From Gerris lacustris (lineage: Eukaryota > Arthropoda > Insecta > Hemiptera > Gerridae), in assembly GCA_951217055.1 (NCBI GenBank), contig OX578284.1, forward strand, positions 31,274,187 to 31,338,186: 64,000 nucleotides of DNA, read 5' to 3'. Positions 1-64,000 of the stretch are shown here, piece by piece (position 1 is the stretch's first letter; the number at the start of each line of letters is the position of its first letter). A program made the position numbers and the translations under genes. A model generated the notes under the pieces. The model was not told the DNA's origin, did no database searches, and was given only the letters and a program-made list of their open reading frames with translations.

Positions 1-60
1 ACTTTCACGAGTAACATTGCTCTTTAATATTTGTTGCTTAACACTAGGCCAGATTCTGAA
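1..60 (+). repeat. dispersed repeat copy A1
   Basis: This stretch matches positions 26463-26522 over about 60 bases: both share the order ACTTTCA, a GTAACAT/GCAACAT step, GCTCTTT, TTGCTTAACACT and GGCCAGA, with scattered substitutions. The copy may extend left beyond the window. No coding or RNA signature is visible; it is probably a fragment of an interspersed element. Confidence 0.6.
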
Positions 61-950
61 TGAGGCATAAAACAGACTTAGGCCGCAATATAGGTGTTAT
101 CACTACTTAGATAGGCTAACTTTTTTGGGAGGGTGTCTCGAACTTTTTTTTTCTTTTGAGTTCTGTCCTTCCCATCATCCACGTAACTCCTATGTGAGTA
201 CACACGATACTGATGTTTTATACCTTATTCAGAAATTGGCCACGTGTGAAGCAATAAAAATAAAAGAGCAGTATTGCTCATTAAAGTAGGAATTAAAATT
301 TTGACTTTTTGGAATTTTCCCATCAGTTGGCATTCTGTAAGTGACATATTTTTCATGATTAAGTAAGTTAGTGAGTTAGTAATAAAAATGCAAACTTTAA
401 AACTCTCCCCTTTTGTAAAATCTTTATATTAGAGACTGAATTTTTTACAGTGTCTAGCCACTTAAGCTTAATCTAAGTTTCAAATTTCAAAGCCCATCTT
501 AAGAGGAAACAAAAATATGAGGATGAGAAAAGCCGGATGAATTGGTTTAACTAAAAGATTCACTGCGTGTCACTGAAACTTGGCCTGGCTACCGTGCGCT
601 CAGATTTATTTTATTTAAGGGCCACATTTTTTGGACCCATAGGTATTTGGTTATTTCTCAACAGGATATACATATCTATAACCATCCTCCTGTTTAGGGT
701 TCTAAACAGATTTCCAGCTGATGTAGCCCCTTGCAATAATTTTATTCTTAGCTTTGCTAATTTGCAGTGAAGATTCTGCCCGAGGTATTTCAAGAATTTC
801 TCTTGTTTTAATTATTGTCCTGTCAAAAATATTTTTGTCGTGGTTTGTCTCTCGTGATATTGTATGGATTTATTAATTATTTTTAATTAAATGTTATAAC
901 TTCTTAAAAGAAGAAGAAACAGTCTCTCCACGTAAAATATTTGTATTATT
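61..950. other. AT-rich DNA without recognised genes
   Basis: No gene is supported. Overlapping short frames on both strands at 567-793 have no recognisable motif and are treated as chance frames. Nothing else structured was seen. Confidence 0.6.
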
Positions 951-951
951 C

Positions 952-990
952 AAAGCGGCTTTCGGCCTCTATAAGGCCATCTTCAGTGCC
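952..990 (-). repeat. hairpin repeat family E, copy 1
   Basis: On the minus strand this reads CACTGAAGATGGCC, a short loop, then GGCCGAAAGC. GGCC/GGCC forms a small hairpin. Related, more diverged copies lie at 1930-1975 and 57645-57695. The motif resembles a hairpin often seen in arthropod interspersed repeats (from memory, not searched). The tract to about 1300 is A-rich with a poly-A run at 1250-1267, as expected for a retroposed fragment. Confidence 0.5.
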
Positions 991-1500
991 TAAACAAACA
1001 GTAATCGAAACACTAATAAAAATGTCAAAAAGAAAACCGAGACAAAATAAATACGAAACAATAGGCATGGCAAATAAAAACCAAAATAAAACAAAACAAT
1101 AAAATACACAGAAATAAATAAAAATAAAAAAAAACGGTCTAACAATAAGAAAAACTAACATCACAGTAACTAAGTTAAGAAAATGTGACCAATAAAATAA
1201 ACATTATAAAAATAAATAAAAGATTAAATAACAAATAAATAACGTGTTTAAAAAAAAAAAAAAAAAATAGAGAGTAAAGAAAAATTAACTAAGAGAGAAA
1301 TAAAAATCTTGTTTGATTAATATTAATTGTTTTATCACATCATTAGTTTGAGTTGAAGCTTAGGGAAGTTTTAACATAGACCATCCTTTGACGCGCAATG
1401 AGGGGAAAGAATATAGTATATTTGTCATGTCATTATCAGTCATTCTGAGTCTCACTCGATTTTAATGTTGTCATTTGAATGAAAAGAGCTCGTAACAATA
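991..1500. other. A-rich tract and plain AT-rich DNA
   Basis: The first 280 bases are very poor in C and G on the plus strand (AAATAAA-like words and a poly-A run at 1250-1267). This could be the A-rich tail region of the adjoining repeat. No gene seen. Confidence 0.5.
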
Positions 1501-1504
1501 GAAG

Positions 1505-1650
1505 CTTCTTATTTCAAGATTTTTTTAGGGTCCGTAGGCAAAACCAAGGACCCTTAAATTTTCCTGCGTGTGCCTGTCTGTCCGTCTGTCGTACAAAAAA
1601 TCTGAAAAAATTCCTTAATATTCTTTGAGCAAAAGTAAAGATACCACTTT
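1505..1650 (+). repeat. CTGTCTGTC-type interspersed repeat fragment
   Basis: An AGGGTCCGTAGGCAAAACC start is followed by TGCCTGTCTGTCCGTCTGTC. This CTGTC-rich core is shared in kind with fragments at 17400, 36530, 40310 and 44540. It is non-coding and the element class is unknown. Confidence 0.5.
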
Positions 1651-1929
1651 TTGGAAATTTCGAAGAAAAAATTATTTTATTTTTTATTGACAAAATACTT
1701 TTTTTTATATATTATGCTCTTTTCGATGTATTTATATGTTTATAGTCCGGTTCACTGGCAAAAAATACTTTATCATAAGTTTGATTATGTATTTTGAGAA
1801 TATCAGACCCATATGATCAAATTTGGCTTTTTAGCATTTTTAAAAGCACCATCAATAGGTACTGCTTAAACAATACTGTGTTGTATACGTACCCTCGCTG
1901 TGTGCACACTCTTGACCTGTTTATTACTT

Positions 1930-2205
1930 TTATCAGAGCAGCATTCGGCTTCTATATGATCATCATTAGTGCCTTTGAACAAAATAAGAAATAAAATTAA
2001 CAAAGTATAGAAATCTATTTTGCATGGAAAAATATTTCTTTTTGTCCTAGTTCACTTCAATTCACTTACCTCACTTGGTTTTCTCTTATGTTATACTCAA
2101 TAAATATTTTATAAATTAACTTACCCCCTTCATGAGGCTATCATGTTGGAGACCAACGTAAGACTTAATCCTCCATGAACGCTCCAATAGTGTTAAGATG
2201 ACGTC
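1930..2205 (+). repeat. hairpin repeat family E, copy 2 with downstream body
   Basis: The hairpin at 1943-1970 (GCATTCGGCTTC then GATCATCATTAGTGCC) is a diverged form of the element at 952-990 in the same relative orientation. About 180 bases further on, GAGACCAACGTAAGACT matches GAGATCAATGTAAGACT at 57799, so the repeat body extends through here. No coding potential seen. Confidence 0.45.
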
Positions 2206-3900
2206 AATCAACGCTCTAATTCCTGAAGTATACACTTATACCCTATACCTTTGCATTGTAACACTTACTAAGTTTTGAATTTATTTTTAAATATTTTTAT
2301 TTAATTTCTCCTAAATTTCTAACTTGGTTCCTTGAGAAAATGACTGATCCACCAATGTAACTTTTACATTGTGTTAAGCTACATACTATTCCTACTTACA
2401 TTCCTAATTCATGAGAACTAAAAAACCAAAGTTTCTCCATGTTCAATGCAAAACTTGCTAGAGATATCCAGACATCCCGCAGACAGATTTTAGACATGGG
2501 CCTGAAGAATAGGCCCATTTAAATAATTCTGTTTAAAACAAAATAATAACAGCTGATTTTTTGATGATTCAATAGAAATGAACTGTTATTATAAGAAAGA
2601 AAAAGGATTACAATGTGCTAAAACTCTAAAAAAGAATAAGACAAGAAGCGCGTGAAATAATTAACACCTATGTTACGCTAAGTTTGGATGTTCGAAATTA
2701 ACATATAACTCATTTTGGGCCTTTTCACCCGAAAAAAGTATACTTTCAACTGACAAGAAAAAATCATAAAACAATAAACAATTAACTCAACTTGTGTATG
2801 TTTATATACATATAACCTTACTTTTATAACGATTATAAATTACAATATATATTTTCCTTTGACCCCAAAAATTCAAATTTATTCAAAAATATATATATAT
2901 TCTACTACTTGTTCATTAAAAAAAATGTATTATGCGAAAAAGATTTTTCCTTAATAAATGTATTTTAATAGTGGAATACGGAAAAAACGGGTGTTATTTC
3001 TGCAAGGATGCGTGATGTGCAGAAAAAAAGGAAAGAATTAAACAGTGTAGTGAATTAATAGTTAACAAAATTAATATATGCATCAAGATAATAGCACATA
3101 GAATATAATTTATAGTCTAATTGCGTTATAGAAACTAAGCTTTTATAGTGGGTCTCATGCGAGCAAATAATTAAAAAATATCCTACGATTTTTTTTCTAC
3201 AATATACGCTAACTACATAATAATATTATATATGTTGAGTTTAAAAAAACAAAACAAAAAAACATCCAGATACTTTAAAAGGTAGGTCTCATTTTAAAGG
3301 TGTAATATAGAATAAAAAAAAAACATAAATGAAGTCAGTTAGAAATTCATGACTCTATTTTTAAATTTATAGGAAAAATCTAATCGTGATGAAAAACACG
3401 CATGATATATATTTTCCCCTCTAACTTTTAGGTAAATTAAAATTCTAAATGTGTTTTATTATAAGATTCTGTGATTTCTATTTTATAATGAAAAATATGT
3501 ATTGAGATAATGTGGTGTAAGTTATTAATGCGGACGTAATTTTATCGATCCTATATTTATAAGGAGACAGGAACATAAGACGCGTAATATTGAATATATA
3601 GATTCAACTTACTGATAACATTTTAAAATTAATATTTTCTCTTATGAAATTAAATTAAAAATTAATTTATAAAATTCATTAACCAAGTTGTCGAACACCC
3701 ATATAAAAACAATAAATAAATAATAAAATTCATTAAATTATATGGGACATATGACAATAATTATTATGATTATTATTACGTTGTATGGTAGTATGGGTAT
3801 ATTTGCTAAATATTGAGTATTTATATATAGTTATGGCATTATGCCACACATATGCTTATAATGCATGCATCAAAGCTTTATGTTTACGTAAATCAATAGA
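2206..3900. other. AT-rich DNA without recognised genes
   Basis: No gene or known element seen. A perfect 8-bp hairpin, ATGGGCCT / AGGCCCAT with a 7-base loop, sits at 2496-2518. A short (AT)n run lies near 2889-2900. The rest is featureless AT-rich DNA. Confidence 0.5.
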
Positions 3901-3914
3901 ATAATGTCTGTCAA

Positions 3915-5060
3915 ATAATGTGGCGTATTGCGTCTTATCATTGGACGAATAAAATTGATAAATAAAAATAAAATCAATAAAATAGATAGTACAACGAGAT
4001 GAATTTCAAAACATATATGTTTCTACAAATTTAGGATGAGAGCTTTACTAAATCCATAAAAATAATGTGACACTTGCGGTATTGATAGTGCGGTTGTTTG
4101 CAACTGTTTTGTTTTCTATAGGGACAATTTTTTTTCGTTTTATATTACATGTTCACTCGGAAGTTTGAACTTATATGGAGCCATTGTTATGTGCTCCATT
4201 CGAAAAACCAAAATTTCTTTAAAATCGGATGATGACAATTAAAAATAGTCCGTCAATTAGTGTGCCACGTATTGCATCCTCATGTCCTATTATTGGGTGA
4301 ATGGGTAACATGAGGGTATTGAAAGTGTGTTTGTTTAAACCTGTTTCGATTCTCAGTGGAGTCCCACTTATTTTTATTCAATATTTAATGTGTGCAGACG
4401 TTTAAAATTAAAATGTACCATCTGTGGGCTAATTTTGACAAACCATCCAAATTTCTTTAACATCTGATGAGTGATTTTTGAGTTAATGGTAGCTCTCAAT
4501 TAAAGTGTTAAACGACAGACCGTGAACCTAAATATGTTTTCTGATGTCTGAAACACATTTCTGTCTAGGAATATTTGAATTTGGAGACATGAATGAAAAT
4601 CCATTCTTCAATGATCACAATACTTCCGTTACCTCCCGTAAGCTCGGAAGAAATGTATATTTTAATAAAAAAAAAGTTGACGTCCATTAGAATTAAAGAA
4701 AGCAAGTGGCTTGCGAAAGAAGGTTAAAATTAATATGGGACCTTCTGTAGCCTAATTTTAATGTTCCATCCAAATCTCATTAAAATCTGGAAAGTATAGT
4801 TTTTAACATATGTGCGGGGGTTTGCAAAAATCATAACTCAAATATGTCGGCTGATAGAGGCCGAAATCTGGCAAAATAGTCTTTGTTGAGATGCCTTCGT
4901 TTTATTATATTAATGATCATAACTCCACTTCTGCACACTATCCTATCTAATTCAGCACATATTCTTTAAAATCGAACGACTTCATGATAGGAAGTGGAAG
5001 TTAGTGGACTAGTGTCAGGTTTTAGGTCTTTTGATTAAACTAACCTCAACAAAAATGTCC
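3915..5060 (+). repeat. degenerate tandem repeat family, 250-340 bp units
   Basis: Two diverged units follow one another. Unit A (about 3918-4258) and unit B (4259-4505) share TGTGNCACGTATTGC-type starts, GGTATTGAAAGTG / GGTATTGATAGTG, a GTTTGTTT step, then CCAAATTTCTTTAA. A third more diverged stretch (4680-4850) repeats CTGTAGCCTAATTTTAATG and CATCCAAATCTC. The segment 4530-4660 is related to 54290-54610, so this is part of an interspersed family. No coding frame. Confidence 0.6.
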
Positions 5061-5484
5061 AGTACCACTAAAAACATTTTTTTCTTGAAAAAAAAAATGA
5101 AATCATCATTAAACCACTCCTACTCTGCTATGATTTAGTAAAGTTTGCAAAAATCATCTAAAAAAATCTTTGCGAAATAACAGACCTAATTTTATAGAAT
5201 CTAACAAAAAAAACCTTTAAAAGATAAATGATATCTAGGGTAAACCCAATGAATGAGATTCTAAAAAACAAAACAAAATCTAGTATGAAAAGCATATCAG
5301 GTGGTCTCGAAAAAAAAGAGCATGGGAGATTTCACAACGGGAGTACAAGGCCTATTATACTTTATACCAAGCTTCCTCTAGCACTTACTATTCTTATTTT
5401 AAAATCCACTTCATACTCATTAACTTAAATCATGTTCGTTTCCGTGTTCCAAGACTCAATTTGAAAATTGCTATAATAATGATT

Positions 5485-5645
5485 TGAGAATGGTCAAGTG
5501 ATTAGAATGAAGTTTCTTTTACCCTTAGCTGAGAGGGAACCGGGTTTTAGATAGAAGATACGTCAATAGAATCTACTAACACAACTGTTTTTTGTTTGTC
5601 TTTGGTGTATCAGTGTAGTAGATTGAGCCATTAGTGTTTTTGCAC
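5485..5645 (+). repeat. SINE-like element with tRNA-derived head
   Basis: A box A-like AATGGTCAAGTGATTAGAA (5489-5507) lies about 45 bases before a box B-like ACCGGGTTTTAGA (5539-5551), the spacing of a tRNA internal promoter. Box B is decayed (GGTTTTA where GGTTCGA is expected). The downstream body to about 5645 is not recognised. Probably a dead SINE; it could also be a degraded tRNA pseudogene. Confidence 0.4.
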
Positions 5646-6103
5646 GAATTATTTTAGAGTTAATGAAACTTCATTTCGTTTGCTTTTTTTAATATATACA
5701 TATTTAGATAATTATTTAAAATAGGTTTGTTTTATCTAACTTTTAAAAGTTAATGGATCAAGTGGCGAGGGAATTAAGCATCCTGATCTTGAGGCAAAGG
5801 TTTAAATAAGGCAGGAAGCTTTAGTAAAATCTAAGGCAGTGTTGATGAGGGTTTATCTCTTAAAATTGTAATGTCATAAATATGTTAAATCGGCTGAATA
5901 ATAATTATTAAATTAGTTTGTGACAAAAGTAGACTATAATTATCATTATAACTATTATTTGGTCCAATTACTATTGAAGACCAATGGACTTGGTTTATTA
6001 ACATCTATTTGTAAACTTACTACCTGAATTTCTTAACTTAAAAGCCCCCAAATTTCAGCTGGTTCATTTTTTAACTTATTAACACCTCCATAATATTTGA
6101 AAT

Positions 6104-6265
6104 GGGGGCTGGTGTAGCTGAGTAGTTAGTGTACTTGGAACTCCACCTGTACCAATGTTTAATCACCGACAAATCTGGTTAGTTCGATTGCTACAGAGGT
6201 GAGATTTGCCACACTGATGATCCACATTCCTAAAATAGTCTAATGATGTGTTGATCAAGTCGTAA
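6104..6265 (+). repeat. SINE-like element with tRNA-derived head
   Basis: The run GGTGTAGCTGAGTAGTTAG (6111-6129) is a good tRNA D-arm/box A resemblance, and GGTTAGTTCGATTGC (6178-6192) resembles a box B with one inserted step. The ~60-base spacing is slightly long for a tRNA. The following body to about 6265 shares no clear sequence with the element at 5485. Likely a decayed SINE. Confidence 0.45.
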
Positions 6266-8125
6266 AATAAAGAGGAGAAATATATGTTTAATTTAAACTA
6301 AACCGACGACACAAAAACTCCCTTACCTACTTTTGTTTCCCATACTAAATTTTGATACCATCCCACATTATAAAAAATGTTGGTTCCCAGCTTACCAAAG
6401 AAGCAGTGTAATCATTCAAAAGAAAAGGAAGGTTGTTTTCTTCTAATCACCAAATTCAACATTTGCTAAACCAAAATAAGTTTTAGACATCAGGCAAAAT
6501 GTTTGGTCAGATTTCTGTCTGTAGATCAGCCAACTTTATTGCGAACACCCATATTTTGAAATATACTTGTCCGATCTGGATGATATGTCAAAGATAACCC
6601 GCAGATGATTTCAACCTTCGTGCCCTCTTTCGCTTGTGGAAAAACTTCTTTTTTTTGTGTGAACACCTATATTTTGACATTGTGACTTCCTTTCGGGAAA
6701 CAACCAACTTTCTTTACTAACACTCATATTTTGAAATCTACCACATTATACTCGTACTTGTTTTTAGAATCATGTGACCTCTTCGTCTAGCAATAGGTTG
6801 CAAAGAAGGTATTTCCCACACTAGTTGGCACACTGGTTGAATTTTAGAGATTTTTATGTAAGCTCATACATGGTCCCATTAAGGTTCATATTGTGGAAAA
6901 TACCCCCACAGATGGTTTCATCAATTTTAACCTTCTCCGCACTTTGCTTCCTCTTCACTCTGACCTCGACATTGCAGAGTTAATATGTTAATAAATATGT
7001 ATACGATAAACTTAACGAATAATAACATAATTAATTATACTATGATAAAGCTCGCACAGATCTTATTATTTTCTTAATTCTCTTATAATCCTGAATGAGT
7101 CCTTGAGTTCTAAAATTACATTAGTTTTTTCCACTCACTTTTCTTTACAATGTGCTAATAAGTCTATTAACTTGATAGTTGGGTTAGATAATAAATAGAT
7201 AACGATGGCATATTATCTAAACTTGACTACGGCTGGCTTAATAAATAATTGGTATCTTTCTGAACAAACTAGTCTATATTTAGATATTGGTAAAAATGTT
7301 CCAGTTCGTTTTTTTTTAAATAAAAAAAGGAAGAAACAAATTAATTATGTAAGATAAAATGACTGCTATATTAATATCCTATACCTGTTGATACTCTTAG
7401 ATAAATAAATATTCACGCATGTTTTTTTCTATCATATACTATAAATTTTTCATATCTCATTAATTTATTCATTGGTAGATCAAAGATTAGATATGCTGAA
7501 TATATTAAATAAATTGAAATAGAATAAAATTTAATAGAATATCCTACTAAGAATGAGTAAATAGATAAAGATCAAAACTGTTTCCTTCCTATTTTCTTTT
7601 TTTTAATAAATTTTATATTTATTAGTTTATTATTTATTAGACATTAAACGAAAGAATGTGTTGTAAGTATCTATCTCTTATCTATTTATTAATTCATAGA
7701 AAATTCCACAAACTGTATCCTTCATACATTAAATTAGATATATACTATATATCTGTTTATATCCAAAAAATAAATAAATAAATAACATTCCACCTCCTTC
7801 GACCATTACACGTTCACTAAATTTGCCGCGATACTTTTTCCCTGTTTTCTTTTACTGTAATTACTTATGAATATCTAAATAATCCTACTATAAAAATATA
7901 CTTTCTTTTACTACATAGTGATACTGAATTTAAATCTCGAAATATCAAATTTAATAAATTAATGACTAAACATTTATAAACGGTTCACAGCATGTGGTTG
8001 TTTACTTTAGGGTTTCAATTGTAACAGGTAATTTATTTTATCAATAACTCGGAACCTAGATTTTTTACTGGGAATAATAGTTATATGCGATTAAATTTAT
8101 AATTAATACGAGTAATTAATCACGT
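6266..8125. other. AT-rich DNA with decayed repeat traces
   Basis: At 6485-6760 there are traces of an interspersed repeat (ATCAGGCAAAATG, TCTGTCTG, and CACCCATATTTTGAAAT and variants at 6545, 6665 and 6722). The period is irregular, about 60-120 bases. From 6960 to 8125 the sequence is plain AT-rich DNA. No gene seen. Confidence 0.45.
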
Positions 8126-8129
8126 AGGA

Positions 8130-8345
8130 CTACATTTTAGAATTTTTTATTTGAGAAATAATTTGTTTTGGAACCGTTTTTGAGATGTAATTGAGTTTTT
8201 GGGGAAAGTGGCCCCCCAAATTTAGAGTTAAAATTAATTTCTCATGATTTTCCTCAAGGTGTTTCCTCAAGGTGCCAAATTTAATCGAAACTTGATTCAG
8301 TAATTTCACGCGTCTATATAGACGACAGAGAGTCATTAAAAAAAT
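8130..8345 (-). repeat. ~480-bp interspersed family F, minus-strand fragment
   Basis: Read on the minus strand it gives GACGCGTGAAATTACTGAA, then a TTTCGATTAAATTTGGCAC step, matching the copies at 14745-14870 and 18990-19110. A 68-codon open frame here is only the repeat read in one frame. A CCTCAAGGTGTTT duplication is internal. Confidence 0.65.
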
Positions 8346-8900
8346 AAAATAAAATGGACTCAGAAGAACTTAAAACGTGTAAATTCATCAATTAGTAGTA
8401 GAAGTAAGGTCCTAGTACTAGTACTAGACGGGTAGGACGAACCACTTGTTCTAACCTAGCAATTAGGCCATCACTTAGGACTTATCTAAAAAAGAACAAT
8501 TGTATTCATCAAAATTCTTACAAAGTCGTTCGGTAATAGTTTGTTAAGTTGTTGTCGATATATACAAGTAGGTAACACTAATAAATTATTTAATATGGGT
8601 ACCGCGTAATTACAATGTTTTAAGGTGCGTGATTGACATGCAGATGCCGACTTTTCTACTCTTACAACTAAAGGCTATGGAAACAGGTATCTTGTGCATG
8701 ACACTTAAATAAACAAACAGTCAAACGTCTGATCAATTTTTTGTTAAACCTGTCAAATTAAAGCTGATGAAATCCAACTTTAGTAAATGTACAGTTATTT
8801 AACTGCTTAAAGAATAAGATAAGATTTTTTGAAGGTCGCATACATTTTAAACTGGTTAGTGTCTCCACCACATGGCTTTCTCGTTCGTTTTTACATCCTG
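8346..8900. other. AT-rich DNA without recognised genes
   Basis: No gene or known element seen. A short CTAGTACTAGTACTAG triplication occurs near 8412-8427. Confidence 0.5.
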
Positions 8901-8904
8901 ATCT

Positions 8905-9315
8905 ATTCAACAAAAGGTTATTATAGGACGGAATAATCACACTGCGCCTTTATTCATCTATCTATTTTATCATTAGTGCTAAACATTTATTACCTCTTTA
9001 TAAATCGTACTTAGAGTACAATAGTTAGTTACTTAGTGGACTTAAAGATTTTAAGTATCAACCTTTCATTTTTAAAATTTATTTAGATTATTTTGTTGTT
9101 CAGCATATGATTTTCTTATTATTTTATATTTTGAAGGATACAACAAAAGGTTATTGCAGGATGAAAGTATCTATTTTGGAATTGTTCAGTAGACTTAAAA
9201 TTCAAGTAGAGGAAGTTAAGTTTCTTAAGCTCGCTGATCAACTTTTCATTCTTAAAATTTATTAAGGTATTTTTTGAGTTCAGCATATGACTTATCTCCA
9301 TATTTTGTCTAATGA
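8905..9315. repeat. two-copy tandem repeat, ~235 bp
   Basis: ACAAAAGGTTATTATAGGA at 8909 is repeated as ACAAAAGGTTATTGCAGGA at 9141. TTCAGCATATGATTTTCTT near 9100 is repeated as TTCAGCATATGACTTATCT near 9281. CATTTTTAAAATTTATT and CATTCTTAAAATTTATT lie in between at matching places. The copies have diverged by substitutions and small indels. Non-coding. Confidence 0.6.
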
Positions 9316-9733
9316 TCGGTAAAGCAAACTGTCATCACAGGAAGATCAGCTACCTTATCCATTATTAGCTTGGAACTTATTTCAACTCTCTAGAAATACA
9401 ACCAGAATCATATTTATTATTTTGTCGGTAATTTACTAAAACAACGAATTTGCAAATGACCTAAGTTGAGATTACTGCCTTTTACAGTTAGACAAGATCA
9501 AAAATCAGATAATTCAATATCACTTCAATAAAAATATGTATATGAATAAATATTAGTTTTGAAGTATTTTTGACTAACTAATAATAAATACATATTTTTC
9601 AACTTTGAAAGGCATTTAATCCCAAGGAAACGCTTTGTGTTTAGTTCCCCACTAAAAGTGGGTACCAAAGTAAAATAGGAGACATGAGGCAATACTTAAG
9701 ATGAGTAGCCCCAATCTTAATACCTACCATAAG
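9316..9733. other. AT-rich DNA without recognised genes
   Basis: No gene seen. The part from about 9640 (AGTTCCCCACTAAAAGTGGG) shows a weak local inverted repeat next to the element at 9734 and may belong to a larger decayed element. Confidence 0.4.
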
Positions 9734-9894
9734 TATTAAGACAAAGGAATATTTAGTTCAAAGTACTTTGGGACAAAGGAGTATTTCACTTCTGTTTATA
9801 AAAGTTATAATGTCCATTAGTCTAATTAAATATTCAGACAATGCGATCCTTTGTCCAAAAGTGCTTTGGACTAAGTATCCCTTTGTCTTAATAG
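9734..9894. mobile_element. small inverted-repeat element (MITE-like)
   Basis: The ends are imperfect inverted repeats of nearly 50 bases. The left arm reads TATTAAGACAAAGGAATATT, then AGTTCAAAGTACTTTGGGAC. The right arm, reverse-complemented, reads TATTAAGACAAAGGGATACT, then AGTCCAAAGCACTTTTGGAC. Total length is about 160 bp and there is no coding capacity. Half-copies with the same arm occur at 15612-15660 and 21805-21850. This pattern is typical of non-autonomous DNA transposons; the superfamily is not identified. Confidence 0.65.
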
Positions 9895-10980
9895 AAAATT
9901 AGACTAAGGGTTATTTTTTTTTTGGTATGTACAGGAGAGTTCATATTCCTTTGACTGATTTTCACACCCACACAGGTCATGTCAAATTTGCAATGAAATA
10001 GAGAGGTACCAATCGAGAAGAGTGCCCTCGGTTTTTAAGGAGAAAGTCTTAAGCCTTTTATACACACTGATATTTTTGTTTAGGAGAATCAGAAGAAGCC
10101 ATGATAAAAATAAATGTAAAAACAAAGCTAAAAGTGATTTTGAGAGCGTCGCCATCTAAAGCCTTTTAGAACTCTGACACTAAAACTGTAGATGTTTTTC
10201 TTTTGGGTGTTTTAACAGCATTCTTTTATTACTTCTTATAGCAACTCTAAGAAAACTTTGGAATGTCCGGAAGGGAATAATATTAGTTAAAGAAAAATGC
10301 ATTTTATTCCTCGCTTTATACCAAGTATTGAATTCAAGGCATTTGGACTAACAAAAATACCCTACGACAACGCAATGCTGAATGTAAAGAACACTATGAT
10401 AAGTAAATGGTTTAATAGTCCCAACTAAATAGACAGTAATTAGACTCACTGGTATCACTGAAAAGAAAATAATCGTACATTAAATAAAATTAACATTGAT
10501 TAAATCGTGTTTCAATAATATACTACATTAATATAAACACGTGGCTGCTTCAAACTATACAACATACAGAATATATGTGAAAATAGAATTGAATTCATTA
10601 GTAAAATAATGAAAAGAGAGAGAGATCTACGACTAACTCATAAATCGTTTTAAGTTAGTTTGTACTATAGTTCTAACGGGAAGTTAAAAAAAAAAAAAAA
10701 TAGTAATGTATTAGTCATTAACCAAAATCAGTTTGGCAAACTCGAACTAAACATCATAGTGAGAGTTAATTTATTTTTATTTGAATTTAATTTATTTTAA
10801 GTGAAGAAGAAGTATTCCAGGGACTACACTTCCTTAGCATTGTAGAATGGTATGATAATTATAATACATAATAATTAAATAATGATAAAGTAGATTAATT
10901 ATATATACATAAGATTTGAGAAGTAGATAATAAGAAAGATTTGTAATAATTTAATATAAGATATATTTTATATGAGCAGA
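9895..10980. other. AT-rich DNA without recognised genes
   Basis: No gene or repeat family recognised. A poly-A run lies at 10687-10700 and a short GA repeat at 10615-10624. Confidence 0.5.
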
Positions 10981-11420
10981 TCTCTAGGCCACTGCCTCTT
11001 CAGACGTATTGGATAGGAGTTGTATAAGAGGATTTGGATATCAGAATAAGGATTCATGGAATTTTCAACATTGGGATTCGAATAGCTTTCGGACAAAAGG
11101 AACATTCAGGTCTTAATGGAGTGCCGGATGGAAACATAGTATAAGGAGCATCTAAGATATCTAAGGATTTTTGACTGTAGGATTAGGAGACGAAGGAATG
11201 GCTTGGTGCTGCCTCACAGGTGAGACTACATTATAGATGTAAAGCTTTTTTTTAGAGAAATCTCAGAAATTTCGATCCAGAAGACCAAGCAGTAACATAA
11301 ACGGACGTTTGTTTTAGTGTGTCGTTGCCATGTTAATCGACGGTAAGGCCAAGGATGGAGTTGTACTTGAATGGGAGCTTAATTAAGGATGACTGAAGGA
11401 CACGTGCTATAATTCTGAAT
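10981..11420. other. G-rich, skewed island without recognised gene
   Basis: Compared with its surroundings this stretch is richer in G+C and clearly favours G over C on the plus strand (GGA and AGG words throughout). C-richer sequence appears only further right, at 11740-11960 and 12160-12280. No conserved motif or long frame. It belongs to the set of skew islands discussed in the findings. Confidence 0.4.
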
Positions 11421-12334
11421 TTAAATCACATATAATCTAATTTAAAGAATCTATTATTAAACATGCTTATAAAGTATTCAATAGATGGTGATTTTCAATT
11501 AAATTTCGATTTTAATTCGACTCAAATTTATTTTTAATCATAATCAAAGAAACTAAATCTTTCCTATAAATACTTTATTTTAATAATAATAATTTTAGAT
11601 TTATATAGGCAACCTCTCTAATATTTTGATAATATTAGTTAAATTGGTACGATTTCATGTTCCAAATTAAATTGGGAGGAGTTTTAATTGCGATAAATAT
11701 GAATCTTGTTCTAAGCTTTCTAATTAAATGGTAATAACCGGGCTTCTCATTCTGAATCTCATATTGGCATATCTTGTCTGTTAAATCTCCACAACATCAC
11801 TTGTAAAGCGATGTGTTTCAAAGGTTTTACTATTGTGATTCCATCTTCTATATAATTATAATAGGCCCGTCTTGATATAATAATAGTATAATAATATTAT
11901 AACGGTCTTTGCACACATAGATTTCCAGCTTTCTCCTCTCATCTCCTAGAGAATAACGGTTGACGTTAAAATTAACACTATGAAACGGCTGAGATATTCT
12001 TCTTTTCTTTTTACTATGTGAGAATTAAATAGAATAGAAAAAAAAAGAATTAATACGCGAATAGAAGAAGGCTAGGATCAGAGAAAACTCTTGGCTTCGA
12101 CTAATTGGGACTCTAATGAACTTTTGTAGTTTAGGAAATTATAATTAGTGGGTGTTTGAGGTTCCTATCACGCAATCTTGACTCCTTTTCTTCTTTACAG
12201 AGCTATAAGGTTTGGCTTCTATGCTACGCGCACGGAGCACGGTTCTTTTACCTCCGTAAATTCCTAGTTCTCCCACCTTGTTGCTTTTTATAAAAAAAAA
12301 AAAAATGTATGCTAATACTTTTACAGTCCACATA
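11421..12334. other. AT-rich DNA without recognised genes
   Basis: No gene supported. A 64-codon minus-strand frame at 12145-12339 has no recognisable motif and ends in a poly-F run encoded by poly-T/A. Confidence 0.5.
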
Positions 12335-12547
12335 AGCAAAAATATCTCTTTTTGAAGGCCTCTTGCCTCTTTTATTTATATCAAAAAGTTATCTTTTTCA
12401 TAAAAAATATGTGTTCGACATTTAAACAGCATTGAATAGAGTTCATTTCTACTTTTAAAAACATTTCTTACAGCTGTAAATATATTCAACGCAAAACAGG
12501 TTTTTTATTTTTAAAAAAAAAACTTTATAGAATAGATTTTTTTTTTC

Positions 12548-12552
<5 letters not shown>

Positions 12553-12600
<48 letters not shown>
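12553..12600. repeat. (TA)n microsatellite
   Basis: Uninterrupted AT dinucleotides directly abut the first satellite unit. The matching tract in the second block is 13919-13942. Confidence 0.95.
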
Positions 12601-12603
<3 letters not shown>

Positions 12604-12906
12604 CAATGTAATACCGTGTTTTTGCACACTGCAATAAGGTACACAATTTGTGTAGTGAGAGACACCAAGGGATGTGCCACGCACTCGTGACACATAGGAA
12701 CTGTTCCAACATTAGACTATACGTCACAAAGATGTTGGCTCGGCATTACGCCATGTCCTGCATCGTTTCGTCGCGTCCGACTCATCAGGGGCCCGACGAT
12801 GCCCACCCAACTCTGGACCTATACCAACTCAAGAAGATCAGGTATAGGCTTTATCAGAGACGAGCGTGCTCTCCACCGCCATTCTTGCTTGGCTGGCAAA
12901 ACAAAT
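12601..12906 (-). repeat. 306-bp hammerhead satellite, unit 1
   Basis: First full copy of a 306-bp unit. Compared base by base with unit 2 (12907-13212), I see one difference (G at 12652, A at 12958). The unit is far richer in G+C than its flanks. Read on the minus strand, it contains a full hammerhead ribozyme core (listed separately) and, just upstream of it in the RNA, an 8-bp hairpin CCTATACC / GGTATAGG (12818-12825 with 12841-12848). An 89-codon plus-strand frame repeats with the unit and resembles no family I know. Size and content fit the retrozyme class of non-autonomous retroelements, known in animals at roughly 170-400 nt. Confidence 0.85.
12760..12802 (-). ncRNA. hammerhead ribozyme (unit 1)
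   Basis: Minus-strand order: stem III strand GCATCGT (12802-12796), cleavage-site C (12795), GGGCCC (12794-12789), core CTGATGA (12788-12782), stem II GTCG / loop GACG / CGAC (12781-12770), then GAAAC beginning the other stem III strand ACGATGC (12766-12760). All invariant core bases of the family are present: CUGANGA, GAAA, and UH at the cleavage site. Stem II is a perfect 4 bp and stem III a perfect 7 bp. Predicted cleavage is after C at 12795. Within one unit, stem I has only GGGCCC to form from; pairing with the next unit's GGGCCC would give 6 bp. The match is too specific for chance; activity is untested. Confidence 0.88.
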
Positions 12907-13212
12907 CAGCAATGTAATACCGTGTTTTTGCACACTGCAATAAGGTACACAATTTGTATAGTGAGAGACACCAAGGGATGTGCCACGCACTCGTGACACA
13001 TAGGAACTGTTCCAACATTAGACTATACGTCACAAAGATGTTGGCTCGGCATTACGCCATGTCCTGCATCGTTTCGTCGCGTCCGACTCATCAGGGGCCC
13101 GACGATGCCCACCCAACTCTGGACCTATACCAACTCAAGAAGATCAGGTATAGGCTTTATCAGAGACGAGCGTGCTCTCCACCGCCATTCTTGCTTGGCT
13201 GGCAAAACAAAT
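12907..13212 (-). repeat. 306-bp hammerhead satellite, unit 2
   Basis: Second full copy, head-to-tail with unit 1 and exactly 306 bp on. It carries the same ribozyme and the same internal hairpin. On the minus strand, the interval between the two predicted cleavage sites (13100 down to 12795) is a complete 306-nt monomer. Confidence 0.85.
13066..13108 (-). ncRNA. hammerhead ribozyme (unit 2)
   Basis: Identical to the ribozyme of unit 1. Stem III strands are 13108-13102 and 13072-13066, cleavage-site C at 13101, GGGCCC at 13100-13095, CTGATGA at 13094-13088, stem II 13087-13076. Its catalytic core together with the substrate strand of unit 1 (12802-12789) can form a two-unit hammerhead in which stem I is GGGCCC paired with GGGCCC. 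Confidence 0.88.
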
Positions 13213-13400
13213 CAGCAATGTAATACCGTGTTTTTGCACACTGCAATAAGGTACACAATTTGTGTAGTGAGAGACACCAAGGGATGTGCCACGCACTCGT
13301 GACACATAGGAACTGTTTCAACATTAGACTATACGTCACAAAGATGTTGGCTCGGCATTTCGCCATGTCCTGCATCGTTTCGTCGCGTCCGACTCATCAG
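13213..13400 (-). repeat. truncated satellite unit 3
   Basis: Matches the first 188 bases of the unit, with C-to-T at 13318 and ATTACG changed to ATTTCG near 13360. It stops exactly at the outer edge of the ribozyme core CTGATGA. It keeps CTGATGA, stem II, GAAA and one stem III strand (13372-13400) but lacks GGGCCC, the cleavage site and the partner stem III strand. It may supply a catalytic strand in trans but cannot cleave itself. Confidence 0.8.
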
Positions 13401-13445
13401 TGTCACGAGTGCGTGGCACATCCCTTGGTGTCTCTCACTACACAA

Positions 13446-13450
<5 letters not shown>
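13255..13450. repeat. perfect 50-bp inverted repeat around the half ribozyme
   Basis: Left arm 13255-13304 and right arm 13401-13450 are exact reverse complements over 50 bases. The loop is 96 bases and contains the truncated ribozyme half. The left arm is normal satellite sequence; the right arm is an inverted copy of it joined to the core at 13400/13401. Block 2 has the same arrangement (13985-14034 and 14131-14174, with a 6-base deletion in the right arm). Confidence 0.9.

Positions 13451-13527
<77 letters not shown>
13450..13527. repeat. (TA)n microsatellite
   Basis: About 77 bases of TA repeat abut the right inverted arm. The counterpart in block 2 is 14174-14227. Confidence 0.95.
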
Positions 13528-13528
<1 letters not shown>

Positions 13529-13700
13529 TGAAAAAATATTAATTTTTTTCTCACATTTTATTCATAAATTGTAGGTAATTTAAATTTGCTTATTTTACTT
13601 CTGCTTATTCATTAAAGTTATTAATCTAAAAGCTTGCACAGTTAATATGTTTTGTTTATTGTAACATTAATTTGACTATTTAATTTAGTCTGTACTTTCT

Positions 13701-14169
13701 AGCAAAAATATCTCTTTTTGAAGGCCTCTTGCCTCTTTTATTTATATCAAAAAGTTATCTTTTTCATAAAAAATATGTGTTCGACATTTAAACAGCATTG
13801 AATAGAGTTCATTTCTACTTTTAAAAACATTTCTTACAGCTGTAAATATATTCAACGCAAAACAGGTTTTTTATTTTTAAAAAAAAAACTTTATAGAATA
13901 GATTTTTTTTTTCTGTAAATATATATATATATATATATATATCAGCAATGTAATACCGTGTTTTTGCACACTGCAATAAGGTACACAATTTGTGTAGTGA
14001 GAGACACCAAGGGATGTGCCACGCACTCGTGACACATAGGAACTGTTCCAACATTAGACTATACGTCACAAAGATGTTGGCTCGGCATTTCGCCATGTCC
14101 TGCATCGTTTCGTCGCGTCCGACTCATCAGTGTCACGAGTGCGTGGCACATCCCTTGGTGTCTACACAA

Positions 14170-14228
<59 letters not shown>

Positions 14229-14402
14229 TGAAAAAATATTAATTTTTTTCTCACATTTTATTCATAAATTGTAGGTAATTTAAATTTGCTTATTTTACTT
14301 CTGCTTATTCATTAAAGTTATTAATCTAAAAGCTTGCACAGTTAATATGTTTTGTTTATTGTAACATTAATTTGACTATTTAATTTAGTCTGTACTTTCT
14401 AG
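13701..14402. repeat. tandem duplication block 2
   Basis: Second, shorter copy of the block at 12335-13700, ending TGTACTTTCTAG. It contains (TA)n at 13919-13942, one truncated satellite unit 13943-14130, the inverted arm 14131-14174 and (TA)n 14174-14227. The CTAG end recalls Helitron termini but no 3' hairpin precedes it, so that reading is not supported. Confidence 0.85.
13943..14130 (-). repeat. truncated satellite unit with half hammerhead
   Basis: Same extent as unit 3 in block 1 and the same ATTTCG variant, showing the two truncated units share a common ancestor. Ribozyme half at 14102-14130 keeps CTGATGA, stem II and GAAA but lacks the cleavage-site strand. Inverted arms of 50 and 44 bases flank the loop. 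Confidence 0.8.
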
Positions 14403-14640
14403 TTAAACTGATTGATATTGACCTTGTTTATTAATTGTCACATTAAAGTTTTGTTATTTACGACTACTTTTATATTGAATTTTTATTTTAATGCATTCAA
14501 TAAACGAGGTTCAAAGATGACCTGGATTCTCGCTGAATTCTAAACCACCTTGTAAGTCGTATGATTAATATTGATATTTATATTTAATGACTCGGTTTAT
14601 TTGATTCCATTTTTACTTTCTCATATGCGTAATATATATG
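14403..14640. other. AT-rich DNA without recognised genes
   Basis: Nothing recognisable in this short spacer between the satellite block and the next interspersed repeat. Confidence 0.5.
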
Positions 14641-14642
14641 TA

Positions 14643-15335
14643 TGAAGAGAAAGTATTTTTATGGCGCGAAAATTCGATTTTGAGGGATTTACACGTTTTG
14701 ACATGTAAAAAAGAGTCCATAAAAATAGTCCGTAAAAATGAGTCCATTCTTGAAGGCCAAAAAGTTAGTTTTTAAAAAATTATTGTTTGCTATCCATAGT
14801 CTTTACAGACGCGTGAAGCCTAAACTACTGAACCGGTTTTCGATAAAATTTGGCATACAGGTTCAGAAAATTCATACCCCAATGAGGACTCTTGGACTCT
14901 TGGAGGAAATATTCTTTAGCCCTAAATTCGTGAGCGCTACCCCTTAAAATGAACATTGAAATCTACAACATATATTACACATTAATATGTGAATTACTAT
15001 GTAACCTCCGAACCCCTCTGGGGCACCACGGCATCATGCCGAGTTGCTTCACAATGTAAAATGAAAAGTGAATGTTGTATACTGATATTGTAAATTCTAG
15101 CAATAAATGATTATCTATCTACCCACAAAAAAAACTCAGAAAAAACGGGAAAATAATTATTTCTTAAAAACGATTTTTATGATGATTTTGATTTAAAAAA
15201 TTCTAAATTGCAGTTCATTTAAATACTAATCTAACGATGTATGTTAGTTGTTTTCTCGGGAAACATATAGTTTCCGAGACATTGATGAATATATATCTGA
15301 TTATGTTGAAAATTAAAATCAAAATTTACATAACC
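14643..15335 (+). repeat. interspersed family F, long copy with an insertion
   Basis: Starts AGAGAAAGTATTTTTATGGC, with TTACACG, then CAGACGCGTGAAGCCTAAAC, an ACCGGTTTTCGATAAAATTT step, and near 15160-15310 a tail with GATTTTGATTTAAAAAATTC, CAGTTCATTTAAATACTAAT and ACATATAGTTTCCGAGACAT. The same order is seen at 18913-19340, so the middle part (about 14950-15125) is probably an insertion. A 69-codon frame at 14738-14947 is the repeat itself. Confidence 0.7.
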
Positions 15336-15494
15336 ATCTGTTGAAAACTTTTTAAATATGTTTAATAATCAATTAATTAAATGAGTTAGCATGAGATTGA
15401 AATATAGTATCAGTATCTATATACAAGAGAAAGATTTGTTCGATATATCGAACCCATTTTTCTTTAAATTGATAAATAGTTGGTTACTCTAGTA

Positions 15495-15765
15495 CTTGGA
15501 TACCCACTCATTCCTGGGTAAACAAGTAAATTTGATGTCATGTGGTAAACATATTTAATAGGTTACCCACCCTCTATTTGTTTACCACTCATAAGGAATT
15601 CCTTTGTCTAAATAACTATTAAGACAAAGGGTTTTTATTCCAAAGAATTTTTGGAAAAATGAACATCAGACCTCTTTTTGTATAAGTGATAATACCACTT
15701 AGTCTAATTAACTATTACGAAAAGAGAATATTTACATATTAAAGTAATTTGGTGGGTATCCAAGT
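15495..15765. mobile_element. inverted-repeat element (MITE-like), ~270 bp
   Basis: Ends are CTTGGATACCCAC on the left and its complement GTGGGTATCCAAG on the right. Inside, 15612-15660 holds a piece related to the arm of the element at 9734 (ATTAAGACAAAGGG). No coding capacity. The short terminal repeat and small size suggest a non-autonomous DNA transposon. Confidence 0.6.
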
Positions 15766-17280
15766 TAATAAGTGCTTGACAAAGGGAATAATCGATTTAT
15801 ACTTATTTACATTATAGATAAAGCAAACAGTGATAAACTATATATTTGTAATAAAAATGCATTGGCTTGCAGCAATAAGACTATACGAATTAGAAAACAT
15901 GTCCATTATTGCATCGTTAAATAAATCTGGTGTGTTCTTTTTGAGTCCTAATGATGTCTCTAGAAGTAAAATATATATATAGCCAATTTTATAAAATAAT
16001 CTTTACAACTTTCTTCAAACACCAAAAAATAAAGAACAACGATCATTTTTTTAAAAAAAGTTGTTTTAATTGAAAAAGCATTGTGAGTTCTTCATCCCAG
16101 ACACATGGTAAAGTTTGTGTGTTGTTTGTCTTACAATAACTTGCGTAAAAACTGATCGAGTTTGAACGAAATTTGGCACACATGTGACAACTATATGGTT
16201 TTTGGAAATTTCACACTAAATATTTTTAAAATGGGGTCAAATATTGTAGATGGCTAAAAAAGATTTTTTTATTTTTTACTTAGTAGGACATGTTTTACAT
16301 CATTTTGAAGGTCTTGGAGAGTAGGAATATGTGACTATTTATACAAAATTTCCATTCTTTGCCGGCATTTCATAAACAAATATGGCCCAAATGGGGTTTG
16401 AAAAACAATTTAATGCTTATATAACATGTCATATACCATGTTGAAGCTTTTATCATGTAGATTAAGAACATGTAAGGTTTCCCGCAAATAAATGTTTCAT
16501 GGTAGTCATATTGAAAACATATAGCTATTATGAGAGCAAAATGGAATTTGTTTCTACGCAAGTTTTTTATGCGCCGCATGACTAGATTATATACACATGA
16601 GCATTATGACTGCAGGCGCAGGCCTAACCACTTTACTTATTTTTAATGAACTAAAATTTCTTAGTAGATAAGCATCATGATTGCAGGCTCAACTACTTTG
16701 ATCATTTTTGGTAAAGTAAAATGATCTTTAAAAAAAAAAACCATATACCTATAAAGTTATTACTTAATCTTGTTGTCTTTAACAACGTTAATCTTTCAAC
16801 CTATTTCAAATGTATTTGAGTTTACAGTCCACTCATAAACTAGAGAGGTTGTTCCGGTCGATATTTTGTTCAAATTACGCTAAATAAATGTTTTTAAAAA
16901 AACATTTTTTTCACTTAATTGTGTCTAACCAATAAAGCAAATATTTGACACCAGTGAACTAATAAATCAGTTTTCACATGGATAACCAATAATTAAAGTT
17001 GTTGAAAAGGCTCCTTTAAAAACAAAATAAAAAGGTCTTGTTTCACTAACGTTTTTAATGATCGACGAGTTTCTTGTGGCACCTAAAACAAAAAAACAAA
17101 AAAACGGGAAACATGCAACTTTGGCCACCTTGAGTCTTTAAGAAAAAGTTAAGATTTATTTTAACCATAGGTAGATAAAATTAATGGCATAAATGTTGTA
17201 TTAAATGTAATTATCAGATGATCCTTTTCTCCCCCGTTATTATATTACCTTAGTTCTTATTAGTTTCTAATTAGTTTTTA
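15766..17280. other. AT-rich DNA with one decayed repeat fragment
   Basis: At 16140-16200 the words AACTGATCGAG and GAACGAAATTTGGCACACATG resemble the 'GATTTCGAT..AAATTTGGCA' step of family F. Nothing else is recognised. A minus-strand 69-codon frame at 16370-16579 has no motif. Confidence 0.45.
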
Positions 17281-17284
17281 CTTT

Positions 17285-17710
17285 TCATTACCTTAAAAGA
17301 AAAGTATTGTTTTCGCACCCAAAAATCCGAAAGCGAGATTTCAACGGAATTATCTGTTTTGAGTGTTTTAAACCCATTTGAGTGGTTTTTAGCTGGATAT
17401 CTGTCTATCTATCTCTATCTGTCTGTCTGTGTCACGGAAAACTTGTATGGTTTTTAAGCTAGAGAGTTGAAACTTGGTACAAAAATCAGCCTTGAAACAT
17501 GTAGTTGTGCCAGGAGAATCATAAATTTGTGACGTCATTAAACCATTTTGCTGTCAGCAGAAAACGAAAAAATTCGATTGCACCGAAATTTGCACCAATT
17601 ATACGTCTTTATATGATAAACATTTCCGCTGAGTTTCTTTTTGCTATCTGTTGCCATTTTGAAAATATCGTGTTTTAAACATTGAAACTTATGCACTTAA
17701 TAATTTTGAA
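17285..17710 (+). repeat. CTGTCTGTC-type interspersed repeat
   Basis: AGAAAAGTATTGTTTTCGCA is followed by TATCTGTCTATCTATCTCTA, CTGTCTGTCTGTG and GAGTTGAAACTTGGTACAAA. The AGAAAAGTATTG start and the 'AAACTTGGTACA' step suggest distant kinship with family F. Non-coding. Confidence 0.5.
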
Positions 17711-18370
17711 ACTATTTTGCCGATTGAGCTGAAATTACTAGTTTGACCAATAAAGCACATATTATCCAACGCACCCTATTTAATAGTTTACTAATATATT
17801 AGAAAAAATAAAACGTATGTTACAAATTAATCCACGTTATTTTAAATTGTGTCAGGTACCCTTGCTTTTTTTAATCTATGCCTATTAAGAATTCGAATAA
17901 AAAACTTATTTTGGTATAACTCAAGAATTTAAAATTGATGAGAATCGAAAATAAATTGTTTATTTTTTTAATGACTTAGATGTTCCCACAATCCGTAATG
18001 AGGATGATAAAGTAGGTGTAGAGTTTAGAAATCTAATAATTAGATCATAAAATTCATTATAAATCGATAATTTGACGCAGATTCCCTTTCGGAGATAGTG
18101 TATGTGTTAGCCTCTACATCTTAAAGATAGAAAATAAAAATCTCCCTTTTACATTTGTAAAAGGTAGGGGTTTAATCGATTTATTTTGCAGAAGCTTCAC
18201 CCTCTTTTATTAGGAAAGGCAAGTTCTTGATCATCTACCCTTCCTGTTCTTGTCGTACAGGGAATTCTTCAGATCCATTTCTCAAAATGAAATGGTTTAA
18301 TCCTTCGCATTCGATTTATTTAAAACGGAACACCTGTAATACTCGGTAACAAAACAGTTACAAATCCCTT
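17711..18370. other. AT-rich DNA without recognised genes
   Basis: No gene seen. A splice-acceptor-like TTATTTTGCAG at 18181-18191 is followed by a moderately GC-richer stretch with no long open frame, so no exon is called. Confidence 0.45.
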
Positions 18371-18379
18371 TGAGTGTAA

Positions 18380-18680
18380 TACAAGGCTCTAAAATGCAGC
18401 GTGAGGTACAGGTCGAAGGGGGAAGGGATACTAAGTAGAGAAGGGGAAGGGTAGAGCCTACAAGGGAGGCGATGCTTGGGCTTTATACGGGTATTAGACC
18501 TTCCAAAGTTAGCACAGGTCTGAAGAAGCACCCCCTCACTTAATCCTTTAAATGTTGTACTTGTATTTAACTACACGCTTACTTGACCGGACTTAGGCCT
18601 TCACACCTATATTTACTTTGTTCTCCGTTTTAACATGACTTGAAATTTAAACCCTTTCCGACTCTATTACAATTTTACTT
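18380..18680. other. G-to-C skew-switch island
   Basis: By hand count 18421-18480 has 27 G and 6 C, whereas 18601-18660 has 5 G and 15 C. The switch is near 18510-18540. G+C is above the flanks on the G-rich side. No conserved motif, frame or RNA gene found. Confidence 0.5.
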
Positions 18681-18909
18681 CCTTACTAATATAAGGAGCA
18701 ACATATTACAATTATGAGACCTTTTATACTTTATATTTAATTCCGTTCAATTAAATACATGATAACTTTAATTATTTATTTCGTTATTGGTTTTGTAATA
18801 TATACCTTAGCCACAATGAATAAAACAATGTCTTCATTATATCAATTACCATTGTCAACTGCTCAGATATGCTCTTTTATTTTTTCTATTTTATAGATAT
18901 TCTATAACT

Positions 18910-19380
18910 AAAGAGAAAGTATTGGAACGGCGCGTAAATCCGATTTTGATATTTTGATGGATTTACACGTTGAATCGAAAATGTGGTTTTTTAAAAAAAT
19001 CTATCCGTCGTCTTTTGCCTGTAATCTATAATCTGTCGTCTGTATCCTGTAGACTGTGCAGACGCGTGGAGCCTAAATTACTGCCTGATTTCGATTAAAT
19101 TTGGCATACTCGTTCAGAAAAATTATATCCCGAGGTGAAATCAAAATATGAATTTCAGCTCCGAATTTGGGGGCGATCCCCCAAAAACTCAGAGAAATAA
19201 TTATTTCACGATAACAGTTCGGACGATTTTGATTTAAAATGTAGTCCATTTAAACACGAATCTAACCATATAACATTTTTTCCGGGAAAAATATAGTTTC
19301 CAAGATATTGATAAAAATAAATCTGATTTAGTTGAAAACCCATAATTGTAAACTTGTAAAACCTGTTAATCACTTTTTGA
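18910..19380 (+). repeat. interspersed family F, ~470-bp copy
   Basis: The most complete copy. It starts AGAGAAAGTATTGGAACGGC, then GGATTTACACGTTGAATCG, a tract of CTGTAATCTATAATCTGTCG type, CAGACGCGTGGAGCCTAAAT, TTTCGATTAAATTTGGCATA, CCGAATTTGGGGGCGATCCC, CCATTTAAACACGAATCTAA and ATATAGTTTCCAAGATATTG. Other copies: 8130 (minus), 14643, 47440, 48925, 58830. Mobility class unknown. Confidence 0.7.
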
Positions 19381-20310
19381 TTCCATTATATTAGTTTGAT
19401 TTTGTTTGTTTGTGTGTAGCTGCTGTCGTCCAAATCTTTGGAGGGCTAATTAACCCTCTTTCAGTCATCCAACTGAAAATTGGCACTCTGTACCAATGAA
19501 ACATAATGCTAATCAATTTTATGGTTATTATAATTATTATTATGGTATACAGGATTTATAATAAAACCATTTTAAAGCTTTAAATTTAATTAGTCATTAA
19601 TATAAATAAATTATAGTCTAAAAAAATGCAATAGGACAAGAAATGTACATACTTAAATTAATTGTATCTATTTTGTGTAAAATTAAATCCAGCTCAATAA
19701 ATCCTTACAACTATTCAAAATTATAATTATAAACTGAAAACGATATATAAATACGGGTAAAAACATACAAGCTCGATGTCTCTAGAAATGAATAACTTCT
19801 AAATAATTCAGTGCGTACATAATAACAAGAAAGGATCGATATATATGTTGATGTTTTTCTTTTTCATTTTTTTTATTTTTTATTATGATTAGTCCAAGTA
19901 ATATTATAATTATTGGGTTAGAGGACAAATTAATGCAAAACTCTAATAGACTTATATTGGTTGGGTTAAGGAATGAGCAAATTTATTGTGTATAGTTACG
20001 GCTAGACACCTGCCAGGGGTGTTAAGGTGTAGTGGGTCGCGTGACCTTGTGATGACGGACGTAAACCCCATAATAAGGCTGGATGGAGAAACTATTATGC
20101 CTTTTGTTTCCTAAAGGCCTACTTCTTATCACATGTAAAAAAAATTGTCTATATATTAAAAAATAATTTTAATTTTTTTATGTTTTTCGATCAATAATTA
20201 AATGTTTTTTATTGTTTAAAAGAAGAATTTGATAATTAAAAATTCATGAAATTGCACTTGTTATAACCAGCATCTTGTAACCTTCGTTTTCTTAAAAATT
20301 TCTCCACTTC
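19381..20310. other. AT-rich DNA; small GC-richer patch
   Basis: Mostly AT-rich. At 19990-20110 there is a GC-richer patch (GCCAGGGGTG, GGTCGCGTGACC) without an open frame or recognised motif. No gene called. Confidence 0.45.
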
Positions 20311-20622
20311 ATGGAAAATCATTGGACCATGGATATGTTTTTGCGTTCACTCCTGGTGGTGAAATATTGCACTAATATGAAAACCAAGCTACCTCCTGTT
20401 ACATCCCAACTTCCTGATACTATAATTGAGAGCAGAGTGACAGAAATTTCTTTCCAAAATGATATCCGTATATTTGTTAAAAGTAGGTACCTTAAAGTTA
20501 TGGTTACATATTTTGCAGGGTCAAAGCTTGAGGTTTCAGTATTGAATCAATTCGAGCTGATAACTTGTTTGGGTTGTGGTCCAAAAACTACGGGTGGCGC
20601 AGCGCGGATGACCGCATTTTAA
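20311..20622 (+). CDS. unrecognised open frame, doubtful
   Basis: A 103-codon open frame whose composition is more coding-like than its AT-rich flanks. It has no motif I recognise. Inside it, GTAGGTACC at 20484 and TTTTGCAG ending at 20519 could mark a 36-base intron whose removal keeps the frame, but 36 bases is very short. The last ten codons run into the inverted-repeat element at 20591, so the natural 3' end is not here. It may be a pseudo-exon or an unknown part of a transposon. Confidence 0.2.
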   Translation: MENHWTMDMFLRSLLVVKYCTNMKTKLPPVTSQLPDTIIESRVTEISFQNDIRIFVKSRYLKVMVTYFAGSKLEVSVLNQFELITCLGCGPKTTGGAARMTAF

Positions 20623-21103
20623 ATTGTTACCATGTGCTTAATACTAGAGCCAGGAGATTGAAATAAAGCAAAAATGTGGAAATTTACTTGACATAAGTCA
20701 AATTTTTAAGTGTGGAGGATAATATCCGATAAATGACGTCCTTGCCGATTTCCACATTCACATTATTCACCCGACCAAGAAAAAATTGACGCACGCGATC
20801 CATGAACACTTGGGTGTGCGTGTGCAGTGGCTCCATCTTGTTGGAACCATATGTGGACAGTATCTATTTCGTTATCCTTTGAATAGGGGATGAAAAATCG
20901 GATTCCCTGACGAGATGTTAGAGAATGTGTAAATCGACAAGGCGTCTTTTATTGGACATTATCTTCCACACTTAAAAATTTGAGTTATGTCCAGTAAACT
21001 TCCACATTTTTGCTTGAAAATTTGCTTTATATCAATCTCCTACCTCTAGTATTAAGCATCTGTTGACCATTTAAAATGTGGTCATCCGCGCTACGCCACC
21101 CTA
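20591..21103 (-). mobile_element. Tc1/mariner-type relic with long inverted ends
   Basis: The left end reads GGGTGGCGCAGCGCGGATGA and the right end, reverse-complemented, GGGTGGCGTAGCGCGGATGA. Similarity continues inward: TGCTTAATACTAGAG, GGAGATTGA.ATAAAGC, AAAAATGTGGAA and CAAATTTTTAAGTGTGGA, so the arms are imperfect inverted repeats of roughly 170 bases. TA lies just outside both ends, as expected for this superfamily. A transposase fragment lies between the arms on the minus strand. At about 513 bp it is internally deleted and dead. Confidence 0.75.
20763..20858 (-). pseudogene. mariner-type transposase fragment (DDE region)
   Basis: Minus-strand translation begins VHIWFQQDGATAH and runs 31 codons to a stop. 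WFQQDGA-H is the signature around the second catalytic aspartate of IS630/Tc1/mariner transposases. After this motif a neighbouring frame (starting HTQVFMDRVRQFF) looks more like the family than the open one, so a frameshift is likely. All other transposase domains are missing. Confidence 0.75.
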
Positions 21104-21214
21104 TATAAAGAAAACCATGGAAATATATTTTATTTTAAACTATAGGTAAGTGTTACTGTGTTAGAGTTACTTGACAACGAATAAGTAAATACTTATCTAC
21201 ACTAAAAGTAACCA

Positions 21215-21262
21215 CATTGTAGAAAACGACATTAAAACCACTAGTGGTCAGAGTCGTTTTTA
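21215..21262. repeat. small nested palindrome
   Basis: AAAACGAC and GTCGTTTT pair around an inner palindrome ACCACTAGTGGT. It could extrude as a hairpin. No function assigned. Confidence 0.5.
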
Positions 21263-21280
21263 ATTTGTATAAACTAAGAG

Positions 21281-21452
21281 AAACTAAGTTAGGAGTTGGA
21301 AGTACAAGTTTAAATAAGACAACTGGCAGTCAAGTTTTGACTGCCAAATTTAATTATTGATCGAAGAATATAAAATATAAAAAAACCTCTAGTTGCATAA
21401 AAAATTCAGTCAAATTTTGACTGCCATTTGTCCCCTGCAACTTAGTTGAAAT
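21281..21452. mobile_element. palindromic MITE-like element, ~170 bp
   Basis: The left side has AACTAAGTTAGGAG, then AGACAACTGGCAGTCAAG. The right side, reverse-complemented, reads CAACTAAGTTGCAGGGGACA, then AATGGCAGTCAAAAT. Each arm also contains its own inner hairpin GGCAGTCAA / TTGACTGCC or a near version. No coding capacity. Confidence 0.6.
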
Positions 21453-21690
21453 CCAGCTTTTTACAATAAAGTTTAGTTAGCAAAAATTATAAGTTATATT
21501 ATATACGTTAGTATGTAAATGAAAAAAAAAAAAAAAATGTATTAACATATTTTAAATCTTTAACCATATAATAAAATTTTAACTTAGTTTACTAATAATA
21601 TGAATGCATTTTATATAAGCTTGTTTAGAGAATTGCATTGAATTAAATTTAATCTGCAATTCCTAGATAGAAGCTTTGTTGAAAGTTTAA

Positions 21691-21903
21691 GCGGCACTAC
21701 TTTAGATTGTTACTTCCCTCTGTTTTATTTATAAGGGGAGAAACAATCTAAAGAAGGTGTACGGAATGTTCTTCTTTAGACTGTTACTCCCCCATGAAAT
21801 CCCAAGGTGCATTGGCCTAAACTTCCCTTTGTCTTAATAGTTATTTAGTCAGTAATTTATATTCTAAAAAAGCATAGGAGAGTAACAATCTAAAGAAGTA
21901 CCG
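21691..21903. mobile_element. two adjacent mini inverted-repeat elements
   Basis: The arm CTTTAGATTGTTACT-CCC occurs four times with alternating orientation: 21700-21718 (plus), 21737-21756 (minus), 21772-21792 (plus), 21877-21897 (minus). This makes a ~70-bp palindromic element beside a ~138-bp one. The larger one contains CCCTTTGTCTTAATAG, shared with the element at 9734. Confidence 0.6.
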
Positions 21904-23530
21904 TATAAACTATAATTCAATCAATTTAAAGTCAAGCTGTCCACAGGTGAATATTATTGCAATCGGGTTAGTATATTTTTTTACCTGGCCTGTCTTCAGA
22001 TATTTTTTATTTTATATTTTTTGAACTTATCTTATTAATCTTTATTTTCATTCTTTGTCTTATGTCTTAATTCATGTTCCTTTCTTATTTTATCCTTATA
22101 AATTTATATTTCTTTCATCTAGTTTTTATCTTATGTTACACTAATTTATATCTTGATATTTTGACATAATATCTAAACTTGATTTAAAGTTTTGATTAAT
22201 TTAAGTCTCTAAGATTTTTTTCCTTAAAGCATCATGGCATAACATAAAGAAATTTCACTTTTGCCTTTTTTTTATTTTTATTTTGCATCCAAAATAAATA
22301 CCTTGACAATCAATTTACTACTCTAAAAAATCCATTGTGAATAAGTCAAAGAGTAATGGGTAAGGTTTTTTTTTTGTCAAAAAACCAAATACCTACCGAA
22401 TATATTATAGGAAAAATGATAACGTTGATTTACCAACTTTAGCAGCTTATGTCAAGTAAAATACAGTTTTTACCTACCAGCTATCTCTTTTGTAGCAAGA
22501 GAATATTAAAATACATATTAAAAAGCATTCTTCATCTTTAAATTTTTGGTGTGAGGTTGAAAATTATATAGGTATGTAATTTATTATATGGATTAGTATG
22601 AATAGACTTCTTAGTTTTTTCCGCCTTTTGTCCGCTACAGTGCCACTGTTTTTTTTTTTTTGTTTGTTTGTTTTCTTTGTGTACTATCAATTTGATATTT
22701 AATCTTCTTTTTCCCCGGTAGGTAAAGCTTGAAAAGAGAATTTTACATCTTCGGTTTAATTTCATCTCTTTTTAAACGCTTTTTATTAGCGTACACTGTT
22801 TGTCAAAGACAAATCTTGTAATTTATATTTAACCCACTTCCTGGCTACCTATTTCTCTTTTTTTTTTCATCCTCAGAGGAGGGAGGAATCAGTCATTTTA
22901 CTCATGTGCTCAATGTGATCATCAGTGTAAAGCTGCCCTACTTCTCTGGTGTTCGAAACTGATATATCAGGGTTTTGACCTAGGTTTAATTTTTTTGATA
23001 TCTTAAGAGGTGAATTAATATTATCATATTTTATTAAAATGAAGCCTGTGACTTTCACTCTATGTTAAGATTGTGTGACGTGTGGAAAGTTTTAATTTAG
23101 TCTTAAAGTTTAGATGTTACTATGAGGCAGTGACTTTAACTCAATTTTTAGAGTTTTAGTTTGACAGTTGTGTGATTTTTTTTCATAGCCATTTTGCAGT
23201 TTCTCTTCAATTTAATGATTGCTTTGAGTATTGTTGTAGTCTTTTTCTGTGGTATTTTTGATAGCTGTTAGTCCTTTTTGTTTCACTTTATCGCTTTGTC
23301 CCTTTATCTCTTTGTCACTTAATCATTTTATATCCTGATTCCTGAGGGCATACTGTCGCTTTATCATTTTGTCACTATTATTTTACCTTATAACAGTATG
23401 TTTTTATTAATATACAGGGTTATAATAAAATACTGGCGATAAAGTTTGGAAAAGTTGTAAGGCATTAGTACACCTTAACAAAAAGGTCCTGAGAATAAAT
23501 TTTGTTGATATAGTCAAAATCAGAATTTTG
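21904..23530. other. AT-rich DNA without recognised genes
   Basis: No gene or repeat family recognised. Between 23280 and 23380 the words TTTATCGCTTTGTC, CCTTTATCTCTTTGTCACTT, TTTATCATTTTGTCAC recur as a small degenerate tandem repeat. Confidence 0.45.
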
Positions 23531-23537
23531 ATGAATG

Positions 23538-24285
23538 GTAGGGTAAAACCGGGTACTCAAGAAAATCAATAATTTTTAACTGCTATGGCCAATTTATGGT
23601 TAATTTATTTATTATTAAAAAAATAAATCATGTTGAAACATTAGACTGAAGTCTGAAGTGACATTTTCACAGAAGTCACAAACAAATCCTCTCTCTCCCT
23701 CATAAGCGCTACATTGCTCATGAGCCCAGAGGTTGAACTCGTTACACCTTATCCACTCTTCTCCAGTAGTTCATTACAAACGATATCATTTATTGATTGT
23801 TAAAAAATAACTATTTGAAAGGATTATAATAAACAAAATAGTTGTTATTCACCATACAAATATAATGTAGAGGTAATATCGGGTACTACCCGGTTTTGCC
23901 CTTCCTATTGGTACCCGGTATTACCCCAAGAGATGTTTTAAAAAAAAATGGCTGTCATTCATCAACAGGTGATTGTAATAATCTCACACTGGTGTCTAAT
24001 TATTCTATTTAAACAACATATTAAAGAGGTTTAATAACCACGCATTAAATGTAAGGGCTCTTTGCTAACAACACAAACAAATTCTTGTAAAAAAAACAAA
24101 AAAACTGGCAAAAAAGTTTAAATACGTGCTGAATAAAACAATCGATGTTTCGACTTCCATTAACTATCATAAACCAACTGAGAGGCATCCAGGACTGAGT
24201 TGACTGCATCACAAGATAGGTAGCAGCACTAGTTTAGGAAAAATTGAGGTACCCGGTTTGACCCGCGTACCCGGTTTTACCCTAC
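23538..24285. mobile_element. ~750-bp inverted-repeat DNA element
   Basis: The 19-base ends GTAGGGTAAAACCGGGTAC (23538-23556) and its exact complement (24267-24285) face each other. Sub-terminal copies of ACCCGGT/ACCGGGT recur inside, at 23890-23925 (GGGTACTACCCGGTTTTGCC and GGTACCCGGTATTACCCC) and at 24248-24257. A lysine-rich plus-strand stretch near 24090-24200 has an open frame of about 37 codons that might be a decayed N-terminal DNA-binding region, but I cannot assign a family. Probably a non-autonomous transposon. Confidence 0.65.
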
Positions 24286-24474
24286 TTTCCCCTACAGTCA
24301 TTGTTATTATGTAGTTTTGTCATATTTTCATTTAGGAGGGGGGTAAATTTGGGATATTTCCAAATTATCTTATCAAAGAAGAGGGGGTATAAGTGGGAGG
24401 GATAGAATCTAGATATTCTCGCATAGTAGAATAAATTTAATGTTTCTTAATGGTAGTTTATAAACTTATCAAAT

Positions 24475-24514
24475 TAAAATAACACTCCGTAGCGAAGCAC
24501 GGGTATCAAGCTAG
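24475..24514 (+). mobile_element. Helitron-type 3' terminus
   Basis: A GC-rich hairpin CCGT-AGCGAAGC-ACGG (24487-24502) stands 8 bases before CTAG (24511-24514), which is followed by T. A short hairpin close upstream of CTRR, with insertion before T, is the standard Helitron 3' end. The 5' TC end and any Rep/helicase sequence are not found, so this is at best a non-autonomous or truncated copy. Confidence 0.6.
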
Positions 24515-25640
24515 TTATTGTAGGTATATAATTATAAATTTCTGGATGGTTCGTATTTTACTGTAATTTACAATCATTTTTCTAACTTCCGTCGGTTATT
24601 ATTCAAAATTTGGCCAAATAAATGGGTAGAGCTGTTAGTACTTTTTGAAAGGTAAGTAAATGAGGAAGTTTTCCTGAAAGTGTAATCTGGTTATTAAGTT
24701 CTGCCATCACCAAGAAATAAAAATTTCTATAAGAATGAATACTCAGAAATTGCTAATTCTATTTTTCCAACGATACTAAATATTTTTTTTTTTTTTAATA
24801 ACAATTAATTTTATGAGACAAGGACGGTACCCCTCGAAAATTCTCTAAATTTGACCTAGTGGCAGAACGGTTAAGAATTGACCTATGGTATAATATAAGA
24901 TGTTTTTTGTTCCATATGAAGTGAACTAAGCCCTATAACTTTTGAATTTAAAGAAATAGACTTTAATTATTTTATTGTACTATTGATCTACCACTTCCCA
25001 TATTCTTCAGGATAATATATTCTTTTAATTCATTAAAAAGAAAATAAATATAGTAGTATATTATAAATAGTACTTAATTTTGTTTGGTTTAATGTTAGAA
25101 ATAAAGTAATAATTTATATTATTTTTCAGTTTATAATTATATTTTTTACACGGTTATGCCGAAAATATCGTAAAGGAAAGTTAGGTCCTATAAAAAGAAA
25201 ATTTGTCCAACATATAATTTGGTTTACCAGGCAGAAAGTAATAAAGGGTATATTTTGTCCAGGTAGCGGATATAACGAATTAATCAATCTCTCTACCCCT
25301 TCATCCTCCTACCTCTTTTTATCTCTTTTACCAATCTCTTAATTTATATTATATATTGATTATTCTGTTAGACTCTCGTTTCTATTTATTTATTAAACTA
25401 AATTTTATTTTTGTTTATTATAACTCTTATACAATTTTATGAAATTATGTAAGCATAATTATTATCAACATAACTTTACGTTTAAAGGTTTGTTTTTATT
25501 ATATAACGATATTTCAATTATTTTTTTAGCAGTTGAAAATTTTATAAACATAATTATTTATTTAATATTTGAAGTATTTATTAGGATATTTCACTGGTTG
25601 TTTGGCGATTCCTTCTATTCTGTGAGTTACTTTTGCTGTT
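24515..25640. other. AT-rich DNA with one tRNA-head fragment
   Basis: At 24855-24880 the words CCTAGTGGCAGAACGGTTAA resemble a tRNA box A / D-arm, but no box B follows, so it is at most a SINE head relic. A 67-codon frame at 25439-25642 is hydrophobic from AT bias and is not called as a gene. Confidence 0.4.
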
Positions 25641-25699
25641 AAGAATAGTTCATTTTTAGGGTTTCGAGTTCATCCTAAAAACCCTTATACTTTTGGTAG

Positions 25700-26130
25700 T
25701 TCATCCCAAAAATGTTGAGAAGTTTACAACTCAAACTTTCTTCAATCAGCGAGTAATTGCAAACTGGTTCCAACATTTTTTTGTAATTTTTGAGTGTGAA
25801 GTCATTTTAAAGGTATTAAAATGTAGATTGATTAATATATATAGCGTTTCCGAAATGGTGGCCATATTACCCCTACAATTTCCAAAACAAAACCCAAAAA
25901 ATCCCCTTCCCCCCTACCCCATAAGGACAGGTCCTAAAAATTAGAACAAAATACGTAAATATACATCTCTGTGGGTCAATGATATGTCCGGGAGTTTATA
26001 TAAAAAAATTATTCTATTTTCTTTCTAATTTTTGAGTGTGGTATCATTTTAAAGGTATTGAAATTTAGATAACAAATATATATCGTGTTTTCAAAATGGC
26101 GGTTATTTTACCCCCAAAAGAACCAAATAA
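25700..26130 (+). repeat. two-copy tandem repeat, ~238 bp
   Basis: AATTTTTGAGTGTGAAGTCA at 25786 recurs as AATTTTTGAGTGTGGTATCA at 26024. Both are followed by TTTTAAAGGTATT and by TTCCGAAATGGTGGCCAT / TTTCAAAATGGCGGTTAT and then ACCCC. An 83-codon frame at 25693-25944 is inside the first copy and has no motif. Confidence 0.65.
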
Positions 26131-26462
26131 CTGCATACCTAAGATGCCAAAGGATAATATTGCACACTTGCTCTTGCTCCCCCAAAGTGTAACATTTTGT
26201 AAAAAAAAATAATATTGGAAACATGAATTTTTATGACTGAAGAAGCAAGTACTTGACGGGATTTTTGTGGTTTACTTAAGTTTCTTTCACTTCAGCTCAA
26301 CGATTAGAATCCTCTGGTGAATTATTTAACTGTCGTGTTGTTATACATATATACACAAAAAAAACTTAGCTGTAAAAATAGCTTCAAACCTCTATCATAA
26401 TAGTATCTACAATGTGGCCAAGTCCGCTCTTTCTTTAGTCTATAAAACCTCTCTTTACTCCT

Positions 26463-26522
26463 ACTTTCATTAGCAACATAGCTCTTTTCTTTTTATTGCT
26501 TAACACTTGGCCAGACTTCGAA
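26463..26522 (+). repeat. dispersed repeat copy A2
   Basis: Counterpart of positions 1-60, in the same orientation, with roughly one difference in six bases. After it the sequence turns into the CCACCT minisatellite. Confidence 0.6.
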
Positions 26523-26872
26523 GTGGTTCCACTCTAAACCACCTCAAACCACCTCGAACCGCCCCTAACCACTCTTCCAAAAATTCAAAAATGTCCAATC
26601 CTATTTTTTCCTAAAAAAAATATAAAAATTCAAATAATTTTTCCAAAAAATTAATAATAAAAAAATACCATTACCCCCCCCCCCCCCCCCCCCAAAAAAA
26701 AGAACACATCGTACCACTACCAACAAATTTAAACCACCTCATGCCACCTCCAATCCCCTCGAACCCCCCCTATCCACCTCAAACTACCTTAAACCACCTG
26801 GAACCACCCCTTACCATCTCGAACATCCTTCAGTTATCTTGAACCACCTCTATCCACCCCTAACATATTCCA
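26520..26872 (+). repeat. degenerate CCACCT minisatellite with poly-C
   Basis: Two blocks (26520-26579 and 26712-26872) consist of degenerate ~10-12-base units of the type AAACCACCTC / GAACCACCTC. Between them is AT-rich DNA with a C homopolymer of about 21 bases at 26673-26693. The plus strand is almost free of G, giving an extreme C-over-G bias. Confidence 0.75.
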
Positions 26873-26993
26873 AATTTTGTACCTTTGTTTAAAACATTTT
26901 TTTGGTATCTGGGGCTCATGAAAATTGAATGGTATTTACTTTACGCACATGCTAAATAGCTCTATCATGGTAATTATAACTTAAAGAATGGCG

Positions 26994-27131
26994 AGGATTC
27001 AAAATTACAACAATTCAAAATAGTTACAATTATTTATTTTTTTGTAAACTTAATGAATTTATTTAGGTAAGGAATTGATTGAGCTAATACAAAATTAAAT
27101 AATTGTGTAATACAGTGTAATTTTGAATCCT
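26994..27131. mobile_element. ~138-bp MITE-like element
   Basis: Perfect 15-base ends AGGATTCAAAATTAC (26994-27008) and GTAATTTTGAATCCT (27117-27131) bound an AT-rich interior with further inverted similarity (ACAATTATTTA). No coding capacity. Confidence 0.6.
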
Positions 27132-27339
27132 GTAATTATTTATGTGAAATAAATAATTGACTTTCTGTTTCACGATACGTTATCAGAAGAATCTCGAAAC
27201 AACAACAAATAATAGTTAACGTTATCTTTTTTGCTTATAGTATATATTGAATAATTATTCGTTTTATTTTTTTTTAACTTGAAGCGTGCGAATTAAAACG
27301 CATTGTGTTTCCTCGCAACTATAAATAAAAATGGGTGTT

Positions 27340-27640
27340 TAGATAGCGGCGGAGCGTTGCCAGACGAGGGCGTAGGTCCTAGTCGTCCTTGCTTCGAGAC
27401 TAGTGGTGCGTCGCGACCTTGCAGCTACAAGCCTAGATAATAAAATATACAAAGCCGTCTTGGGCCTGAGAGAAACAACAAGAGGGGAGAGCCCTGCAAT
27501 ACTCAGGGGCTGGGAATGCAAGGAGGGGTGGGAGTAATAAGAGGGGAGTTTACTGCAACTCTGCAATGCTCCTTTGTAAGTGAGTGGGTCAAGTTTTTTC
27601 AAGGATAAATAATACTCGGAGGAGCGGGAGGTATATGAAA
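27340..27640. other. GC-rich, G-skewed island
   Basis: Much richer in G+C than its flanks and biased to G on the plus strand (AGAGGGGAG and GGGTGGGAG words). AACAAGAGGGGAG at 27477 recurs closely as AATAAGAGGGGAG at 27537, and CCCTGCAATAC / CTCTGCAATGC nearby, so the right half is a ~60-base imperfect duplication. The 87-codon minus-strand frame 27339-27602 resembles nothing known; it may simply reflect the lack of stops in GC-rich DNA. Confidence 0.4.
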
Positions 27641-28790
27641 CACTAGAACCACCGTACTAATGTAACTAAGCAGCCACATCCTCCAAACATATAACAATAA
27701 TTCAATCAGACTTCGATTGAAACTCAATCAATCCAGACTATAATGCAATAACAAAAATTCAAATATCTATAGTTAATCATATCGTAATTGCTCTATCAGA
27801 AGATTCCATAAAATAGTAAATAATTTCAAAAATATTTGTCAAAATATGAAAATGTTTATAAAAGTGGTGCATTAAGTCAGAGAGAAAAAATGGACAGCTT
27901 GTTGTCAAAAAAAAAAATAATAAAAATAACCACAATTTATAATTAGGATTAGGTACATTAAGTAATACCCATATGTAGACAATAATAATTACAGTAATAC
28001 AGAGTGGTTTTTGACCACTACTAGCGGCTCTTTAAAAAAAAATTACATTGCCATATTAATTCTACATTTTGTATTTAAATTATTTACTTACAAACATTTG
28101 TTTATTAATAAATAATCATAATTATCTATTTAATCTCACTTGTCTATATGTTGAGACCAAGAAACTCAAAAGTGAAACTAATTCTGTTATTTTAAGATCA
28201 TTATTTACTATCAGTGAAATAATGTTTACAAGATATCAGTTTACTGATGATGTGCTGGCACGGTACCGCACGGTCTGAAATTAAATATTAGTTTGCGTTT
28301 ATTTGATAATCAATAAATAAATAATATCTATCCAATGAATTACATTCGCTTCGGCTATGTTCTCTAGATCTCTTAGTACAAACATCTAAAGTTTTGAATG
28401 GAGGTCTTAAGTAAACCCTGATGAAATAACAAATAAATAAAACAATAAACTAGCAAATAACGATGGAATGAATAATGGCTCCACGCATTATTTTATTTAA
28501 ATTTGATCTAATTTTTACTTAGCAAATCAACAGTTTTGTAAATGATGTATGTACATTCCGACTGTTTTAGTGGTTGTAATTATACCTAAGTAATTTATTG
28601 GCTTATAGAAAAATGAATTTCCTCCCTTAGTTTTATGTGAAAGAAATTATAATCTTATTGTATAGATTATTAATATAGGTATAACAACTATACATTGTGT
28701 TCTCACAAAGTTCAGCATTATTTTCTTTGAGTTCATATGAGCACAACGAAATGTTTAAATATTAGTTAATAATTGGATCGTTGAAAACTA
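27641..28790. other. AT-rich DNA without recognised genes
   Basis: No gene seen. A short hairpin AGTGGTTTTTGACCACT lies at 28005-28021. A 69-codon frame at 28069-28278 has no motif. Confidence 0.45.
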
Positions 28791-29225
28791 GTAGGTAATC
28801 TTATTGAATATATAAATACTTTTATATCTTCTTGTTTTATAACGTAATGAATGTTTGGATTTTGAAAAATGAAATGATTTTACCGTTGAGATGCTGGGTG
28901 TCAGGATAGAATTATTACTAAGAGTATAGAAGGAGAAATGACGTGAAGGAAGAGCCGGTGGTCGGTGTAGGCGGAAGAGAAATGAGGAGAATGTGTAACT
29001 CGGTGCCGTGAGTGAGCCGGGAGTCAAGGCAAGAGTCACGTGTGGTAATATTATCATGTGTACGAGAGTATGAAGCGCATTCATAACCTTGTGACGTGAA
29101 TGACGTCGCTGCAAGCGAGAGTGATGCGTTTCCACAATGAGGTGGGGTTGCGGATCCGAGACGAGTGGGTGAGAGTGTATAGTAAGATTAAACTGCAGTG
29201 GAGGTAAGAAGGAGAAGGAGTGCAT
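28788..29225 (-). CDS. unrecognised 145-codon open frame, doubtful
   Basis: Rich in His, Ser, Pro, Leu and Thr with no domain, signal peptide or membrane segment that I recognise. The last ~30 codons run into AT-rich DNA (YKSIYIFNKITY). The frame lies on the C-rich strand of a skewed island, where stops are rare, so it may be accidental. It is head-to-head with the frame at 29311, 85 bp apart. Confidence 0.15.
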   Translation of the reverse strand: MHSFSFLPPLQFNLTIHSHPLVSDPQPHLIVETHHSRLQRRHSRHKVMNALHTLVHMIILPHVTLALTPGSLTAPSYTFSSFLFRLHRPPALPSRHFSFYTLSNNSILTPSISTVKSFHFSKSKHSLRYKTRRYKSIYIFNKITY

Positions 29226-29960
29226 TCAGAGGCCCGATGCACTTATAGGTGCATCCCGTGTCGGATGGAGTGAGTGGTGTGGGAAAGGCTAGGGGTAGAA
29301 GTGCATCGGAGTGACAGAGACGGTCAGGCTCCCTGCACGCTCTCCGACCCAACACTCCCCCTTTGCAAACTTACCGGAACACTTCTTTACAATTAAAATG
29401 GTAGCCTCCCTCGAACCTCGGGCTCTATTGCGCCATCCACTAGTTATATTCTTTTATTTGCCCCTTTTTTTTATATTCCTCCTTAGCTTTCGGTGGGGTC
29501 TTTTAGGAGTAGGAGGACCCGGGACCCGGGCGGTATATTCGGGGGTGGGGGTAGGGTGCCATTGTACACGGGGCGGGCCGGCCGGCTCCTGGAGGGGGGG
29601 ACCATCCTCGCGAATTTTCGGCAAACTCAACTACCCGCTTGGTACCTCTAGAGTAGTGGGGGGCAGTGGGCCTTTAGTCGAACCTCGGTCTTTGCTTGCG
29701 GTACCTCACCGTACTCCACATTACTCCTTGCCAAAATATTACCTACACACTGTTCTGTCGGCCTTATACCTAGTCGCTAGTCGACCGATCTAAGAACGGT
29801 GCCCCGTGTCGTATCTTCGACCTATCCTTTGCTCAAGACAAGCCAACCTGGATTATACAGCCACTGCCCTCGGGTCCGTTTGGGCCAAAAAACCGACTCC
29901 ACCACCCCCTTACAGTAAGTTCAAACACTTCATCATACACTGTTTTGCAACACTGTAGAT
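28880..29960. other. GC-rich island with repeated G/C skew switches
   Basis: By hand count 28921-28980 has 26 G and 5 C; 29341-29400 has 5 G and 21 C. G dominates again around 29490-29610 (GGGGGTGGGGGTAGGG), then C to about 29910. A perfect hairpin GATGCAC-TTATAG-GTGCATC is at 29236-29255, and GTGCATCGG recurs at 29301. No known RNA or protein seen. It could be a CpG-island-like regulatory region, but no promoter element is proven. Confidence 0.45.
29311..29793 (+). CDS. unrecognised 160-codon open frame, doubtful
   Basis: The longest open frame of the window. Residues about 45-66 are hydrophobic (VIFFYLPLFFIFLLSF) and are followed by a Gly-rich stretch encoded by the G-rich patch. No family recognised. 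The abrupt change of residue make-up follows the DNA skew rather than protein logic, which argues against a real gene. It could contain an exon, but splice sites were not convincing. Confidence 0.2.
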   Translation: MTETVRLPARSPTQHSPFANLPEHFFTIKMVASLEPRALLRHPLVIFFYLPLFFIFLLSFRWGLLGVGGPGTRAVYSGVGVGCHCTRGGPAGSWRGGPSSRIFGKLNYPLGTSRVVGGSGPLVEPRSLLAVPHRTPHYSLPKYYLHTVLSALYLVASRPI

Positions 29961-32900
29961 TGTAGATATAAAGTTACGTAATCACTTTAATTGAGTAATT
30001 AAAGTGTGACACCAAGTGCAATTGTTCGGTGACCGTGAAAGATTCGTCCTGCGCAATCCATAAGTCTCTGACATTCCAGGTTACCTTTCCCGCTTCAAGT
30101 TCAAGGGTCAGAGTCATAACACGGCACTCTGAACTTACATAACATAACCGGCTGATAACACTTTTAACTTCATTATTACTTATATTTAACTCTTTACATC
30201 ATATTGGCTTAAATTTCCAAACTACTTATCAGTATTTACAACCCAAACAAACATATGTTTTATGTCACTAATGATATCAACTAAAAGTATAATCCTTAAT
30301 AAGTAGTTATAAAAACAATTGTATATAAAGTTATGACAGTAGACATGATATTTATTGAAATAAGAACAAATTTTTTACTTTGGTTTTCCTTAAATTCAGG
30401 AGACTTCAATGCTGGTGTTTATTAGAATACCAATATTAAAAATTTCGTTCTTATTTAAGTAAATTAATTTAAATTAAATGCTCAAAACTTTAACATAAAT
30501 ACTACATAATAATTAGATTGTCAATATTTTCAGAAATGAATTTAAATAATAACCCTTATAAGTTGGAAAAACAATTGACAATATTTTGTAATTTCCTTCA
30601 TTAACTCTAAATAATATTTAATCATGATATATTATATCCATTGTTTAAATGACAATGTTATTTAATATAAATGTTTTTTTTAAACTACTATCAAACATTA
30701 TAAATAACTAATCTACAGATTAAATTATTATGGTAGTTGTGTTATCTTAATGAAAATGCACCTAACAAAAGTAAATAATTCCAAATTTGTAATCAATAAA
30801 TGAAGAAATAATAAATAAGAAAATAGTATATTTAATAAATTATAAATAAAAATAAGATTAATAATAATGATAATAGATAAGAAAATATATATAGATTTAT
30901 AGAAACGTTTAAATAAATATATAGAATTTTAGTATTTTCATATACATACTAAACTGCAATGTTTCTATGCACAACTAGTTTACAATAATAAATATAGCTA
31001 ACTTAAATACATTTATTAATTTGTTTTCATTACATTTTTTAAATATTACATTTCTTTTCAATAAATGATGTTGTTTATAGTAGTTATTTTTGATAAATAT
31101 TAATTATTAATATTAAAAGTTGTTTATTATACAAATCATTTGTGTTCTTTCATATAAAAATAAAGGTAACATAATCTTAAAAACAAATAATAGTACTTAA
31201 AAATTACTAATTGGTATATTTCATTTTAAACGTATAACTTTCATATGTATTGTTCTACCTTATACAAAGCGGATATTCTAACACTCTTAGTTATCTTATG
31301 ACACCATTTAATAAACTTTAACGATAATAATATATTTAATAAAAGCAAAAGCTTATGACAGTTAACTTATAATTAGATAATGATTGTTACCAATATTTAG
31401 GATTACTAATTTAGTTAAACGTTTCTTTTTATTTGAACTTTATTTGTGTAGTGACAATAAAATAAACAATTTTCTTTCATTTGCCTCTTCTATTTTTATC
31501 TTTTTATTATCAACCATTAAAGCTATTATAATGGTATCTTACTAAAAATATATTCCTTAAATTGCCAATTTTGATTTTTACTTAAAATTTTATAAAATAA
31601 AATGTTCAACATTCTTATCTCTTTATCACATCAATAAAATTTTGTTGCATTGTGCGGGACTTGTTATTCATAAAAATAAATAATTATAATTTAATAAATG
31701 AAAATAACCAATATATTTGTTAATTTGTTGTATCGTTTATTAAGTATATAAAATTGAGTACAGCATATAAATAATGTGTATATATTATTGTACGCTAATT
31801 TAGTTTAAATTTTAGTTAATGTATATATATATGACATACGTTTTAAATCGAAACATACTATATCTATCATGGTGATAATTTAGTCCAACTTAATAAGGAA
31901 CACTTCTCGAATAGGTATGTTTAAAGTATTTTTCGTTTATAAATTTGACTCACATGCATGGACAATAGAACAACGTTATTAGGCACCATCCAAAATCCAA
32001 ACTCATATCAGAACAAAAGATATTTTAAACAAATTCGAACTAAACAGGTTATGTAGTGATCAGATTGAAATAATGATAAATTATAAATAAACAAGAAATA
32101 ACATTTGAAATAAATATTTATGAGCTAATGAACAAAATCAATACGGGAATTTAAGTATGAGATAGAAATGTTAATTGAAATTTGCAGGTAAAATATTACA
32201 TATATTTGTCAAATAAATTTTAACCATCAACAAATTTCCGTACAGTAACTGTTAACGAATGTTATGTTTAATATTACTTGCAAATGTTTTGATAAAGAAC
32301 ATAAATATTAGCTTTTTGCATATATTTATTTATAACTGTTGTTTATACAATATAATAATATATATACTACTCATAAATAAAACATACCTTGCTTATATCT
32401 ATCTACATAAGCTTTTTGTTTATATTGCTTTATCACAGATATAATATTTATTATAGAGGTACAGGTGCTTATTAAAGTTATACATCTAATTTCTTTTTCC
32501 AAAATATTGACTGTTTTGTTTAAGAAGTAAGCTTCTTGTATTATGCGGGTATTAATTGCACAGTCAAATGTAGCTTATTATGTTCTTTGATAACTAAAAT
32601 TGATAATTATTTCGTACTTTATTTATAGACCGCGCGAAATTTCAATTAATAGTTGGATATATTTCTATTCTCGTTGTTCTTTTTATATTTTTATTTATTT
32701 ATTTAGATATTATATATTACGTTGGCCGTATTTGTAAAAAAAAAAAAAAAATAACAGGAATAATTTGGTATATTAATTGATTTTTGTGTATAATTATACT
32801 TTCGATGTACGCTGATTATCAAAATTTTAATAATAAAAAAAAAATAGAAAACAATGAGTTTGAGTCAAGGGACAAGATCTTATTATCCTTAAATCCATGA

Positions 32901-33310
32901 ATTTGGAAAAAATCCAATCGTAGATTCAGCGATAGTTTTTCTTTGTAGACAAAGACAATGCTCTATATATTTAACTGTTATCACCTCTAAATGCGGATAT
33001 ATTTCAGACAAAAATGTTGCTGCCATTTATAATATTATTGGCATGATATTTCGGCAAGTATATAGTCGACTAAATGTCGCCGTTTGTGTTATTCAACATT
33101 CGTATACCTACATAAGATTTAGCCGTTCCAATACTAAATTGTATAATTTATTTTAATCTTAATACACCTTGAATAACGATTTGATTTAGTGAACAACATT
33201 TTTTTTTAGAGATAATGATGTCCAGCGTCTCATTAAGTTTTGATTTAGATAGGTTTTGTAATCGTTCATTGTTCATTAAAAAAAGGAGATTGTTTTATAA
33301 ACATTCTTGG
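29961..33310. other. extremely AT-rich DNA without recognised genes
   Basis: Long runs of A/T with almost no GC-richer patches; frames such as 32259-32444 are low-complexity. No transposon signature seen. A short (TA) run occurs near 31823-31832 and a poly-A run at 32737-32750. Confidence 0.5.
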
Positions 33311-33314
33311 TAAA

Positions 33315-33590
33315 ACTCTGTTAGTTTTATAATAGTTAATTATTAAGCCTAGATTGTTCTTATAAAAGTTATTGGGAACTTCAAATATATCTTATAAAAG
33401 TTCTTTAGAATAGTTAGATTGTTCTAATAATAGTTAATTTTTATACCTAGATTGTTATACAAAAGTTATTTGTGAACTTTAAATATATCTTAGAAAAGTT
33501 CTTTAGAAAAGTTAGACTGTTCTAATAATAGTTAATTTTTAAGCCTAGATTGTTCTTATATAAGTTCATCGTTATACCTATTTTGCTTGT
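33315..33590 (+). repeat. 98-bp tandem repeat, ~2.7 copies
   Basis: AATAGTTAAT starts at 33331, 33429 and 33527, giving a regular 98-base step. Each unit contains CCTAGATTGTT, AAAAGTTATT, AAATATATCTTA and AAAAGTTCTTTAGAA. The copies are about 90% alike by eye. Confidence 0.85.
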
Positions 33591-33946
33591 TCTAATAAAT
33601 ATTACCGAAAAACCTAGATTATTATATGATTTTAAAGTCTAAAGCCTACTAGATTATTTGAGTTCATTCAGTACACATTTTTTCTCATCGCTAAACAAAA
33701 ACACAATTAGTTTACTTTTAAAGTGTTATTCATTTATAACTGCGGTCATGGTCAGAGATAGTTGAAATGTTGGCGGAAAAAAATCTGAGTTACTTTCACT
33801 TAAGTCTTAAGTGTCTGTCTTGAAATGAAGACAAATGATTACTTGATTCCTGGTTCATCACGTCATTTCTCCTTCCACCATATAATACTTAACCTACTTG
33901 AGTAAGGTTTAACAAATTACCAATTGTTCTAAACCTACAATTTAAG

Positions 33947-34132
33947 TTGTTGCGGTTAAGTTACATGAGTAAAATACTTTTAGGATATTATATTTTTCTA
34001 AAAATCATAATTCAAGATCTTTTAAAATTTGATTATATTATAAAGAAATTTTATAATTTTATATTCATAATTATAAAAGAAATATGGATACTAGATATAT
34101 ACGCGTTCGTATACACCAGTTGGTTTATATAA
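33947..34132 (+). other. AT-rich frame, not called as a gene
   Basis: This 61-codon frame is rich in Ile, Phe, Tyr and Lys, which is expected from AT-rich DNA. There is no signal peptide or domain logic. Listed only so that the stretch between the two minisatellites is described. Confidence 0.4.
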
Positions 34133-34239
34133 CTGTACAATACACAGTCAATTTTCTATATTAAAAAAGTTAGTAGCACCACATTTTTCAGTTAATTTGT
34201 CATGCACCTTTGAAGTAAGGATCTTTAACCAGTTATTTC

Positions 34240-34925
34240 ATATTTATTTGTTAGTTCGTTATACAAATATGAGAAATAAATATGGACATTAAAACAACAA
34301 TATTACATTTGTTAGATGTTTTTTTATTCACATAAGACACATTATATGGTCATTCAAACAAAATTATTACATAATGTCTGTTAGTTTGTTGTACACATAA
34401 GACAAATATGGACATTAAAACAACAATTTTATATTTGTGTGTTAATTTATCATAAAATAAAACACTTATGGGCATTAGAGCAACATTATTACATTTGCTA
34501 GTTTGTTATACACATAAGACAAGTATGAGCATTCAAACAACAACAGTATTACATATGTCTATTAGTTTGTTACTCACTCATATGAATTATAATATAGGCA
34601 TTCAAAATGTTATATGTATCATATTTCGCAATTAGTTTGTGTTAAGCCCATAAGTAAAACATGAGCTCTAACAATTAGAAGTCATAACATATGTGTCAAT
34701 TACTCTGTTAATACACTTACAAAACTAAAACATATTAATCAGTTTGTGATAATATTACAAAATAATATTTTCGGTTAATTTTTTATATAAATAAGAAAAA
34801 TATAGGTATTTAATCTGTTAGCCGGATTATATTATTTGTCAGTTACTTTGTTAAGCATATATATGTATTAAAAAATGTTGGTTAAACAGTTAGAACTCAT
34901 TAATCAGTTACTCTGTTGTAAAGAT
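34240..34925 (+). repeat. degenerate ~60-75-bp minisatellite
   Basis: Recurring words are TTAGTTTGTTATACACATAA, GACAAATATGGACATTAAAA, CAACAATATTACATTTG and variants, at least eight diverged copies. The first half is the best preserved (34300-34560); copies after 34600 are recognisable mainly by TTAGTTTGT and ACATATG. Confidence 0.75.
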
Positions 34926-35845
34926 AAGAAGAAATTAGTAATACATTATGTACGAAAACTTATTTAAGTTCTAATAAATTTCGATAAAAAAAATTGTTTT
35001 TTCAAAAAAATGATCCTTTGGTTTTAAAGATTCTGTTTAAACGTTTTCTCAATGTTTTAAAGCAACTGTAAACATGAAAGCAGAATTAATTTGGCAATGA
35101 ATGAACAAGAGTTGAAAATTAAACTGTTTTGTTCAAACTAACTTCATTTTACCTTCATGAATGGAGTAAGTTTGAAGTAAATATAGTTAGGAGAAACTAA
35201 TATAATAAGTTTAAGGAGAAACTTAGTTTTCAATCTCCTGTTTAGCGTCAAATTTTCTTCTCTTCTGCTAAGAAAAGATGGTAAATTTTACAAAACCGTA
35301 TATCCAATTCATTTTATAAAGGTAGTTAATAAAGAGAATATTGATTAAAAGATAATGAATTAAAATTAAATAAATCATTTTTTTAAGAACCAGAATAGAG
35401 GGTTACCGAGGATCAGCAAAGTAAAGATAAAAGTTTTGGATTGACTGACTTTTCGGAAAAATGTTTACCTTCTTTAAGGCATAATATAAGAATGGTTCGT
35501 TGTGATAAAAATTGGGGGTATATATATACTTAAGTACCCATAAAACTTAGTTATTTATAATGTAATACAAATTGAATTACATTCATGGAAAAATGGTATA
35601 TTATAATCTCTTTGAGTTGTTAACTATAATTTAAATACTTCTGACAAAATGGATGTTTTATATCCATATTATAAATCTCTATCGAATTCTAGCGCTACTA
35701 AATCTTAGTGAATTATAGTGAATAAAACTAAAGAACTAGTGAATGAAATAAAATGTCCATTAAACCCAAAAAATCTTCAGTTTACAGATGATAACTTACT
35801 TCATTTTTCCGTCAATTTAACTTCCTTAATGAAAGATTACCTTTT
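34926..35845. other. AT-rich DNA without recognised genes
   Basis: No gene or clear repeat family. TAATGAAT and TAGTGAATGAA words near 35700-35760 hint at very decayed tandem repeats. Confidence 0.45.
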
Positions 35846-35854
35846 TCTAACTTA

Positions 35855-36150
35855 TTAAAAATAGACAGATCGATTTCGCTTATTAGGCTTCATCATTATG
35901 CGAGTAAGTTCCATGATATTATTGGTAGAAATGTAGAAACAACTGATATAAAATTTCCTATTGTCTGTTCACAATAAACAGATCAATTTCGCTTATTAGG
36001 CTTCATTACTTATAAGTTTCACAATATATTGGTAGAAATAGAAAGAACTAATATAAAATTACCTATTGTATTTTCACAATAAACCGATCAATTTCGCGTT
36101 TATAGCGATATTCACTGTGAAGTTCCACAAAATATCAGTACGCTCCATTC
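35855..36150 (+). repeat. ~105-113-bp tandem repeat, ~2.5 copies
   Basis: CAGATCGATTTCGCTTATTA at 35866, CAGATCAATTTCGCTTATTA at 35979 and CCGATCAATTTCGCGTTTAT at 36084 mark successive units; TTGGTAGAAAT and TTCCTATTGT / TACCTATTGT recur between them. The core ACAATAAAC.GATCAATTT is also found in the repeat at 62330-62510. Confidence 0.8.
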
Positions 36151-36479
36151 ATTTTGAATTTGCTATTATAAGTAAACTGATATTTTATTTTACTTTTGGT
36201 TTTGAACGAATAAGCTCAGAAAAACTAACATAATAAGTAAAATTTATTACAACAAAATTACCTGATGTTTCAATAAATGATGAAGTTTACAGCTATTATT
36301 AAATTTTATTATTTGCTTCTTTTACACTTCAACATTTTTTACTTTGTCTAACAAATTTTGATTTTTCATTAATAATTAAATGTCAGTGATTTTTTTTGGT
36401 AAGGGTAAAGGAATGTGCTATGTGATGGTACCGAAGAACGAAAATATTTTGTACCTCAAATTTAAAAAATTCTAAGACA

Positions 36480-36830
36480 AAAATCCATTTCAGGCATCAG
36501 GGAACATTTTTGGTTCCGTGTCCGTCGGTCTGTCCATAATTTTTTTTGAACCAACATATCTAAAAAACCACTGATTTTAGTCAATTTTTATAAGTCAACT
36601 GATCTTCCGATTTTAATCAAATTTAGTTAGTAGGTCATTATTATTGGATTGTTGGTCTCATATAAGTTTTAACCTTGTGTGTTTTTCTTTCAGATTCGCA
36701 CAAAGTTTTATTTATTAACACGTATATCTTTAAAATAGGTACTCGTAAAATTTTAAAGATATTTCGATGGTTTGACGAATGTCACCCACAGAAGGGCTCA
36801 TATTAATTTGAACCGTTTGTACACATTAAA
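36480..36830 (+). repeat. CTGTCxGTC-type interspersed repeat G, copy 1
   Basis: CATTTCAGGCATCAGGGAAC, ATTTTTGGTTCCGTGTCCGT, then TTCCGATTTTAATCAAATTT and GTAGGTCATTATTATT. The same order is seen at 40255-40430. Non-coding; element class unknown. Confidence 0.6.
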
Positions 36831-36859
36831 TTTTGCTAAATTGATACTTAAATTAAAGT

Positions 36860-37629
36860 AAAAAATTAAAACAAAATTAATGTAATAAATAAATTGGAAA
36901 ACAATTGTTTGTAAAAGCATAACATCATTTAAGTACGTTATTGAAGGCGAGGAACTATAATTGGCAGGCTATTTACATTACTATTAAAATTAAACATTTA
37001 TTAAAAAATAGGAAAAAAATTCTCTTACTAAATTTAATTTATTAACGAATCACATAATTGTCCCTAAAAGTAATTATATATCTATAAACAGTTTTTGGTT
37101 TTATTTGTTTCTAGTTCAATCCTTATAATTCTTTTAATAATATTTACTTTTTACTTATTAATGTTTTATTTTTAAATAAATAAATGATCACTCATCATTT
37201 TTAACTATTATACAATTTTTTGTTCTTAATTAAGTAATTTTCTAAAATTAATATTTAATTGTTTCGTAAAATTATTTTTATTGCCCTTTTAAAAATATTG
37301 CTTCTTTTAAATATAAAACAACCAAAAATCACTTTCGCTTCTCTTAAACATTATTATTTATATTTGCGAAATTCAGTTTTCCGAAGTATGCTCTAGGAAT
37401 ATTTTACAAATATAAGTAGATTGTGTTTCGGATCAAATTCACTCATTTGAATATATTCCAGATTCCAAAAATTATTATTTTTATTTTACCTTTTATCTAT
37501 TTCAATACATTAAATAACTTTAAAAATTAAATGTGTAGGGGTTTTTTTGAAATCATAAATATTAATCAATATAACTTGAAGATTGAAACATAATTTTGAA
37601 AATCTAAAAATTTCCATTATAAAATCTAA

Positions 37630-37630
<1 letters not shown>
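36860..37630. other. AT-rich DNA without recognised genes
   Basis: No feature seen apart from the (TA)n that follows. Confidence 0.5.

Positions 37631-37631
<1 letters not shown>

Positions 37632-37685
<54 letters not shown>
37632..37685. repeat. (TA)n microsatellite
   Basis: About 53 bases of pure TA repeat. It explains the poly-Tyr/Ile frame on the minus strand. Confidence 0.95.
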
Positions 37686-37686
<1 letters not shown>

Positions 37687-39315
37687 CGGCACTCAGGTTA
37701 AATTTTAACACTTAAGAATATCATCACTCAATTTAAAATATAACATGACGAGTATTTATTTATATAACTTAAACTGAATGCAATATAGAAATATAAATGA
37801 CCAATTAGCTGATTCAATTTTTAACTTTCTTATGCCGGCTTGTTTGAAAGAATTGAGTGTTTGAAACCGTTTAAAAATTATAATATTAAAAAAAACAAAA
37901 ATCGTCATTTGATTTATTCATAATTTTGTTTTAGATTTTTTAACCCTCTTGCATCTTAATAAGTAATGGTCAATTATAACATTTCTTTTTTTTGTTCCAA
38001 TTTTTAAATAATTAAGTTATTGCATTTAATTGATCAATAATTTATCACCTTTTTTTTACTAAAATATTAAATTTACCGATCATAATTTAATTGCTAAAAC
38101 GATAAAGATAATGTTAAGTTGTTATTAGTTATTGAATTTATGATTGATCATAATTACTTTTAAGTGTAGTATCATTTAAATCATAAACACATTCATTTAA
38201 TATGTATTGCGTTAAAAAGACTTAACTAGTATTCACTATTGTAATTTGATGTTAATATTTCATTTATTATGTAATTTGATGTTAATATTTTTTAACCTTG
38301 ATAATGTTAGAGTTGCAAATATTAAGAGTATGAAAACTTCGCTCTTATGATTTATATGATTCAAGTTTCTTATTGAATCAACAGTGGAGAATTTTTATGT
38401 AAAACTTAATTTAAATTAAATTCAAACAATTTTATTTACTTGATGCCTACTGCCAAAGAAAAGGTTTATTATAATAATAAAACATACTTATTACATAAAC
38501 AAAACATATATTATTAAATAAATAAAACTCACTAAAAAATATGAAAAACAATTATAACAAAACATTTTAAATCAATATCACAACCACATTATTATGAGAC
38601 TATTTGTGGACTAGCTTTGACATATACCATCCAACTTTAATCAAAATCGGACAACTAATTAGGATATAGTGTTTCGAAAAATGTTGACGGACTTATTATT
38701 AAACTTAATTCTGCATTAATTCCAGCATTTTTCCCAGCTCATTTTATCTGTCTCAAATGATTTCGTGTTTGGTCCCATGCGAAGATAGATTAATCTATAA
38801 AATGAATGCGATTTCAAACAGAATTGTTAAAACCGAAATAAATTGTTAATTTTTTTCCTTGATATAATCGGAATAAAACTATATCATATTTTGTGTTATT
38901 ATACGAGTCCCAAAATTTATTTGTATTCAATCATTAAACTATTCTTACTAAATTATTATTTATATTTTAAAAGCCTAATCTATTATTTGTTTATAACTAA
39001 GTGATCAATTATTTTGATGTTTGAACCAAAATAAAAAAAAAGGTAAAAAGTTCATTATAAAATTACATTTTTTATTAAATGGATCAAGGTGGACTTTTAA
39101 GTGGCTGAATAAAGTAATGAAGATATTCGCTAGAGGGTTAATTTTTACAGTTTATTATTTTTTTTTTATCTAATATATTATTTTATCCAAACTTCGACAA
39201 CCGATTTTAATATTTTTATATTTTTAATCTAATGGACAAGCTTAATGGCGGTGCAATTATTGTAATCTCTTATAATAGGTGTTTAAACAAGTAAATTTTT
39301 CGTGTTTAGGCTTAT
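37686..39315. other. AT-rich DNA without recognised genes
   Basis: No gene. A short direct repeat, GTAATTTGATGTTAATATTT at 38240 and 38271, is the only structure noticed. Confidence 0.5.
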
Positions 39316-39320
39316 TATTT

Positions 39321-39440
39321 TTAAAAGACGAAATAAAATGCAATATTCGTATGAGCAGAAGCAAGAGCCGCTGTTCTTATATCATCAATCCATGTACCTT
39401 CTGTCTTCGGCAGATATGTTGGCGTGTTTCTAAGACGCAT
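39321..39440 (-). CDS. isolated GC-richer open patch, possible exon or LINE relic
   Basis: About 100 bases (39345-39450) stand out from very AT-rich flanks. The minus strand has a 39-codon frame containing TPTYLPKTEGTWIDDIRTAA. The WIDDIR step resembles the RWxDDIR motif found near the C-terminus of some non-LTR retrotransposon polyproteins. The plus strand has a 31-codon frame (39338-39433) that also looks protein-like (YEQKQEPLFLYHQSMYLL). A palindrome ACGCATGCGT lies at 39436-39445. Which strand, if any, codes cannot be decided here. Confidence 0.3.
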   Translation of the reverse strand: MRLRNTPTYLPKTEGTWIDDIRTAALASAHTNIAFYFVF

Positions 39441-39459
39441 GCGTGAGAATGGGTTTCAA

Positions 39460-40250
39460 TAATAAATACACTATTATCCCACTCGGTCTATATCTTTCTT
39501 TCATTTCTTTTTTTAAAGATTGTTAATGCTGGTGTTGTTTTTTTTTTTTAGATCTAACTTTCGAATACTACTAAAACAGATCATCTTTCCTTTAATTCTA
39601 AACAAGGTGGAACGAGTTAAAATTAATTCCCTCCTACTTTTTTATTTTATTAATTAACTGATTAAGGAGAAATTCTTAGCAACTTCGTTGTTTTTATATA
39701 TATATTACAAATATAATTAAATTATTTACTGTTAATGTATGTTAAGAATGACAGATTACTATTTCCTGTTCTATTGTAAAAATCAATGTAATATTCTTCT
39801 TCACCCTTTTTTAACTAATTCTTGTATGCTTTGTTCTCTCGGATTAAATTAACTGAATAACAATTAATACCATCAACTTTATACCTTTAACTATAATAAA
39901 TGTTTAGTTTGTTCCTTAACTTAGACTCGGCTACATCCTGTCTTTCGTTTATAATTTCGCTGCTTATAGCAAATATGCGTGATTACTATTGTAACAGAAA
40001 CACAGCACACTTAGGAAAATAGTTAGGTATGTGTCAATTTTGATTCATTCTTTATGTTTACCCCATTCGAATTAAAATGTTTAGTAAAACTATTGTATTT
40101 GTATTAATTATTAGTATAACTATAAAAAAAGACTGCTCTACTTCCAATTTTAGGCATTAAACACACATTATAACAACATTTTTCCGAGCTTACAAACAAA
40201 AGGTAACGTAAGAATTTTGACAATATAAAACCAAAATTTTTGTAGGTCTT
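39460..40250. other. AT-rich DNA without recognised genes
   Basis: No feature recognised; a T-rich run occurs at 39536-39550. Confidence 0.5.
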
Positions 40251-40254
40251 CAAA

Positions 40255-40520
40255 TTCAAAAGTTCCTAGACAAAAATCTGTTTCAGAAATCAGGAAACAT
40301 TTTTGGTCTCGTGTCTGTCTGTCGGTGTGTTCGTCAACATTTTTGTGAATAACCGTATCTTAAGAACACCTCGTCCGATTTTAATAAAATTTGGGTGGTG
40401 GGTCATAATTAGCCCACTGATGGTCCCAAAATTAATCATACCAACCGTCTATATAAATTTTATATTCTATAAAAAATAAATGAGATCCAATTTTCAAAAG
40501 AACTTAACTTATTCATTTCT
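40255..40520 (+). repeat. CTGTCxGTC-type interspersed repeat G, copy 2
   Basis: CTGTTTCAGAAATCAGGAAA, ATTTTTGGTCTCGTGTCTGT, CTGTCGGTGTGTTCGTCAAC, then CGTCCGATTTTAATAAAATT and GTGGGTCATAATTAGCCCAC. Parallel to 36480-36680. Its CCGATTTTAAT..AAATTTGG step is of the same type as in family F. Confidence 0.6.
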
Positions 40521-41395
40521 AAGATCAAGGAGTGGATCTCTTTAGCCCCCACTATTGTTTTAACTTATTGTTGAAAGCTGTCATTTATTCGAAAGTTGAT
40601 TTATAAGTCAAACTAATTATATAATTTTTTATGGTTTAAAATTTTTTTTCTTACAGTCATTATTTTATTTATGACTAATTAAATGTAATAAAATCAAATA
40701 AATATATATTAAAAAATGAATTTATTATTATTTACTCATTTATTTATTATTACATACTCAAGTTTCAATCTTATAAAAAACTTGATTGAGACTTCTGTAT
40801 TATTAAATGAGTTTGGCTGCATACTAAAACATTAAATAACTCAGACTGTAATTTCTACTTTATAACTTGGTAATTTATTGCTAAATTCTTGTGGAGTAAC
40901 ATGTAAGTGGTTTCAAAGAGTTACTGCTTTCAATTAACTTGCTTCTGTAAGTTTGCAGAACCTTTTACTTCACTAGTATATCAAACTATAGATTTATATG
41001 AAAGAAAACGGCGCTAAGGTTTATTACTCGGTGTAATGTAATTTGTTGGGTATTTTTCAGCTTCACTTAGTTTGTTAGTATCATAACATTTTAATCTTTG
41101 GTTTAATGAAAAATAAATAAATTGTATAAAATGAGTAATAATATTAAATCAAAATCTATTCAAGTCTAACGCGTTCACAAGGAGACATTTTTTATAGTAA
41201 TACTCTTTTACTGTCTTGAACGATTTATTTATAAGTGTTAGTGAAGTTTTGTTGTATTAGGACATTTCAAGCCCTGAAGATTATGGGTTTTTGAATGGTT
41301 ATATTATAGTAAATTAAACATTATCTCTTTCCAACTACATCCATTGTCACTAACAGGTTCTCAAAATCTTCAAATAACATTAGAGTAAAAATACG
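40521..41395. other. AT-rich DNA without recognised genes
   Basis: No gene or clear repeat seen. Confidence 0.5.
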
Positions 41396-41399
41396 ATAA

Positions 41400-42310
41400 A
41401 TTGTGAACTAAATTGAAGTGAAAAATATGAGATCTTTAAAACTATGTGACTAAAAGGAACTCAAGTTCTCCAACAAATAAAAATGGAATGGAGTGAATAT
41501 GAATAATATTATTGAATACTGTTGGTAAATAGCAGTGAAAAATATGACATTTTTGAACTATATTTTAATTGTGACTAAAAGGAACTCAAACTCTCCAGAG
41601 GAAGAAAGTGGTATTAATTGAGAATAGTGAACTAGATTAAAGTGAATAATAGTAAAATAAGATGAGCTTGTTCCAACTAAAATTCTGGCTAAAGGGAACT
41701 TATGTTCGCCAACAAATAAAGTTTTCTACTAAAAATAGCCAGCAGTGAAGTGTCAAATAAATTGGCTTGTGACTTAACGTGAAATTGAGTAAGCCGATGT
41801 GTTTAAGTTGATGTAGAGTGTGCCAATAATTAATAGCCTATTAAAGTGTAATAAGAGTAAGAAGGGAACTACAAAAATAAAATAGAAAACTGCTGTGGTT
41901 AGAAAATATTAGTATCACAATGTTTATATGTCAAATGTCAAATAGAGTAGCTTGCGACTAAATAGTAACAAGAAAGCAATTGGTATATTTGTAGCAGCTG
42001 TTAAATTATTCATATAATTAGAAGTAAAATATAATGCCTTAGTGATTAAATGTGAAATAGAGTTTATTGTAACTAAATGTAAATTAATGTACTCTAGCGA
42101 CTATTAGTCAAAGTAAATTATACCAGCTGTAAAAAGTGAATTAATATGATCCTGTAATCTATAGTAATTTACAGCACCTTAGCGTCATATAGTGTGATCT
42201 AATGTGTGTCAGCGACTAATAGTTAACTGGATTATCACAACGAATAGAAATTAATAAGATTTTTGAACCTACTAAATGTGAAATAGACACGATCTTTATT
42301 TCTGTTTTAG
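41400..42310 (+). repeat. degenerate ~121-125-bp tandem repeat
   Basis: GTGACTAAAAGGAACTCAAG at 41446, GTGACTAAAAGGAACTCAAA at 41571 and GGCTAAAGGGAACTTATG at 41692 mark three units, each followed by CTCCAACAAATAAA or a variant. Downstream to about 42300, shorter words (GTGACTAAA, AGTGAAATAGAG, TAATGTG) keep recurring with no fixed period, apparently older decayed units. Confidence 0.65.
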
Positions 42311-43255
42311 TATCAATGATATGATATTTTACAGCAAAACGTTTAATCAATTTCTAACCCAGTCGCAGATTCATTTTTACTGAGTTGAGTTTAACAAACT
42401 GATTAAATTTATATAAAAAAGACAAAAAATAAACAATAATAATAAACGTTTTAATAATTGATAATCACACATGAATTCTGTAGAAGCGATAGAATTTGAT
42501 TTTTTTCTTTTTCTATCTACAATATTTTTGTAGGATATCTGCCTTTAACCTTTCCTTTCACATGTGGTAGGTCGTGATCCACGATTTTCTCCAGATTTAA
42601 AATTGAGTTGGCATATAGGAGAAAAAAATATATATTTGGCATTCGCCTTCTGAATGATATATAGTCAGTGTATTATGATATATGATATAGTACCGAGTCC
42701 CGGGTTAAAGCTCTCGAGCTTTGGGCGTTGGAATTTTTAGCGAATTAAATAATTGAGTGTGCGTGGGATCTGGAGAAGAATAGATACATGTATGCTTATA
42801 GATATATGTATAAAGTTGTTTAACGCTATTTTATACTGCGAAGGCTTTTAAACAAATTTTCAATTGTATCTTTGATATGATTTTTTATAAAACTAATCCT
42901 TTCATATTTTTTTTTGCACAAACTTCTGTTGAATACAAACTTTAATTATATATTAGTAGGTACTTTTTTTATTTTTTATAATTATTATATATGTATGATT
43001 AGTTATTTAAAAGATAAGCATTAGATAAGTTAAATTATGATATTTAAGTTAAAAATTGATAGTAATTTATTATTCTTAAAGATATAAACACATTAAAAAG
43101 AAATTAAGTAAAACTTTTTAATGTAGTAACCAATAAAGAATAATTCTGAAGTATATTTAAAGTGTTTAGTACAATGTACATTAAAGAACATAAAAAATGT
43201 TTTAAGTTTCAAGTATAAACTATATATGAAGTGAATACTGAAAGGATTAGTAGAA
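42311..43255. other. AT-rich DNA without recognised genes
   Basis: No gene. The GC-richer patch near 42690-42780 (CCGAGTCCCGGGTTAAAGCT, CTCGAGCTTTGGGCG) contains the palindrome CCCGGG but has no open frame or recognised element. Confidence 0.45.
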
Positions 43256-43261
43256 TAAAAG

Positions 43262-43570
43262 TACAATAAGTTTTTAGTAAGTTCAGTAAAACAAATTGTA
43301 GTGACTACTAAAACGGGTCAATGAAATACAACTACAAACAAGTTTTAAATAATTTCAGTAAAAAGTAATTATAGTGACTGCTCAATTTATGCTAAAGGCT
43401 CAATTATGCTAAAGGATCAACTCCAAATAAGTTTTAAAATAAGTTCAGTAAAACGTAATTATAGTGACTACTCAAAAGGGTCAATGCAATGAAACTACAA
43501 ATAAGTTTTAAATACGTTCAGCAAAACGTAATTCTAGTGACTGCTCAAAAGGATCAATCAAATGAAAAAT
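43262..43570 (+). repeat. ~75-88-bp tandem repeat, four copies
   Basis: AGTGACTACT or AGTGACTGCT occurs at 43301, 43375, 43463 and 43538. Units contain AAACTACAAATAAGTTTTAA, GTTCAGTAAAACGTAATT and AAAGGGTCAATG. One unit has an extra 14-base duplication (TATGCTAAAGGCTCAAT / TATGCTAAAGGATCAA). Confidence 0.85.
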
Positions 43571-43915
43571 TAAGAAGCTAAAGTGTGATGTTCATTCGAG
43601 ATCAAAATTAGTAGATATTTGACTGCAGGTGATCAACTTTCAGTTTTTACCTTATAATTATAACGTCCTTGTTTATTTTATGTATAATTTGTTACTTTTC
43701 AATTAAAATGCTTATTAAATAATATGTCCTTTAAAGTTTTACTAAATTAAATTTTGTTTTAACATTTTCTTGTTCCTACTAATACTAGATTTGAATAAAA
43801 TTTGTTTCATCCTCTAGTAAACTATGTTTCTATTCATATTGTACATTGTTATGATTGAAAGTGTTGCATACACTAATCTTAAGCTAGTTCTCTTAACGTG
43901 ATAAAAGATATTACT
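43571..43915. other. AT-rich spacer
   Basis: No feature recognised. Confidence 0.5.
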
Positions 43916-44191
43916 TCACATTTGTAAAAAAAGTGAGAAAAAAAATGTTTCTTTAACTTTATATTTTTTGGGGATGTTTGGTGGGTTCTTTGTCCAAAAA
44001 AACTTGACGTAGGTCGTTATTCTTTCCTCATAGTCAAAAGGTCCAGAGGGCAAGGAGACTGACAATACGCAGCCCTTTTTTAAGCTTGGCCCTATCAGCT
44101 TAAGTAGATTGCGAAACTTAAAGAGACCGGTAAAGTTCTTATCCCTCCCTCGCACGCTTACTAGCCCTTCGCTTATTAAATTATTCACCAT
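43916..44191 (-). CDS. unrecognised 91-codon open frame, possible exon
   Basis: From the internal ATG at 44189-44191 the frame reads MVNNLISEGLVSVRGRDKNF and later LLKLIGPSLKKGCVLSVSLP, with balanced amino-acid use and GC-richer codons than the flanks. The last 20 codons degrade into Lys/Phe-rich sequence, so a coding part would end near 43990. No convincing splice sites or domain. The LLKxIGPxLKKGCVL step has the look of a methyltransferase-fold strand/helix, but this is only a resemblance. Alternative: a relic of an unknown element. Confidence 0.3.
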   Translation of the reverse strand: MVNNLISEGLVSVRGRDKNFTGLFKFRNLLKLIGPSLKKGCVLSVSLPSGPFDYEERITTYVKFFWTKNPPNIPKKYKVKETFFFSLFLQM

Positions 44192-44371
44192 CTTATATTG
44201 GTGTATTGTGTCTAGCACATCTTCCCTAACGGATTTAACCTAGATTACAACATTTATGGACCTAAAAAAATGTTTTAAGTAGTACACATACCTGTTATTA
44301 TGTAGGTGAGATTTAGGGTGTACATTTGTACACATATATCTTTATAACAGAGAAATTTAGGGTTGTCTGGT

Positions 44372-44398
44372 TCATACATATATATATATATATATATG
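44372..44398. repeat. short (TA)n
   Basis: A run of about 26 bases of TA, preceded by CATACATA. Confidence 0.9.
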
Positions 44399-44439
44399 AT
44401 TACATTTTTAACAAGCTTAAGTCCTTACATCCAATTATA

Positions 44440-44650
44440 ACGGTATTATACTATCGCCGACGGTAGGAAGTGTACTGTAATATTAATTTTTGCATCTTCC
44501 AACAATATACGAGTAATGTCTGCTGTTGAGCGCGTTTGTCTGTCCGTCAACATGTTTGCGTTGAACACATTGTCCGACTTTATATGTACTATAAAGATTT
44601 AGAGTAGGAGTTAAGACAGAAGTTGATATTTGAATAAAGAAAAAAATTGT
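44440..44650 (+). repeat. CTGTCCGTC-type interspersed repeat H, copy 1
   Basis: TTTGTCTGTCCGTCAACATG, then GCGTTGAACACATTGTCCGA and GAGTAGGAGTTAAGACAG. The same order, inverted, lies at 47055-47285. A minus-strand frame here is a shadow of the repeat. Confidence 0.6.
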
Positions 44651-45417
<767 letters not shown>

Positions 45418-47050
45418 CACTCAAAAAAGAGCTTTTACGAATTTTTACAAATATTCGTATTAATTGTTTCGTTATTCTTTAATAAACCAAGGAAAAATGA
45501 GGGTATCAACGAAGATTTGACAGTAGACTTTTACAGTTTTGATTATTAATTAGAAAACTATTTCTTTTTTTACAAAAGAAGTATGAACAGAAAAGGAGAA
45601 AGCAAAGAAAATGTGAATTCAGATAAATATACAGACAACGGTGAACGACGAAAAGAATTAACAAAGAGTGTAGCCAAAAATTAAAATAAAATGGTTTATT
45701 ATTATAATTAAAATAGGAGTCTATGAATAATCATTAGGAATTATGTTATATTATATGTATATAAGAAAGGGTGTTTTTTATCGCTTGATGAACGAATGAA
45801 TAGTGTAGGCTCAAGTTATATGTTTATATTTAATTAGGACCCCCGTTGCTTTGGTTTTTTTGGCTACTCAGAAGCATATCTTTATCAAAGAAAGATTCCA
45901 TTAATTATAATTAACAAAAAAAAAAAAGTATATATATCTATGTATAGATATACATAAAACTAACGCGTGTTGGATATAACAACACTATAATCCTTTTATT
46001 CCCGCACTACATATTTATTAAAAAAAATACGATAGACCAAAAAAACACGGAGCTAGATATTCGCGTTGTTCGAAGAAAACGGAACAAAAATTAAAATATA
46101 CAAGATATGATTTTTAAAAAATCACACATTCACCATTCATGATAGCTTAGCACGTTTGTTTCTGTGAAGAATCACTCTAAATAGACATTGAATGGTGTTC
46201 TAATTTTTGTTTTCTCCTCTTTTTTTACCTTTTAAAAATGCCTTGTTAAAAAAAAAAAAATCTTCCTCCCCCAAAAAAACAGAAGAAAGGAATTATAATA
46301 TATATGTGAGGAAATGGCAAATCCCACGTTATTATCTGCTTCAAAATTAATTATATTGATTTTTTTTTTTCGGCAACTTTTTTAGATGCATTTTTTACCA
46401 AAATAATATTTGATCTGAGAGTTATTATTAATAATGTTTATTGTTATTATTATTTTTTTTTAAGTGAAAATAGAAATCGTTCTTTATTTAACTTAATTCA
46501 TCAATAGGCTTTTAAAATCCATATTTAACACAACAGATCGTCAATATATATTTTTGATTAGTAATTACAGGTAATATTTTTTTGGGGGTACATCTATACA
46601 TGATTTTATTATAACTGTTAAGTCACTGGAGCAAATCCGTTTGTTTTACCTTGTATTTAATTATATTAAATAGGTTGTCGAATGCATGAGTGTGAATAGT
46701 TTTTCCTAATTAATGTATTCGTTAAAATACACTTTCTTAATTTCTTTATATGTTGTCATTTTTTTTAATATAATTAATTGCTTTATAAACTGTGCGTAAT
46801 TAAAATTGATTAATAATTTTATGATATTTATAAACGGATAGTTGATAAACATAACTTAAATTAAAACTTTTTTTCTTGAGTAATGTTTTTCACTTTTTCA
46901 TATATGAAGTAGTTAAAGGGTGAAAGTATTGTTTTGGAAATGTTACAATTTTTTTGGATTTTCCAAGTTTAATTAGGTATGAGCTTAGACTTTCATGATA
47001 GGATTTGTTTTAAGTAATCGAAGTATTCGCTTAATTTAGACTCAGCAACT
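45418..47050. other. AT-rich DNA without recognised genes
   Basis: No gene or repeat family recognised in this 1.6 kb. Confidence 0.5.
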
Positions 47051-47054
47051 CTTG

Positions 47055-47285
47055 TTGAATTCTTTTACAGGCTAAAACTATATTTTTGTGGAGAAAGTTT
47101 CTATTTTTTTTTACCAATTTCTTCTTTGATCAAATTCGAACCTCTGTATCAACTCGTACACTTATGCTTTCTCTTCTGTATACAATTAGACAATGTGTTC
47201 AACGTAAATTTCTCGACGGACAGACAAAGACTAGATTTTGGTCGAGGCAATTTTGGATTTTTTGGAAAATTGTGCTCTTCTGAAT
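47055..47285 (-). repeat. CTGTCCGTC-type interspersed repeat H, copy 2
   Basis: On the minus strand: TTTGTCTGTCCGTCGAGAAA, then ACGTTGAACACATTGTCTAA and GTACGAGTTGATACAGAGG, parallel to 44533-44620. The 65-codon plus-strand frame over it is not considered a gene. Confidence 0.6.
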
Positions 47286-47365
47286 GATCTGAATGTTCCG
47301 TTAATTTCGATAAGCTTGAAAGCAATGATAATTTCCTGAAAAATAAATTTAGTTTTTTTTATTAA

Positions 47366-47406
47366 AAAAATAAATAAATAAATAAATAAATAAAATAAAA
47401 TAAAAA
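47366..47406 (+). repeat. (TAAA)n microsatellite
   Basis: Seven or so TAAA/TAAAA units in an A-rich tract. Confidence 0.85.
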
Positions 47407-47424
47407 CCTTCCATAAATAATAAA

Positions 47425-47600
47425 TATTTTAAAAATGGTTCCGATGATTTTGATGAAAGTTTTATAATCTGGTCCATTTAAATACGAATCTAACTATGTA
47501 AGATTTTTCTCGGTAAAAATGTAGTTTTTGAGAAAACAGCTATAAACGTAGGCAGTGAAAAGCCTGGTTCGATTCCCCACTGGAGAGAAGTTTTTTTTTG
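47425..47600 (+). repeat. family F tail fragment joined to a tRNA-like box B
   Basis: GATGATTTTGATGAAAGTTT, CTGGTCCATTTAAATACGAA and AAAAATGTAGTTTTTGAGAA match the tail of family F. Immediately after it, GGTTCGATTCC (47566-47576) is a canonical pol III box B, but no box A or T-stem pairing can be found. Probably the edge of a decayed SINE. Confidence 0.5.
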
Positions 47601-47998
47601 GTAAATTTTGGTATAAGTTTTAATTAATTAAATTTAACCTCGAAAAATCGACAGAACTAATAAATGGAACACGATGGGAAAGACGGATTTTTAATTTATA
47701 TCTTTACTGTTGCTTTATCTTCTTCTTTTTTAAATAATACTTTCAATTATTGGGTCCTTTCAAGTTACTGGTTCATTTTCTATTTAAATAGCCTCAAAAA
47801 TCGAAAGATGCAATGTTAAAATTTCTTCGAAAATGGAAAAAAGAAGATAATTAAAGGGGGAAAAATTCAAACATCTAGAATTCCTACTAATGAATTCCAG
47901 AACGTATCATTTGCTTCCTGAATACTATTACTTTTTATAATTCTTCAGTACTGAAAAAAAAAAAAAAAAAAAAAAAAAATGATGAGACGAAGTAAAAA
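47601..47998. other. AT-rich DNA with poly-A run
   Basis: A homopolymer of about 25 A at 47955-47979 is the only structure. Confidence 0.6.
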
Positions 47999-47999
47999 T

Positions 48000-48460
48000 A
48001 ATTAAGTGGCGATGTAGCTTTAAACTGCTTGTATTCGCTTCTAGATGCACGGAGTTAAGAAGTGGGCGCTAGAGCGCATCAACACGTCTTCATGCCTAAC
48101 AATTACCGCTACTCTTCCTAAAAACCCGGTCCAGTTGATTTCTACTCTAAATCAACTAACATTGTAACCGTGTTCAACTCGAGCCTTGTTTGAATTGCCT
48201 TTAGGATTTCTCCGCTTGCTAACGAGTTGACCACGCTTGCCTTTGCTTTTCAACGCTTCTCGAGTCCTTTCTTTCTTCATTCTGAGTAACCCGACACTCC
48301 CTACTTCGTCTTCGTACTGCTACCGCTCATTACACATTCGAGTAAACCTCATTACCTTAAACTACTCTTCTTGAGGGGTCAGTTTCAACGACTGAGTGTT
48401 ACGGAATTAGCTACTTTAGTCTTAACTTACTACTTTTAGTACAGTAGTAGAGGTTAATAG
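48000..48460. other. G-to-C skew-switch island
   Basis: A short G-richer part (48000-48085, AGTGGGCGCTAGAGCGCATC) turns into a long C-over-G stretch; 48301-48360 has 19 C and 6 G by hand count. No frame or known RNA. Third clear member of the skew-switch set. Confidence 0.5.
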
Positions 48461-48801
48461 GATTTTCATCTTATCAAAGCATTAAGACCTCTTGTTATTG
48501 AGATACCTACATTAAATACATCCTAGATTAAGTTGTACTTTAAGTGAAATGGATAACATGTCCTCTTTTTAAGTGATAGTTTTCTAAGATACTAAGTTAA
48601 TACTAACTATTTATTCGTTTTTCCTAATTCTTCACTAATTGATAGATAATGAAGTTGTAAACTGTATCTTTTATCTTATTTTATATCAAATGTACTCGTA
48701 TATAAGTGTGTGGCACTGCTTGACTTCCTTTTTAGGCTTGAATAAAGCGATTAGGAAAGCAAATGAAAGTATTTGTTCTTCTTTTAACTTTTCTATTTAC
48801 G

Positions 48802-48804
<3 letters not shown>

Positions 48805-48895
<91 letters not shown>

Positions 48896-48928
48896 TGTAT
48901 GTGAGTGAGAGAGAGAGAGAGAGAGAAA
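48805..48928. repeat. (TA)n followed by (GA)n
   Basis: TA repeat to 48889, then a GT/GA transition and (GA)n at 48906-48926. The poly-Tyr/Ile frames over it are not genes. The (GA)n leads directly into the AGAGAAAGTATTG start of a family F copy. Confidence 0.95.
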
Positions 48929-49115
48929 GTATTGTAATGTTGGGAAAAATATATTTTGAGATGTTGATGAATTTTTAAACGTTTTACGTTTTAAGGTTGA
49001 TTAAATCCACAAAATTGGTATTTTTAAATTGCCTGTTTGTCTTGTCTATGAACATGCGTTGACCCTAAATTACTGGACCGATTTCATATTCAGACACACT
49101 AATGATTTACGCGAA
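48923..49115 (+). repeat. interspersed family F, 5' fragment
   Basis: AGAGAAAGTATTGTAATG, then GATGAATTTTTAAACGTTTT, ACATGCGTTGACCCTAAATT and ACTGGACCGATTTCATATTC. The copy is truncated after the 'CCGATTTC' step. Confidence 0.6.
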
Positions 49116-50330
49116 ACTTTTTCCTTTCTTCACCATACATTGTCATTTTCTGCGGTATCAGTTAAATATTAGCGTAATGTTAAGTTCGTGACCAGAATTA
49201 ACAATAAAAATAAAAGAGAAGTATAACAGTTTTTGAAATCTTTTTTGAATTCCGTTTCCAAAACAAAAAAAAAAATATATATATATATAAATACAATTCT
49301 TGTTATTTTTTTATTTTATTAACACTCATAATATATTATATTATATTCAATACATACATATATATATACAATAAACATAGTGTCTGTGTGTGTGTATGTA
49401 TATAACAGCACGAATGTATTTTTTTTAGTCCTTCTAAAAAATACATTTTTTCTTAAAATTGCTTCTGTTTGAAAATAATTTTCTTTGTATCTGATTTCAA
49501 ATTTATTTACAACTGATATTTTAATAATAATAAAAAATAAAAAATAACAAAATCTTAATATTTACGACATTAATGAACGTAAGATATTAGTCGAATTACA
49601 CTATTAAAAAGAAACGCTAATGTATAAACATACTCATGGTCATATATTACCAACAATTATACCAATTGTATATATAAAAATAATAATAATTAAAACTTAT
49701 TTTTTGGCATAGTGCTAAAGTTGAAGAATAATGACGCATATATGATAATTAATTATTCTTAAATGGTTGATATTATAATCATAGTTGTTTCTCACCAAGA
49801 TGGAGTTAACAGAGTGTGAAAATTTACATAGAAAACCTTCTCAATTCATTATTAATAACTCAAGACAATGATATTCAACACTGTGGAACCATCTTCTATG
49901 TTTGGTAACCAACCGTTTGATGTTTTAATTTTTAACTTACCTAGTTATAAATCTGTCAAAAATTGCATAATGGACTCGTATTAAAATATTAATATTATAT
50001 GAAATAAAAGTAAAGCTAGAATGGTAAATATCATTTACTTTATCATACATTTTAATTTATTTGAATTTAATTGTGTTTTTTTCAATACATTTGTATTGTT
50101 TTATATTATAAATAATATATATTAGCGCTCTTTATTTATCTAATAAGAACTCATTTAAATAACTTAGATAAAGTTTGTTTTAATAATTATTTCTGTAGAG
50201 ATATTTATTTATAGATGGATCTCAAAAATGACAAATTAATACTGCACATTTCAATTTCCTTAAATGAGATACTGTTTACAAATTATTCGAATTATTTTTA
50301 ATAGATAATATTGTCTTTTTTGGTTTCTTC
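49116..50330. other. AT-rich DNA without recognised genes
   Basis: No gene. A short (TA) run occurs at 49276-49288 and a TGTGTGTG patch near 49386. Confidence 0.5.
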
Positions 50331-50334
50331 GGAA

Positions 50335-50760
50335 AAGTTTTATAAACAATAGTTTTTAATTTGAATGGTTTCATTTTAATATTGGTGGTTTAAAATAGTT
50401 TGATGATAATGGATAATGGATGATAATCAAAAAGTTCCATATTAATTGTTATGGTAAAGAAGGTTTAATTTTGATTTGAATAGTTATAGAAGAAGTTAGA
50501 AATAGTTAACAAATTTCATGTTAATAGTTATGGTTAAGGAAGGTTAATTATTAATATTCATAGAGAACATTGAAGGGGTGGGCATTGTTTAAATTTTCTT
50601 GTAATTAGTCATGGTAAAAGGTTAAATTTTTATGTTAATAGTCACAGAAGAGTTTAGAAATGGTTAAAAGTTTCATATTAATAGTTATCGTCAAGGAAGG
50701 TTTCATTTTGATGTAAAAAGTGTTATAATAGATGTGTTATAATAGATATAATTTTCATGT
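50335..50760 (+). repeat. degenerate ~75-82-bp tandem repeat
   Basis: TTCCATATTAATTGTTATGG (50436), TTTCATGTTAATAGTTATGG (50515), TTTCTTGTAATTAGTCATGG (50597) and TTTCATATTAATAGTTATCG (50671) mark four units. Each continues with TAAAGAAGGTT or a variant and GAAGAGTTTAGAAATGGTTA. Confidence 0.75.
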
Positions 50761-51347
50761 TTGTTGATCGTCAATAATGTTTGTTAGAATTGGTTAAACA
50801 TTTGATATTTAAAGTAAGGCTTACACAAAATATTTTTTCATCTTTTGTTTTTAAATTCGGCATAAGTATAAGGAACTAATACTAGACGACCTTGTTCGGA
50901 TAGATATTTCAAATATATTAATTTCAAACTTACCTTCATTTTGCCATGATATTAAAATGCTACAGCCACCTTTAAGAAGATAATAAATTATAGTGCTAAT
51001 AGGTTTTTATTTAAGGTATTATTTAAATTTTCAAGTTGGTCTTGCTATAGCATTTCTTAAATAAATATTGTTTTATTCACTTTGTTTTATTTGTCGAGAT
51101 TCTGTTGCCACGTATAATAAACCTAATAATAAAGAGTCGCAGATAATGTTCTTATTTAGAGGATATATACAAGGTGGGCCAAAAGAAATACGCACTTTTT
51201 TGAACACTTATAGCTCAGCTTCTGTAATAGATAGAGATATGGGGTTTGCGGGGTCTGAAAACTACATTCTTCTACTTTAAATTCATATCTATAACTTTAG
51301 AAACTACTGGGTGTAAGCCATGCAATGAAAGTTAGAAATAGGGCCTT

Positions 51348-51381
51348 AAAAAGTCGTTGCCCGCCGGGGCAACGACTTTTT
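51348..51381. repeat. perfect 15-bp hairpin inside the mariner element
   Basis: AAAAAGTCGTTGCCC pairs exactly with GGGCAACGACTTTTT around a 4-base loop. It lies in the left-half stretch that has no partner in the right half, so it came in by a separate insertion or was lost from the other arm. Confidence 0.8.
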
Positions 51382-51542
51382 TTACGGCAACGATTACTAC
51401 CCAGTAATTGTTGTTTGGTACTATAGTTTTGATATAATATATTACCATATGGTGGAGGGGGAGGGGGGGTTCTTTGTAGGTAAGAGGTAGGAGTCCCTCA
51501 GTGTTATAAGTTATAACAAACATTGAAGATGTGTTAAGCACA

Positions 51543-51641
51543 ATGTTGCCTGAAATTGAAGATCAAATACTAAATTACATGTTTATGCAAGATAGTGCCC
51601 CGTCCCATCGTTCCTTGCAAACAATTCAATACTTGCAATAG
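51543..51641 (+). pseudogene. mariner-type transposase fragment
   Basis: The 32-codon frame contains NYMFMQDSAPSHRSLQTIQY. MQDxAPxH is the signature around the second catalytic Asp of mariner-type transposases. The frame stops with TAG at 51639, after which CPDF in the same frame is again family-like, so that stop is a disabling mutation. N-terminal DNA-binding domain and the other catalytic residues are absent. Confidence 0.78.
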
Positions 51642-52018
51642 CATTGCCCAGACTTCAGGCAACATTGTGCTTAACACATATTCAATGTTTGTTATATTAT
51701 AACACTGAGGGACTCCTACCTCTTACCTACAAATATCCTTCACCTTTTTTTAAGACCCTATTTTAAACCGCCATTGCATGGCTTTCACCCAATAGTTTTT
51801 AAAGTTATAGATAGGAAATTTAAAGTAGAAGAATGTAGTTTTCAGACCCCGCAAACCCCATATCTTTATCTATTGTAGATGCTGAGCTATAAGTGTTCAA
51901 AAAAGTGCAGTTTTTTTGGCCCACCCTGTATATGTGGGTCTTGAAGAAAAAGTTCAATCTATGAATAGTGCACAAGTAGAACAGTTATCGTTCAATGCTT
52001 CGCGGTATAAATCGGTAC

Positions 52019-52108
52019 CTACATAATAATATGTAAAGTGGCGTCCATCCGTTTGCGTACAGCTGATGAAGTGCTGCACCCAAACCGTGTCATTGTCATC
52101 CATTTCAT
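52019..52108 (-). pseudogene. possible transposase C-terminal relic
   Basis: A 29-codon minus-strand frame contains TSSAVRKRMDATLHI. This resembles the C-terminal helix preceding the GGHFEHLL-type end of some mariner transposases, but the final motif is missing. It lies outside the TA-bounded element at 51170, which argues for a separate older insertion. Weak call. Confidence 0.25.
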
Positions 52109-52129
52109 ATAGAAATGATTAAGCCCTTT

Positions 52130-54180
52130 CGCAGGACTATGCCCTTCATGGGTTGATTTTTTCGTTAATCTTTGATTTTTTTATTATTATTAATTTGGCA
52201 GGTTTTGTAAACATTTTATAACTTATATGAAAATCAATAAGCTAAACATTCTAAGTTACTAGTTCATAGACATTCCTTGAGATAGTTAGATTGGGTTAAG
52301 TTACCTTGATTATAGATTTTTAAAAAATATTTTATACAGATATAGTTAACCAATAGTGACAGTTATAGAATAACTATGTAATTTCAGAAAAATATCCCAA
52401 ACTTTTGACAATAACCACTAAGGATTGAATAAAAAAATTTATTAGCAAGAACAGGATGGAATAGTAATCTTCTAGTCAGCTTGAAGATGACCCAAAGAGG
52501 GCTCTAAATATTGCAAAAGTGAGCTTTTAATTTTTTCCTTTAGACGTTACTATTAATTAGAATTAAATACAAGGAAACAAACCATTCTGACTAAACAATT
52601 TAATTTATATTTGAAGAAGGCATTTGACATCGAATTATTTGAACCTTCCTTGAAGTTTATTTCACTTTGTGTATAAAATTATTAATATACCCTCCAATTT
52701 TAGTCCTACCATGATCAAATACAATAAGGCTAAAATTGTACTTCTGCCGATAATATAATTAGAGACTTAAGTTCTAAGCCTATATTGATTAGTCAAATAA
52801 AATGACTTTATTGTAAAAGGTAATTTTCACAATATAGTACAAAATTTATCTTTTCTCATCATAAACTATAATAATATAATTTAAAAAAAAAAAAAAAAAT
52901 CTCGAATTCTTCCTGAAAACTAAAAAAAAATTATGGATAACAAATTAGAAATGAAGCCTTTAAAATAATTAGGTATAACTCATCTAACATTGTCAACAAT
53001 TATTTAATAATTACTAATGTATACTCTCTTTATCGTTCAAAATTTTTATATTTTTTCTTTTGTTGTTTTCCCAAATTGTTTATTCATCTTGATTATAATT
53101 TATTTCAAAAACAATAAAACCATTGTTTTGGCTGTTTAAGATGCAGTAGTATAATATATATATACTTTTTTTAACATAAGTATTAAAATAAAAATAATTA
53201 AGTTTAAAATACAAAGAAAGAATAATTATGTGCAGTCGAATTTTATATTATTTTCTAGATTAATGAATATTGTACATATAAACATATACAACATGAGAAA
53301 GTGTGCATTTTTTTTATATAAAAAAGGATCATATATAACGGTTTATATTTTTAATTTATATTATAAAATGTTAATATTTAAAATGTATTTTTACCATTTA
53401 TATTATTTCGTGAAATCATTACATCGACCTCGAATCAATTTATAATGTATTATAAAGAAACAAATAGTATTAAATAATTAAAATTTATTCTAAATAATAA
53501 AAAAGAACTTTGGTTTTGCACGTTTATAAATTTTATCGATATAATTGAATTGTTTGACATACGGTGAGATATTAGGACTTGATTTTTTAACGCAAAAAAA
53601 TCATCGTGCATTTTCATTGCATGGTCACAAAACGAATCTAAATTTATGTAGATTTATTTGTTTCTTGCAGACCCTGTCCTAATTCCATTACATTTTCATT
53701 TATATGTAGTCATTTTTCACTATTCCTTTTTTTAAAAAAAAATTATATTATAATACTTAGTTTATTTCTTTAATTTGGATTTTAATGAAATTAGGGTTCA
53801 TGTGATAGAATATTATATTATTCGTTGCATTCTAAGACTAGACGAATGGTTAATGTTTACTGCATAAAATAGTCTGCCAATTTGTGGGGGGATATAACTT
53901 CCTCGTGTCTTTTTTTTATATTTTTCTCTTTTGACGCTTCAATTCCATCGCTAAATATAAGTATTAATTTAAAAAAAAAAAAACATAATGAACGCAGACG
54001 GTTGAATTTAATATTGGAGCATCTGTAGGTTACATTCGATGAAACATCAATTTTTTTAAAAAATCAGATGAGTACTTTTAAAAATGTGGAAGAGAAACAA
54101 TAGAATAATAAAGCACAGAAGATTGAAACTTATATATTATATAATCAACAATGAACTAATTATGACCTACCACCCAAATT
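52130..54180. other. AT-rich DNA without recognised genes
   Basis: No gene; the 71-codon frame at 53230-53445 is low complexity. Poly-A runs occur near 52881 and 53970. Confidence 0.5.
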
Positions 54181-54184
54181 TCAT

Positions 54185-54640
54185 TTAAATTATACGATTA
54201 GTTTCTATAATAGGGTGTGGTTTGAAAAAATTATGAACGGTAGACAGACACGAGACCAGAAATATTTGTCTAGCAATACATTGATGTTGTCTTGAATAGG
54301 AGACATTAATTATCACAATTCTTCCTTTACCTTCAGTAAGATCGGAAGCAATAAAATATAATGAGGTCATTTTCAACATATGAATAACAATAAAAAAAGT
54401 TAGCTGATGCTCAAGAGGAGGCATGTGTGTAAAAGTTTGCCATTAACACGGAACCATCTGTGGCCTAACTTCGACACATCCAACGAATCGGACAAAATAG
54501 TTTCCAAAATACGAGTGTGATGAGCGATAAACCGAAGATAGAAATGAGACAATGAATGTTCTCTAGTTTCTAAAACACATTTTGGTTAAAGAAACTTTGA
54601 AATCGGAGAAGAAGTTGTTTTTATTGATACCGAACTGTTG
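54185..54640 (+). repeat. interspersed copy related to 4430-4660
   Basis: TTCCTTTACCTTCAGTAAGA parallels TTCCGTTACCTCCCGTAAGC at 4624; GGAACCATCTGTGGCCTAAC parallels ACCATCTGTGGGCTAAT at 4417; TTTCTAAAACACATTTTGG parallels GTCTGAAACACATTTCTGT at 4546. The order is permuted relative to 4.4-4.6 kb, as expected when both are slices of a tandem family. A minus-strand 79-codon frame is a shadow. Confidence 0.55.
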
Positions 54641-54707
54641 ATGACATGACAGAAATATTGATTTACCTTATTATATAATTTTATCTAATCTAAACGTTTG
54701 TAAAAAG

Positions 54708-54709
<2 letters not shown>

Positions 54710-54803
<94 letters not shown>
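54710..54803. repeat. (TA)n microsatellite
   Basis: About 93 bases of uninterrupted TA. Confidence 0.95.
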
Positions 54804-54804
<1 letters not shown>

Positions 54805-54959
54805 TTAAAATTCATATGATTAAATATAAAACCAGGTATAACTAATTATTTTATATTTACGTATATCTAATTTGTTTACACATTTTCAAAATTAACATTT
54901 TTCGCAAGATATTCGTAAATGTTTACGTGTGTAAAATTATGCGTGTCCTTTTATCTTCA

Positions 54960-55260
54960 TAAGAAACGTACTTTAAGAAAGAGATTAGGCCTCACTGTGT
55001 AGAATATTGTGCTAGTCCTGTTTTAAGGTGCCCCTGTCCCAGATAGGTTCTAATCTTAAAAAGACTATCTCTATATGTTGTAGGCCTGAGCAGATACGAG
55101 TTCTTTATAAAGTCCTCCAACTCGTTTTGCCGTTCTCTATTCTCATCTAGCTTCTCGTCTCGTATTACTTCTCTTTCGTAATCTTTTCGCGTTGGGTAAA
55201 GGTCTTGAGATCTTTTGACATTGTATTCTGCTCACGCGAAACTAAAAATTCCTCATGGTT
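54960..55260. other. GC-richer, pyrimidine-biased island
   Basis: A purine-leaning start (54960-55000) is followed by T/C-rich sequence to 55260 (CTCTATTCTCATCTAGCTTC type words). No frame or RNA gene recognised. A weaker member of the skew-switch set. Confidence 0.4.
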
Positions 55261-57640
55261 TTCGTATTAAATCACGCTTATTTCCTTGAATATATAATAA
55301 AACTTTTATCAATTATTATAAAAAGCTATTGTAATTATTCAATAACTTTTATTACTAAAACTAAATTACTCATATAAATCCTTTTGTATATTAATAATTC
55401 TATAATTATTGCTTGCAATTAAAATATTAAATGCGTTTACATAGATAAGAATATTGTTGAGTTCAATCCATTAATGCAATAAGGTTTTAGTAATTAAATA
55501 AATTTTAATTACTGCTTCCCATTTTTATCCACAAAACAAGCTATTGAGGTTTTCTACCAAATAACCGATCAATTTTGGTCTTTGAGTTTTTTTCCTGTAA
55601 GTTCAACGTAATCTCAGTAGAAAACAACTAATTTTATATGATTTTGGTCTGTTTTTTCTTTATGAGTTCAAGCAATATTATTTCTATTATTTTGCAGTTC
55701 ATGTAAAGTTAAAGTTTTATTATTACTGTCTATGATATACAAAGCTTTCGTATCGATTTAATATGAATATTTTTTTTTTTTTTTTAAATTATGTTTCTAA
55801 CATTATGATTTTTTCTTTGGCATTAAAGATTCTGATGTGTCTGACCTATTCGGATAATTTCAAAGACTTTTTATTACCCTTCTATTACTTTCCTTATACT
55901 CGGATATTCCTGTAACATTATATAAAAATGAATCAAGATACAATCATGGTATTACCTGTAGTAGTTAGAAGATATACTAGAGTTTTATATTTATTTTCCA
56001 AACCTTTCTTTCTGTCTATTACATAGTGAGACATCATGCTATATTAGAAAATATTTTTTTCTTTGTTCGTTTAGCTCACGAAATTCATCTTTTACCTTCT
56101 TGTTAAAAAGATTCATCTTTAACATCTTTCTTAAACTTCTAAAAAAAAGGACAGGTTTCTAATTCTACAAGTTCAAATCCATCTTGACCTATCCCATCTT
56201 ATCCTTTAACTGAACTCAAAAAATTTTTAGAACACAAAATAACTAACCTATCATTATACTGCAAGGAGGGAAAAAATGGAGTCTTTAAAACTAAAAAAAA
56301 AAATTCTTCAACGCTCTAAAATTCCTATCAAAATAAGAGATTTTAACTTTAGATAACTAATAAAAAGTCATACTTCAGGGAAATTAACTATAAAACCTAT
56401 AATGAAATACTGTAAGGGTAGAATTTTGCAAGTCTATATAATAATTATTATATATTTTTTTCTATATAACCTATTAATTATTTGTTTAAAGATATAAAAC
56501 TTGTGGAACAAAAGAAAGAATAAAAACCTATTAAGAAAGATAAAATTATTATATTTGGAAATTTATTTTTTTAAGTTATATAGTTACAAATTACTGATAT
56601 TTTATGATAGATTAGTTCTTTAATTATTTTTTGATTTATATTATTGGTAGACTTTTTTATTTTATTTTATTTAATTATTTTTCTTTTTTTGCAGAAAAAA
56701 ATTAATTAAAAGGTTTTAATAATTATAATGAATAATAGAAAATTTGTTCAGTAAATAATTGTAGAAATACTAATAAAGCAGATATCTATCATATGTGAAA
56801 AAGATGTTTTAATTTAGCCAAATTAGTTGTTTTACAGTAGTAAAACTTTTTAGTTAACAGTTTAAATTAATGATCATTAACTGTTAACTTATTAAGGTTG
56901 ATTAATATTTATTTACAGCTTATATTCGTAATCTACAGACATCCAGATTATTCTATCTTAAAAAAGACAGCGAGTTACCCGCATGTAAGTTTATTCAACC
57001 TGTCAAAATATTATAGGAAACTAAAAATGTTCACTATAAAAGTGAATAATTTATTAGGTAATATCAAAAGTTTCTAACTAATATTAGGTAATGAAGGAAA
57101 GTGAATTTCTATCAGTTGCAAAATTATATAAAATAATGCAAATTTTATAAAAACAAATAATAATCATAATTTTACTTTAGCATTGAATACTTTAATAAAG
57201 ATCCTCTTTATAGCATGAACATTTCAATAAATATGATATTTCTACCGTTAGAGATTTCGTGAGAGTTTTAAATCTATTCTTGCTTGATAAGCGTTGAGAA
57301 AGTATTGTTACTTGAGTAATTAAAAGTAATAAATAATTTTACTTGATTAACTTTGACCCAATGAATAATTTAGTAGAGATCTTCTACATAGCGTTGACTT
57401 CTTTTTAACTCCGGCCGTGACAGATTTTAAGATGGGTTGATTCTTTTCATGCCCTGTTATGCGTAATGATCTCCCTCGTCAGTAATGAATAGCAAATTTA
57501 TTATAAAAATTCAATTTAATTGAAGTAAAAAGTAAAAATCCCGCTTTTAAAATTAGGCAAGAAATAATACTACTCCTCGAAACACTAGTACAGAAATATG
57601 GATTCAAAGATAAGTCTCTTTACGTAAAATACTACTTGTT
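55261..57640. other. AT-rich DNA without recognised genes
   Basis: No gene. A fragment with AACCGATCAATTTTGGTC and TTTGAGTTTTTTTC at 55563-55595 shares the GATCAATTT...TTTGAGTT order with the tandem repeat at 62330-62510. Confidence 0.45.
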
Positions 57641-57644
57641 TATT

Positions 57645-57830
57645 TATCAAAGCTATACTTTCGGCTTTAATAAGGTCATTGTCAATGCCTTCATTAGTGA
57701 TAATGATAATGGAAGAACTAGAGTTACATTAATAATACAATGTGAAGGGTAGGTATGAGTTTACATTATTACATTATTTTATTTTTACATTATTTGTTTG
57801 AGATCAATGTAAGACTCCGTATTCTTGATA
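57645..57830 (+). repeat. hairpin repeat family E, copy 3
   Basis: ATACTTTCGGCTTTAATAAG then GTCATTGTCAATGCC matches the hairpin copies at 952 and 1930. GAGATCAATGTAAGACTCC at 57799 matches GAGACCAACGTAAGACTT at 2152, so the shared body is about 170-230 bp long. Confidence 0.5.
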
Positions 57831-58830
57831 TCTGCTGCTTTGATAAATAAACCAGTATTATTTTTTCGTAGGAATACAGTTTTTTTTAAATTATATCCTC
57901 TATCAACGTAACTAAAGATATAATATATAGTACGTAGAAGAACCAAAAAAACTTTTAACTTATAAGTTCTTACGTGAATGATTTGATAGAAGATAATTAT
58001 ATATGTGTGAGACTCTCACGCATTAGAAGTGAAACTTAAGCCGACTTAAGCCGGTAGTTGATTTACCTGTAAAAAATCTACCACTTAGACGAGTCTCGAA
58101 ACACAAACTTCGTTACACGATTTCGTTTTACCAAATTTACTCTGCTGTACCTAAAGAAATTTCACTTGAAAAAAAAATTCAATCATTTTGTACTTCAATC
58201 CATGAAGATTCCTGTTTCTAATTTGGCACCAAATACGGTGAAAATCTAATACGGCGTTCAATCAGTTTACACTTAAATCAGCTTTAATTCTAAGGGGCCA
58301 ATTTGCTCGATAAATTATGACCGGGGCAGTTGGTACGTGATTTATGCGTCCGTATGCAATGCTTTATCTATACATCATCCGTCAAAACCTGAAATTACTG
58401 CTCCGAACTATATCCAACGAGATTTATTACTAGAGGAAAATATAATGGGTTTACATAGCTTGGAAAATAGACAAACTAAGTCTAAGGTCATGTATATAAC
58501 TTAACATTAATTACCCCGGATCTAGAAAATAAATAAGGGAAAAATCTTTATTATACTCATATCTTTAAATGTAGTATGCAAAAAAGTATTTTAGTTTCTA
58601 ATAATATTATTACTTTTTTGTAGTTTATTTTAAAATTTCAAAACTCAAAATGAAAATTTAATTAAAATACTATTATTAAGGATAAATATTTTAACGTCTT
58701 ATATATGACTTAATTCTATTATTTTAACCATTAAAATAAATACAAAAGTTCGTAATTACATTTTGTTTTTCTAATTTAAAACAAAACTCAAACAAATTCA
58801 TTAGTCTTTGATATTTTAGCTTACAAAACA
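57831..58830. other. AT-rich DNA with a moderately GC-richer middle
   Basis: At 58010-58400 the G+C content rises (GCCGACTTAAGCCGG, GACCGGGGCAGTTGGTACG). No open frame or recognised element was found; it may be a strongly decayed transposon. Confidence 0.4.
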
Positions 58831-58834
58831 ATTT

Positions 58835-58990
58835 TTATTTTGATTTAAAAACTCTAATATCTGGTCCATTTAAATAAAAAATTAACAATTTAAGGTAGAT
58901 ATCACAGGAAAAATTTAGTTTTCGAGATATTGATAAAAAAAACAAAAAAATATGTTATAGCTAAAAATTGAAAAACAAAAATGTGAAGAA
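58835..58990 (+). repeat. family F tail fragment
   Basis: ATTTTGATTTAAAAACTC, CTGGTCCATTTAAATAAAAA and TTTAGTTTTCGAGATATTGA match the tail of the copy at 18910. Confidence 0.6.
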
Positions 58991-59400
58991 CCACCTGTTG
59001 AACAATCTAATAATAAATAAAGAATATGAGATATTATAAGATTTAAATTTTGTATTATTATGTAAATGAGATTGTATTATTCAAGTTCGTCGGACTGATT
59101 TTTCATTTGCTTTCAATTCCTTTAAAATATTGTTTTGATTTATATAACAGTACTTCTTAAAGGTATGAATACACAAAGATAATATGTAATATTTGGTTGT
59201 TTGTTTGTATCTTAAAAGAGACATAATTTTAAACAATTGTAGATTGTTACGTCTTTTTTTAAATTTTAATAATGTTATAATCTGACAGATTATGTTTTAA
59301 GATCTATGATTACTTGAATAAGCATTATCTCTTCAATGTTTGTTTATATCTGAAAAAGAAAGAAAAAAATCTCAAGTTGTTAATAATAACTGTTAAAAGG
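58991..59400. other. AT-rich DNA without recognised genes
   Basis: Nothing recognised. Confidence 0.5.
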
Positions 59401-59645
59401 AAGTTTTGGCTATGGTTATTGTAAGTGAAACCCATTAAAAAGAGAGGAAAGCAGGAAAGAAAACAAGCAGCTGTGCTCTCTTGTTTTAACTTCCAGTACC
59501 TTCGAGAATTTAGCGAGTACTTCAAGTTCCGAGAAAGCTGAACTCGCTTATACGAACTTGAGACCTGACATTAGACTTGTTTTGCCGCAGTCAGACCAGC
59601 TGCCTCCCGCTAAACTTGTCTTTCAGTCTTTTCTTTTTTTCTCTT
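59400..59645. other. purine-to-pyrimidine switch island
   Basis: 59430-59470 is purine-rich (AGAGAGGAAAGCAGGAAAGA) and 59470-59640 turns T/C-rich and more GC-rich. A local imperfect inverted repeat is made by GTACTTCAAGTTC and GAACTTGAG. No gene recognised. Confidence 0.4.
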
Positions 59646-60380
59646 TCACTTCTTTATTTATTTATTTTTTACTTTTTATTTAACTCCTTTAAACATTTGT
59701 AATTGCTACTCTTAATTTCATGCGCAAACATATTCTTCAGTTAAATATTTATTTGGAACAGAGTACATTGTCCTAAACAAAAACACAAACTTTTTTTCAA
59801 AAAGTTTTATTTTTATTTTTATCCTTTTTCTAAATGGATAAAATCAAGCATATTAAATCATAATAAAATCATTTAAAAGGTCAGATCGTAAATTTATATT
59901 TTTATTTATTTATTTTTAAAACCTCTAATTAGGGTTTAGGAAAAAACTACATTTTTACACGATTTAAAAAAAAATTATAATTGTAAATTAAAAAGAAAAA
60001 GGTGTATATTTAATTTGATCATATCTCACTTTCTTTCAAGCTTAATTAATACTTACTGACGTTAAGTTCATTTTATTGTCTGTACTTGATATTATGTATA
60101 ATGATTTTACACTTACCGGTGAACAAATATGCCTTACGCACTTGAGCTTGAAAACTTAATAATGATTTTTTAAAACTTGTTGTGATATCATTCATATTTC
60201 TAAATAATATCATAAACTTATTAATTATAAAAAATATATTTATAAAAATAAGGTCTATTAAATTAATATAAATAAATAAATTTATTATTTTAATTTTCTT
60301 TCACCAAACCAAGCAATATTTTATTAATTAGATTGATAGGTATATATTTCAACACTGAAAAATAAACAAGTTTATCTAAA
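59646..60380. other. AT-rich DNA without recognised genes
   Basis: Nothing recognised beyond T-rich and A-rich runs. Confidence 0.5.
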
Positions 60381-60383
60381 ATA

Positions 60384-60733
60384 AGCCTAGGTGTTCCGGA
60401 TCTAGACTTCTAAATGTAGATATTCCTAATCTTTACTTCTAGACCTAGATCTTTCGAATGTAGACTTCTAGACCTAGGTCTTCTGTATCTAGACTTCTAA
60501 ATGTAGATATTCCTAATCTTTACTTCTATAGACTTAGATCTTCCCGATCTAGACTCTAGACCTAGATCATTCGAATGTAGGCTTCTAGACCTAGGTCTTC
60601 CGCATCTAGACTTCTAAATGTAGATATTCCTAATCTTTACTTCTATAGACTTAGATCTTCCCGATCTAGACTCTAGACCTAGATCTTTCGAATGTAGGCT
60701 TCTAGACCTAGGTCTTCCGGATCTAGACTGCTA
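60384..60733 (+). repeat. CTAG/GATC-rich minisatellite with higher-order period
   Basis: Built from ~15-18-base units of the type GATCTAGACTTCTA and GACCTAGGTCTTC, full of TCTAGA, CCTAGG and AGATCT palindromes. A higher-order unit is marked by CTTCTAAATGTAGATATTCC at 60407, 60494 and 60611 (steps of 87 and 117; the longer has an extra ~30 bases with CTTAGATCTTCCCGATCTAG). The last two long units are almost identical. Many self-complementary words allow cruciforms. Confidence 0.9.
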
Positions 60734-62180
60734 GATAAAAGAAGATCGCATCAAAGACTTTGTAAATATCGATGATTATCAATTGTGGTTCACAAAATTA
60801 GTCACATTTTTCTCCAGAAGATTTAAAATTATTAGAATTTGACCACGAAGCCCAAAGTTATAAACAGTTAATGTAAAATTTTAGTGTTATTAAATCTTCT
60901 GAGAAAATTTTACCATCTTCATTTAACTCCAAATTCAGTTCAAATGAGAACTATGTTGTAGATTAATTTTCTACAGATGTTCACTAATTTAAGATTTCTT
61001 TTGAACAGAAACATATAGAAAGTTTTTTTTTGTAATAATTGATTATAAGCTATTTGCGAGAATAGCGATTGTTTTGTGGAATTTCATTTGATTTGGTTAA
61101 TGAGGAATCTATCAATAAGAATGTCTCTCGAAGTCAAAAATTAAATGATCTTAGAAAAATTTAAGTTGAAGTTAAATGGTTTTTTTAAATAGTTTAATAG
61201 AGTAGTTGAAAGAATTTACAGAGAGCAAGAAGGAAGTAATGATTGTAAAAACATTTAAATTAAGCACCCAGGAAATAAAATAGTCCTAATTAGGTTTAAA
61301 ATCTAAAATCCGATGACTATTTCATGTTTCGGAAATAATAATTAACTTTCTTGTAGCTTCAAAGAATTTACATTTTAAATTTCTGGAGAAGTTGGTGGAT
61401 TATAAAATTAAATTTTGGTAGGTAGTTGTAAAACTTTGGTTTTTCCTAAAGATAGTAAAGGATGAAGTCAACAAATTCATTGCCTAAGATCAATCTTATT
61501 GGGATATAATTGTTGATTACTGGGTATTAATAAATAAATACCTTTTAATTTTAAATATTTCTTACTATATTTTGATTATACAGTAGTATTATAATACATT
61601 GTTATGTAGCTTATTATACATTTCTACTTAGTTCTTCAAAGTTTTAGATACATTTCAAATCTATTTGACTTACAGTTGAGTTATTACAGAAGTAAGTAAG
61701 ACGGTTTTATGTGTTACCTTTCCAACACACTGATTCCCCTTGATATTTATCTAATACTTGATTAATTAAAACTAATTTAGTCTTATTTCCATAAATATAT
61801 GTAAATAAATGTACTAATTAAGAGTTTTCTCAACTCATATATATATATGCAGTTGAAAATAAAGTAATCATTATTAAAATTATATAGTAAATAAAACCAT
61901 GGTAGAATCAATAATATGTTTACTCCTGGCGTGCTCTGGCAAAAACCACTGGCAAACACTCTTTCACAGTATTTTTACCAAAGAAGAGATTTGTAAATTG
62001 TACAATTCTTTATAACTTATTTAAAATAAATGAAAAGTGAGGCAATTAAATTGATTTAGTGATAATCGCGACAAAGTTATAAAATTAGTTGTTTCTACAG
62101 AGATTATATTAAACTTATTTACTTAAAGTGAATTAAACTTAGACCATAATAGTTATTTAAGACTTTAATAACTCATCCAT
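60734..62180. other. AT-rich DNA without recognised genes
   Basis: No gene or repeat family recognised. Confidence 0.5.
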
Positions 62181-62184
62181 AAAT

Positions 62185-62300
62185 TAATATACTGTTATAG
62201 CTAATTAATATGATATTATAGCTAATTACTATATTATAACTAATTAATATGCTATTATAGCAAATTAATTTGATATAGCTAATTAATATGCTATTATATC
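62185..62300 (+). repeat. ~22-bp tandem repeat, five copies
   Basis: Unit TATTATAGCTAATTAATATG with variants (ATAACTAATTAATATG, ATAGCAAATTAATTTG). Confidence 0.85.
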
Positions 62301-62324
62301 TAAACTAAAGTGGTCGAAATTGTA

Positions 62325-62510
62325 TGTATTAATCATTAGCTATTGTGGTATTTTGACAATAACCTTATCAATTTTAACGCTTTGAGTTATTAGCTATTGT
62401 GGTATTTTGACAATAAACTGATCAATTTTATCTCTTTGCATTATTAGCTATTTGGGTTTTATTTTACAATAAACGTCAATTTTTCTCTTTGAGTTATATT
62501 CACACCGACG
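62325..62510 (+). repeat. ~66-bp tandem repeat, three copies
   Basis: ATTAGCTATTGTGGTATTTT at 62334 and 62390 and ATTAGCTATTTGGGTTTTAT at 62451. Each is followed by GACAATAAAC or similar, GATCAATTTTA and CTTTGAGTT. The core is shared with 35855-36150 and 55563. Confidence 0.85.
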
Positions 62511-62574
62511 CAGTGTCTTGGTACTTACTTAAAACTATTACTTATTTTATATAATTTTATTAAGTTCTAAAAGC

Positions 62575-63240
62575 CAATATACTCTGGCTGTTAAGTCTCA
62601 GGTTCGAGCCAAATTATAAGGTACGGGTGAGAGGAAGCGTCCTTGGGCCTTAGTTGATGTGTCTAGTCAGATGATAGGTCAGGCTAGTCTAGCCGGATCG
62701 GCTTAGGCCAATAGAAAGTTAGCGGTATTAGGTCGCGGTGGAAGTTGGAACCGGGCGAGCAAGGTGTGGAATGATGTAGGCGCTGAGGAAGCTAGGTCAG
62801 GGGAGAAGGATTAAGTAACGAGAAGACTAAAAGGAAACCTCGGTTAGACCCGGAGAGAGAGAGAGAGTGATTTTAGCCCTGGTCCCTGTATCTCTAGGCG
62901 ACGGAGCTGTTAGGAGATGTGGTGGGCAGAATTATCTAGGACACACGAGTTTGTAAGGTCAACTTCTTAGTCTTAGACAGGCAACATCTTACCTAGGCGT
63001 TCCAGCTTAGACTCTCCCCACTATAGCAAGGACATGCCAACTCTATCCCCTAACCTATGTCATTTCATCTTACCTATACCGTATCCTATTCCAATATCTT
63101 AATCAACTTAACGGAACCAAGCTAAACTTTAAATCATATTTCCCACTGCAAGTAGTACAACACTGATGTAGTGGGGGGCCCTTCCACACAAACATTCCAG
63201 ACCAAGCCTATTGTGACTTGGATTCCACATGTTTCAACAA
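62575..63240. other. G-to-C skew-switch island
   Basis: By hand count 62761-62820 has 25 G and 5 C, while 63001-63060 has 7 G and 22 C; the switch is near 62950. A (GA)n patch is at 62852-62866. No open frame of note and no recognised RNA except the tRNA-like fragment at its left edge. Confidence 0.5.
62581..62610 (+). pseudogene. tRNA-Asn-like 3' half fragment
   Basis: CTGGCTGTTAA followed by GGTTCGAGCC resembles the anticodon arm (GTT) and T-arm/box B of eukaryotic tRNA-Asn with the variable region shortened. No D-arm, box A or acceptor stem is present, so it is a fragment or SINE head, not a working tRNA. Confidence 0.35.
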
Positions 63241-64000
63241 ACTTAACTTACTTCTGATTTTAATCCATCTATACATTTTTTTAAAAACTTTATAAGATAA
63301 AAAATATCTCTTAATCAGTTAATACTCAAATAGACATATCTATATAGAACTTTTTCGTGAATTCGTAAAAAAATTACACTAAATCACAAATATAAAGAGA
63401 AGGGTTGTACCTCAACAGAATTCAGTATAAAATTAAAATACAAATTAATTTAGAAATTTAATTAATTTTTTTTTATAAATTAATTTAGCAAATTTTATGA
63501 CGAACTAAGATAAGTAGAAAAAAAGTTACCAATAGATACCTATTTAAAGAATGTTTTCCTTTTCAAAGTTCAAACCATGATATTATAATAGTGTTATAAT
63601 TATAACCATGATATTATATAGTGTAAATTCATATACCATACTTAATTGTGCGTTTAACAATTTTAAAAATTCACTTGTTTACAATAGATATTATTATTTT
63701 AATACACAATCATTAAACTATTGACCAACTAAAGAGGTCGAAACCGGTCTGTATATTAAAACCAGTTTGAACTTGAAAGGAAATTTTATTTAAAAAAAAA
63801 AATACCTATTTAAAAAAGTAACAGAAAAAAGTTAACTAACTTTTTCCTCCTTATAGTTTAACTTTTATTTTCTTTATAATTAAAACTTATATACTTAACT
63901 ATAAACTTTAATAGTTAATTGTTTAATGATTTACCTTAAACGATAAAGCTAAGTTATTGTTTCTCTTTGAGATTTATAATAGACATATGTTATAGTGGTT
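63241..64000. other. AT-rich DNA with one hairpin-repeat trace
   Basis: At 63721-63760 GACCAACTAAAGAGGTCG then AAACCGGTCTG resembles the CTGAAGATGGCC...GGCCGAAA hairpin type of family E in the opposite orientation. Nothing else recognised to the end of the window. Confidence 0.4.

Follow-up and report, generated by a model that had tools for sequence, protein, structure and literature searches.

The window analysed here, a stretch of DNA 64 kb in length, contains a short tandem array of a 306-bp unit whose minus strand carries a hammerhead ribozyme motif. The locus is present in two adjacent copies and is made up of the following elements:

12600..12905, minus strand (the sense of the ribozyme): 306-bp unit 1 of the tandem array
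12906..13211, minus strand: 306-bp unit 2, with one difference from unit 1 (unit nucleotide 53)
13212..13400, minus strand: partial unit 3, unit nucleotides 1-189; weak RF00008 match (20.7 bits, E 0.48)
13942..14130, minus strand: partial unit of the second locus copy, with the same breakpoint as unit 3; weak RF00008 match (20.7 bits, E 0.48)
13400..13450, unstranded: fold-back, an inverted copy of unit nucleotides 44-94 abutting partial unit 3 (blastn, 100% over 51 nt)
14130..14173, unstranded: the corresponding fold-back in the second locus copy, carrying a small deletion (blastn, 100% over 34 nt)
12548..12600, unstranded: (TA)n to the left of the array
13450..13526, unstranded: (TA)n to the right of the array
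14174..14226, unstranded: (TA)n to the right of the second locus copy
12335..14402, unstranded: tandem duplication of the locus with its flanks (12335-13700 and 13701-14402), the flanks being 100% identical over 214 and 176 bp

No further copies of the unit were found in the window, where blastn returned a single extra match (13 nt, E 0.51). The first copy of the locus holds 2.6 units and the second 0.6; the duplication may be recent and accompanied by unequal exchange, or the assembler may have set two haplotypes one after the other. The partial units end at unit nucleotide 189, which lies at the edge of the CUGAUGA core; the inverted unit nucleotides 94-44 follow, with one base shared between the two segments. 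The first of them (13212-13400) retains CUGAUGA, stem II and GAAA and is devoid of GGGCCC, the cleavage site and the 5' strand of stem III; the cleavage half is also missing from the second (13942-14130).

In the 64 kb, two open frames have at least 120 codons. Protein searches returned no match for the open frame that crosses the 306-bp unit and, at E 0.01, none for two other open frames of the window. Among the 10 open frames (out of 51) that were compared with Pfam, three had weak matches, all under the family cut-offs, and seven had none. With no tRNA gene in the window either, the genome is probably eukaryotic. The observed/expected ratios are 0.86 for CpG and 1.02 for TpG, without a marked TpG excess, a composition that would argue against a heavily methylated genome such as that of a plant or a vertebrate but points to no particular group. 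An animal host, as assumed in the preliminary description, is possible but unproven. The window has other repeats as well: a CTAGA-rich array of units of about 29 bp, which can also be read as 88 and 117 bp (60386-60735), and two neighbouring AT-rich minisatellites with nested periods of 33/98 and 60/117 bp (33327-33566 and 34246-34572).

At the sequence level the hammerhead motif is certain. On the minus strand, both full units present GCAUCGU, the C that precedes the cleavage site, GGGCCC, CUGAUGA, the stem II segment GUCG-GACG-CGAC, GAA and ACGAUGC. No core base is missing (CUGANGA, GAAA and, where cleavage is predicted, U16.1-H17). The 4 bp of stem II and the 7 bp of stem III are intact and perfect, and stem III opens to the remainder of the unit, which corresponds to the type III order. 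The positions are:

12760..12802, minus strand: hammerhead motif 1, type III order, stem I loopless (RF00008, 42.6 bits)
13066..13108, minus strand: hammerhead motif 2, identical to motif 1 (RF00008, 42.6 bits)
12789..12794, minus strand: GGGCCC, the self-complementary stem I strand of motif 1 (sequence and cofold)
13095..13100, minus strand: GGGCCC of motif 2 (sequence; the cofold was done on the identical motif 1)
between 12795 and 12794, minus strand: predicted cleavage of motif 1
between 13101 and 13100, minus strand: predicted cleavage of motif 2

The preliminary description of this DNA had placed a minus-strand hammerhead in two 306-bp units, with a complete invariant core, perfect stems II and III and cleavage after the C at 12795. 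The sequence of both units agrees with it, the motifs running from 12802 to 12760 and from 13108 to 13066, and the predicted cleavage position is right.

The Rfam model RF00008 (Hammerhead_3) matched both motifs in cmscan with 42.6 bits (E = 2.9e-7 in 3 kb and 6.2e-6 over the whole window). The gathering cut-off of this family is 48.5, so that Rfam at its gathering thresholds leaves the motif unreported and a permissive search is needed. The covariance search, which the preliminary description had proposed as a check, thus supports the motif by its E value and falls short of the threshold by its score. The type III scan, which requires the core, stem II and stem III and treats stem I as optional, picks out two motifs in the window, whereas 60 Markov windows of the same 64 kb length yield none; a reduced core pattern occurs four times in the window, always in copies of the 306-bp repeat, and in 0 of 100 dinucleotide shuffles. 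Apart from the score under the gathering cut-off, which would suit it, a chance resemblance to a hammerhead is contradicted by the E value and by these controls and is very improbable, as the preliminary description had claimed.

The motif departs from the standard type III hammerheads in its stem I. Between the cleavage site and CUGAUGA there are only six bases, GGGCCC, and no loop I; for that reason, a capped stem I is unable to form in one copy, and a single motif has stems II and III without stem I. Since it has no normal stem I in cis, the motif would be filed as a variant hammerhead working in pairs and not as a standard type III member. The preliminary description was correct in reading a minus-strand hammerhead in a tandem repeat, but it did not mention the missing cis stem I, with which the predicted mechanism becomes that of a dimer. 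The sequence being without loop I, the tertiary contact between loops I and II is also missing, and this counts against the dimer reading.

The predicted folds bear on how such a motif could work. The best fold of a single motif (-13.7 kcal/mol) is not a hammerhead. For two motifs, the best structure proposed by RNAcofold is a double hammerhead (-39.1 vs 2 x -13.7 kcal/mol) in which the stems III are exchanged (7+7 bp), both stems II are formed and one 6-bp stem I is shared. When GGGCCC was replaced by random 6-mers, the double hammerhead was obtained in 0 of 300 cases. As 6 bp is the usual length of stem I in type III (PMC7936874), the shared stem counts for the dimer reading. For a minus-strand RNA of 389 nt that contains the two motifs, the unconstrained fold has -137.6 kcal/mol, the double hammerhead -132.4 and a fold in which stems II and III are forced in cis -127.5, the stem I region of the latter being taken up by pairs other than the hammerhead stem I. 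The double hammerhead is therefore 4.9 kcal/mol better than the cis-forced fold, which counts for the dimer, and 5.2 kcal/mol worse than the unconstrained one, which counts against it. According to these predictions, the dimer is favoured over the cis form in this transcript, yet a competing fold is better still, and activity would depend on co-transcriptional folding.

One alternative is a hammerhead acting as a monomer, with cleavage in cis and a stem I of one base pair, a G-C pair closing a GGCC loop. Such a structure is compatible with intact stems II and III. Nevertheless, its -9.2 kcal/mol falls 4.5 kcal/mol short of the best monomer fold and 2.2 kcal/mol short of the same motif with stem I open (-11.4 kcal/mol), which makes this explanation improbable.

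In the mechanism that we propose instead, two motifs, either neighbours in a multimeric transcript or located on separate RNAs, would pair their GGGCCC into a shared 6-bp stem I and swap their stem III strands, and two hammerhead cores would result. Each core would cut after its C (12795 and 13101), and a two-unit minus-strand transcript would release one free 306-nt monomer (13100 to 12795). Since hammerheads without a helix I loop have found wide use in trans, and since a type III motif deprived of one loop still cuts, albeit at about 1 per minute versus over 100 (PMC6155905), a capless stem I is chemically acceptable. The sequence, the motif, the array and the predicted pairing are what the analysis shows; cleavage, the dimerisation of the motifs in the cell, a circular RNA and retrotransposition are what we infer. 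Besides the missing loop contact and the competing fold, the RF00008 score below the cut-off counts against this dimer reading, as does the presence of just two full copies, which are identical in the motif and for that reason make a covariation test impossible. On balance, the chances seem even that this locus is a 306-bp retrozyme-like tandem repeat whose minus-strand hammerhead of type III order acts as a dimer. With somewhat less confidence, and only tentatively, we propose the more specific hypothesis of an obligately dimeric type III hammerhead that has a six-base palindrome in place of a capped stem I and belongs to a retrozyme-like element able to process itself only when multimeric or concentrated.

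The motif was compared with 48 viral loci fetched by the core pattern, and thus picked by pattern and not a random sample, and with two prokaryote loci (461,927 bases scanned). The type III scan gave 12 rows, which correspond to 11 motifs in nine loci after an alternative reading in L002 was dropped: three in L002 and the others in L003, L006, L014, L016, L022, L023, L025 and L031. These comparators share the core and stems II and III with the motif of the repeat but, contrary to its capless stem I, all 11 have a looped stem I arm, which is 16-32 nt long and pairs over 6-7 bp. All of them except L022 (10/11) form stem I when folded as monomers. When two motifs are paired, the energy gained amounts to -5.2 kcal/mol in nine comparators, -6.6 in L022, -10.8 in L006 and -11.7 here; L006 has a long stem I arm that is able to pair in trans, and its gain counts against the dimer reading. 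On the 12 viral loci submitted to cmscan, including all nine with the 11 motifs, Hammerhead_3 is listed for five of the comparators: the three of L002 (46.7, 43.0 and 37.2 bits), L031 (41.2 bits) and, weakly, L022 (E 0.94), the E value being below 0.001 in four of them. The capped viral motifs of L002 and L031 are likewise under the Rfam cut-off. Up to E 5, cmscan gave no Hammerhead_3 for L003, L006, L014, L016, L023 and L025; by the scan, which is the only basis for these six, they have a complete type III core and three helices. No other loopless type III motif was found in the 48 viral loci or in two further pattern scans of viral contigs. The collections hold viral and prokaryote DNA, so this absence says little on eukaryotes. 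The two prokaryote loci, selected for a GGGCCC-CTGATGAG pattern, had no Rfam match up to E 0.5 and look like chance.

Several of the viral loci carry more than one ribozyme-like match. L002 has its three similar type III hammerheads on one strand within about 2 kb (9729-9785, 11223-11279 and 11694-11750), all of them below the Rfam cut-off. A type II match (RF02276) lies less than 1 kb downstream of the type III motif in three loci: L006 (plus strand, motif at 5361, match at 6181-6249, 46.9 bits), L016 (minus strand, 555, 284-220, 41.1 bits) and L022 (plus strand, 5168, 5384-5450, 31.5 bits, below the cut-off). In L014 (minus strand), the type III motif at 2804 is less than 1 kb from a match to an HDV-type ribozyme (RF02682) at 3500-3429 that has 43.1 bits for a cut-off of 44.

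The dimer reading has two chief rivals: a dead copy from which the loop was deleted, and a repeat that owes its spread to DNA recombination only. According to the former, the active members of the family would have an ordinary stem I hairpin and the locus would have amplified a unit that lost the loop, is dead or very weak and retains GGGCCC as a remnant. The universal stem I arm of the comparators is consistent with this scenario, as are the Rfam alignment, from which the stem I loop positions are missing, the near-identity of the two full units, which suggests one founder, and the partial units without the cleavage half at the same locus. Yet, the supposed remnant is perfectly palindromic over 6 nt, the length that stem I usually has, while a random 6-mer is palindromic in 1/64 of cases, and the core and stems II and III are intact at every base. 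A decayed copy is a serious possibility, but less likely than not.

Helix sharing through a palindrome, on which the dimer reading depends, has precedents in the literature. Dimeric hammerheads with an elongated helix III have been described (PMC6155905, PMC3088659). The dimers of a newt satellite and of viroids (PMC6155905) and those proposed for Aedes and others (PMC3088659) combine a palindrome with a shared helix, as would be the case here, and the dimeric hammerheads of Penelope-like elements may do likewise. Nevertheless, the newt, viroid and Aedes dimers share helix III (PMC6155905, PMC3088659), whereas helix I would be shared in the present repeat: its stem III is not the weak palindromic one of those dimers but has 7 bp, and the palindrome is in stem I. 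The hammerhead of the repeat therefore looks like a mirror-image variant of the stem-III dimers. No type III dimer formed via helix I was found in the literature searched, which covered few subscription papers, and type III motifs are reported to cut well as monomers (PMC6155905). In PMC7761336, PMC7936874 and PMC6155905, type III is mostly reported from plants and their circular RNAs, but also from prokaryotes, phages, the HDV-like RNAs of a toad and a termite, dipteran genomes and, in discontinuous form, mammalian Clec2 genes. The termite, toad and dipteran hammerheads resemble the present one in being of type III in animal-associated sequences, but their helices I and II are longer than usual (PMC7936874) and a pseudoknot links loops 1 and 2, in contrast to the six-base stem I found here.

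If both sites were cut, the transcript would yield the following RNA:

12795..13100, minus strand: predicted 306-nt monomer RNA with its 5' end at 13100 and its 3' end at 12795 (deduced from the two cleavage sites; predicted circular fold)

Folded as a circle, this monomer is predicted to pair 66% of its bases and is more stable than all 100 shuffles (z = -2.5), which counts for the dimer reading, though its complement comes close, with a z of -2.2 and 2 of 100 shuffles reaching its stability. The monomer could correspond to a unit-length circular RNA, as expected of retrozymes, which is how the preliminary description had interpreted the repeat. Its size and tandem form speak for that interpretation, while its type III order is at odds with the type I hammerheads of the published animal retrozymes, whose units have about 170-400 nt (PMC7229834, also the source of the other data on animal retrozymes below). 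Like the non-LTR retrozymes of animals, some of whose hammerheads are dimeric, the repeat has tandem units with one hammerhead per unit, and its 306 bp, in two full and two partial copies, lie within the range of about 150-450 bp. Unlike theirs, its hammerhead follows the type III order; its stem III is strong and its stem I capless. The amphibian retrozymes that require dimers have a very weak stem III, again contrary to the strong one found here, and the 49% GC of the unit is near or above the limits given for animal retrozymes (<50% or <45%, depending on the passage). Conversely, the type III order and a unit bounded by two hammerheads are shared with the LTR retrozymes of plants. Yet the hammerheads of the latter are 600-1000 bp apart and their LTRs come with a primer-binding site and a polypurine tract (PMC7761336), whereas the repeat has a 306-bp unit and a capless stem I. 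The size of the unit and the lack of any match to a tRNA-Met primer-binding site in the array led us to reject a plant LTR retrozyme. Overall, the retrozyme interpretation is plausible but unproven.

The modes of spread have to be weighed separately. In the second of the two chief rivals, the repeat would be borne by satellite or microsatellite DNA and spread by DNA recombination only, the hammerhead, active or not, being unused for mobility. This scenario fits either reading of the ribozyme, so its probability overlaps with those of the others. It accounts for a locus that is itself tandemly duplicated, its flanks being 100% identical and its two copies differing in the number of units, as unequal exchange or a false haplotype duplication would give. 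The (TA)n flanks mask any target-site duplication at the array, no tRNA gene was found in the window, and the 24 matches to the tRNA-Met primer-binding site (up to 3 mismatches) compare with 25.9 expected by chance, 0 being inside the array. The left junction reads TATATA/TCAGC at the edge of the array versus AAACAAA/TCAGC inside it and is away from the cleavage site; the array therefore does not look like the end-to-end insertion of a full-length linear monomer, and this left end counts against the dimer reading. On the other hand, a unit of 49% GC in a window of 28% GC is what an inserted foreign element would produce, and only 6 nt separate the breakpoint of the fold-back (unit nucleotide 189) from the site of predicted cleavage (195/196), where the cleaved RNA would have its 5' end. 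A cDNA snap-back near that end could be its source, although this was a single event copied once and the proximity is no more than suggestive. Spread by recombination only is therefore a serious possibility, to which we nonetheless give less than even weight.

If the repeat cuts as predicted, hammerheads could be made to depend on dimers via stem I as well as via stem III. Such dependence would then be a recurrent means of cutting multimeric transcripts while leaving monomers and circles uncut, and small tandem-repeat elements would include ribozymes of type III besides those of type I. A motif search that insists on a loop at stem I would overlook elements of this kind, in the same way as the Rfam cut-off misses the present repeat.
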